From an uncultured Bacilli bacterium (lineage in GTDB: Bacteria; Bacillota_I; Bacilli_A; RF39; UBA660): a stretch of DNA of 39,969 nt. Location: positions 1-39,969 of the forward strand of contig CANRDN010000018.1 in NCBI GenBank assembly GCA_947629375.1, written 5' to 3'. Under the pieces are notes generated by a model. It was not told where the DNA came from, did not search any database, and worked only from the letters and a program-made list of their open reading frames with translations. Below are positions 1 through 39,969 of the stretch, one piece after another (positions within the stretch are counted from its first letter, which is position 1; every line of letters starts with the position of its first letter). Made by a program: the position numbers and the translations under genes.

Positions 1-25
1 ATACATATGCTTTATTAATTAACAT
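1..25 (-). CDS. 5' end of a gene cut by the window edge
   Basis: Only eight codons (MLINKAYV) are inside the window. The start is supported by a GGGGG ribosome binding site 8 nt upstream and by a near-consensus promoter just beyond it. The MLINKAY opening resembles the first residues of some IS200/IS605 TnpB/OrfB proteins, but eight residues are too few to assign a family. Confidence 0.45.
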
Positions 26-47
26 TTTATTACCCCCTAACAATTAC

Positions 48-76
48 ATTATAATTCAAACGTATGTTTTAGTCAA
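48..76 (-). promoter_or_regulatory. Sigma-A promoter for the left-edge gene
   Basis: On the minus strand TTGACT (71-76) and TATAAT (48-53) are separated by exactly 17 bp. Transcription would start near position 41 and run off the left edge after the GGGGG ribosome binding site. Confidence 0.7.
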
Positions 77-113
77 TGAAAAATTACTTTTTATAGAAAA
101 TTCCTTATAAACA

Positions 114-148
114 AGAAAAAATCTCTAGAAACTATCTTCTAGAGATTT
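114..148 (-). terminator. Terminator of the spore protein gene
   Basis: A perfect 12-bp stem (119-130 with 137-148, six-base loop) is followed on the minus strand by a T-rich tract. It lies about 30 bp past the spore protein stop codon. Confidence 0.85.
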
Positions 149-178
149 CAAGTAAAAATAACTATCTATTTAATTTAA

Positions 179-400
179 TTATGAGTTTTCTCTATTATTT
201 CCACCCATCTTATTTCTTCCTTTATCAACTAATCTCTTAGTCATTTCACCACCAACTGTTCCATTGGCACGAGAAGTTGCATCTGGACCTAATCTAACAC
301 CGAATTCACTTGCAATTTCGTATTTCATACTGTCGTATGATGCTTTACTTGTGTTGTTTCTTTTTGATCTTGTAGATTCTTTCTTTGATCCTTTTTTCAA
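179..400 (-). CDS. Alpha/beta-type small acid-soluble spore protein
   Basis: This is a 73-aa alpha/beta SASP, which saturates spore DNA and protects it from UV and chemical damage until germination. Both family signatures are present: [10 protein letters not shown] (residues 26-35), which holds the cleavage site of the germination protease GPR, and [10 protein letters not shown] followed by GGEMTKRLV (38-58), the DNA-binding helices. The N-terminal 25 residues are a Lys/Ser/Arg-rich extension. A TTG start at 400 is chosen because AGGAGG sits 8 nt upstream; the GTG at 409 lies inside that ribosome binding site. A sigma-G-like promoter precedes it. The gene is strong evidence that the organism sporulates. 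Confidence 0.93.
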
Positions 401-421
401 TTTGTTCACCTCCTACATTTA

Positions 422-450
422 TAGGATGTGAACTTTTTGAGAATTTATAC
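422..450 (-). promoter_or_regulatory. Sigma-G-like forespore promoter
   Basis: On the minus strand GTATA (446-450) is separated by 17 bp from CATCCTA (422-428). This fits the Bacillus sigma-G pattern GYATR-N(17-18)-CATnnTA and stands 22 bp before the spore protein start, where forespore control is expected. The site was found by eye, not by a scored matrix. Confidence 0.6.
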
Positions 451-455
451 TTTAA

Positions 456-1643
456 TTATAATAAATCTTCAAACTCACTTTTATCTTGTTCACTTATTGT
501 TATAGTCTTAATATTTTTTAAAGCTTTATCGATTAATTCTTGATAGTTGAATCTTATTTCCATTTCTTCACACAAATCTAGTCTTGGATTTATTACTGGA
601 TGTTTTGGAACAAAAACGGTACAGCAGTCTTCGTAAGGCAAGATACTTATATCGTATGTTTCTATTTTTCTTGCTATTTCCATTATTTCAAGTTTATCAA
701 GACACGCAACTGGTCTAATTACTGGATAATTTGTAACATTATTTATTACTTTCATACTTGTAAGAGTTTGACTAGCTACCTGTCCAATTGACTCTCCGTT
801 TACAATTGCAAGACACTTTCTTCTTTTAGCCATTCTCTCAGTTATACGATACATCATTCTTCTCATTATCGTTATTATATAATCTTCATCTGCTGTTTTA
901 TATATGGCTTCTTGTATTTCTGTAAAGGGTACGATATGTAGTTTTATACTCGATGTGTAAACTGACAACTTTTTACATAACTCTATTACTTTATTTCTAG
1001 CGTTGATACTAGTGTGTGGTATTGCTTCAAAGTATAGTGCTTCGATGTGAACTCCCCTTTTGATTGCTAAGTATGCTGCTACTGGGGAATCAATTCCACC
1101 ACTTAACATAAGCATTCCTTTACCCAAAGTATTATTTGGATATCCTCCAAGTCCATAATAGTAATTTGTATAGATATAAGTATAGTCTTTTCTAATCTCA
1201 ATATTGACCATCAATTCTGGATTATGGACATCCACTTTGATGTTTTCAATATTTTTAAGAATTAAACCTCCTATTTGTCTAGAATAATCCTGACTATTTA
1301 TAGGAAATTCTTTATAACTTCTTTTGGTATCTACTTTAAAAGTTTCAAACTTTTCTTTTTTTACTATTTCTAAGACATTTTCTTTGATTACTTCATTATC
1401 AGTCTTAACTTTATAAGCAACTAAATACTCGTGTATTCCAAATATTTTATTGACTCTATTTAAGATGTCATCCAAGTCTTTTTCATCGAACTCGATATAC
1501 ATTCTCGATAAATCTTTAAAAATCTTTACATTGAAGCCAGCTAATTTATTTAGAATACTTTTATATAATTGAATAACAAAATAATTTCTATTTCCTTTTT
1601 TAGTTGTTAATTCTCCATATTTTATTAATATTACTCTTTCCAT
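456..1643 (-). CDS. thiI: tRNA 4-thiouridine synthase ThiI
   Basis: ThiI adenylates U8 of tRNA and transfers sulfur to form 4-thiouridine; it can also supply sulfur for thiamin thiazole. The 395-aa protein has an N-terminal ferredoxin-like/THUMP RNA-binding region (about 1-170) and a PP-loop ATP pyrophosphatase domain opening with SGGIDSP (181-187). It ends after the catalytic domain and lacks the C-terminal rhodanese domain of the E. coli enzyme, as is usual in Bacillota. A Cys pair (YEDCCTVF) near residue 345 is conserved in this short form. The ATG has a GAGG site 8 nt upstream. It is the last gene of a minus-strand run; no cysteine desulfurase gene is nearby. Confidence 0.94.
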   Translation of the reverse strand: MERVILIKYGELTTKKGNRNYFVIQLYKSILNKLAGFNVKIFKDLSRMYIEFDEKDLDDILNRVNKIFGIHEYLVAYKVKTDNEVIKENVLEIVKKEKFETFKVDTKRSYKEFPINSQDYSRQIGGLILKNIENIKVDVHNPELMVNIEIRKDYTYIYTNYYYGLGGYPNNTLGKGMLMLSGGIDSPVAAYLAIKRGVHIEALYFEAIPHTSINARNKVIELCKKLSVYTSSIKLHIVPFTEIQEAIYKTADEDYIITIMRRMMYRITERMAKRRKCLAIVNGESIGQVASQTLTSMKVINNVTNYPVIRPVACLDKLEIMEIARKIETYDISILPYEDCCTVFVPKHPVINPRLDLCEEMEIRFNYQELIDKALKNIKTITISEQDKSEFEDLL

Positions 1644-1654
1644 AATTTATACCT

Positions 1655-1681
1655 CAAAAATAGGCTTATAAAAGCCTATTT
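1655..1681 (-). terminator. Intergenic hairpin between an unknown gene and thiI
   Basis: AAATAGGC (1658-1665) pairs with GCCTATTT (1674-1681) and is followed on the minus strand by a short T tract. The stop codon of the upstream gene lies inside the stem. The weak T tract suggests partial read-through into thiI. Confidence 0.55.
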
Positions 1682-2335
1682 AACATCAATAATATATAAC
1701 TTTTTGTCTTTATGTACAATAGTTAAATTTACTTCTTTAGGATAACTCATATCCTTTTCATATGTAACTGTTGCCACTACTTTATAGCCATTCTCATCCT
1801 TTAAGTCATCTTTAGTAATAATAGATTTCGTTATTGTTTTAATCTCTACTTTAGTAACTTTAGGAAGAGATTGCTTTCTATCTTCATAGACATTACTTTC
1901 GACATATTTGTAAATCGTATCAGATGCTTTTAAAACAAAGTTTTCTTTAATGTTTTCGTGGATGAAGTCAAGTCCTCCAATATCTGTGCTCGTCACTTTA
2001 TCATCAAGAGAATAGAAGTCAGCAACAAATAGTTTGGAAATAAGTTTGGCATATTCTTCTTCGTTTACCCCATCTTTTAAAAGTTCTTTCTTTAATTCTT
2101 TAAAGTATTCCTTATAAAGATCTGATTTATGGCCATACAAGACATAGTTATATTCATCTTTTTTAATTTCATCTTCTTTTTTTGCTTCCCCTACTGTTTT
2201 CTTTTCATCATTGCCATTTAAGTAGAAGTAAGCAAATCCAACTAAAAGAATCAATACTAAAACGATACCTATTTTATATATATTGTTATTTTTTTTACTA
2301 CTTTTTTTTGTTTCCTTATCTTTATTAGCTTTCAT
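1676..2335 (-). CDS. Membrane-anchored protein of unknown function
   Basis: The 219-aa product starts with a Lys/Asn-rich cytoplasmic tail (about 1-20), has one hydrophobic helix (about 21-41, rich in I/L/V) and then an exported domain of about 175 residues. The first part of that domain is highly charged; the end looks like alternating strands (EVNLTIVHKDKKLYIIDV). No family is recognised. The AAGGGG ribosome binding site lies 7 nt before the ATG. It starts 19 bp after the LtaS-like gene, so it is probably cotranscribed and may act at the cell surface with it. Confidence 0.85.
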   Translation of the reverse strand: MKANKDKETKKSSKKNNNIYKIGIVLVLILLVGFAYFYLNGNDEKKTVGEAKKEDEIKKDEYNYVLYGHKSDLYKEYFKELKKELLKDGVNEEEYAKLISKLFVADFYSLDDKVTSTDIGGLDFIHENIKENFVLKASDTIYKYVESNVYEDRKQSLPKVTKVEIKTITKSIITKDDLKDENGYKVVATVTYEKDMSYPKEVNLTIVHKDKKLYIIDVK

Positions 2336-2354
2336 ATTTATTCCCCTTTAATCT

Positions 2355-4505
2355 CTATTTTTTAGAATTTCTTATTAAATCATATACAAGTATATTATTA
2401 GATACTGCTAATATTTTGTCAACCTTTTGGTTATTGTCATCAATCATTTTTTGACTTACAACAAAGTTATTTGGAGTATCCGATGTTTTATCGAATGTAT
2501 AGTTATAATACTCTTCTTTATTGCTATTGTAATATAAGTCTTTTGTTAACCAGTTACCTGTTGGGAAAATTACAATATTATCATCTTTTACATTGAAGAT
2601 ATCGTGACCTAAAGCATACTTGTTATAGAACCCAAACATATTACCAAGAGTTGGCATTACATCGTACATTCCCATTGGATAGCTATAAGTAACAGGTTCC
2701 ATATCAGAATCTTTTGACCAAATGATAAATGGTACTTTTCTATTTAGTTCATATTCATATTCATTGAAATCGATATAAGTTGGGTCATCTTCGTCTTTAA
2801 TATCATCTGTTGTTATATCGTAGTTATAAAGTCTTTCATATTCAGATTGATCAAGTCTTGCGTCGTGGTCACCATAGAAAATTACTACAGTGTTATCAAG
2901 TAATCTTTCTTTTTCTAACTCATCAAAGAATATTCCAAGAGCATAGTCAGCATAATGAGCAGATTTAAAGTAATTTCCAAGTTTTGTACCTTCCATATAA
3001 GGATGACTGATTACTTCTTCTTTACCTGTTTCAGGATTTATAACTGTCTCTTTGATATCGACATCAAATTCACCATATTTTTCTACATCAGAGAATGGTG
3101 TATGGTTACTAAGCATAATAAATGTTCCATAATACTTATCGTGTTCTTCTGTAATTGTTTTTAATTTTTGAACTGCTTGTTTAAAGAATGATACATCAGA
3201 TAGACCTAGTCCAATCTCTTCATCAATTACAAATTCATCTTTGGCATATAAATGGTCATATCCAAGATTTAAATGCATTGTTCTTCTATTCCAAAAGTTT
3301 CCTTTATTTGCATGCATTGCAAAAGAGTAATAACCTTTTTCTTTAAGTAGTTTAGGAATAGATACATATTCTTTATCGGCATAATCGACAAATGCTGTTC
3401 CGATACTTGCAGGCATTAAAGATGTATTTAAAGTAAATTCTGTATCACTACTAGTACCTATATGAACTTGTGAATAGAAGTTATTAAAGTACATTCCTTT
3501 AGCAGCAAGTTTATTTAAGTTAGGTGTTACTTCCTGTCCATTGAACTCTAGTCCAATTAAGAAGTTTTGCATACTCTCGCCGTGGATAACAAGGATATTT
3601 TTTCCTTCGAAGATACCTGTAAACTCGTTAGTTGCAGGTTGTTTAACATCACTATAAAACTCATTGAATTCTTTTAAAGCCGAGTCGTAACCAAAGAGTG
3701 CAGCAAACTTAGGTTCCAAACTTTTTACTAAGTCGTTAACGTGGTAAATATATATTCCATATTTTTCAACAACAGATTCTCTCATCCATAATTTAGTTAA
3801 TCTACTGATATCTGTACCAGTTAGGGTAAATGCAAAAATAATACCAGTTCCAATGGCAATGCATATTGTTCCTATAAAACCATTTCTATTTCTTCTAATT
3901 GTATGTAAGTACTTATAATCTTTTTTCTTATAAACATAATGTAAGAAAAGTAATATTATCGGAGATAAAATATAAATTAAGTCTTTAGGTTCCAAGACAT
4001 TTTCAACAACCGCATCCCCTACATCAGTAATAAACTGCGCAGTAGACAACTGAGATATAGAAGAAAACTCTGAATAGAACGTATAATACGAAGAGTTAAT
4101 AACACATATTGCTGACAATAAAACTGTCACAATAAACATATAAATAAATTTACCTTGTTCTCTAAATAAATGTGTAAAACTTCCAATCAAAAGAACAAAA
4201 GTAAGATCTGCAAGTATAGTATCAAAATCAAAGATAGTATGGCTACCTAGAACGAATGCTCTTAATACTGCTGCATTTAGAACATTTAATATGACAAATA
4301 CGACAAATAACTTATTATTCACAATTATATCTCGTAATCTTCTAAAATATGGTTTGGGATTATGTATAAAATTATTTATCTTACGCTTTAAAGCTTTAAA
4401 TTTTTCTTTAATGATATTATCTTGAGGTACTGAATCCTTTTTATTCTTTTCAGTACTTTTTTTCTTTTTTATTTCGTTGTTTTTATTTTTCTCAACCTTT
4501 TTCAT
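2355..4505 (-). CDS. LtaS-like membrane sulfatase (phosphoglycerol transferase family)
   Basis: The 716-aa protein has a Lys-rich cytoplasmic tail (1-60), about five membrane helices (65-230) and an extracellular sulfatase/alkaline phosphatase-fold domain (about 300-680). The family moves glycerol phosphate from phosphatidylglycerol to lipoteichoic acid or related polymers. Visible metal and substrate sites are HGES (Glu310), HANKGNFWNR (around 398) and YGDHDAR (around 548). The nucleophile region reads GTSSDTEF (350-357); aligned with the S. aureus LtaS stretch GKTSDSEF, the catalytic Thr is a Ser, with a Thr one residue earlier. A second homologue is at 21186-23363. It has its own extended -10 promoter behind the yihY terminator. 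Confidence 0.88.
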   Translation of the reverse strand: MKKVEKNKNNEIKKKKSTEKNKKDSVPQDNIIKEKFKALKRKINNFIHNPKPYFRRLRDIIVNNKLFVVFVILNVLNAAVLRAFVLGSHTIFDFDTILADLTFVLLIGSFTHLFREQGKFIYMFIVTVLLSAICVINSSYYTFYSEFSSISQLSTAQFITDVGDAVVENVLEPKDLIYILSPIILLFLHYVYKKKDYKYLHTIRRNRNGFIGTICIAIGTGIIFAFTLTGTDISRLTKLWMRESVVEKYGIYIYHVNDLVKSLEPKFAALFGYDSALKEFNEFYSDVKQPATNEFTGIFEGKNILVIHGESMQNFLIGLEFNGQEVTPNLNKLAAKGMYFNNFYSQVHIGTSSDTEFTLNTSLMPASIGTAFVDYADKEYVSIPKLLKEKGYYSFAMHANKGNFWNRRTMHLNLGYDHLYAKDEFVIDEEIGLGLSDVSFFKQAVQKLKTITEEHDKYYGTFIMLSNHTPFSDVEKYGEFDVDIKETVINPETGKEEVISHPYMEGTKLGNYFKSAHYADYALGIFFDELEKERLLDNTVVIFYGDHDARLDQSEYERLYNYDITTDDIKDEDDPTYIDFNEYEYELNRKVPFIIWSKDSDMEPVTYSYPMGMYDVMPTLGNMFGFYNKYALGHDIFNVKDDNIVIFPTGNWLTKDLYYNSNKEEYYNYTFDKTSDTPNNFVVSQKMIDDNNQKVDKILAVSNNILVYDLIRNSKK

Positions 4506-4522
4506 AGTAATACCTCGAAAAC

Positions 4523-4531
4523 ATTATAGCA
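4523..4531 (-). promoter_or_regulatory. Extended -10 promoter of the LtaS-like gene
   Basis: The minus strand reads TGCTATAAT, a perfect extended -10 element, about 18 bp before the LtaS-like start codon. The -35 region would fall in the T tract of the preceding terminator and is poor. Confidence 0.55.
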
Positions 4532-4538
4532 AAATATC

Positions 4539-4570
4539 GAAAAAAAATAAAGCACCTTACTGTGCCTTAT
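4539..4570 (-). terminator. Terminator of the yihY transcript
   Basis: A 9-bp stem (4547-4555 with 4562-4570, one G-T pair) with a six-base loop is followed on the minus strand by a T-rich run of about eight bases. The yihY stop codon is in the loop and distal stem. Confidence 0.82.
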
Positions 4571-5390
4571 CCTCGTCTTCTTTCAATTTCTCTCTTGCAA
4601 AGTTTATATTCATTCCCAGTACAAAAATATAAGAAATCAAATAAAAATATAACATCAAGAAAAGTAAGCTAGAGATTCCTCCATAATATGTCTCATAAGT
4701 TGAGAAATATTCGATATAAACTGAGTATCCCCAAGTAACAACCATAAGTAGTAAAGATGCTAGAACTGCTCCATATCCTATTTTTCGTTTTTTTCTTTCG
4801 CTAGGAGAAAGCTTGTACAACATACTTATAATCATCAATACAAGCAAAAACATAACAGGATATTTAAGTGTATGGTACAAAGTAACTACAAAACTTGTCG
4901 CAACATTGATATGGGTTAGTGTTCCAATAAAGTTTAGAACTTTACTATTTATCGTTGGAATAATAAGTAATAGAACAAATAGAAGTACTAAAAATACAAG
5001 CATTACAATCGATTTAATTTTATTTTTTATATAACTTGATTTCTTAATACCATAAATGGAATTAGATGTTTTTATCATCGAATAAGTACCTTTAGATGCA
5101 AGTAAAAGAGATGCTATAATAAGTGTCCAAGTTCCAATATCAGGAGATCCATCACCTGATATAGATACAATTAAATTAGCAATGTTATTTGGCAAATTAG
5201 AAAATAAAGCATCCGAAATAGTAGTACCTCTACCTATATCAATATGAGTAATAATGGCACCTAAAAGAGTCAACAGTGGCACCATCATCATCATAAAGAA
5301 AAAGGCCAGATTACCGGGCAAAATTCCCATCTCTGGTCCCTTAATACTAATATATAGGTAATGTAAAAACTTATTAATTTTCTTTTTCAT
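4557..5390 (-). CDS. YihY/UPF0761 family membrane protein
   Basis: The 277-aa polytopic protein has about six membrane helices and belongs to the YihY/BrkB-like family. The N-terminal signature is present: GPEMGILPGNLAFFFMMM at about 18-35, matching the family pattern with N-L-A-F followed by a long hydrophobic helix. The family's role is unsettled; early links to tRNA processing (RNase BN) and serum resistance (BrkB) have not held up in general. The ATG follows AGAGGG at 3 nt spacing. It lies 10 bp downstream of the GGDEF receptor gene and is probably cotranscribed with it. Confidence 0.88.
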   Translation of the reverse strand: MKKKINKFLHYLYISIKGPEMGILPGNLAFFFMMMMVPLLTLLGAIITHIDIGRGTTISDALFSNLPNNIANLIVSISGDGSPDIGTWTLIIASLLLASKGTYSMIKTSNSIYGIKKSSYIKNKIKSIVMLVFLVLLFVLLLIIPTINSKVLNFIGTLTHINVATSFVVTLYHTLKYPVMFLLVLMIISMLYKLSPSERKKRKIGYGAVLASLLLMVVTWGYSVYIEYFSTYETYYGGISSLLFLMLYFYLISYIFVLGMNINFAREKLKEDEDKAQ

Positions 5391-5400
5391 ATTCCCTCTA

Positions 5401-7458
5401 TTATTTGTATTCTTCTTTATCTTTTCTCATTTCTATTGTTGCTTCGTTAATGGCATCATCGATTGTCTTAATTTCATCAAGTATCATACTATAACCGATA
5501 GCAGCTCCAAAGCCATATGGAAGTGACTTAAACTCTTTAGCAAGTTTCTTTGAATAAGTAGATACTTGTTGTTCACTATATCCAACTAAGTAAATTAAGA
5601 ACTCATTTCCATCACTTCTAATAATTTCACTATTTTCAAGTTGAGTATTAATTAAAGTACTAGCAGCACCCTTAATTAAGTTATCACCTTGTTCGTGTCC
5701 ATAGTTATCATTGACATATTTAACATTATTTAAGTCGATAATTATAACTGCTTGAGGATACTTTTGAGATTCATTCCAAGTAGATATATTATGATTTAAA
5801 TAGTTTCTATTCTTTAATGATGTTAAAAGATCAGTGTACTTTCTTCTTTCATCTTTCTTAATCTCTTTAACTTTCTTTCTATTTTTGAATAGAACAAAAG
5901 CAAGAGACACTACAAATAATGGAATTAATACTACTAATAGTAAGATGATATATAAGTCTTCAAATGAAGTTCTTTCAAGTTCAGAAGCATTAAGACTATT
6001 TAATCCACTATTACGATAATTATAGTAAGAATTAGTTCCTATAATGTAATTAAATACATCAAAGAATACTTTATTCTCATCGATATTACTAATCATAAAC
6101 TCATAATCATTAGTAATAGTAGATTCAAATAATACTTCATAGTCTTCAAACTCATCATTCTTGTAATAGTTATACACTTCTTTATCGACAACTATTAAGT
6201 TATTATCACAATTATCCATAAGTTCATCTAAATCTTTAGCAGGCACTAATTGAGCTTTACTATTATCTTTAAAGTAATTATATAAAGAATTATTTTCAAT
6301 AATAGAAACCTTCTTATTTCTCATACCTTCAAAGCTTGTTACTACATAGTTATCAGATACTTTACCTAATACCACATATTTTTCTATGAATGGTGAAATT
6401 GTCGAATTAAATTCACTACTTTCATAATCGTAGTAATTAAAGTAAATATCAACATCTTTCTTATCGATAGCTTTCTTTAAATCTTTAATACTATCGTATT
6501 CAACAAATTCAACGAAATCTTCTCCCCCATTTGTTAAACGAATCATTCTATTTATGTATTCTGCTGCAATTCCTGTAAGTCCATCTCCATCTTTATTTTC
6601 ATAAGGACTATTTTTAACATATCCATATCTATAAGTTCTAGTTAAGAACTCAGTCTTTTCTTTATCATTAATTTCAAGTTCAGAAACATAATAATCTAGT
6701 AGAGTCTTATTATATATTTGTATATAGTTATTTTCTTTCCAATTATTAAAATATTTCTTAACAATGTTATTCATCTTCTTGTTATTTTTTGAGTCAGCAA
6801 GAGTTAAAACAATTCTTTTATTTAACTCAGTAAATACGTACTTGATGTTATATTTTTCATTATTTAAAGTTTTATCAAGATACATAATGTTTGGAACAAT
6901 TATTAAGTCTACTTTTTTGTTCTCATAATCATCAAATAAAGCATCTGAAGTTTCATAAGTTTTATATTTTAAGTTACTATATGATTTTAAGTAATATATT
7001 ATTTCATCTGAATCATTTGATAAAACACCAATTGTTTTTTCTCCAACTTCATTGATTGAGTCGAATCTTCCATCATCTTGTCCATAAAGGATATAGATGT
7101 CTTCTTGTAATAATAAGTCGTTATTTCCTAAAACATCTTGATTATTTAGTACTCTAAATCTATAACCAGTTGATTCATCTTTACTTTCTTTAAGATGAGG
7201 TACAATGTTAAATTCAAAACCAGTTACTTCACTAAAATCGTTAATGAATTCTCTAAATACACCAGTATCTCCAAAGACTGGATAATCATTTAAGATATCA
7301 AAATCAATAATCGTTGAAACATGCTCTTCTATCCATTTTTTTTCAGACACAGTGAAAGAATTTTCATCTTCGGCATTTGTATAATAGAACAATCCAACAA
7401 AGATTGCTATTGCAATTATAATTGGTATCCCCACAACCCATTTCTTTTTAAGTTTCAT
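5401..7458 (-). CDS. Membrane receptor with solute-binding-like sensor and degenerate GGDEF domain
   Basis: The 685-aa protein has a signal-anchor helix (about 7-27), two tandem extracellular segments resembling family-3 solute-binding proteins (about 30-265 and 270-500), a second membrane helix (about 525-547) and a C-terminal GGDEF-type cyclase domain (about 560-685). In the cyclase domain the first metal Asp (IIIDLNN) and the YGHEQGD helix remain, but the signature is DGNEF instead of GGDEF, so the catalytic acidic residue is Asn. A ligand sensor that reads a small molecule outside the cell is likely. Whether it makes c-di-GMP or only binds nucleotide is unclear. It overlaps no gene and sits between an anchored unknown and yihY. 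Confidence 0.85.
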   Translation of the reverse strand: MKLKKKWVVGIPIIIAIAIFVGLFYYTNAEDENSFTVSEKKWIEEHVSTIIDFDILNDYPVFGDTGVFREFINDFSEVTGFEFNIVPHLKESKDESTGYRFRVLNNQDVLGNNDLLLQEDIYILYGQDDGRFDSINEVGEKTIGVLSNDSDEIIYYLKSYSNLKYKTYETSDALFDDYENKKVDLIIVPNIMYLDKTLNNEKYNIKYVFTELNKRIVLTLADSKNNKKMNNIVKKYFNNWKENNYIQIYNKTLLDYYVSELEINDKEKTEFLTRTYRYGYVKNSPYENKDGDGLTGIAAEYINRMIRLTNGGEDFVEFVEYDSIKDLKKAIDKKDVDIYFNYYDYESSEFNSTISPFIEKYVVLGKVSDNYVVTSFEGMRNKKVSIIENNSLYNYFKDNSKAQLVPAKDLDELMDNCDNNLIVVDKEVYNYYKNDEFEDYEVLFESTITNDYEFMISNIDENKVFFDVFNYIIGTNSYYNYRNSGLNSLNASELERTSFEDLYIILLLVVLIPLFVVSLAFVLFKNRKKVKEIKKDERRKYTDLLTSLKNRNYLNHNISTWNESQKYPQAVIIIDLNNVKYVNDNYGHEQGDNLIKGAASTLINTQLENSEIIRSDGNEFLIYLVGYSEQQVSTYSKKLAKEFKSLPYGFGAAIGYSMILDEIKTIDDAINEATIEMRKDKEEYK

Positions 7459-7470
7459 TCAATTCACCTA

Positions 7471-8220
7471 CTATTTTCTTGTCTTAGTCCATACGAACTT
7501 ATCTGTTCCGTACTTTCTATAACCGATTATTGGAAAGTTTCTTGTTAAAGAAGATTTAACAGTTGTTTCTTCTGTGTCGATATCAGCTTTCTTCATGACT
7601 ATTTTAATACTACAAGAAGATTCTCCAAGTTTATCTTTTGTAAATCCATATATTGTATAAGTTCCATCCTTTTCTATATCAAAAGTTTGTTTCTTATTGT
7701 AATCTTTATCTTTTTTATCACTTACACCATATTCTAAAGCATATTTATTTTTTGATAAATCATCACTGAATTTTACTGTTACCTTATCGATAAAGTTACC
7801 ATCTTCATCCATTTTTCCAGTTGCTTCTAGTGAACAGTTATAATACTTTGTAGCATAGAACTCTACATCGTAGAAAGCTTTCTGCTTGTCATCTAAAACT
7901 GCTGTAACTTTATCTGTTAAAGCTTTTGTCTTATTTTCATCAGCTGTATCTGCAACGGTTACAACAACTTTTAAGATTTTACCACTCAAGTAAGGTTTAG
8001 TTACTTTAAGAACAAAATCTTCCTTCTCAATTTCACTTTTAATTTCTTTAATTTGTTTTTCTGTTATTGGAACTTTTTCAATACCATCAAGTCTATCTCC
8101 ATAGACAGGTTCTCCATTACTTCCAATAAATAAACTATATAAAAAATAGAAAAATCCTATTATTATTATCCATACCGCAATTATAAAAACAGTCATTTTA
8201 TGCTTTTTAATATATTCCAT
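7471..8220 (-). CDS. Membrane-anchored protein of unknown function
   Basis: The 249-aa product has a short cytoplasmic head, one hydrophobic helix (about 9-30) and an exported C-terminal part of about 210 residues. That part appears to be built of beta-rich repeats of about 85 residues (segments beginning VLKVTKPYLSG, AFYDVEFYATK and QTFDIEKDGTY), reminiscent of Ig-like folds, but no family is recognised. Start at 8220 is chosen because GAGGTG lies 5 nt upstream; the GTG nine bases earlier is part of that site. It is the first gene of the run that continues with the GGDEF receptor 12 bp downstream, and may be its surface partner. Confidence 0.8.
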   Translation of the reverse strand: MEYIKKHKMTVFIIAVWIIIIGFFYFLYSLFIGSNGEPVYGDRLDGIEKVPITEKQIKEIKSEIEKEDFVLKVTKPYLSGKILKVVVTVADTADENKTKALTDKVTAVLDDKQKAFYDVEFYATKYYNCSLEATGKMDEDGNFIDKVTVKFSDDLSKNKYALEYGVSDKKDKDYNKKQTFDIEKDGTYTIYGFTKDKLGESSCSIKIVMKKADIDTEETTVKSSLTRNFPIIGYRKYGTDKFVWTKTRK

Positions 8221-8302
8221 CTCTTTCACCTCGGTATATTAATTATACAACATATTACTATTAATTAAAACTAAAAATTACCATTTAGGTAGTAATTTTT
8301 TA

Positions 8303-8330
8303 AGAAAAAAAATGCCTCCAGTAAGACATT
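8303..8330 (-). terminator. Terminator of the gatCAB operon
   Basis: An 8-bp stem (8311-8318 with 8323-8330, including G-T pairs) and a four-base loop are followed on the minus strand by eight T. The gatB stop codon overlaps the stem base. Confidence 0.8.
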
Positions 8331-9741
8331 ATTTATTTAACATTTCTTCTAACTTAGTTGTAACAAGTACTGGATTAGCATTACCTTTAGTTTCTTTCAT
8401 TATTTGACCCATCAAGAATTTAATAGCTCTTTCATTTCCATTTTTGTAGTCTTCTACACTCTTTGTATTGTTTTCAAGAACATTATTAATGATCTCAATA
8501 AGTTCATCTTCACCCATCTCTTTGATATTGTGGTTTTCTAGAATTTCATCGATTGATTCTTCATTTTCCATAATATCTTCAATGATGTCTTTAAAGATTT
8601 TGCTATTTATTTTACCAGAATCAAGATACTTTACTACTGTTTCAAACTTTTCATCTGTTAGTTTTGTATCTTCAAGTTTCATCTCATACTTATTTAAGTA
8701 TGCTGCTACATCACCAAGAAGTAAGTTACTTGCAATAACTAGGTTAATCTTACCAATAAATTTATTTAAGTAATCTGATACAGTTCTATTTTGAATTATT
8801 TTTTCAACATTTACTTTACTAATTCCAGCATCTAGATAGATATTTCTTCTTTCTTCTGCTGACATTGGTAGATTTTTTCTTGTTTCTTCGATATATTCAT
8901 CAGTCAAATCGATAAATGGTATATCTGGTTCAGGAAAATAACGATAATCGTTTCCTGTTTCCTTAACTCTCATTAGGATAGTAGACATTGTTTTATCATC
9001 GAATCTTCTTGTTTGTTCTTTAAATGTTTCATTTTTTTCATAAAGAGCAATCTGTCTTTCTTCTTCGTACTTTATTGCTACTCCTACATTACTTATGGAA
9101 CCGATATTTTTTACTTCCACTTTCGTATTTAACTTATCTGTTTTACTAACTGAAACATTACAGTCACATCTCATACTTCCTTCTTCTATCTTACAATCTG
9201 ATACATCGGCATAAAGAAGTAATTCTCTTAACTTTTCAAGATATTTAACTGCTTCTTCAGCACTGTTCATATCAGCTTCTGTAACTATTTCGACAAGAGG
9301 TACTCCTGCTCTATTAAAGTCAAGGAGTGATGATTTGTCACTATGAATACTTTTACAAGTATCTTCCTCGATATGGATATCGTGTATTCTTATTTTTTTC
9401 TTACCATTTTCTGTATCTATTAGGACATATCCATCTACTCCAATAGGTGTTCTATTTTGAGTAATTTGATAGTTTTTAGGATTGTCTGGATAGAAATAAT
9501 TTTTTCTATCAAAGTGCATATGTTTATTTATTTTACAATTTAAGACAAGTGCTGCACGAAGTCCTAAATGAATTGCTTCTTCATTTACTGTTGGAAGTGT
9601 TCCCGGGTAACCTAAATCTATTACATTAGTACAAGTATTAGCCATTTTACCATAGTGATTAGCACTATTTGAAAACATCTTCGTCTTTGTTTTTAGTTCA
9701 GCGTGTACTTCTATTCCGACAGTTGTTTTATAGTTATTCAT
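8329..9741 (-). CDS. gatB: Asp/Glu-tRNA amidotransferase subunit B
   Basis: GatB binds misacylated Glu-tRNAGln or Asp-tRNAAsn and catalyses the kinase/transamidase step, receiving ammonia from GatA. The 470-aa sequence shows the family opening (TTVGIEVHAEL), the PGTLPTVN and RKNYFYPDNPKNYQITQ motifs, the DFNRAGVPLVEIVTE block, and the C-terminal helical plus YqeY-like tRNA-binding tail ending in GQIMKETKGNANP. Start 9741 is preferred because AGAGGTGG lies 5 nt upstream. It overlaps the gatA stop by 8 bp, indicating translational coupling. The operon implies that glutaminyl- and/or asparaginyl-tRNA is made indirectly. Confidence 0.96.
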   Translation of the reverse strand: MNNYKTTVGIEVHAELKTKTKMFSNSANHYGKMANTCTNVIDLGYPGTLPTVNEEAIHLGLRAALVLNCKINKHMHFDRKNYFYPDNPKNYQITQNRTPIGVDGYVLIDTENGKKKIRIHDIHIEEDTCKSIHSDKSSLLDFNRAGVPLVEIVTEADMNSAEEAVKYLEKLRELLLYADVSDCKIEEGSMRCDCNVSVSKTDKLNTKVEVKNIGSISNVGVAIKYEEERQIALYEKNETFKEQTRRFDDKTMSTILMRVKETGNDYRYFPEPDIPFIDLTDEYIEETRKNLPMSAEERRNIYLDAGISKVNVEKIIQNRTVSDYLNKFIGKINLVIASNLLLGDVAAYLNKYEMKLEDTKLTDEKFETVVKYLDSGKINSKIFKDIIEDIMENEESIDEILENHNIKEMGEDELIEIINNVLENNTKSVEDYKNGNERAIKFLMGQIMKETKGNANPVLVTTKLEEMLNK

Positions 9742-11191
9742 CTTTACCACCTCTTGGATCTAGATTTAGTTTTAATTCTTTTTCGATAAAAGATGCTAAT
9801 TTATACATTTTAGCTTCTTCAAAGAAGTTACCAATTATATGAAGTCCTACTGGTAAATGATTATTTGTAAATCCCATTGGAAGAGAAAGTCCAGGAAGTC
9901 CAGCCATATTTACAGGTATAACTAAGATATCATCTAAGAATGATTTAGATGGATCATTAAATTCTTCATTTATATCGTAAGCTTCAGTAGTTGTTGTAGG
10001 TCCAATTATAAAGTCGTATTTCTTGAATGCTTTTTCAAAACTTTTTTTGATGTCATCTCTTACACCCATTGCTTTATCGTAGTAAACATTGGCATTTTCC
10101 CCACTTAAAATGTAAGACCCTACCATTATTCTTCTTTTAACTTCATCACCAAAACCAATCTGTCTTGTTTTAGTATAAAGTTCTTCTAAGTCTTTTGGAT
10201 TCTCATAAGAATAACCATATTTGACTCCATCGAATCTAGCTAAGTTTCCACTTGCTTCTCCCATTGCTAATATTTGATATAAAGTAACAGCATTCTCAAT
10301 GTAATCTATATCGATATAGTCAACACTACATCCTTTATCTTTTAAAAGTTTAACTATTTCATTAAATTTATCTCTTACTTCTGAAGACACAATATCGGAT
10401 ACAAAATAATTAGGAACAGCTATTTTCATTCCTTTGATGTTTTCCCCAATAAATCTTGTGAAATCTTCTTCTTTTTTATCAGTACTTGTTAAGTCTTTAG
10501 GATCTTTTCCACAAAGAATGTTCAAAAGTTCAGCATTTTCTAAGACATTTCTCGTCATCGGACCAATTTGATCCATACTTGATGCAAACGCTACTAAACC
10601 ATATCTTGATACTCTACCATATGTTGGTTTCATTCCTACTATTCCACAGTGAGATGATGGTTGTCTAATAGATCCTCCTGTATCACTTCCCAAGGCAAGA
10701 GGTACTAATCTACCTGATACACAAGCAGCACTTCCTCCACTTGATCCTCCTGTTATTTTATCGAAGTTCCAAGGATTGTGTGGTGCTTTAAAATAACTTG
10801 TCTTACTACAAGAACCCATAGCAAACTCATCCATATTAGTTTTTCCTACTATAATCATATGTTTTTCATTTATTTTATCTATTACAGTAGCATTATAAAT
10901 AGGAACAAAATTTTCAAGTATTTTAGATGCACAAGTAGTTCTTAATCCTTCTGTACATATATTATCTTTAATAGCAATTGGAATTCCAAAGAATAAATTA
11001 TCTACTTCAAGATTTTCTAACTCTTTAGCTTTCTTTAAAGCTTCTTCTTTATTTAATGTAATAAAGCAATTTAAATCTTTATTTTTTTCTATTCTATCAA
11101 AAGCTTCTTCAACAAGGTCTATAGGTTTAATCTTTTTAGACTTTAATAATTTATGTAATTCTTCGATACTTTTATCTAAATACTTACTCAT
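9734..11191 (-). CDS. gatA: Asp/Glu-tRNA amidotransferase subunit A
   Basis: GatA is the glutaminase that frees ammonia for GatB. The 485-aa protein has the amidase signature with the Ser-cisSer-Lys triad: Lys in PIAIKDNI (about residue 72), the Gly/Ser-rich stretch TGGSSGGSAA (about 147-156) and the nucleophile Ser in SDTGGSIRQP (about 169-178). Length and termini match the family. Its ATG lies inside the last codons of gatC (8-bp overlap) and its end overlaps gatB, so the three subunits are coupled in the order C-A-B. Confidence 0.97.
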   Translation of the reverse strand: MSKYLDKSIEELHKLLKSKKIKPIDLVEEAFDRIEKNKDLNCFITLNKEEALKKAKELENLEVDNLFFGIPIAIKDNICTEGLRTTCASKILENFVPIYNATVIDKINEKHMIIVGKTNMDEFAMGSCSKTSYFKAPHNPWNFDKITGGSSGGSAACVSGRLVPLALGSDTGGSIRQPSSHCGIVGMKPTYGRVSRYGLVAFASSMDQIGPMTRNVLENAELLNILCGKDPKDLTSTDKKEEDFTRFIGENIKGMKIAVPNYFVSDIVSSEVRDKFNEIVKLLKDKGCSVDYIDIDYIENAVTLYQILAMGEASGNLARFDGVKYGYSYENPKDLEELYTKTRQIGFGDEVKRRIMVGSYILSGENANVYYDKAMGVRDDIKKSFEKAFKKYDFIIGPTTTTEAYDINEEFNDPSKSFLDDILVIPVNMAGLPGLSLPMGFTNNHLPVGLHIIGNFFEEAKMYKLASFIEKELKLNLDPRGGKDE

Positions 11192-11477
11192 TTAACATCA
11201 CCGGTACTTCCACAAAATTTCCTGTTGAATGAGGAACATTTTTCATAACAGTTTTATATTCTAACATTTTTCCTTCACTATCTTCTCTTAATGGAGCATT
11301 ATGATCAACTGGTGAAATAAGCATTTCTTCATCATAATCTTTAACATCTTTAATTTTGTCGATATCATCCATAAGTTTCTTTAGTTGTACTCTAAATTTT
11401 TCAATTTCATCTTCTTCTAGATTTATTCTTGCTAAATGAGCAACATGTAAAACTTCTTCTCGTGATAACTTATCCAT
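11184..11477 (-). CDS. gatC: Asp/Glu-tRNA amidotransferase subunit C
   Basis: GatC (97 aa) wraps around GatA and stabilises the A-B interface. It has the typical start (LSREEVLHVAHLARINLEEDEIEKF), the central helix, and the ISPVDHNAPLREDS segment seen across the family. It is the first gene of the operon. The ribosome binding site AAGGAG lies 7-8 nt before the ATG and an extended -10 promoter lies about 27 bp upstream. Confidence 0.95.
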   Translation of the reverse strand: MDKLSREEVLHVAHLARINLEEDEIEKFRVQLKKLMDDIDKIKDVKDYDEEMLISPVDHNAPLREDSEGKMLEYKTVMKNVPHSTGNFVEVPVMLNE

Positions 11478-11503
11478 AATATCACTCCTTTTTTCATTAC
11501 AAT

Positions 11504-11512
11504 ATTATAACA
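11504..11512 (-). promoter_or_regulatory. Extended -10 promoter of gatCAB
   Basis: The minus strand reads TGTTATAAT, a perfect extended -10, about 27 bp upstream of gatC. No good -35 element is visible. Confidence 0.6.
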
Positions 11513-11599
11513 TACAAAATTATAATTTAAAGTATATTTAAGTATTTAATTTTATTCACATTTTTTTACATTATAAGAGAAAATATCCACTTATATTTG

Positions 11600-11628
11600 T
11601 TGATAAAATTGACTTTGTGATTTATATT
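11600..11628 (+). promoter_or_regulatory. Sigma-A promoter of the diaminopentanoate dehydrogenase-like gene
   Basis: TTGATA (11600-11605) and TATATT (11623-11628) are 17 bp apart, giving a leader of only about 14 nt that begins just before the AGGAGG site. Confidence 0.65.
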
Positions 11629-11648
11629 TGAGTTACATAGGAGGAGAT

Positions 11649-12725
11649 ATGAACAGAAAGATAAGAGTAGTGCAATATGGTGTAGGAAAGATGAGTTTAT
11701 ACACTATGAGATATGCTCTTGAGAAGGGGTGCGAGATTGTAGGTGCAATCGATATTAATCCTGAAATAATTGGAAAAGATTTATCCCTTATTTTAGGTGG
11801 AAATCCTACTGGAGTAGTTATAACATCTGTAAATGATGCTGAAAGGATGTTAAAAGAGACTAAACCAGATATATGTATTGTAACTACAATGAGTTTATTT
11901 AATGATGTGTATCATTCTCTTGAGATGTGTGCAAAACTTGGAATTAATGCAATTACAACATGCGAAGAAGCATTTTACCCATTAAATTCTAATCCAGTTT
12001 CAACAAAAGCTATTAATGCAATAGCAAAACAAACTGGATGTACAATTACTGGTAGTGGTTATCAAGATGTTTATTGGGGAGAGTTAATTGCAGCTATTGC
12101 TTCTTCTACTCAAAGAATTACTAAAATAAAAGGTAGTTCAAGTTATAATGTAGAAGAATATGGTATTGCACTTGCAGAAGCCCATGGAGCTGGGCTTACC
12201 CTAGACGAATTCGAAGAAAAAATTGCATCACTTGATAATATGAGTGACGAAGAAAGAAAACAAAAAATTGATAATTGCGAATTCGCACCTTCTTATATGT
12301 GGAATGTTAACGGATGGTTAGCTGAAAAATTAGGCCTAACAGTTAATGGTCAAACACAGAAATGTGTACCGCAAACTCACAGTGAAGATTTAGAGTCAGT
12401 TACATTAGGTATGACAATTCCAAAGGGAAATGCCACTGGAATGAGTGCTGTCGTTACAACTACAACAGAAGAAGGTATTACAATTGAATCAGAATGTATA
12501 GGAAAAGTTTATTCAAAAGATGATTTTGATAAAAACGAATGGACTGTTTATGGAGAGCCTGATACAACAATAGTTGTAAATAGACCTGCTACTGTAGAAC
12601 TTACATGTGCTACGATAGTGAACAGAATTCCAGACGTTATAAATGCCGAGCCTGGATACGTAACAACAGACCGTATCGGAAGTCCTACATTAAAAACTAA
12701 ACCATTAAACGAATATGTTAAATAG
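11649..12725 (+). CDS. 2,4-diaminopentanoate dehydrogenase-like oxidoreductase
   Basis: The 358-aa protein has an N-terminal Rossmann domain resembling DapB (VVQYGVGKMS at 6-15, then EIVGAIDINPEIIGKDL) and a C-terminal domain of the clostridial 2,4-diaminopentanoate dehydrogenase type (GSGYQDVYWGEL, and GEPDTTIVVNRP near the end). That enzyme, called Ord in ornithine fermentation, deaminates 2,4-diaminopentanoate with NAD(P)+. None of the partner genes (aminomutase OraS/OraE, racemase, thiolase-like OrtAB) is in this window, so a different amine substrate is possible. Start at 11649 follows AGGAGG; an in-frame TTG at 11628 would overlap the promoter -10. Confidence 0.78.
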   Translation: MNRKIRVVQYGVGKMSLYTMRYALEKGCEIVGAIDINPEIIGKDLSLILGGNPTGVVITSVNDAERMLKETKPDICIVTTMSLFNDVYHSLEMCAKLGINAITTCEEAFYPLNSNPVSTKAINAIAKQTGCTITGSGYQDVYWGELIAAIASSTQRITKIKGSSSYNVEEYGIALAEAHGAGLTLDEFEEKIASLDNMSDEERKQKIDNCEFAPSYMWNVNGWLAEKLGLTVNGQTQKCVPQTHSEDLESVTLGMTIPKGNATGMSAVVTTTTEEGITIESECIGKVYSKDDFDKNEWTVYGEPDTTIVVNRPATVELTCATIVNRIPDVINAEPGYVTTDRIGSPTLKTKPLNEYVK

Positions 12726-12729
12726 GTAG

Positions 12730-12760
12730 AAAAAAAGAGGTTACTGGGCAACCTCTTTTA
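12730..12760. repeat. Left copy of 31-bp direct repeat, also a bidirectional terminator
   Basis: Seven A, then GAGGTT, ACTGGGC, AACCTC and TTTTA. The hairpin (GAGGTT/AACCTC with flanking A/T) works as a terminator in both directions: for the dehydrogenase gene on the plus strand and, with seven T, for the cassette on the minus strand. The identical 31 bp recur at 15879-15909, and the match extends to about 36 bp with one mismatch. Confidence 0.9.
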
Positions 12761-13074
12761 ATTTTGCTTAAAATATGTAATAGACTTTTTATATTTTATT
12801 AAAGGAATCAATAGCATCCAAGATTTTATATATGCTAGTATGTGGATTTGACTTTATTAAGTCTTCTTTATATGCCCGTTTACTTTACCTATTTTTTTTA
12901 CATCTTGTCTATTATGAATTTCAATTTATTATTTCTATAGTGTATTAAATATCATATTTCAAATGTTGGAGCGGTTGTGGAAGATATCTACAGCTTTCAC
13001 TCATAACGATTTGATATATATAATATCAATTTCTAAGTATTTTTTTCTTTTTAAAGTTTTTTATTAAAAATTGA
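12761..13074. other. Non-coding stretch, no gene seen
   Basis: About 310 bp between the left repeat and the YhcG gene. It is AT-rich and has stops in all frames. A small GC-richer patch (about 12966-13008, containing GGAGCGGTTGTGG) has no recognisable structure. It may be what remains of a lost gene 3' of the cassette, or unused spacer. Confidence 0.5.
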
Positions 13075-14094
13075 TTAATTTTCTTTTTTAGTTTCATTTA
13101 AAACTTTCTCAACTTCATTAATTAATTGTTCTTTATCAGGAATATAGTAAGTATAAGTTGAAGAAAAAACATTATTCGAAAGTCCACCTAAGGCATAATC
13201 AATTGCAATATCTTTTTTACTTTTACAAAGAATTATTCCTATTGGTTTATTATCTTCTTTATCATTTATTTCTTGATTATAGTAATTTAGATACATATTC
13301 ATTTGTCCCGCATATTCTGCTTTCATTTGTCCTATTTTTAAATCAATTAAAACATAACATTTTAATATTTTATTATAAAACACCATATCAACATAATAAT
13401 GAGTATTTCCTAAGGTAATTCTTTGTTGAGTCCCAACAAACATAAAACCTTTACCTAACTCAAGTAAAAATTCTTCAATATGTTTTACTAACTTTTGTTC
13501 TAAATCTTTTTCTAAAATTGGTTTATTTTCTTTAACTCCTAAAAATTCAAACACATAAGGTTCTTTTAGTACATCTTCAGGCGTATTAAGTGTTTGTCCA
13601 ATTTTTGATAATTCATAAACTTTTTTCTTATTGTTTTTTCCTTCAGAAAGTAGTAATCTTTCAAATAAAGAAGTTTCTAACTGTCTTTTTAATTCTCGTA
13701 CACTCCAGTTAGAATCAATACATTCCTTTTCATAAAAGTTTCGTTCATCAACATTATCAATACTTAATAATTCACAATAATGAGACCAACTCAATTTTCC
13801 AGACACTGTCTGGAATTTTGGATAAGTTATATAAAGTTTACGCATATTGAATAAATTGCTAACAGAAAAGCCTGATCCTAAAATTTTTCTTAATTCCTTA
13901 GAAAGTTCTTTCATAATTTGTTTTCCATATTCTGCTTTAATATTACCATTTTGTTCATTTTCAACAATAATTCTTCCAACATTCCAATAAGCATACAGCA
14001 TAGTATTGTTTACTTCATAAGACACCTTTTTTCTGCTACTCAAAATAATATCTTTAATTTCTTGAATCATTTTATTGTTGTATTTTTCTAACAT
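13075..14094 (-). CDS. YhcG/DUF1016 family PD-(D/E)xK nuclease
   Basis: The 339-aa protein has both halves of the family: the N-terminal DUF1016_N helical domain (about 1-150; YWNVGRIIVENEQNG, then SWSHYCELLSIDN) and the C-terminal nuclease domain (about 180-335). The nuclease core is seen in the order FVGTQQRITLGNTHYYVDMVFYN, YVLIDLKIG (D-x-K form of the motif) and AGQMNMYLNYY. Members are found in defence islands, next to type I restriction and abortive infection genes; their exact activity is poorly known. The ribosome binding site AAGGAG lies 5 nt before the ATG. It is the last gene of the cassette, 69 bp after the shortened rloB, with a hairpin in the gap. Confidence 0.88.
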   Translation of the reverse strand: MLEKYNNKMIQEIKDIILSSRKKVSYEVNNTMLYAYWNVGRIIVENEQNGNIKAEYGKQIMKELSKELRKILGSGFSVSNLFNMRKLYITYPKFQTVSGKLSWSHYCELLSIDNVDERNFYEKECIDSNWSVRELKRQLETSLFERLLLSEGKNNKKKVYELSKIGQTLNTPEDVLKEPYVFEFLGVKENKPILEKDLEQKLVKHIEEFLLELGKGFMFVGTQQRITLGNTHYYVDMVFYNKILKCYVLIDLKIGQMKAEYAGQMNMYLNYYNQEINDKEDNKPIGIILCKSKKDIAIDYALGGLSNNVFSSTYTYYIPDKEQLINEVEKVLNETKKEN

Positions 14095-14110
14095 AATTGC
14101 TCCTTTCTAA

Positions 14111-14136
14111 GATTAGTAAGACACATCTGACTAATC
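14111..14136. promoter_or_regulatory. Hairpin before the YhcG gene
   Basis: GATTAGT (14111-14117) pairs with ACTAATC (14130-14136), with three more pairs inside and a four-base loop. On the minus strand no T tract follows, so it is not a terminator in the gene direction. It ends about 9 nt before the ribosome binding site and could affect translation, RNA processing or mRNA stability. Confidence 0.45.
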
Positions 14137-14163
14137 CTTTTTATTTAAAATTCTAATAATATT

Positions 14164-14493
14164 TTATAATATAAATTGCCAAATAATGTTAATATTAGTT
14201 AATTTTCTGATTATTTTGTTTATCTCATCTATTCTTCTATCATTTAAATCTGTATCTAACACTAAAAATATTCTTACATTATCTTCTGATTTAATATCTT
14301 CGTTTTGAATATATTTTAATAAATCTATTAACATCCCTTTTGGATCTGTGCTATTTCCTGTTGAAAATTGTATTCTTAAATCTCTAGTACGATAATTTCT
14401 AAAATAATAGTACTCTGAAGACTTTGTTCCTCCTTCGGAACATATTACAATTAATGGTCTTTTTTGTTGTTTCTTTAGTTGTCTTCTAGCCAT
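14164..14493 (-). CDS. RloB/AbiLii-like TOPRIM protein, shortened at the C-terminus
   Basis: The 109-aa product matches the N-terminal half of RloB-like proteins, which are usually about 200 aa. It keeps the TOPRIM-type acidic residues: Glu20 in ICSEGGTKSSEYYYF and the DxD of FLVLDTDLND (Asp80, Asp82). Where family members continue with a segment containing a conserved Phe-Glu-Trp region, this one ends abruptly in NIIWQFIL and a stop. The ATG overlaps the end of the ATPase gene by 19 bp, so the pair is translationally coupled as in AbiL-type systems. Either the missing half was deleted or this is a functional short form. It may be inactive. Confidence 0.75.
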   Translation of the reverse strand: MARRQLKKQQKRPLIVICSEGGTKSSEYYYFRNYRTRDLRIQFSTGNSTDPKGMLIDLLKYIQNEDIKSEDNVRIFLVLDTDLNDRRIDEINKIIRKLTNINIIWQFIL

Positions 14494-15743
14494 AAATCAA
14501 TATCTCTTATAAATGGAATTGCTCCATATCTACCATTAATATAACCTTTCTCTATGTTTTCTTCTTTTCTCACAGGAAATGAATCAAGTGGATATAAATC
14601 AGAAATACCAGTTTTGGAATTTTTTTCAGTAAACCAAATCTGATCTCTTCTTAATAATTCAAGATTTAATAAATTTGTAGCATGTGTCATAAATATTAGC
14701 TGACTATTTGCTTTATTAATTTCCTTATTATTAAACAATTTTATGATAAACTCTACTAACGCTGGATGCATACTTTTTTCTAGTTCATCAACAATTATTA
14801 TTTTAGTGTTTTCAAAGGATCTTTTTAAGAATGGTGCTAAGGCAAATAAGACACGAGTACCTGATGACTCATCACTAAAATTCAATTTATAATAGTGTGA
14901 ATTATTATTTTCATCTACTACTTCATGTTCTAATTCAATATTTACATCAGACATTTTAAATGTTCCATTTGTTCTAGCAAGAGGTGGAATAAACATATCC
15001 ATCATTCTAGTATCCATATCTTTTTCTTCATAATCAACATTTATATCTTTAATTAAAATATCAGCTTCTTTTAATAATTTTAAGGCAAATTCTTTTAGAT
15101 TATTGTTATTGCTACTATACTCTTTTAAATCTTGATCTGAAATATTATTAAAAGAATCATATGTATCTATGTCACTACTGAACCATAAATATGCATCTTT
15201 AGTTTTTTCATAGTTCCAATTTGTTGCAGTTGATAAAAATAATTTGTTTTCCGTGTTTTTAGCTTTCAATGACTCTAATTTATTTTTATCACTATTAAAT
15301 TCGTATATGTCTGTGTTAGTTCTTGTAAAAATATTCGTTGGTTTCTGAGTATAATAAGCATCTAAAATTTCATCGTAGATTCTATCTGCATCAGCACTAA
15401 AATAGTATCTATATTTGACATCATTTGCAATAAAGAAAAATTCAAACTCACTAGGACTATTTTTAGTTGTTTCATCAAATAAAAATGGTTTTAAAAAACT
15501 CCATTTACTTCCTACTGGAATTATATTAGAATTCCTTACCATAAGTATTGCACAAGTGAAAGCTTTTAATAAGTTAGATTTACCAGAAGCATTTGCTCCA
15601 TATATAGTTACTGTTTTCAATAAATCTAATCCATATTTTGTAACTACATTATCAAGGTTTTCGTCTCCATTGCCTTTTTCCATTGATAATATTACTTTAT
15701 CTTTAAATGATAAAAAGTTTTTAACACTAAATTCAATGAGCAT
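14475..15743 (-). CDS. AAA_15/ABC-type ATPase, RloA/AbiLi-like defence protein
   Basis: The 422-aa protein is an SMC/ABC-related ATPase of the AAA_15/AAA_21 group. It has the opening MLIEFSVKNFLSFKD, Walker A GANASGKS (about 49-56), an ABC-signature-like SDESSGTRVLFALAPFL, Walker B KIIIVDELEKSMHPALV and a switch His in FMTHATNLL. With the RloB-type gene overlapping its end, it resembles two-gene phage defence systems in which an ATPase sensor controls a TOPRIM effector (AbiL; PARIS is a related arrangement). All ATPase motifs are intact. Start 15743 is chosen from GGAGGGG located 6 nt upstream; a TTG 15 bases earlier overlaps that site. Confidence 0.88.
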   Translation of the reverse strand: MLIEFSVKNFLSFKDKVILSMEKGNGDENLDNVVTKYGLDLLKTVTIYGANASGKSNLLKAFTCAILMVRNSNIIPVGSKWSFLKPFLFDETTKNSPSEFEFFFIANDVKYRYYFSADADRIYDEILDAYYTQKPTNIFTRTNTDIYEFNSDKNKLESLKAKNTENKLFLSTATNWNYEKTKDAYLWFSSDIDTYDSFNNISDQDLKEYSSNNNNLKEFALKLLKEADILIKDINVDYEEKDMDTRMMDMFIPPLARTNGTFKMSDVNIELEHEVVDENNNSHYYKLNFSDESSGTRVLFALAPFLKRSFENTKIIIVDELEKSMHPALVEFIIKLFNNKEINKANSQLIFMTHATNLLNLELLRRDQIWFTEKNSKTGISDLYPLDSFPVRKEENIEKGYINGRYGAIPFIRDIDLWLEDN

Positions 15744-15843
15744 AATTATCCCCTCCAATAATATTATAATCTATTTCAAGCAAAAATGTGATTATTTTTT
15801 CATTTTTTGCAGTTTTTATGCATTTTTACAAATAATATTGTGT

Positions 15844-15872
15844 ATTTTAACTATTATTATTACATTTGTCAA
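15844..15872 (-). promoter_or_regulatory. Strong promoter of the RloAB-YhcG cassette
   Basis: On the minus strand TTGACA (15867-15872) and TAAAAT (15844-15849) are exactly 17 bp apart. Transcription would start near 15837, leaving an AT-rich leader of about 95 nt. The promoter begins only 6 bp from the right direct repeat. A second TATAAT lies about 12 bp from the ribosome binding site. Confidence 0.7.
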
Positions 15873-15878
15873 TACAAT

Positions 15879-15909
15879 AAAAAAAGAGGTTACTGGGCAA
15901 CCTCTTTTA
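15879..15909. repeat. Right copy of 31-bp direct repeat, also a bidirectional terminator
   Basis: Identical over 31 bp to 12730-12760. Here the hairpin with its run of seven T ends the DUF421 gene on the minus strand. After the repeat, TTTTG is shared with the left copy, and an AAAATATGT motif occurs a little further on in both flanks. Confidence 0.9.
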
Positions 15910-15968
15910 CTTTTGAGTAAATTTATTGTTGTAAAATATGTTATAAGTTCAAGAATTATTTTAAATAT

Positions 15969-16676
15969 TTATTCTAAATTTCCATATTTGTTCAAAGGTA
16001 CATTTTTTTCATAAATCGTTAATTTCTCATTAGAATCACAGAATACTAATAAAAGATTGTTAACATCTTTGTAATGTAAATTTTCTAGTCTTTTTAACAA
16101 CCATTTTTCATCTTTATTGATACTTTTTAAATTGTTTTTCATTATTTTTCCATCGATTATAACATTTGTGCATATTCCATTATAGTTAGTTTTCAACTTT
16201 ATATCGTTTGGAGTTAGCGGCTTATATTGTGATTTAGGAAGAAAACTTATTTTACCATTATCTTCCATAATGGCATATTCAATTTCAGATAAATCAAAGT
16301 ACCCAGAAATTCTTGCTTCTTCAAGTAAATCGTTTATGTCTATTCTTGTCTTCTTTAAAGACTGTTCTATTATCTTTCCGTTTTTAATTATTATTGTAGG
16401 CGTTCCACCAATTAATCTTCTTAAGATGATACTTTTAGATGTTAGTAAAGAAACACATATTGCTATAAAAGAATATATTCCCATTGCTATTATTCCATCC
16501 CAAAAGATTACTTCTTTATTGACAGTCATCTCAGCTACGACATTACCAATTGATATTCCAATTACATAATCAAACATATTTAACTGATTAATCTGTTTTT
16601 TTCCCAGTGCCTTAGTAAAAATAAAAAGTGCAAATAAAGAGCCAACTGCTTTTACGATAAGCATTAAAAAGTCCAT
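15969..16676 (-). CDS. DUF421 (YetF-like) membrane protein
   Basis: The 235-aa protein has three membrane helices in the first 75 residues and a soluble C-terminal part. The DUF421 signatures are present: GKKQINQLNMFDYVIGISIGNV (about 25-46), then the linker after helix 3 with RRLIGGTPTIIIKNGKI, and LLEEARISGYFDLSEIEYAIMEDNGKISFLPK. YetF-type proteins are membrane proteins of unclear function, and some belong to the spore regulons of Bacillus. The ribosome binding site AAGGTGAT lies 5 nt upstream. It lies 32 bp downstream of fhs and may be cotranscribed with it. Confidence 0.9.
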   Translation of the reverse strand: MDFLMLIVKAVGSLFALFIFTKALGKKQINQLNMFDYVIGISIGNVVAEMTVNKEVIFWDGIIAMGIYSFIAICVSLLTSKSIILRRLIGGTPTIIIKNGKIIEQSLKKTRIDINDLLEEARISGYFDLSEIEYAIMEDNGKISFLPKSQYKPLTPNDIKLKTNYNGICTNVIIDGKIMKNNLKSINKDEKWLLKRLENLHYKDVNNLLLVFCDSNEKLTIYEKNVPLNKYGNLE

Positions 16677-16708
16677 AATATCACCTTTTATATTATGGAC
16701 TTATATTT

Positions 16709-18355
16709 TTAAAATAAACCTACTATTTCGTTATTATCATCTAAATCAATTATTTCATAATTTGGCTTTTTAGGTAGACCTGGCATCGTTAAGATTGAAC
16801 CTAAGAATACTGTTATAAAGCCTGCACCTGTATGTAGTTCGATATCGCGAACTGTTACATCATAATCTTTTGGGTATCCAAGCTTATTTGGATCATCACT
16901 TATTGAATACTGGGTTTTAGCAATACATATTGGCAAGTCATTTTCATCTAATCTTTTTATCATTTCCAACTTTTCTTTGGCAAGATCAGTGTAGATTACC
17001 CTTCCAGCATGATATATTTCATGACAAACTTTTTCTATTTTTTCTGTAAGTGGTTCAGATAATTCATAAAGTGGTTTGAAATCATTTTCATATTCACAAA
17101 TCTCTACTATTTTATCAGCAAGTGCTACTGCACCAATACCACCTTTTGAGTATGTTTCACAAATTGAAAACTCTACGTTCATAGATTCACAGAACTTTTT
17201 AATTGTATCTATTTCTTCTAAAGTATCTGTAGAAAATTTATTAAGTGCAACGATTAAATGAGAAGTAAACTTTCTTAAATTCTCAATGTGAACCTGTAAG
17301 TTTGGAAGTCCTTGCTCTAAGAATACTAAATTTTCTTCACTAATTGACTCTTTTGGAGCACCACCATTATGTTTTAAAGCTCTTGTAGTTACTGCTAAAA
17401 CGACACAATCTGGTCTTAAGTTTGCCATTCGACACTTAACATCCAAAAACTTTTCAGCCCCTAAGTCAGCTCCAAATCCTGCTTCTGTTATAACATAATC
17501 GCCGAGTTTTAAACCAAGATTAGTCGCTACAATTGAGTTACATCCGTGAGCAATATTAGCAAATGGTCCACCGTGAACAATTACAGGGTTATTTTCTAAA
17601 GTTTGAACAAGATTAGGATTGAAAGCATCCTTTAAAAGTGTTACTAAGGATCCTTCTAGTTTTAAGTCTCTTGCATATATTGGACTTCCTGCTGTGTCTT
17701 CAGCAATCATAATATTTCCAAGTTTTTCTCTTAATTCACTTAAGTCCTTTGATAGACAAAAGACACTCATTACTTCTGATGCTGCTGTTATATTGAAACC
17801 AGTTTTTTCTATAACTCCATCGCTTACTTCATAAGAAACCCTTCTTAAAGCTCTATCGTTGACATCGAGGCATCTCTTAAAACAAATCTTTTCTGGATCA
17901 ATATTTAATAGATTTCCTTGATAGATATGATTATCTATCGCAGCAGATATTAAATTGTTACAACTAGTAATAGCATGCAAGTCACCAGTAAAATGTAGAT
18001 TAATATCTTCCATTGGTACAATTTGACTGTATCCTCCACCAGTTGCACCACCTTTAAGTCCAAATACTGGTCCTAAAGAAGGTTCTCTTAAAACACCAAC
18101 TGTCTTCTTACCTATATGATTAAAAGCATCTACAAGTCCAATTGATACAGTTGTTTTACCTTCACCATATGGCGTTGGATTAATGGCAGTTACTAAAACA
18201 AGTTTTCCTTTAGTACCAGTCATAATATCATTAAAATTTATTTTAGCTTTATATTTTCCATAAAGTTCAACTTGTTCTTCAGTAAGTCCAAGATTTAATG
18301 CTACATCCATAATATTTTTCTTAACACAAGTCTTTGCTATTTCTATATCATTCAT
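16709..18355 (-). CDS. fhs: Formate-tetrahydrofolate ligase
   Basis: Fhs makes 10-formyl-THF from formate, THF and ATP in one-carbon metabolism, either for purines and fMet or in the direction of acetogenic and purine-degrading pathways. The 548-aa length matches the family (about 555). Motifs seen are the P-loop NPTPYGEGKTT (about 58-68), LREPSLGPVFGLKGGATGGG, EDINLHFTGDLHAI, HGGPFANIAHGCNS and the C-terminal GAGFI. The start at 18355 is taken because AGGTGATG is 3-5 nt upstream; two upstream ATG codons fall within or beside that site. It is divergent from the PflX-like radical SAM gene. Confidence 0.96.
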   Translation of the reverse strand: MNDIEIAKTCVKKNIMDVALNLGLTEEQVELYGKYKAKINFNDIMTGTKGKLVLVTAINPTPYGEGKTTVSIGLVDAFNHIGKKTVGVLREPSLGPVFGLKGGATGGGYSQIVPMEDINLHFTGDLHAITSCNNLISAAIDNHIYQGNLLNIDPEKICFKRCLDVNDRALRRVSYEVSDGVIEKTGFNITAASEVMSVFCLSKDLSELREKLGNIMIAEDTAGSPIYARDLKLEGSLVTLLKDAFNPNLVQTLENNPVIVHGGPFANIAHGCNSIVATNLGLKLGDYVITEAGFGADLGAEKFLDVKCRMANLRPDCVVLAVTTRALKHNGGAPKESISEENLVFLEQGLPNLQVHIENLRKFTSHLIVALNKFSTDTLEEIDTIKKFCESMNVEFSICETYSKGGIGAVALADKIVEICEYENDFKPLYELSEPLTEKIEKVCHEIYHAGRVIYTDLAKEKLEMIKRLDENDLPICIAKTQYSISDDPNKLGYPKDYDVTVRDIELHTGAGFITVFLGSILTMPGLPKKPNYEIIDLDDNNEIVGLF

Positions 18356-18364
18356 TTTCATCAC

Positions 18365-18429
18365 CTAGAGAAATTATATCATAAGAAATTTTTTTTAGAA
18401 ATATGCTATAATACTTTTCAGGTGATTTT
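18365..18429. promoter_or_regulatory. Divergent promoters of fhs and the radical SAM gene
   Basis: Two extended -10 elements face away from each other: TGATATAAT on the minus strand (TATAAT at 18373-18378) for fhs, and TGCTATAAT on the plus strand (TATAAT at 18407-18412) for the radical SAM gene. Neither has a clear -35. Confidence 0.6.
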
Positions 18430-19323
18430 ATGAATATCGATAAATGTCTTTTATGTCCAAGGCTTTGTGGAGTAAACAGAAATAAAGGCGAAATAGGTTT
18501 TTGCAGTGCCAAAGATAAAATTAAAATCGCGAGATTTTCTCTTCACTTTTGGGAAGAACCTTGCATTTCCGGCGAAAAAGGATCAGGTACCATTTTCTTT
18601 TCTTGTTGCAACTTAAAATGTATCTTCTGTCAAAATTATGACATTTCTACTAAGAATAATGGCAAAGAAATATCTATTGAAAAGTTTGCTGAAATATGTT
18701 TAAAACTACAAGAAATGGGTGCATTAAACATTAATTTAGTAACTCCTACTATGTATGTTCCTTTAATAAAAGAAGGACTACTCCTTGCTAAAAAAAGGGG
18801 GCTAAATATTCCAATTGTCTACAATACTAGTGGTTATGAAAGAGTAGAAACCCTAAAAGAATTAGATGGTCTTATCGATATTTATCTTCCTGACTTTAAA
18901 TATTTTGATGATTCTTTAGGAGAAAAGTTTTCCGGAATTAAAAATTATTTTGAAGTAGCAAAAGATGCTTTAAAAGAGATGGTAAGACAAGTTGGAGAAG
19001 CAAAGTTTTCGGGTGATATTATGACTAAAGGAGTAATTGTAAGACATATGATTTTACCAAAACACATCGAAGACTCCAAAAAAGTTATCAAGTATCTATA
19101 TGATACTTACAAAGATAAAATATATCTAAGTATAATGAATCAGTACACACCAGTAAGAAAGATTAAAGAATATAAAGAACTTAATTTAACAGTCGATAAT
19201 CAAGATTACGACGAAGTAATAAATTATGCTTGTGATTTAGGAGTAACGAAAGCTTTTATTCAAGAAGGTGAAACTTGTAAAGAAAGTTTTATTCCTGATT
19301 TTAGTAAATATGAAGAAATTTAA
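18430..19323 (+). CDS. PflX-like radical SAM protein
   Basis: The 297-aa protein belongs to the PflA-related radical SAM group known as PflX (COG1313). The cluster motif is CNLKCIFC (CxxxCxxC, about 64-71), which holds the 4Fe-4S centre that cleaves S-adenosylmethionine. An N-terminal Cys group (CLLCPRLCGVNRNKGEIGFC, 6-25) is typical and probably binds another metal site. The conserved NLVTPTMYVP, YNTSGYE and LPDFKY blocks are present. The substrate is unknown; no glycyl radical enzyme lies nearby, so it should not be called a pyruvate formate-lyase activase. AGGTGA lies 4 nt before the ATG. Confidence 0.88.
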   Translation: MNIDKCLLCPRLCGVNRNKGEIGFCSAKDKIKIARFSLHFWEEPCISGEKGSGTIFFSCCNLKCIFCQNYDISTKNNGKEISIEKFAEICLKLQEMGALNINLVTPTMYVPLIKEGLLLAKKRGLNIPIVYNTSGYERVETLKELDGLIDIYLPDFKYFDDSLGEKFSGIKNYFEVAKDALKEMVRQVGEAKFSGDIMTKGVIVRHMILPKHIEDSKKVIKYLYDTYKDKIYLSIMNQYTPVRKIKEYKELNLTVDNQDYDEVINYACDLGVTKAFIQEGETCKESFIPDFSKYEEI

Positions 19324-19324
19324 A

Positions 19325-19348
19325 GAAGAGTTTTAACTCTTCCTTTTT
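19325..19348. terminator. Bidirectional terminator between radical SAM gene and dxs
   Basis: GAAGAG and CTCTTC form a stem with a short TTTTAA middle, followed by five T on the plus strand. The dxs stop codon is inside the hairpin, so two convergent transcripts share it. Confidence 0.75.
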
Positions 19349-21174
19349 AGTTTCCTTACATTTTCTTTTATTTTTTCGATAGTTAGGCCTTCCTGTTTAT
19401 ATAGTTCTTCGATTGTCCCCTGCTCTACAAATTTATCATCAAATCCCATAGAGATAATATTTCCTTTATATTTATTTTTAACAAGGAAACAAGTTATCAA
19501 AGAAGATAATCCACCATTTAAGACATTGTCTTCTATTGTTAAAATATTATTCTCTTTAGCAAGTTTTAATAAAAGTCTTTCATCGAGTGGTTTTATAAAT
19601 GTCGCGTTTACTATTGTTGCATCAAGATTATATTCTTGGTCTGCTAATGCTGCTTTTTGAACCATTTTACCAGTTGCAATAATTACTACTTTTTTACCTT
19701 TCTTTAAGACTTCCCATTTTGAGTATTCAACTTTTTTAATAGGAGTTAGTTCTAACTCATCGCCTCCACGAGGATATCTAATTGCTACTATCTTTTTAGA
19801 GTTAACTGCCCACTCTAGTAATTTAGGTAAATCTTTAATGGTCTTTGGAGAAGTAATGACCATATTAGGAATTAGTGATAGATAAGATAAATCAAATATA
19901 CCTTGATGAGTTTCACCGTCACTTCCGACAAGTCCTGCTCGGTCAAGTGCTAAAACGCAAGGCAAGTTCTGCATACAAATATCGTGGATAATTTGATCAA
20001 ATCCTCTTTGTAAGAATGTTGAATAAACAGCAAATACTGGGATTAAATTCTCGTTAGCAAGACCTGCAGTAAATGTAGTTGCGTGCTCTTCACAAATTCC
20101 CACATCAAAGCTTCTTTCAGGGTATTTCAAGAAGAATTCTTCTAATCCTACACCTGTTTTCATCGCTGCAGTTATCGCAACTAACTTGTCATTTTTTGAT
20201 GCTAAATCGACCATTGTTTTGCCAAAAATCGAGGTATAAGTTTCTTTTTGTGTATTTATAACTCCTTTTTCCTTATCAAAAGGTGCTACTGAGTGATATA
20301 AGTCAGGATTTTCCATAGCTGGAGTGTATCCCTTACCTTTTTGGGTTCTAATATGAATAATTACTGGCTTATCAGATTTTTTTGCTTGATTGATAACTTT
20401 TATTAACAACGACAAATCATGTCCATCTAAAGGTCCAACATAAGTAAGCCCCATCGCCTCAAAATATTTTGAAGGAACTAAAAACGTTCTTAGACCATCC
20501 TTAATACGAGATAATACCTTTACAGGAACACTACCATATTTCGTTCCATCGAGACTATGTTTAACTTTATTTTTAACTTTTAAGTACCTCGTGTTAATAC
20601 TTATTCTACTTAAGTAACTTGATATTCCACCAACATTAGAAGAAATACTCATTCCATTATCATTTAAGATAATAATCATTTTCGTTTTGTTGAATCCCAA
20701 ATCATTTATTGCTTCTAAGCTTTCACCACTACTTATTGAGCCATCGCCAATTAAAGTCACAATATTATAGTTTTCTTTCTTTATATCTCTTGCTCTAGCC
20801 ATACCAAGACCTGCAGAAATAGAAGTACTGCTATGCCCTGTTTCAAAGAAATCATATTTACTTTCTTTACGATATGGGAATCCTCTCAAACCCTTATATT
20901 TTCTTAACTTATCGAAGTCATTTTTTCTTCCTGTTAAAATCTTATAGACATAGCTTTGATGACCAACATCAAAAATAATCTTATCTTTTTCTAAATCAAA
21001 ACAAGACAAAAGAGCTATAGTAATTTCTACTACGCCCAAATTTGATCCTAAATGACCACCATTTTTAGAAACTTTATCAATTAGAAACTCTCTTATTTCT
21101 TCTGCCAATTGTTTCTTTTCTTTTATTTTTAGTTTTTTTACATCTTCTGCACTATTTATTTTGTCTAAAATCAT
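19333..21174 (-). CDS. dxs: 1-deoxy-D-xylulose-5-phosphate synthase
   Basis: DXS condenses pyruvate and glyceraldehyde 3-phosphate with thiamin diphosphate, the first step of the MEP isoprenoid pathway. The 613-aa protein shows the family motifs in order: SKNGGHLGSNLGVVE (about 35-50), GHSSTSISAGLGMA, the thiamin-binding GDGSISSGESLEAIND, THVGPLDGHD-type YVGPLDGHD, RTQKGKGYTPA, and ICEEHATTFTAGLA with the catalytic Glu. The C-terminal transketolase half is complete. The gene follows an LtaS-like gene by 11 bp. The operon (prsW, LtaS-like, dxs) couples isoprenoid precursor supply, needed for undecaprenyl phosphate, to envelope genes. Confidence 0.96.
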   Translation of the reverse strand: MILDKINSAEDVKKLKIKEKKQLAEEIREFLIDKVSKNGGHLGSNLGVVEITIALLSCFDLEKDKIIFDVGHQSYVYKILTGRKNDFDKLRKYKGLRGFPYRKESKYDFFETGHSSTSISAGLGMARARDIKKENYNIVTLIGDGSISSGESLEAINDLGFNKTKMIIILNDNGMSISSNVGGISSYLSRISINTRYLKVKNKVKHSLDGTKYGSVPVKVLSRIKDGLRTFLVPSKYFEAMGLTYVGPLDGHDLSLLIKVINQAKKSDKPVIIHIRTQKGKGYTPAMENPDLYHSVAPFDKEKGVINTQKETYTSIFGKTMVDLASKNDKLVAITAAMKTGVGLEEFFLKYPERSFDVGICEEHATTFTAGLANENLIPVFAVYSTFLQRGFDQIIHDICMQNLPCVLALDRAGLVGSDGETHQGIFDLSYLSLIPNMVITSPKTIKDLPKLLEWAVNSKKIVAIRYPRGGDELELTPIKKVEYSKWEVLKKGKKVVIIATGKMVQKAALADQEYNLDATIVNATFIKPLDERLLLKLAKENNILTIEDNVLNGGLSSLITCFLVKNKYKGNIISMGFDDKFVEQGTIEELYKQEGLTIEKIKENVRKLKRKS

Positions 21175-21185
21175 ATTACTCCCTG

Positions 21186-23363
21186 TTATTTAAATAACAT
21201 ATATTGGACTTTTTTTCTTAAGTCATACATTTCTTTCATTTCATCTTTAAGTCCCAAAGTATAGTATTTCTTACCATCTTTATCTTGTGATACTACATAG
21301 TTAGATGATGGAAGCACATCTCTTGTTTGATACAACCATCTATAAAATGGTGATAATTCCATACCTTCTATATTATTAAGAACATAACTCATTAATAAAT
21401 CTGGACTTATGTATTTTGTTCCATCGTAATCTATATCGTAATTACTTAGGATTAATGCTGTCGTATTAAACTGCTTATAAACACTATCTAAATTGTAATC
21501 TGAACTTAAATAATCTGTTGTGAATAAAGCATCTTTACCATCATCTGTTACTAAATGAGGTAGATGATCGCCAAAGAAGATAACAATTGTTTCTTCATCT
21601 AAAGTATTTATATAGTCATACAATCTTCCTAGTTCTTTATCAGCAAGATAAATTCCTTCAGCATAAGAATGAATAACTTCGTTTATTTCATTGCTATATG
21701 GACTTTTTGTAATATTAACATCGTAGTTATCATAACGCTCTTCAAAGTAAGGCATATGGCCACCCATCGTAATCGTAAAGAAGAAAGTTTTCTCGTCCTT
21801 ATCTTTGTTATCAAAATACTTAATTATTTGATCAGTTAAATAAGCATCTGTTACATAGTTTCCATCTAAATCTATTTCATCATACAAGTGATTTCTTTCA
21901 TCGACACCATAAAAGTCATAAACTTTATCACAATTAAACATATTAGCACTTGATGAATTTAATATTTTTGTCTTATATCCATTATTTTTTAATTCTTGAA
22001 TTATAGATGGATTCTTTTCACTTTTTCCTTTGTTAAACAACTGCATATAAGGAGTATATCCCTTACTAAAGTAATTTAGGCTTCCACCCGTTAATATTTC
22101 GAACTCCACATTAGAGCTCATTCCACCATAAGCAGGTGATATCATATCTAAAGATATTCCTTCTTCCTTTAATCTATGAAAGTTAGGGGTAACATCTTTA
22201 TCAAATTCTATGTTATCAAGTCTTGATATATCCCAAAAAGATTCAGAAAATATAACGATAATATTAGGTTTTTTCCAAGTTCCTTGATAAGTTGGAGCAT
22301 TATTTAACATCGTAGTAAGTTCTTGTTCATTATAGCCACTTGGTTCATATCTTCTTGCTTCTATTAACTTTCCGTAAAGTCCTGATAAAACTCCATACTT
22401 ATAAAAGTATCTCGTGTTGCTTGCTGTAATCGCATTATCGTAACCATCATCGATATCGTAAATAACATCAGTTGTAAATCTATTTAAGCCTTCGTTAGGT
22501 ATAAATAAAACTAGAAGTATAATTATAGATAAACATCCCTTTACTAAAAGATTTTTAGTATTTTCTATTTTAATATTATTTCTTTTAGCAACTTTAAATA
22601 AATAATAAAATACTATAACTGCAAATAGAGTTGGGAAAAACAAAAACTTAAGACAGCTTACAAATGAGTTACCTGCAAAACCCGCTACTTCAAAAGCATT
22701 TTGTAAAAACATAACATCTGTAATAAGCAAAGTATCACTTGTATAGTAAACTCTTCCAACATTAATAATGTGAACAACTAAAAGTAAAACACCATATATC
22801 TTAGTAGCAGTACTCGTATTTCTAACTATAGAAAGTATTAAACAATAAATTGAATAAGTTAATATTACAGTAACAATAATTGACAAGAAATTTAAAGGTA
22901 TTCTTGCTTCATTAAAAATAGTTATAGTATAGTAATACTCTAAAGCAAAAGTAATTATTAGAGGAAGAAAATAAGAAATATATTTTTTAGCTGTTAAATC
23001 ATTGATTTCCGGTATTTCATATTTTAATTCTTTTTTATCAAGTTTACTTTTTACTTTGGCAATTATTAAAGGAATTAATCCACCTAAATAAGTAATAACG
23101 GCTTTTAATGGGCTCATAAGATTAGCAATTAAAATATATCCTACTAATAAATATAATATTGCAAGAATAATAGGTACTTCTTTATTAACTTTTTTTCTTA
23201 CATAATACATCGAAGTTAAATAAAAAGTTTCAACTGGGAAAATTACATAAGAAATAACATCACTTATCTTAAAGGGAATTATCTTTAAAATAGTTGATGT
23301 TAAAACATAAAAAACAGTAGCAAAAAGGAATAATTTCTTTTTACTTTCAAAAACTTCCTTCAT
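21186..23363 (-). CDS. Second LtaS-like membrane sulfatase
   Basis: The 725-aa protein has about ten hydrophobic helices in the first 300 residues, more than the five of LtaS, followed by a sulfatase-fold domain (about 360-680). Metal site motifs are FSESFWD and FFGDHLPHLVTD. The nucleophile region reads YGGMSSNVEFEILTG, where relatives usually have GGGTANVEFE; the Thr is replaced by Ser. It is probably an extracellular phosphoglycerol or similar phosphotransferase acting on envelope polymers. It differs strongly from the copy at 2355-4505 (tail, helix number), so the two likely have different substrates. Start 23363 is chosen by AAGGTGG 5 nt upstream. prsW lies 16 bp upstream. Confidence 0.86.
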   Translation of the reverse strand: MKEVFESKKKLFLFATVFYVLTSTILKIIPFKISDVISYVIFPVETFYLTSMYYVRKKVNKEVPIILAILYLLVGYILIANLMSPLKAVITYLGGLIPLIIAKVKSKLDKKELKYEIPEINDLTAKKYISYFLPLIITFALEYYYTITIFNEARIPLNFLSIIVTVILTYSIYCLILSIVRNTSTATKIYGVLLLVVHIINVGRVYYTSDTLLITDVMFLQNAFEVAGFAGNSFVSCLKFLFFPTLFAVIVFYYLFKVAKRNNIKIENTKNLLVKGCLSIIILLVLFIPNEGLNRFTTDVIYDIDDGYDNAITASNTRYFYKYGVLSGLYGKLIEARRYEPSGYNEQELTTMLNNAPTYQGTWKKPNIIVIFSESFWDISRLDNIEFDKDVTPNFHRLKEEGISLDMISPAYGGMSSNVEFEILTGGSLNYFSKGYTPYMQLFNKGKSEKNPSIIQELKNNGYKTKILNSSSANMFNCDKVYDFYGVDERNHLYDEIDLDGNYVTDAYLTDQIIKYFDNKDKDEKTFFFTITMGGHMPYFEERYDNYDVNITKSPYSNEINEVIHSYAEGIYLADKELGRLYDYINTLDEETIVIFFGDHLPHLVTDDGKDALFTTDYLSSDYNLDSVYKQFNTTALILSNYDIDYDGTKYISPDLLMSYVLNNIEGMELSPFYRWLYQTRDVLPSSNYVVSQDKDGKKYYTLGLKDEMKEMYDLRKKVQYMLFK

Positions 23364-23379
23364 TTTTTCCACCTTCTTC

Positions 23380-24087
23380 TTACTGAAGATTACAAGTAAT
23401 TTCAGTCGCAGATATTTTTTTGATCTTAAAGAAGGATACTACATAAAGTAATCCTACGAACAAGAAGAATATCCCCATCACTATATTATTGTTGATAAAT
23501 AGTAAAAAGTCAAATATTCCGTGTAAAATTACTGGTACAACAAAACTTAATATTCTTAAATATACACTTTTTCCATGAGCCCCTATGGATTGATTTAATT
23601 TAGCAAGTCCAAGATAGTAACCTGAAGCAACGGCATAGAAAGCGTGAGCTGGAACAGAAACGAAAGCTCTTAATAAAGCAGTAGCAGCACCATTTTGATA
23701 TACATATAAGATATTTTCTAAAGTAGCAAATCCAAGAGAAACAAATGCTGCATAGACAATCGCATCATAAATATGATTAAAGTTTCTATTTTTCCAAGTT
23801 CCTAAATATAGGATAAGGAATTTATAAGCTTCTTCGACAAGAGCAATTACAAAAAATGACATTACAAAGGCACTAAAATAATCAGTCACTTGATAATTTG
23901 TTGCAGATATTATAGTCGTTTCTACAAATGCAGCTGGCACTGTTATAAGAACACCCAAGAAAAATAAACGCAATAACATCGACATTGGTTCTTTTTCTAT
24001 AACATCCATTTTATACACGACATAACACAAAATTACAGAAGGCACAATTGCAAAGAAAATATTAATAATAAGAGCAGAATAATCCAT
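23380..24087 (-). CDS. PrsW-family intramembrane protease
   Basis: The 235-aa polytopic protein has about seven helices and the glutamic-type protease motifs of the PrsW/CAAX-related clan: VEEAYKF (EExxK, Glu85-Glu86-Lys89), GFATLENILYV (Glu124), VPAHAFYAVASGYYLG (His148) and HGIFDF near the end. In Bacillus PrsW cleaves the anti-sigma factor RsiW in response to envelope damage. No anti-sigma or sigma gene is in this window, so the substrate is open. It leads the operon with an LtaS-like gene and dxs, and an extended -10 (TGTTATAAT) lies about 28 bp upstream. Confidence 0.85.
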   Translation of the reverse strand: MDYSALIINIFFAIVPSVILCYVVYKMDVIEKEPMSMLLRLFFLGVLITVPAAFVETTIISATNYQVTDYFSAFVMSFFVIALVEEAYKFLILYLGTWKNRNFNHIYDAIVYAAFVSLGFATLENILYVYQNGAATALLRAFVSVPAHAFYAVASGYYLGLAKLNQSIGAHGKSVYLRILSFVVPVILHGIFDFLLFINNNIVMGIFFLFVGLLYVVSFFKIKKISATEITCNLQ

Positions 24088-24181
24088 CTAACCACCACTT
24101 TCTAATCATAAAATCATTATAACACTAAATAAACATTAATTAAAAATTAATTACAAAGAAATAGATAAAGAAGTGTAAAAG

Positions 24182-24206
24182 AAAAAGTAGACTTTTAATC
24201 TACTTT
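24182..24206 (-). terminator. Rubrerythrin terminator
   Basis: AAAGTAGA pairs with TCTACTTT across a seven-base loop, with a T-rich tract continuing on the minus strand. It lies 13 bp after the rubrerythrin stop. Confidence 0.85.
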
Positions 24207-24218
24207 AAACTCTATTTA

Positions 24219-24770
24219 TTATAGATAGTTTTCTGCTTTTACTTCGAAGTAGCTTTGTGGATGATTACATACAGGACATACTCCTGGAGCTTTCTTTCCT
24301 ACTACTACATGTCCACAGTTTCTACAAATCCAAATCTTATCTTCATCTTTAGAGAAAACAAGTCCATCTTCAACATTTTCAAGAAGTTTTTTGTATCTTT
24401 CTTCGTGTTCTTTTTCGATAGCTCCAACCATTCTGAATTTAACAGCTAATTCTTTGAATCCTTCTTTTTCAGCAGTTTGAGCAAATGACTCATACATATC
24501 AGTCCATTCGTAGTTTTCTCCTTCTGCTGCAGCTTTTAAGTTTTCTTTAGTTTCAGGAACTTCTCCACCATTTAAATATTTAAACCAAATTTTAGCGTGT
24601 TCCTTTTCATTATTTGCAGTTTCTTCAAATATAGCTGCTATTTGTTCATAACCATCTTTCTTTGCTTTTGATGCAAAATAAGTATATTTATTTCTTGCTT
24701 GACTTTCTCCAGCGAAAGCTGCTTTTAAATTTTCTTCTGTTTTTGTTCCTTTTAATTTATTGTAATCCAT
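24219..24770 (-). CDS. rbr: Rubrerythrin
   Basis: Rubrerythrin reduces hydrogen peroxide in anaerobes, with electrons from NAD(P)H through rubredoxin. The 183-aa protein has the diiron four-helix bundle ([18 protein letters not shown] at about 12-29, [24 protein letters not shown]) and a C-terminal rubredoxin-like domain with two CxxC pairs (CRNCG and CPVC). All six carboxylate-bearing helix motifs look intact. The ATG at 24770 follows GGAGG by 6-7 nt; the ATG 12 bases earlier overlaps that site. It is monocistronic, with its own strong promoter and terminator. Confidence 0.95.
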
Positions 24771-24790
24771 ATATACCTCCATTTGACTTT

Positions 24791-24819
24791 ATTATAACAT
24801 TTGTAATTTTTTAGTTCAA
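24791..24819 (-). promoter_or_regulatory. Rubrerythrin promoter
   Basis: On the minus strand TTGAAC (24814-24819) and TATAAT (24791-24796) are 17 bp apart, about 20 bp upstream of the start codon. No PerR box was recognised. Confidence 0.75.
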
Positions 24820-24908
24820 TTATTTTTATGTAAAATACTTAAAAAGAAATTATTAAAATAGTAGATTAAGCAATTCTTTTAGAGTATAATTTTCTTAAGG
24901 AGGATTCT

Positions 24909-25268
24909 ATGAAAAAGAAATCAAATAATTTAATTAAAACAATATGTTTCATAATTATTTTTGCTATTCTATGTCTTGCTTATTTTGGTTTAGGAGGAAC
25001 AGATAGAACTAGTGTTGAATATGTTCAATTTTCTTGCGTTGTCTTTTCAATGATTGGTCTTTATTTAGCAGTAATGTTATCTGGTAAAGTAAAAAATAGT
25101 AGTGCTTTAGTATCTGATGCTGCACTTTATTTAATAGCAAGTACTTTTTTAAATTTTGTTATTAAACTAGAAATAATGAAAGATTTAGTTATCTGGAATA
25201 TTATTGTTTTTCTAGTATTCATACTAATTGTTATAATTGATACTTTTGTTAATAAAGGTAGAAGATAG
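24909..25268 (+). CDS. Small polytopic membrane protein, unknown function
   Basis: The 119-aa product has a Lys-rich start and four hydrophobic helices (about 9-30, 37-57, 68-85 and 92-113), with a short Lys/Arg tail. No family is recognised. AAGGAGG lies 6 nt before the ATG and a TATAAT is at about 24883-24888. It is followed after about 60 bp by the first of the paralogous 150-aa proteins, which has its own promoter. Confidence 0.82.
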   Translation: MKKKSNNLIKTICFIIIFAILCLAYFGLGGTDRTSVEYVQFSCVVFSMIGLYLAVMLSGKVKNSSALVSDAALYLIASTFLNFVIKLEIMKDLVIWNIIVFLVFILIVIIDTFVNKGRR

Positions 25269-25279
25269 TTAATTGGAGA

Positions 25280-25307
25280 TTGTTTTTTTCCATTTTTTAA
25301 TTATAAT
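25280..25307 (+). promoter_or_regulatory. Promoter of paralog A
   Basis: TTGTTT (25280-25285) and TATAAT (25302-25307) are 16 bp apart, with a T-rich spacer. The leader is only about 16 nt. The same layout, with the same 16-bp spacing and a matching TAAGAGGTGAAA ribosome binding region, precedes the paralog at 36784. Confidence 0.65.
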
Positions 25308-25329
25308 AACCTACTAAGAGGTGAAAGCT

Positions 25330-25782
25330 ATGGAAAGAACATTATATTTCGAACTTAAAACGGAATATGGTCCACTATACCTTTATGAGAATTATAAAAG
25401 TGAGACTGATATTCCAGTTACAAGAGAATTTTTTACACAAGAAAAAGGAATAAGAAGATACGGATATCTATCTTTTATGGGCAATAGTGATTTTAAAACA
25501 GTTGAAAAAAATATGGAAGGATTAATAACTAAAGAATATATTAAAGAGTTATCTCCTTATCAATTTTTAAATAAGGTTGGAGGATACCTTATCAGTGAAG
25601 ATAGTATAAATAAAAAAAGAAAAGATGTATATAATATATTCGATATGAAAGCAAATTCTAAAGGTAATACAACTATCCTAAATGATGAACCACAAATTAG
25701 TGGTGAACTAAAGGATGTTTTTGCTAATAAAATACTTTCAAAATATACAAGTTCTAATTCAAACAAAAGGAAAGAAATTTAA
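25330..25782 (+). CDS. Uncharacterised 150-aa protein, paralog A
   Basis: The protein is soluble, charged and has no signal peptide. It opens with YFELKTEYGPLYLYENY, continues with TREFFTQEK, KNMEGLITKEY, LSPYQFLNKVG and KKRKDVYNIFDMKAN, and ends in ANKILSKYTSS. About half of the residues match the protein at 36784-37230, with the variable part confined to a linker near residues 115-130. No family is recognised; the conserved IT-x-Y and SPY-x-FLN blocks do not match a known catalytic motif. Start 25330 follows AGAGGTG; a GTG at 25321 is part of that site. It converges on the coiled-coil gene and shares its terminator. Confidence 0.85.
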   Translation: MERTLYFELKTEYGPLYLYENYKSETDIPVTREFFTQEKGIRRYGYLSFMGNSDFKTVEKNMEGLITKEYIKELSPYQFLNKVGGYLISEDSINKKRKDVYNIFDMKANSKGNTTILNDEPQISGELKDVFANKILSKYTSSNSNKRKEI

Positions 25783-25797
25783 AAATTCTTTCCTTTT
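25766..25797. terminator. Shared convergent terminator
   Basis: An 11-bp perfect stem (25766-25776 with 25786-25796) and nine-base loop contain the stop codon of paralog A and adjoin that of the coiled-coil gene. Confidence 0.85.
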
Positions 25798-27484
25798 ATT
25801 CATTATATCTCAATACTTTGACTTTTTCTTCTTTCGATAATTGAGAAACTTTATCACTTACCTTTTTTATTTCTTCATTTTCTTTAGAAAGTTCTTCTTT
25901 GAAATCTAGAAGATCTTTTTTTAATTTATCAAAATCCGGATAATCTTTGTATTTATTTTCACAGTCATTTAGTATTTTATCAATTTCTTCAATTGATGAC
26001 GATAACATATTTTTTGATGTTTCTATATCGACATTTTCAAGTCCCACTAAAGTATCTGTTTGAGTAACACGATTATAGTGCTCTTCTATTGTTTCATAAC
26101 CTAAGATATCTCTAATTGTCAAAATACTAGTTGACAACATCAAAGCAAGAGATAAAGTTCTACTTCCTAATGGTCTTAATGCATTTAATCCCATAAGAGC
26201 ATACATTCTTCGTGTTTGATTAGTAATACCTGTTCTAACATAACGGAATCTAGTCATCGGCTCCACAGTTGTCTCTATTTCGTGTTTAACTTTTTTTAAA
26301 TCTTCTAAAGCTTCTTCACGATATTTTTTTATATAATCGAAGTTAGATTTAACATTTAAAAATTTATTTAAATCTTTTTCATACTGTTCATCAGCTATAT
26401 TGATTTCATCTTTTTTAGTATTAGCTTTTGTATCTAAAACTTCTACTTTCTTATCTATCTCTTCTATTTTTTTAATTGTATGTTTATAGGTTTCAAGATA
26501 CTCTTCTAAATCTTTTCTATTTTCTTCATCAACTAATTTTTCATTAAGATGAGTTATAATTACATTTCCTTTTTCTAAGTATAAGAAATCTTTTTCAAAG
26601 AGTTTCTTTTCTTCATCACTAACTTCTTTTTTTATTTTTTCTAACTCATCAATCAATTTTTTAATTTCTAAAACAAGTGACTCAATTTCTTTTTTTTCAT
26701 TTGCTTCATCTGTATAGTTATCTAATATTTTAGTTTTAAAGTCTATAACTTTTAATTTATTTTCTAAATCGTCCAATTTCTTTTCTAATATGTTTATAGT
26801 AGAAAGATTTTCGTTTTTATTAATAATATTTTCATTATCATCATATCTTAAATGAACTTGTTCTGTCTCACTTTGTTCTTGTATTTTATTTTCTTCTATT
26901 TCTTGGGGATTTATTTTATTATCTGCTGTTTTGATTACCGAAGGGTTTTCTGTTGGAATAATAGGAATTTCAGGTAATACTTTAGGTCCTTCTTTATCTT
27001 CGAAAGGCTTACCTACGACACTTGGCTGGTCTTTAACTTCGTTATTGTCTTTAACTTCTTTAACTACTTCTTCTTTACTTTCTTCTTTTACTTTATTACC
27101 AACTTCAAAAGTGTTATCTTCTTCGATTACATTCTTTTCTTCATCAGTTACTTCTTCAATTTTTACAGAATTGTTTTTTGAAGCAATGGCTTTTAAAATC
27201 TCATATATTTTTTTATTACTATCTAAATTTTTTTCATCTATTTTATCAAGTATTAATTTATACTTTATCGGTTCACTTGTGTACTTATTTTTACTACTTG
27301 AATAGATAGTTAAATAACCGTACAAATCACTAGTAGGTTTTTTATACATAACATCTTCTATTTCTTCGTACCAAACATAGTGTTCTTCTTTAAGAAAACT
27401 CTTTTTATTTTCAAAAAAGATGTAGACATATTTATTCCTAATTTCAAAGTAACCATTTATTCCTTCTATAATTATTTTTTCCAT
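25796..27484 (-). CDS. Large coiled-coil protein with PH-like N-terminus, unknown function
   Basis: The 562-aa protein has an N-terminal beta-rich module (about 1-105; VWYEEIEDVMYKKP then GYLTIYSSS) resembling bacterial PH-like domains such as DUF4429. A Glu/Val/Pro-rich disordered linker (about 110-215) follows, then a long heptad-rich coiled coil (about 225-410), a mildly hydrophobic segment (RMYALMGLNALRPLGSRTLSLALMLSTS, about 428-455) and a second coiled coil to the end. The layout suggests a membrane-associated scaffold. Assignment is by pattern only. It follows the HAD phosphatase gene by 36 bp, across a weak hairpin, and may be cotranscribed in part. Confidence 0.8.
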   Translation of the reverse strand: MEKIIIEGINGYFEIRNKYVYIFFENKKSFLKEEHYVWYEEIEDVMYKKPTSDLYGYLTIYSSSKNKYTSEPIKYKLILDKIDEKNLDSNKKIYEILKAIASKNNSVKIEEVTDEEKNVIEEDNTFEVGNKVKEESKEEVVKEVKDNNEVKDQPSVVGKPFEDKEGPKVLPEIPIIPTENPSVIKTADNKINPQEIEENKIQEQSETEQVHLRYDDNENIINKNENLSTINILEKKLDDLENKLKVIDFKTKILDNYTDEANEKKEIESLVLEIKKLIDELEKIKKEVSDEEKKLFEKDFLYLEKGNVIITHLNEKLVDEENRKDLEEYLETYKHTIKKIEEIDKKVEVLDTKANTKKDEINIADEQYEKDLNKFLNVKSNFDYIKKYREEALEDLKKVKHEIETTVEPMTRFRYVRTGITNQTRRMYALMGLNALRPLGSRTLSLALMLSTSILTIRDILGYETIEEHYNRVTQTDTLVGLENVDIETSKNMLSSSIEEIDKILNDCENKYKDYPDFDKLKKDLLDFKEELSKENEEIKKVSDKVSQLSKEEKVKVLRYNE

Positions 27485-27497
27485 AAGAATACCTCGA

Positions 27498-27519
27498 TAA
27501 AAAGACTGAATTAACAGTC
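27498..27519 (-). terminator. Weak terminator after the HAD gene
   Basis: GACTG and CAGTC (five pairs) are followed by TTTTTA on the minus strand. The short stem suggests partial termination. Confidence 0.5.
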
Positions 27520-27520
27520 A

Positions 27521-28084
27521 TTATTTAATACATTTTATTTCGTTTTTCTTAACCATATAAGCTTTTTGTGCTAAATCAATTAATGGTCTATCACTTTCAC
27601 TATCAGTATATGTTTCCATAATTTCAAACTCTTTATATTTTTTATTCAATCTATTAATCTTTTCTTTTCCCTTGCAATTTACTCCGATAAACTTGCCGGT
27701 TTTAACATCAACTTCACTAGCAATTAAATCTTTTACCTTTAACTTTTTACAAATTTTTTCTAAAAGAAATGTTGGAGATGCTGACACAATAACATCGTTT
27801 TTATGATTCTTTTCTAAATAAAACTTCTTAATTTTTTTATCGTACTCTTCCCAAAATTCATCGAGTAACTTATCTGTATTATCAAAGTACTTCAAGAAAG
27901 AAAAGTAACTCTCTTTAACTTTAGTTTTACTTTTTAATTTAATAAAATATAAGAAATAATTAACTGTAAATTTAGGTAAGATAAGTAAACACTTTTTCTT
28001 TTTACTTAAACAAAACTTATAAAAGTCTTTTGAGGAATCACCATCATATATAGTTCCATCAAAATCATAAACATTTATCTTCAC
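27521..28084 (-). CDS. HAD-IB family phosphatase, SerB-like
   Basis: The 187-aa protein has all HAD motifs: DFDGT (Asp7, Asp9), Ser in VSASP, a Lys near the middle and the acidic pair in TDSESDRPLID. The subfamily IB cap is helical. It uses a GTG start with AGGGTG 4-6 nt upstream. In the operon it follows a UbiA-type phosphoribosyltransferase by 9 bp. HAD-IB domains are often next to, or fused with, this UbiA group, which suggests that it removes the 5-phosphate from polyprenyl-phosphoryl phosphoribose. The substrate is inferred from context only. Confidence 0.82.
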   Translation of the reverse strand: MKINVYDFDGTIYDGDSSKDFYKFCLSKKKKCLLILPKFTVNYFLYFIKLKSKTKVKESYFSFLKYFDNTDKLLDEFWEEYDKKIKKFYLEKNHKNDVIVSASPTFLLEKICKKLKVKDLIASEVDVKTGKFIGVNCKGKEKINRLNKKYKEFEIMETYTDSESDRPLIDLAQKAYMVKKNEIKCIK

Positions 28085-28093
28085 ACAATCACC

Positions 28094-28951
28094 CTATAAA
28101 TATAGTATTAAGAATACAGAAAGAACAAGTAAGAAACCAAGTACTAAAATTAATTTATCTTTTAAGATAACTTCTACTGGGTCACCACTACTTTCACTAC
28201 CTTCTATATCCATACTGTACTTCATACATACCGTAATAACAAGAGGAATTGTATAAATTAACAAATTATTGTTAGCACTTACAACATTGCTGTCAGTTGC
28301 CCACAAAGAATAAAAGATAATAGACATACATAAAAACATATACATATTCTTATCCAAAAATTCTTTGTTATAATATTCTAAAACTTTTCTTGATTTAGCA
28401 CCATTTTTATTGATCTCATTTCTTCTTTTACCAAGTCCTAGATAGAATGATATTGAAAGTACTGCTAAATATAACCAGTTAGATACTTCAATTCTTAAAA
28501 TAGATGCTCCAAATAAAACTCTTAAAACAAAACCTGATACAAGAATTAAAACATCTATTATAGGAATGTTTTTAAGCCCTAAACTGTAAGCTAAATTAAG
28601 AACAAAATAAGCAAGTAAAAAAGCAATAGATAACTTTGGAAGTTTTAAGAAATATGCAAGAGCTGCACTAACTACCACAATTAAAATAATTTCAATTATT
28701 GCACTCTTTACAGAAACTTTTCCGGATGCTATCGGTCTATTTTTCTTTGTCGGATGTTTTCTATCTTTGTCTTTATCTTTAATGTCATTAATTATATAAA
28801 TAGTACTAGCTATTAAAGAAAATACAATAAAACCATATAAAGTTTGAAGAAAATTATTAGTATTTAAAAACTTACCACTAAATATTAAAGGAACAAAAAT
28901 TAATATATTCTTAATATAGTGTTTGGGTCTCATTAATTTAATATAATTCAT
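28094..28951 (-). CDS. UbiA-family polyprenyl-phosphate phosphoribosyltransferase
   Basis: The 285-aa polytopic protein has the two Asp-rich UbiA motifs. The first is the form typical of decaprenyl-phosphate phosphoribosyltransferases: NDIKDKDKDRKHPTKKNRP (55-73) followed by IASG. The second region reads YSLGLKNIPIIDVLILVSGF then LRVLFGAS. The mycobacterial enzyme (Rv3806c) joins PRPP to decaprenyl phosphate and so starts lipid-linked ribose and arabinose donors. An equivalent reaction on undecaprenyl phosphate is likely here. The gene sits between a polytopic membrane protein and a HAD phosphatase, 9-20 bp apart from each. AGGTGAAATA precedes the ATG. Confidence 0.85.
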   Translation of the reverse strand: MNYIKLMRPKHYIKNILIFVPLIFSGKFLNTNNFLQTLYGFIVFSLIASTIYIINDIKDKDKDRKHPTKKNRPIASGKVSVKSAIIEIILIVVVSAALAYFLKLPKLSIAFLLAYFVLNLAYSLGLKNIPIIDVLILVSGFVLRVLFGASILRIEVSNWLYLAVLSISFYLGLGKRRNEINKNGAKSRKVLEYYNKEFLDKNMYMFLCMSIIFYSLWATDSNVVSANNNLLIYTIPLVITVCMKYSMDIEGSESSGDPVEVILKDKLILVLGFLLVLSVFLILYL

Positions 28952-28971
28952 TATTTCACCTGAACTTTCTA

Positions 28972-30609
28972 TTATATTGTAAACATATGTAACATAAACC
29001 TAGCAATACTTAATATTGTAGATAAATTAATTACACTTATACCTACTATAAATAATGTATATGTTATCGTCCTATTAAGCTTTAATTTTTCAATTACAAA
29101 ATCCATACCTTCTACGAATAACGGTATTGTTGCACCTGAAAAGTAAATATTAAAGAGTGGAGATATATTTACACTCCAATTTAAAATACAAAATAGAACG
29201 AAAGCAAAAATAAGCCATGATGTATTTAATTTAGTAAACAAACTTTTTCTTGATACAAAAATTCCTATTACTATTAATACAAATATACCTACTCCTAAAG
29301 GAGTTAATAAAGTTAAAACATTTGACCACCAAAATGTATTAGCAGAAATAGAAGGAAGAGCCACAATAGTACTTTGTATCATATTAATTGTTGAAATAAT
29401 ATGTTGATAAAAAGGAAATGTTTTTGAAGCGAAATCATTCATTGGTTCTGTAAGTTCTTTAAAGAAATCAAATAATAGATGAGCTTGACCTAAACATATA
29501 AAAGTAAGAACTGCTATAACTATTATCTTCAATATTTTTTTTACTTTATTCTTAAACTTGTCTTTTACTATTAATTCTCCAACTCCAGCAAATGCACTAG
29601 TTAAAATAGTACCGGAGGCACATACAATAGGAGCAGTAGACTTATCTTTCTTCGTACACAAAGTATAGAAATATAATACTAAAAAGAAAAGACATATCTG
29701 ATACTTCTCCATAAATAATGTATACGTCAAAGTAGAGAAAGAAAGCATAAATAAAATATAAACTATTTTTTTATCACTTAATTTTTTTAATAGTAAACCA
29801 CTTAAAATTAAGAATTGAGAATTTAATATTTGGAAGAAAATAGCAATTGCAAGATAGTAAATGTTACCTGAAATAAATCCTTTCAAGAAAGCTGTAAATA
29901 TTACAAATAATGGATAGGTAAAATATATAATTAAAGGATGCTGTATAGAATAATATGTCGCTGAATTAAACTGATTGTTAATTGCAAAACTAGAATCCAT
30001 TGAATAAACATTATCAAACTGTTTATAAAAACCAGGTACAACTGCATATGAAACTACAATTAAACAAATAGATATAAAAGTTGAAATAACATACGCTTTC
30101 TTATCCCAATCATCCAAAGTATGATAAAAATCTATAATCCACTTTTTACAAGCATTCAAGATAATAAGCAAATAATAAGTTAATGGAAAGAATATAAAAA
30201 TATAATATCTTAATCTAAACAAGTTTGGGTATGTTCCATCTGCCTCATACATAAGATATGTTGCTTTCGCATCATAAAATTTCTTCATAAGAATAAGACA
30301 GACAATAATACAAATAAATGAGAACAATTTATGCTCCTTAATTAACTTAAAAACTTTCTTATAAGTATACTTATATATGACTAATGAACAAATAAAAGAC
30401 ACAACTAAAGTAATATAAACATTTAATCTTTCGTAATGATTAACATTTATCAATTGAAAAGATAAGTCTGCACTTGCTAATGCCAAAAATAATCCAATTG
30501 CAACTACGATTAATTTAGTTAATTTTGGATTATTAAAAAATAATAACGAAGTATCTTTTTCTGTTTCTTTCTTCATAGTATTTGATTTTTTTTCTTCTCT
30601 TGTCTTCAT
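28972..30609 (-). CDS. Polytopic membrane protein, possible GT-C glycosyltransferase
   Basis: The 545-aa protein has a short charged tail and about twelve membrane helices. After helix 4-5 a loop contains VPGFYKQFDNVYSMDSSF and NQFNSATYYSIQHPLIIYFTYPLF, which recalls the acidic loops and membrane re-entry of GT-C enzymes using polyprenyl-phosphate sugars. No family can be named with confidence. It opens the operon with the UbiA-type enzyme and HAD phosphatase, so it is the natural candidate to transfer, or flip, a ribose unit. Start 30609 is chosen by AAGTGGTG 5 nt upstream. A perfect TTGACA-17-TATAAT promoter lies 40 bp upstream. Confidence 0.72.
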   Translation of the reverse strand: MKTREEKKSNTMKKETEKDTSLLFFNNPKLTKLIVVAIGLFLALASADLSFQLINVNHYERLNVYITLVVSFICSLVIYKYTYKKVFKLIKEHKLFSFICIIVCLILMKKFYDAKATYLMYEADGTYPNLFRLRYYIFIFFPLTYYLLIILNACKKWIIDFYHTLDDWDKKAYVISTFISICLIVVSYAVVPGFYKQFDNVYSMDSSFAINNQFNSATYYSIQHPLIIYFTYPLFVIFTAFLKGFISGNIYYLAIAIFFQILNSQFLILSGLLLKKLSDKKIVYILFMLSFSTLTYTLFMEKYQICLFFLVLYFYTLCTKKDKSTAPIVCASGTILTSAFAGVGELIVKDKFKNKVKKILKIIVIAVLTFICLGQAHLLFDFFKELTEPMNDFASKTFPFYQHIISTINMIQSTIVALPSISANTFWWSNVLTLLTPLGVGIFVLIVIGIFVSRKSLFTKLNTSWLIFAFVLFCILNWSVNISPLFNIYFSGATIPLFVEGMDFVIEKLKLNRTITYTLFIVGISVINLSTILSIARFMLHMFTI

Positions 30610-30648
30610 TTTTTCACCACTTTTAAAAGATATATCTATCACTATGTA

Positions 30649-30677
30649 ATTATATAGGTATTTAAATCTAATGTCAA
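30649..30677 (-). promoter_or_regulatory. Perfect consensus promoter of the lipid-linked ribose operon
   Basis: On the minus strand TTGACA (30672-30677), 17 bp, TATAAT (30649-30654). This is the best match to the sigma-A consensus in the window, and suggests high constitutive expression. Confidence 0.85.
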
Positions 30678-30800
30678 AGTAAAAGAATAATTAAACTCTT
30701 ATCTAGTATGATTTTTTATTAAATTTGGGCTTTTATTACGATTTTTATTGATTTTTATTTGATTTTTTGGTATTTTATTAATGTTTTTTTGGGGGTTAAT

Positions 30801-31676
30801 ATGAATAAAAAGGAACTTAATAGTATTAAAGATGTTATAGATTCTGTAGATAAAAGTTGGCCTAAAGATGTAATTGTAAGATATCTATATATAAAGTTAG
30901 CACCATTTGTCCAACACGATTTAAAATATTTTCTAGCAAGTGACGAAGAAAAATATAGGGAATACAAAGAAGGATTCATCGATAGATTTCCTGATATAGT
31001 TTGTTCCACTCTTGCCGATTTTTATGTTAAAGTTTTTAATGAATTTGATATAAGAAGTACTAAGGTTATAGCAAACAGCGCTAGAATTCCACTTTTTGCA
31101 GTAATTGTAGAGGGAGATAATGGATGGTTTTTTATTGATCCAATAAATGATTTATATAGAAATCAATATGGATTAAAACCACAAAATTTTGGAGTTATAC
31201 CATTTTATAAAACAATTAATAGAGAACATAGTGAACTAATTAAATTAGATCCATTATATGTAAAGGAAATCGATAAAGAAATTGGAAAGAATTTTGATAT
31301 GATATTTTTAGATCCCTTATTTGAACTTTTACATAAAGAATTTGCCAACAGAAATAAAGCTTATGACTTCTTTGAGGTCTCTAAAACTGAACCAATGAAA
31401 CTTTTAGAAAAGAAAATAGAATATATAAGTAGAGAACTAATTAATCTAGGACAAGTAAATGGAGTATATGAAAGAAGTCAAATGTATCTTTATTTTAGAA
31501 ATTATCTTTTAGATAGAAACGAAAAAGAACACACTGTAGCAATAATAGAAAAAGGTGATAAAAATCACCATATAACATTTATGGTTCTACCAAATGATGA
31601 AGAACCAATCAGATATATCGAAGAAAAAGATAGTAAGGGATATAAATTGAAAAAAGAAAAAAGTCTACATAAGTAA
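30801..31676 (+). CDS. Unknown protein with transglutaminase-like pattern
   Basis: The 291-aa protein is cytoplasmic. Residues about 65-130 follow the order of a transglutaminase/papain-like fold: a Cys before a helix (PDIVCSTLADFYVKVF), a strand turn, and WFFIDPINDLYR, which resembles the Asp-bearing strand. The His expected at the start of the middle strand is not found (IPLFAVIVEGDNGW). The C-terminal half is unassigned. It may be a catalytically altered member of that fold or an unrelated protein. Start 30801 follows GGGGG at 5 nt; a possible promoter TTGATT-17-TATTTT lies upstream. Confidence 0.75.
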   Translation: MNKKELNSIKDVIDSVDKSWPKDVIVRYLYIKLAPFVQHDLKYFLASDEEKYREYKEGFIDRFPDIVCSTLADFYVKVFNEFDIRSTKVIANSARIPLFAVIVEGDNGWFFIDPINDLYRNQYGLKPQNFGVIPFYKTINREHSELIKLDPLYVKEIDKEIGKNFDMIFLDPLFELLHKEFANRNKAYDFFEVSKTEPMKLLEKKIEYISRELINLGQVNGVYERSQMYLYFRNYLLDRNEKEHTVAIIEKGDKNHHITFMVLPNDEEPIRYIEEKDSKGYKLKKEKSLHK

Positions 31677-31699
31677 TAAATGTAGGCTTTTATTTTTTT
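31659..31699. terminator. Bidirectional terminator, 12-bp stem
   Basis: AAAAGTCTACAT pairs with ATGTAGGCTTTT (one G-T pair) across a nine-base loop. A run of seven T follows on the plus strand. It ends the plus-strand gene and overlaps the stop of the minus-strand gene at 31690. Confidence 0.85.
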
Positions 31700-32730
31700 A
31701 ATGTTTCTAAGTTAATTTGAGCAATTCTTTCTTTATCTTTATTTACTTTTCTTAAGCAAAAAGATACAGCCATCTCACTTTTAGAATTAAGTTTAGAAAA
31801 TTTTAAGTAGTTCTTATCTTCAAGCAAATGATGAAAGATAGAATCGATAGTTTCTATTTTTTCTTCATCTAATAAAGCTAAACAAGCTCTTAAATAACAT
31901 TGTCTCAAAATAATAGAAGTTCTTTTTTCTGGGTCAGCATAATCGTGATTCTCGATATCTAAGATTCTTGCTATCTGTTCACTAGCTTCATCATAGCAAT
32001 GACGATTTCTTAAAATATCATACAATTCTTTACCAGCATCTGTTATAAGGGATACGAAAGGTGATGAAATAGTTATTGTCTCGGAAGTTTCAAAATCTGT
32101 TTCAAGCATTTCTTTTTCTATTTCTTTATTAATAAAAGAAGTTTGGTACTTTGCTCTTACTAGATTATCTCTAATAGAGGAATTAGTTTTTATTTTTGAA
32201 TACTCATCTATTAATGCTACAAAGATATGGAATAAATCTTTATTAAGTGACTTATAGATTTCTGTATTTTGATATATTGCAGATGATATCGTATCTTCAG
32301 CATTAGAATCCCCAACCGACTCTAAAAAGTTCTTAACGCTTTCAGGGACCATTTCTACATAAGCTTTATCATTATAGACAATTATTTTTACAAAGTAAGA
32401 TAATATTCTTCTCATTACTCTACTTCTCTGATCTTGTGTTATTAAGTATTCGATATCTTCATCAAATGAGTCATTAAAGAAATGTTTGGCAATATATTCA
32501 GTTAAATTTTGACATTTAGTAACAGTTAAGTTTTCTTTACTATATAACTCTTCTTCTACTTCTAAAGATATTTTTAAATATTCAAGAAGTTTAGAATATT
32601 CTTCTGAATCCTTTTGATTATTTATTTCAAGTTCTGCAAGTCTTTCATATAGTTTATCGATTGATGAAGTTGTCTTTATTAATTCATTAAGCCACTCGAT
32701 ATCATTTTTTGTTATATTTATTTGTTCCAT
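31690..32730 (-). CDS. Helical protein of unknown function
   Basis: The 346-aa protein is predicted to be almost entirely alpha-helical, acidic, with no membrane helices or signal peptide. The N-terminal part (about 15-90) looks coiled-coil-like, and the middle and C-terminal parts show repeated helix pairs (for example SIILRQCYLRACLALLDEEKI near 280-300) like TPR or HEAT-type solenoids. No family is recognised. The ribosome binding site AAGGGG lies 7 nt before the ATG. Its promoter is embedded in the metK terminator. Confidence 0.78.
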   Translation of the reverse strand: MEQINITKNDIEWLNELIKTTSSIDKLYERLAELEINNQKDSEEYSKLLEYLKISLEVEEELYSKENLTVTKCQNLTEYIAKHFFNDSFDEDIEYLITQDQRSRVMRRILSYFVKIIVYNDKAYVEMVPESVKNFLESVGDSNAEDTISSAIYQNTEIYKSLNKDLFHIFVALIDEYSKIKTNSSIRDNLVRAKYQTSFINKEIEKEMLETDFETSETITISSPFVSLITDAGKELYDILRNRHCYDEASEQIARILDIENHDYADPEKRTSIILRQCYLRACLALLDEEKIETIDSIFHHLLEDKNYLKFSKLNSKSEMAVSFCLRKVNKDKERIAQINLETLKK

Positions 32731-32758
32731 AATAATCCCCTTTTTTAAGTGATAAAAC

Positions 32759-32794
32759 GCCCGTTATTATACAATAAAACGGGCTATTTGTAAA
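32759..32794 (-). promoter_or_regulatory. metK terminator with an embedded promoter
   Basis: GCCCGTT (32759-32765) pairs with AACGGGC (32778-32784) and the minus strand continues GTTTTA, a weak terminator for metK. The loop contains TATAAT on the minus strand (32766-32771), and TTTACA lies 17 bp upstream (32789-32794). One short segment therefore both stops metK and starts the next gene. Confidence 0.65.
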
Positions 32795-32825
32795 GCAAAT
32801 TAGTACTTGCTACATCACTATCATA

Positions 32826-33938
32826 TTACTTTTTTAGTTTTATTATTTTTTCCCAAGGAAGACTACTATCTCCAAAGTGATGTTTTTTAGTTACATCGTA
32901 GTAATTAAGATGTTTTAAATTCAAAGTTTCAATTATACTTTTTGGAGAAAAATCAAAGTTTTTATCTATTATCTTTTCTATTTCTTCTTCACTTATTTTA
33001 TTGGTGTTAAAGCAGTCGATATCCACCATTACTGGAGAAGACATTCCAATAGCGTATGCTACTCTTACTTCACATAAAGAGGCCAGTCCTGCTGCAACAA
33101 TATTTTTTGCTACATATCTAGCGTAATATGCTGCACTTCTATCCACTTTTGTGTAGTCCTTGCCAGATAGTGCTCCACCACCATTATGAGCAATACCACC
33201 ATAAGAATCGACCATTATTTTTCTACCAGTAAGTCCAGAGTCACCAGCAGGTCCTCCTATTACAAACCTACCTGTTGGATTTATTAATATAGTTGTCTTC
33301 TTCATATACTTTTTAGGTATTACTTCGTCGATAACTTTTTCTTTTATTTCTTTCTTTAAAAGTTCTAAGTCTTTATCTTCATCGTGTTGACAAGATACTA
33401 CAACAGTTTTGACTGTTACTTCATCATCATTTTTAGCAATCGTTACTTGGGCTTTACCATCAGGTCTAATACCTTTTATTATTCCATTTAATCTTACATA
33501 CTCGAGTCTATCAGTTAGTTTATGAGCAAGGTTGTGCACTAGTGGCATAAAGTTTTCTGTTTCATTAGTCGCATACCCATACATTATTCCTTGGTCTCCT
33601 GCTCCCGTATCCTCTTTATCTACTCCTTGAGCAATATCAGGGGATTGCGTTGAAATATCTTTTATTATCTTACAGGTATTTCCATTAAATAAAAGGGAGT
33701 CATCGTTATATCCTACAACATTTATGACATTTCTTACTACTTCATCAATATCAACTTTTGCCCTACTTGTTATTTCACCAATTATGTAGACTTTATTTTT
33801 TCCAAGTGCTACTTCACAGGCAACTTTAGAAGATTCATCTTGCTTTAAATAAGCATCTAATATTGAATCTGCAATTAAATCGCTTAATTTATCTGGGTGA
33901 CCACATGTAACAGATTCTGTTGTAAATAATTTTTCCAT
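32826..33938 (-). CDS. metK: S-adenosylmethionine synthetase
   Basis: MetK forms S-adenosylmethionine from methionine and ATP. The 370-aa protein is slightly shorter than usual (380-400) but has every motif: TSESVTCGHPDKLSD-type start (TTESVTCGHPDKLSD), the GAGDQGIMYGYA signature, FVIGGPAGDSGLTGRKIMVDSYGG and the P-loop-like HNGGGALSGKDYTKVDRSAAY. The ribosome binding site GGAGG lies 7 nt before the ATG. A SAM-I riboswitch with terminator lies in the leader, so transcription should stop when SAM is plentiful. Confidence 0.97.
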   Translation of the reverse strand: MEKLFTTESVTCGHPDKLSDLIADSILDAYLKQDESSKVACEVALGKNKVYIIGEITSRAKVDIDEVVRNVINVVGYNDDSLLFNGNTCKIIKDISTQSPDIAQGVDKEDTGAGDQGIMYGYATNETENFMPLVHNLAHKLTDRLEYVRLNGIIKGIRPDGKAQVTIAKNDDEVTVKTVVVSCQHDEDKDLELLKKEIKEKVIDEVIPKKYMKKTTILINPTGRFVIGGPAGDSGLTGRKIMVDSYGGIAHNGGGALSGKDYTKVDRSAAYYARYVAKNIVAAGLASLCEVRVAYAIGMSSPVMVDIDCFNTNKISEEEIEKIIDKNFDFSPKSIIETLNLKHLNYYDVTKKHHFGDSSLPWEKIIKLKK

Positions 33939-33963
33939 ATATACCTCCTTCTAAATTTACCTT

Positions 33964-34095
33964 AAAAAAACATTTGAAGATAATCTCCAAATGTTAGATT
34001 ATCCTTATCTTTCGGTATTACCGTAGGATTTAGCACCTAAATAAATAGGTTGCTGGACTTCACAGGGCCTATTCCCTCCATCACTCATAATAAGG
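33964..34095 (-). ncRNA. SAM-I (S-box) riboswitch with expression-platform terminator
   Basis: Read on the minus strand, the aptamer spans 34095-34003 with P1 formed by CCTTAT and ATAAGG. Conserved S-box elements are in order: ATGGAGGGA (34071-34079), GGCCC with TGAAG, CCAGCAACC, GGTGCTAAATCC, and GAAAGATAAG closing P1. A terminator follows: AACATTTG pairs with CAAATGTT, extended inward to a 12-bp stem and ending in seven T (33964-33995). GATAATCT next to P1 can compete with the terminator stem as antiterminator. Its promoter -10 is probably TGCTACAAT at 34124-34132. Confidence 0.96.
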
Positions 34096-34157
34096 TAAAT
34101 TTATAAAAATTATTTATACAAGTATTGTAGCACAAAATATAAAAAAGAAAAGTAAAT

Positions 34158-34191
34158 TTAAAAGAAGAAGCTTTTAATACAAAAAGGCTTC
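34158..34191 (-). terminator. Terminator of the DUF262 gene
   Basis: GAAGC (187-191 of the 34-kb block) pairs with GCTTC, with four more A-T pairs beyond a one-base bulge, and TTCTTTT follows on the minus strand. The stop codon of the gene lies in the loop. Confidence 0.65.
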
Positions 34192-36003
34192 TTTTATCTC
34201 TTCAAGTAAATCTTTAGTTCTATTAGTAATTCTTTCCTCATCCCACTTACCACCATTATTATAATAATCAATTATATCAATAGTAGTAATTTTAAAGTCC
34301 GTATATGATTTTATTCCAGGTATATCATCCATTCCATTTATTTTAATATCAAAACTTTTATTTTTTATTTTATTATTAAGTTTATCTTTTAAAATCGTCA
34401 TATTACCTAAATTATTAATTTTAGAATTTCTATAATTAACTTTATCATCATTTGTAATTAATTTTTTTCCTTTGTCATCTTTTTTTGGCAACGTGTTCCA
34501 ATATGTTTGCCATGATTCAGGCATTATATGTTCTAATTGATAACTATCTTTAAATTCCAATTCATGAACATCGTTCATAGGATTACGTCTCCTATAAAGT
34601 TCTATAAGAAATAATAGTGTTTTCGCTTCATCATTAGTCATTTTTTGAAGTCCAACCAATCCTGTGTCCAAATCTTCCATTTTTTCGATTTCTTCATTAA
34701 TTCGATTTGAATCTTTAATAAAATCAGTACATAACTTGTTATAATTTTTACTTCTTGAACTATTTTTGTTTAAATATGTTAATACTACTATTTTTTCAAT
34801 CTTATGCAATTCTTTATTCAATTTTGATTGGTTACTTGAATATTTTTTAATCAAGTATAAGATATATGGATTAAAAGTCTTGATATCCATTTTTTCACAA
34901 AAGAACAACAATCTCGATAATACGTTTTCATTTGAATAAAAATACTTATAATCTTCTTCTTTATCCATAAAAGTTTTTTTATATAATACTGCATATTCGC
35001 ACATTTCGTTTAAAAAGTTTTCTATCTCTTCTTCTGTTTCTAATTCATTTATGTGTTTTTTATAAACATTTGGCAAATCCGAAAGTGTTTGAGTTGGATT
35101 ATACCATTCTTTTATTGTTGCATAGCAATGAAGAAACATATCAATATTTGTTCTTTTCATTCTTCCTGTTACAACTTCTTTATTCCACAACGAATCTATA
35201 TCATCATCAATACAAAAAGTATTTCCCCACGTTGAGTCATATAATTTAATAACTTTTTTGGAAAAATCATCTTTTTTATTTCCATCTAAAATATTACTGA
35301 CACTATTAAATAAATAGTTTTTAATTGTATCTGCCATTGTTAATCTTACTCCTGCATTATTCAATGTATCAAATACTTTTTGCTCGTCAGTATTACAACC
35401 TATACTTATTACTACTAAAATTTTTATAGGGGTTGTTATCAATTTTATTAATAAATCTTTTTTCTTTTCGTAGTTTTCTGTTGAAAATCTATTATAAAAA
35501 TAAGCATAGCATTGGTTTATTAGGCTTTGATTTTCTTTTTCAATTTTATTATGAGAATTAAAATCTATTATCTTATCGAATTCATCTTTATCTAAATGAG
35601 AATGGAACAATCTAGGTACATAAACTGGTCTACCATCTTCACCAGGTTCAATATCTTTTCTAAAGACAACTTTTTTTAAATCATCTTCAAAATATTTTTG
35701 ATCATTTTCTTCCAATGTATCATATAATGCCATTACAAATATCGATAAAGTCGTTAATCTTTGCTGTCCATCTATTACTGAACATTCAGTAGGATCTGTC
35801 ACACTCATTTTTGCTTTGTTTTTTAAAATAATTGAACCTAAAAAGCCTGGTATTTCAGAATCGAAAAAATTATTATATAAATCGCACCAATTTGCTTCTT
35901 TCCAAACATATCTTCTTTGGAAGAAAGGAATCCTTACTATACCTACATCACCCAAAAAAGTTAAATCTTTTGGTTTTGCATCAAACATATCGTTCTCATT
36001 CAT
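34174..36003 (-). CDS. DUF262-DUF1524 protein, GmrSD-like type IV restriction enzyme
   Basis: The 609-aa protein joins an N-terminal DUF262 (ParB/Srx-like NTPase) domain and a C-terminal DUF1524 HNH-type nuclease. DUF262 is marked by IPFFQRRYVW (25-34) and IDGQQRLTT (77-85). DUF1524 is marked by LEHIMPESW (490-498, with the catalytic His492), NNLGNMTIL (about 533-541) and NKIKNKSF. Single-chain GmrSD-type enzymes cut phage DNA carrying modified or glucosylated bases. All key motifs are present, so it should be active. An extended -10 promoter (TATAAT at 36026-36031) lies 22 bp upstream, and a broken HEPN gene lies upstream on the same strand. Confidence 0.92.
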   Translation of the reverse strand: MNENDMFDAKPKDLTFLGDVGIVRIPFFQRRYVWKEANWCDLYNNFFDSEIPGFLGSIILKNKAKMSVTDPTECSVIDGQQRLTTLSIFVMALYDTLEENDQKYFEDDLKKVVFRKDIEPGEDGRPVYVPRLFHSHLDKDEFDKIIDFNSHNKIEKENQSLINQCYAYFYNRFSTENYEKKKDLLIKLITTPIKILVVISIGCNTDEQKVFDTLNNAGVRLTMADTIKNYLFNSVSNILDGNKKDDFSKKVIKLYDSTWGNTFCIDDDIDSLWNKEVVTGRMKRTNIDMFLHCYATIKEWYNPTQTLSDLPNVYKKHINELETEEEIENFLNEMCEYAVLYKKTFMDKEEDYKYFYSNENVLSRLLFFCEKMDIKTFNPYILYLIKKYSSNQSKLNKELHKIEKIVVLTYLNKNSSRSKNYNKLCTDFIKDSNRINEEIEKMEDLDTGLVGLQKMTNDEAKTLLFLIELYRRRNPMNDVHELEFKDSYQLEHIMPESWQTYWNTLPKKDDKGKKLITNDDKVNYRNSKINNLGNMTILKDKLNNKIKNKSFDIKINGMDDIPGIKSYTDFKITTIDIIDYYNNGGKWDEERITNRTKDLLEEIKEAFLY

Positions 36004-36025
36004 ATTTTTACCACTCCCATTTGCA

Positions 36026-36052
36026 ATTATATCATAATATTATTAATATCAA
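36026..36052 (-). promoter_or_regulatory. Promoter of the DUF262 gene
   Basis: TTGATA (36047-36052) and TGATATAAT (TATAAT at 36026-36031) lie 15 bp apart; the extended -10 may compensate for the short spacing. The region upstream to 36156 holds no gene. Confidence 0.5.
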
Positions 36053-36156
36053 AATATTTGTTTATTTTTCATAACAAAATACTAAATTATACTAAATTAT
36101 ATTTACTGGTTTTTACGTTAATTTCATCCATAATAAAGTTTTATTTATATACTTTT

Positions 36157-36663
36157 TTAACTTTCATAATATTTGCATAATTCAATCCACTTTAATAAGA
36201 TTTTTTCCTTTATTTTGAATCTAGCTTTTATTTTACCATTATGCTTATTTTCAAAATAATAGAATTTAATTTTTTTATTTTTTGTTTTTTCTTCTTTAAT
36301 GCAAAATGAACCATGCGCTAATGCACATCTAATTGTGTAATATAATTGCATAGTTTTATTCATATTACTATCATTCTTATAGACGATTATTTCTGTATCT
36401 TTATTTAATTCATTTTCATTCACTAGCAAATTAAAATTATCTTCAAAACTTTCTGTACTTTTAATTGATTTATAAAGTAAACTATTACAACTCTTTTTCA
36501 TCTTCCATAACAATCTTTTAAATTCATTATTTGAAATATTTAAATCAAAAAAGGGTTTTGCTCTCTGAGATACTTTTTCAATAAAGATTTCTCCATTTTT
36601 TTTGTTTTTGTGATATACTTTGCAATTAAATAAATAAAAATCTATTATTTTTAAAAAATTGTA
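36157..36663 (-). pseudogene. HEPN-domain gene fragment without a start codon
   Basis: An open frame of 168 codons runs from just after an in-frame TGA (36664-36666) to the stop at 36157. It has no ATG until residue about 54, yet protein-like sequence extends well before that (KVYHKNKKNGEIFIEKVSQR, then AKPFFDLNISNNEFKRLLWK). It ends with a HEPN-like region holding IRCALAHGSF, an Rx4H motif typical of HEPN ribonucleases. HEPN proteins are often coded next to DUF262 proteins in defence loci. The N-terminus seems lost by deletion or frameshift; a TTG at 36513 could give a 118-aa remnant. Expression is uncertain. Confidence 0.65.
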
Positions 36664-36735
36664 TCATTAAAAACCAAATAATTGCATATTATTAAAATTT
36701 AAAATTAATAGGTCTCATTTTTAATTGAATATTTG

Positions 36736-36763
36736 TTGATTTTTTTATCAATATTAGTATAAT
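36736..36763 (+). promoter_or_regulatory. Promoter of paralog B
   Basis: TTGATT (36736-36741) and TATAAT (36758-36763), 16 bp apart, stand 20 bp before the start codon. The layout equals that of paralog A (25280-25307). Confidence 0.7.
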
Positions 36764-36783
36764 AATACGCTAAGAGGTGAAAT

Positions 36784-37230
36784 ATGGAAAATATATTATA
36801 CTATGAACTTGCAACTGAATATGGACCACTATATGTCTATGAAAGATATAATGATGATCCAAAGACATCAAAAGAAATACCAGAAACAAGAGAATTTTTT
36901 ACACAGGAAGAGGCTAGAGTTTCATACAGCTCTCTAGTATTTTTAGAAAAAGCCGAATTTAAAGTTGTTGAAAGAAATATGGAAGGAATAATAACAAAAA
37001 ATTATATGCACAAATTATCTCCATATGAATTTTTAAACAGAGTTGGCTCTTCTCTTGATAGTGATGAAAAAATGGAGGAGAAAAGAAAAAGAATATATGA
37101 TATTTTTGAAATGAAATCTAACAATATGGCAAATGATCAAGTAATAGAAACAGAACAGAAAGGAAACAAAAAGCAAAAGAATATTGTTGCTTCAAAAATA
37201 TTATCAAAATACATACCTAGCAAAAATTAG
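36784..37230 (+). CDS. Uncharacterised 148-aa protein, paralog B
   Basis: This is the second member of the family seen at 25330-25782. Shared blocks are EYGPLYVYERY (12-22), TREFFTQEE, ERNMEGIITKNY, LSPYEFLNRVG, EEKRKRIYDIFEMKSNN and ASKILSKYIPS at the end; the part before the last block differs. It is soluble and charged, without membrane helices. No known family is recognised. It lies between a broken HEPN gene and the leader RNA of the phosphoesterase operon. The ribosome binding site AGAGGTGAA is like that of paralog A. Two retained copies with the same promoter layout suggest a real, regulated function. Confidence 0.85.
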   Translation: MENILYYELATEYGPLYVYERYNDDPKTSKEIPETREFFTQEEARVSYSSLVFLEKAEFKVVERNMEGIITKNYMHKLSPYEFLNRVGSSLDSDEKMEEKRKRIYDIFEMKSNNMANDQVIETEQKGNKKQKNIVASKILSKYIPSKN

Positions 37231-37251
37231 TTCTTCTTAATAAAAGTAAAA

Positions 37252-37336
37252 AATCAGAATTTCAACTTGAACCGTAACTTAATTATTAAATCTACAAATA
37301 AAGTACACATCAGTAAATTGAATCCTGATTTTTTTT
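37252..37336 (+). terminator. Terminator after paralog B, long loop
   Basis: AATCAG (37252-37257) pairs with CTGATT (37325-37330) with TCAA/TTGA further in (37262-37265 with 37318-37321), enclosing about 52 bases. Eight T follow. The long loop makes it an unusual terminator. The rest of 37337-37493 is AT-rich and holds no visible feature. Confidence 0.5.
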
Positions 37337-37493
37337 ATTTGATTCACTATTCATATTTAAATATTTTATTTTTTCTATTTTGTATTAAGTCGATTGTGAA
37401 GCCTTATGCATTTGTTTTTTAATTTTTACTTATATTAATAATTTAATTTTTTTTAAAAAATTAACAAATTAGTAAATAATATTATTAAAATAA

Positions 37494-37522
37494 TTGTAAA
37501 TTTCTTATTAATTTGATACAAT
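37494..37522 (+). promoter_or_regulatory. Promoter of the leader RNA/phosphoesterase operon
   Basis: TTGTAA (37494-37499), 17 bp, TACAAT (37517-37522). Transcription should start near 37529, about 175 nt before the first gene, leaving room for a structured leader. Confidence 0.65.
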
Positions 37523-37528
37523 ACATCT

Positions 37529-37649
37529 ATCAATTGACTTGCCGAGTATTGATGACAATTTAGACGCTAAAGTTTATTTATTTAGGCAAGAAATAAATAT
37601 GCATGATGCGGGATATCCCTTAAATAGGACGAAGGGATATCCTTTTTTT
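37529..37649 (+). ncRNA. Structured leader RNA ending in a strong terminator
   Basis: About 120 nt lie between the promoter and a perfect 11-bp terminator hairpin (GGATATCCCTT at 37611-37621 with AAGGGATATCC at 37632-37642, then seven T). Upstream of it CTTGCC (37538-37543) pairs with GGCAAG (37585-37590) and encloses two small hairpins: ATTG/CAAT and TTTAG/CTAAA (37559-37563 with 37567-37571). This is a three-way-junction-like layout. It does not match any riboswitch consensus I know (SAM, TPP, FMN, purine, c-di-GMP, PreQ1, guanidine, T-box were considered). It could be an attenuator for the operon 55 nt downstream or a free small RNA. Confidence 0.6.
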
Positions 37650-37703
37650 GTTTATTTATAATAATTGATAATAATAATAATAATAATAAAAGGAGGCAAA
37701 GTA

Positions 37704-38228
37704 ATGAAAAAACTAGCAACATATTATGTAGATGGTAAGATAAAATATAATAAAAAAAATGGGTTATATTATTATCAAGATAACGATAAATATTTATTTG
37801 CACAAGGTATTTACAAGACAAAAATAAAAGAAGAAGACTTACCAGATTATTATATAAAAGTATGGCTACATCCAAAATACATATATTTATCTTTAAAAGG
37901 AATTAAAGATGTATCCTATAGACCAAATTTTCATAATAACCATTATAGAAAATATGACGCTCTATACATATCGTATAATAATAAATTAATTATTAACCAA
38001 GATGGGTATTGTAATAATTACGATATAATGATTTGGGGTCCAGAAATAAATCATATTGTAAAAGAATTAGAAAAATGCAAGTATAAACCAGCTAAAATGA
38101 GGAAGATAAAAAATTTAATGGATAAAAAAAATAAATGGTATAAGTATTGGGATGACCGCAACTGGAATGGTAATTATTTTTTTACATCAGAAGAAGTATG
38201 GAATGAAATTCTTGGTGATGAAAAATGA
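37704..38228 (+). CDS. Unknown protein, first gene of the twin phosphoesterase operon
   Basis: The 174-aa protein is very rich in Tyr, Asn, Lys and Trp, with no membrane helix and no known motif. The first 110 residues look beta-rich (LATYYVDGKIKYN, YLFAQGIYKTKI, KYIYLSLKGIKDVSYR, KLIINQDGY), and the rest is helical and basic, ending in FTSEEVWNEIL. The start at 37704 follows AAAGGAGG at 7 nt; an in-frame ATG at 37665 lies in a (TAA)n tract without a ribosome binding site. Its stop overlaps the next start by 4 bp (ATGA), so it is coupled to the phosphoesterases. Confidence 0.85.
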   Translation: MKKLATYYVDGKIKYNKKNGLYYYQDNDKYLFAQGIYKTKIKEEDLPDYYIKVWLHPKYIYLSLKGIKDVSYRPNFHNNHYRKYDALYISYNNKLIINQDGYCNNYDIMIWGPEINHIVKELEKCKYKPAKMRKIKNLMDKKNKWYKYWDDRNWNGNYFFTSEEVWNEILGDEK

Positions 38229-38752
38229 AAATATATATGATAGCAGATACACATTTTAGTCATAAAAATATAATTGACTATTGTAATAGACCTTTTAATA
38301 ATGTAGATGAAATGAACCAAACCATTATTAATAATTGGAATAAGATCGTTAAAAAGAATGATGTTGTGTATCACTTGGGGGATTTTTTTCTAGGTTCAAA
38401 ATATGATTTGGAAGATATAGTTAATCAATTAAATGGAAAAATCTATTTAATAAGAGGGAATCATGATCGATTAACAGCTAAATCATATGAAGACTGTGGA
38501 ATAACTTTATTAAAAAGTGCTCCAATTATTATGGACAATTATAAGGTAATGTTATCTCATAGACCATTACCAAATACTATGATAAAAGATGGATATGTGA
38601 ATATACACGGTCACATCCATCAAAACAAATTAGAAGATAATTATGATGTAACTTTATTTGATATAAATAAACATATTAATGTTTCATGTGATATGTTGAA
38701 TTTTAAACCTATATTACTAGAAGATTTATTAAAGGATTGTGATAAAAAATGA
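38225..38752 (+). CDS. Metallophosphoesterase 1, calcineurin-like
   Basis: The 175-aa protein has the full set of metallophosphoesterase motifs: ADTHFSH (Asp8, His10), LGD (51-53), RGNHD (77-81), LSHRP (His112) and HGHIH (128-132), binding two metals. It is a small single-domain member like those often found in phages and mobile elements. No substrate can be named; cyclic nucleotides, nucleotide 2',3'-phosphates or RNA ends are options for this family. It overlaps both neighbours by 4 bp, so the three proteins should be made in similar amounts. Confidence 0.92.
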   Translation: MKIYMIADTHFSHKNIIDYCNRPFNNVDEMNQTIINNWNKIVKKNDVVYHLGDFFLGSKYDLEDIVNQLNGKIYLIRGNHDRLTAKSYEDCGITLLKSAPIIMDNYKVMLSHRPLPNTMIKDGYVNIHGHIHQNKLEDNYDVTLFDINKHINVSCDMLNFKPILLEDLLKDCDKK

Positions 38753-39420
38753 TTTATATAACAGGAGATATGCATAGAGATTTTTCTAGGTTAGATAATA
38801 TGAAGTTTAATAAAGAGGACATATTAATAATACTAGGAGATACAGGGATAAATTATTATCTTAATGAAGAAGACAACAAATTAAAAGAAGATTTAAAAAA
38901 ATATAATATTAAAATATTTTGTATTAGAGGGAATCACGAAGAAAGGCCAGAAAATATAAATACCTACAAAGAAGTAAATATGTTTGGGGGAAAAGTATTT
39001 GTAGAAAAAGAATATCCATATTTGTTATTTGCAAAAGATGGAGAAGAATATAGTATAGGTGGAAAACAAGTATTAATAATTGGTGGTGCATATTCTATAG
39101 ATAAAAACCACAGAATAATATATGGATATAAATGGTTTAAGGATGAACAGCTAAGTAAAGAAGAAATGGATAATATTTACAATAAAGTAAAAGGAAAGCA
39201 TTATGATATTGTATTAACACATACATGTCCACATAAATATGAGCCAACAGAAGTATTTTTAGATGTGGTAAATCAATCTAAAGTAGATAAATCTATGGAA
39301 TATTTTCTTGATAAAATAGAAAAAAACATAAAATATGATAAATGGTATTGTGGACATTATCATACTGAAAAAAAAGTTAATAAATTAGAATTTTTATTTG
39401 AAAGTTTAAAGAAAATATAA
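38749..39420 (+). CDS. Metallophosphoesterase 2, calcineurin-like
   Basis: The 223-aa protein is a second, distinct phosphoesterase: GDMH (Asp7, His9), LGD (29-31), RGNHEE (60-65), LTHTCPH (about 166-172) and CGHYH (about 202-206). The Asp that usually follows GNH is Glu. Sequence outside the motifs differs from the upstream enzyme, so this is not a recent tandem duplication. The start overlaps the upstream stop (ATGA). A weak hairpin (TTTACT with AGTAAA, 39422-39439) follows the stop. The two enzymes may act on successive phosphates or hetero-oligomerise. Confidence 0.92.
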   Translation: MIYITGDMHRDFSRLDNMKFNKEDILIILGDTGINYYLNEEDNKLKEDLKKYNIKIFCIRGNHEERPENINTYKEVNMFGGKVFVEKEYPYLLFAKDGEEYSIGGKQVLIIGGAYSIDKNHRIIYGYKWFKDEQLSKEEMDNIYNKVKGKHYDIVLTHTCPHKYEPTEVFLDVVNQSKVDKSMEYFLDKIEKNIKYDKWYCGHYHTEKKVNKLEFLFESLKKI

Positions 39421-39633
39421 CTTTACTGTAAAAAGTAAATATGTTACAATATATGCAATTTTCATGCCTTGAAGCAAATAATATGCATATGACATTCTAA
39501 GATTTGTCAATAATAAAATTTTATGATATTATTGGCATCACAAAAAGACACGAGATTTCTAAATTTTTAAAAATTTAGGAATAATGTGTTAATTTGTAAT
39601 ATAATAATAAATGTAGTCAAGTGGTGATGACTA
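39421..39633. other. Intergenic region between the phosphoesterase operon and IS110
   Basis: No gene is seen. It holds a perfect palindrome (CTAAATTTTT/AAAAATTTAG, 39559-39578) and a 7-bp hairpin GTAGTCA/TGACTAC (39613-39619 with 39628-39634) that touches the transposase stop codon. The IS110 end and possibly its non-coding RNA may lie here, but no boundary repeat could be identified. Confidence 0.5.
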
Positions 39634-39969
39634 CTACTTATCTAGTTGCTTACACAAGGCTAAAATTTTGCGAAGTAATTTAGTTGTGCAAGCAATAGTT
39701 GCAGCGTAATGATGTTTACCTTCATTACGTTTTTTTCTGTAATAAGATTCAATATCATTTTCAATATGACATTTAGAAGTTAATCTAACAATATTTAAAC
39801 AACTTATAAATAATAATTTTCTCATATATTTGTTACCAGATTTAGAAATAGGACCATGGACATTAATGGATTTACCAGATTGTTTAATAGATGGATCAAG
39901 TCCACAATAAGCAGTTAATTCTTTAATATTATGAAATCTATTAATATCACCAAGTTCAGCAATAATGAT
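39634..39969 (-). mobile_element. IS110-family transposase, C-terminal part
   Basis: The reading frame enters from the right edge and ends at 39634, about 111 codons. It matches the C-terminal Transposase_20 (IS116/IS110/IS902) domain: ELGDINRF, then ELTAYCGLDPSIKQSGK, GPISKSGNKYMRKLLF and the final helix KRNEGKHHYAATIACTTKLL. That domain has the essential Ser in the SKSGNKYMR region used by this DEDD/serine recombinase type. IS110 elements use a bridge RNA made from the element's non-coding end to pick targets. The N-terminal DEDD domain is outside the window, so intactness cannot be judged. Confidence 0.9.

Follow-up and report, generated by a model that had tools for sequence, protein, structure and literature searches.

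Do the structured leader RNA and the three overlapping genes near one end of this contig constitute one dedicated system, or does the locus join two units that are also found apart? The question is raised by the window, that is, the whole stretch of 39,969 nucleotides analysed here, a complete contig (C18) from an assembly of 72. The first-pass annotation proposed a single system of leader and operon. The RNA and the gene set both proved to be real, but the RNA precedes many unrelated genes elsewhere, and the closest pair of the first and third genes found in another genome (L186) has neither the leader nor the second gene. Judging from the sequence comparisons described below, we consider it moderately probable that the locus is a composite of two units, each conserved without the other: a terminator-gated leader and a conflict-type gene module.

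The three genes lie on the forward strand (Table 1), and both junctions are 4-base ATGA overlaps, in agreement with the initial reading. No significant family was found in Pfam, PHROGs, NCBIfam or PADLOC for the first product, P1, which bears out its description as a protein without known family. The two others, MPE2 and MPE3, were described as metallophosphoesterases with intact metal sites, and this is confirmed by family matches (Metallophos_2, 6e-12, and phrog_547, 2e-50, for MPE2; Metallophos, 3e-13, and phrog_1649, 2e-29, for MPE3), by scores of 42.8 and 51.2 bits, respectively, for the Metallophos superfamily (PF00149, cut-off 21.5), and by complete metal motifs, namely D8/H10, GD52-53, GNHD78-81, H112 and GHIH129-132 in MPE2, and D7/H9, GD30-31, GNHE61-64, H158 and GHYH202-205 in MPE3. 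By sequence, both belong to the calcineurin-like phosphoesterases, as represented by phrog_547 (PDB 1xm7) and phrog_1649. The model of MPE3 (pLDDT 86.5) bears only a loose resemblance to Mre11, LpxH and PptH, which gives no substrate and does not decide whether the enzyme would process RNA ends or cleave a signalling nucleotide, as initially suggested. Against the known defence proteins in PADLOC, none of the three proteins has a convincing match, MPE2 showing a weak partial match to PDC-S10 (E 6e-4).

Twelve residues of P1 are invariant among its relatives (L31, T39, K40, D45, L46, P47, Y50, P74, N79, H80, Y91 and Y127). Structure prediction, which had been suggested for this protein, yielded a fair AlphaFold model (pLDDT 84.3) that combines a body rich in beta structure with helices at the C-terminus, but no solved fold stands out: neither PDB nor BFVD contains a convincing match, Foldseek returned nothing at E <= 0.001, and the best VIA-align match, to the LytTR-like fold of 3d6w, reaches a Z of 5.2 with an rmsd of 3.2 over 85 residues.

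Among the neighbours named by the first-pass annotation, the GmrSD restriction enzyme (2e-29) and the IS110 element (5e-17) were recovered, the contig end falling inside the IS110 transposase gene, but the 'HEPN remnant' at 36157-36513 has no Pfam match. The GmrSD-type enzyme (DUF262/DUF1524; 34174-36003, reverse strand) has intact domains and matches HEC-06 as well as other defence models in PADLOC. Between it and the leader, a 148-aa protein is encoded at 36784-37230 on the forward strand, with sub-threshold matches only (SMODS-associated NUDIX, 2TM effector). An ordinary feature is the SAM riboswitch (74 bits; 34002-34096, reverse strand) that precedes the S-adenosylmethionine synthetase gene at 32826-33938.

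Table 1. Elements of the leader and operon in the window, and loci at which P1 relatives were found with or without MPE3.
Feature	Position or locus	Strand	Evidence or remark
Promoter: TTGTAA (37494-37499), 17 nt, TACAAT (37517-37522)	37494..37522	+	Scan; -10 conserved in relatives; conserved upstream columns
Structured leader RNA core	37528..37611	+	Covariance model R1, fold z-score
Hairpin 1 (UAUCAAU/AUUGAUG), loop CUUGCC at 37538-37543	37528..37554	+	Covariation
Hairpin 2, loop GGCAAG at 37585-37590, kissing the loop of hairpin 1	37572..37602	+	Covariation
Intrinsic terminator, 12-bp stem followed by T tract	37610..37650	+	Predicted; found across the examined leaders
Ribosome-binding site AAGGAGG, before P1	37690..37696	+	Sequence
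P1, 174 aa, family previously unnamed	37704..38228	+	Relatives in 12 distinct loci
MPE2, 175-aa metallophosphoesterase (phrog_547; PDB relative 1xm7, aq_1665)	38225..38752	+	Pfam/PHROGs matches
MPE3, 223-aa metallophosphoesterase (phrog_1649)	38749..39420	+	Pfam/PHROGs matches
P1 with MPE3	Window		Order P1-MPE2-MPE3, leader in front
P1 with MPE3	L186, another genome of the family		Identity 62% for P1 and 70% for MPE3; MPE2 and leader absent
P1 with MPE3	L033, viral contig		Order MPE2-MPE3-P1
P1 with MPE3	L034, 144-kb viral contig		Convergent neighbours
P1 with MPE3	L003/L030, Oscillospirales phage and prophages		Two genes between; counted as one locus together with near-identical viral and prophage copies
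P1 with MPE3	G177, G180, G350		Fused into one protein, three genomes
P1 without MPE3	L032		
P1 without MPE3	L046/L047		Near NrdD/NrdG-like and dUTPase-like genes (named by eye)
Broken P1, without MPE3	L029, G577		

The core of the leader is a single, non-repeated unit of about 84 nt, whose predicted fold (-31.4 kcal/mol, z = -3.6) was equalled by none of 200 shuffles. The promoter had also been noted initially; the site is present in our scan, but the count alone is close to chance, with 37 promoter-like sites found versus 32 expected. We rate the site above chance because the position of the -10 box is conserved across 50 leaders: it scores at least 4/6 in 49 of the 50 and lies mostly 5-12 nt before the RNA, the distance being exactly 7 nt in 34 of them and 5 nt in the window. 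A predicted terminator follows in all 50 leaders examined, with a mean of -16.5 kcal/mol compared with -4.1 for shuffles. With promoter, covarying structured RNA, terminator and same-strand gene all in place, the element can be classed as a terminator-coupled leader.

How widely does this leader occur? A DNA search of 59 related genomes detected seven further copies of substantial length, 73-84% identical, in six other genomes, and a covariance model, R1, was built from eight sequences. The leader of the window, which is one of R1's own sequences, scores 96.6 bits. In a sample of 253 genomes from the bacterial family of the window, R1 has 58 matches in 39 genomes (window included), and among 247 genomes sampled at the class level it has matches in five, every one from the same family, so that none was found outside the family among the sampled genomes; the genomes were an even draw from larger groups, so that the counts hold for the samples, and weak matches are lost under the stricter filters of the class scan. 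Searches of phages, plasmids and viral contigs with exact patterns and blastn detected no leader.

The proposed structure is borne out by covariation. Across 59 distinct sequences, 91.6% of the cells are paired versus 79.0% in shuffles, two-sided changes occur in 154 cells versus 39 expected, affecting 18 of the 23 pairs, and the covariation score is 0.373, whereas shuffles reach 0.167 and controls with slid partners no more than 0.077. The signal is lost once the partners are slid by one to three columns. Two-sided changes are seen in 5 of 6 pairs of hairpin 1 and in 10 of 11 pairs of hairpin 2, counts that are biased towards structure because both hairpins belong to the model that made the alignment. 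The kissing pairs are outside that model, and here 96.8% of the cells are paired, with two-sided changes in three of the six pairs and compensated forms including UUUGCC/GGCAAA, CUUACC/GGUAAG and CUUGUC/GACAAG. From the same alignment, RNAalifold recovered hairpin 1 together with the inner portion of hairpin 2. At the level of sequence prediction, the structured leader reported at first reading is real.

The genes behind the leader are diverse. For the earliest seven copies, the clear downstream genes were RhuM-Fic, ORF6N and a DUF1016 nuclease. In 46 of 51 cases a same-strand ORF starts no more than 260 nt behind the leader, and among 53 downstream proteins Pfam identified ORF6N in 21, RhuM in 10, Fic in eight, KilA-N in five, DUF1016 in four, Bro-N in three, and ToxN and PBECR3 in one each, where the categories overlap since one protein can carry two. 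The main genes behind the leader are, then, the mobile regulator genes of the KilA-N, Bro-N, ORF6N and RhuM type. ORF6N and RhuM each occur with all four leader subtypes, and DUF1016 and KilA-N each with three, and such free mixing is as expected if different genes reuse the leader. Eleven downstream genes are broken according to our own grouping, which indicates that these genes turn over. P1-MPE stands behind only one leader in the sample, that of the window, and no leader was found before P1 or MPE relatives at other loci. Comparative analysis establishes that a conserved putative promoter, a predicted two-hairpin kissing-loop RNA and a terminator form a family-wide unit standing before unrelated accessory genes. 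Two further observations concern this cargo. In one genome, two tandem leader-ORF6N units (L095, 4649-6745) suggest duplication of a whole leader-gene cassette, and at L162, L172 and L173 subtype B leaders are followed by a 250-273 aa family without Pfam match ('MNYGYxNExDFVxLFNxKYF').

No Rfam 15 family reached the gathering threshold for the leader of the window or for ten other leader-bearing loci. In the literature searched, no RNA leader was found for ORF6N, RhuM, KilA-N or Bro-N genes, and the main text of two structured-RNA surveys (PMC8040213, PMC2864571) does not contain these genes. We regard the leader RNA as new, provisionally, because paper supplements and most subscription journals were outside the search.

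Then, how could one RNA serve so many genes? The shared leader probably acts as a cis attenuator. A classical two-state switch is unsupported, because the terminator arms pair no better with their own leader (-6.5) than with swapped partners from other loci (-6.8, p = 0.16), a comparison that addresses a locus-matched antiterminator only and not other modes of control. Since no locus-specific antiterminator was found, the RNA domain, a bound factor or the polymerase itself would have to bring about the gating. EAR and put antitermination RNAs are structured RNAs at the transcript start with terminators beyond, and the present leader is similar: its fixed extreme 5' position, its two hairpins, the terminator directly after them and the lack of a locus-matched antiterminator would all suit a processive antitermination signal acting on RNA polymerase. 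However, it is matched by no Rfam model and precedes short accessory cassettes instead of long operons, and there would be no reason to keep a terminator in all copies if the RNA overrode it every time, so we consider this mode rather unlikely. A small-molecule riboswitch is less probable again. Riboswitches typically have features seen here, namely kissing loops, a conserved linker (GACAAUUUAGACGAUAA) and a terminator, and purine-type riboswitches, like other terminator-coupled leaders, share the loop-loop contact between two hairpins ahead of an intrinsic terminator; yet the leader has no Rfam match and no outer closing stem at its 5' end, a search for alternative pairing with the terminator found none, and the downstream genes are accessory and mobile, none of them metabolic. 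The order of promoter, structured RNA, terminator and gene is also that of type III toxin-antitoxin systems (ToxIN, CptIN, TenpIN), some of the proteins encoded behind the leader resemble toxins or nucleases (ToxN, PBECR3, Fic, DUF1016), and one leader copy precedes a ToxN gene. The RNA could accordingly act in trans or bind a protein of its own locus in the manner of an antitoxin, with the terminator setting the RNA-to-protein ratio, but this is quite improbable. Type III systems use tandem pseudoknot repeats, whereas the leader is a single two-hairpin kissing-loop RNA, no tandem repeats being present in that of the window; its loops are nearly constant although the downstream families are unrelated; and Pfam finds no ToxN match for P1, MPE2 or MPE3. 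The sole ToxN locus, L150 (4445-4710, reverse strand), bears on the same point. Read by eye, three ToxI-like tandem repeats and a terminator of their own are followed there by a second promoter, the leader RNA, its terminator and toxN, so that a regulatory insertion splits this type III toxin-antitoxin locus. The usual repeats and their terminator are retained upstream, which argues that the leader is an added expression unit there, and its candidacy as the ToxN antitoxin was rejected.

The second unit of the composite has a different distribution. In eight of the 12 distinct P1 loci, MPE3 is located within about 3 kb of P1 or fused to it, and chance is an implausible origin of this repeated adjacency because MPE3 relatives are uncommon in the class (25 of 296 genomes). 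P1 is conserved with phosphoesterases elsewhere (L186, L033, L034 and the fusions), and the doubt raised by the first-pass annotation, that the genes might be conserved together nowhere else, is thereby removed. As for the three-gene order, all three genes are found in the viral contig L033, in a different order, and P1-MPE3 without MPE2 in L186. The majority of P1 loci have no MPE2, which is, on the gene content compared here, optional. It should be noted that viral contigs scanned with the single P1, MPE2 and MPE3 proteins gave no matches, and the relatives there were found only with an alignment as query; no P1 relative was found in plasmids. To our knowledge, neither the linkage of such phosphoesterases to P1 nor an MPE3-P1 fusion has been described. 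From these comparisons, P1-MPE3, sometimes with MPE2, emerges as a conserved module found in phages and mobile elements as well as in accessory parts of genomes.

Two readings of the operon have to be weighed against the composite. That leader, P1, MPE2 and MPE3 together form one dedicated system would accord with the contiguity of the four parts and the translational coupling of the genes in the window, but every other leader copy examined lacks P1-MPE, P1-MPE3 occurs without the leader, and most P1 loci lack MPE2, which makes such a system very improbable. Less easily dismissed, though still doubtful, is the idea that P1-MPE is a captured remnant of phage nucleotide or DNA metabolism with no role in conflict: relatives of P1-MPE occur in phages, and P1 alone is found near the nucleotide-metabolism-like genes of L046 and L047. 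Against this stands the fact that P1 is repeatedly linked or fused to MPE3 in accessory regions, where an AAA (AbiEii-like) gene or DUF1016 nucleases lie nearby. Counting against the composite itself, four P1 loci lack MPE3, and MPE3 relatives of about 30% identity occur in ordinary chromosomal surroundings.

In the composite that we favour, the leader RNA begins at the predicted transcription start and ends at the putative intrinsic terminator, directly before an accessory gene. Most transcripts would end at the terminator and leave a short RNA, until a trans factor or a condition alters the kissing-loop domain or the polymerase, so that readthrough allows P1, MPE2 and MPE3 to be made. P1 may then serve MPE3 as a binding or targeting partner, and MPE3 could hydrolyse a phosphodiester or phosphomonoester of a nucleic acid or nucleotide in a conflict among mobile element, phage and host, with MPE2 as a presumed auxiliary phosphoesterase.

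A leader RNA normally belongs to a single pathway, but here one RNA is common to otherwise unrelated accessory genes, often toxin- or phage-related, whose accessory character is the sole thing they share. Tentatively, and with low confidence, one may imagine a reusable RNA switch, not described before, that responds to a shared event, for example phage infection or transcription stress, and releases the terminator to activate dispersed accessory genes as an RNA-based alarm regulon; if so, its members would be unrelated toxin, nuclease, phage-regulator-like and phosphoesterase genes. If the leader does respond to a signal, that signal would reveal the role of the ORF6N, RhuM, KilA-N and DUF1016 genes, which are common in bacterial genomes and poorly understood. 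The P1-MPE3 module with its natural fusions, for its part, provides a defined protein pair for testing a phage-related enzyme activity.

DUF1016 genes are present in both settings. They adjoin MPE3-type operons in G095, G113, G136, G177, G180 and G350 (assigned by a Pfam scan for the G177 gene and by sequence resemblance for the other five), and in G095 MPE2 and MPE3 flank another unknown gene behind the DUF1016 gene. Their occurrence beside MPE3 operons and, elsewhere, behind the leader is suggestive of a shared functional sphere, as far as gene neighbourhoods can tell. In L186, an AAA/AbiEii-like ATPase of OLD-like appearance is encoded at 2411-4069 on the forward strand, some 1.2 kb ahead of the P1-MPE3 pair. 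In addition, operons in which a DUF1016 nuclease and an MPE3-type phosphoesterase are joined by a third, variable protein recur in other families of the class (L069, 6172-7996; L064, L065, L060, L067 and L038), with MPE2 present once.
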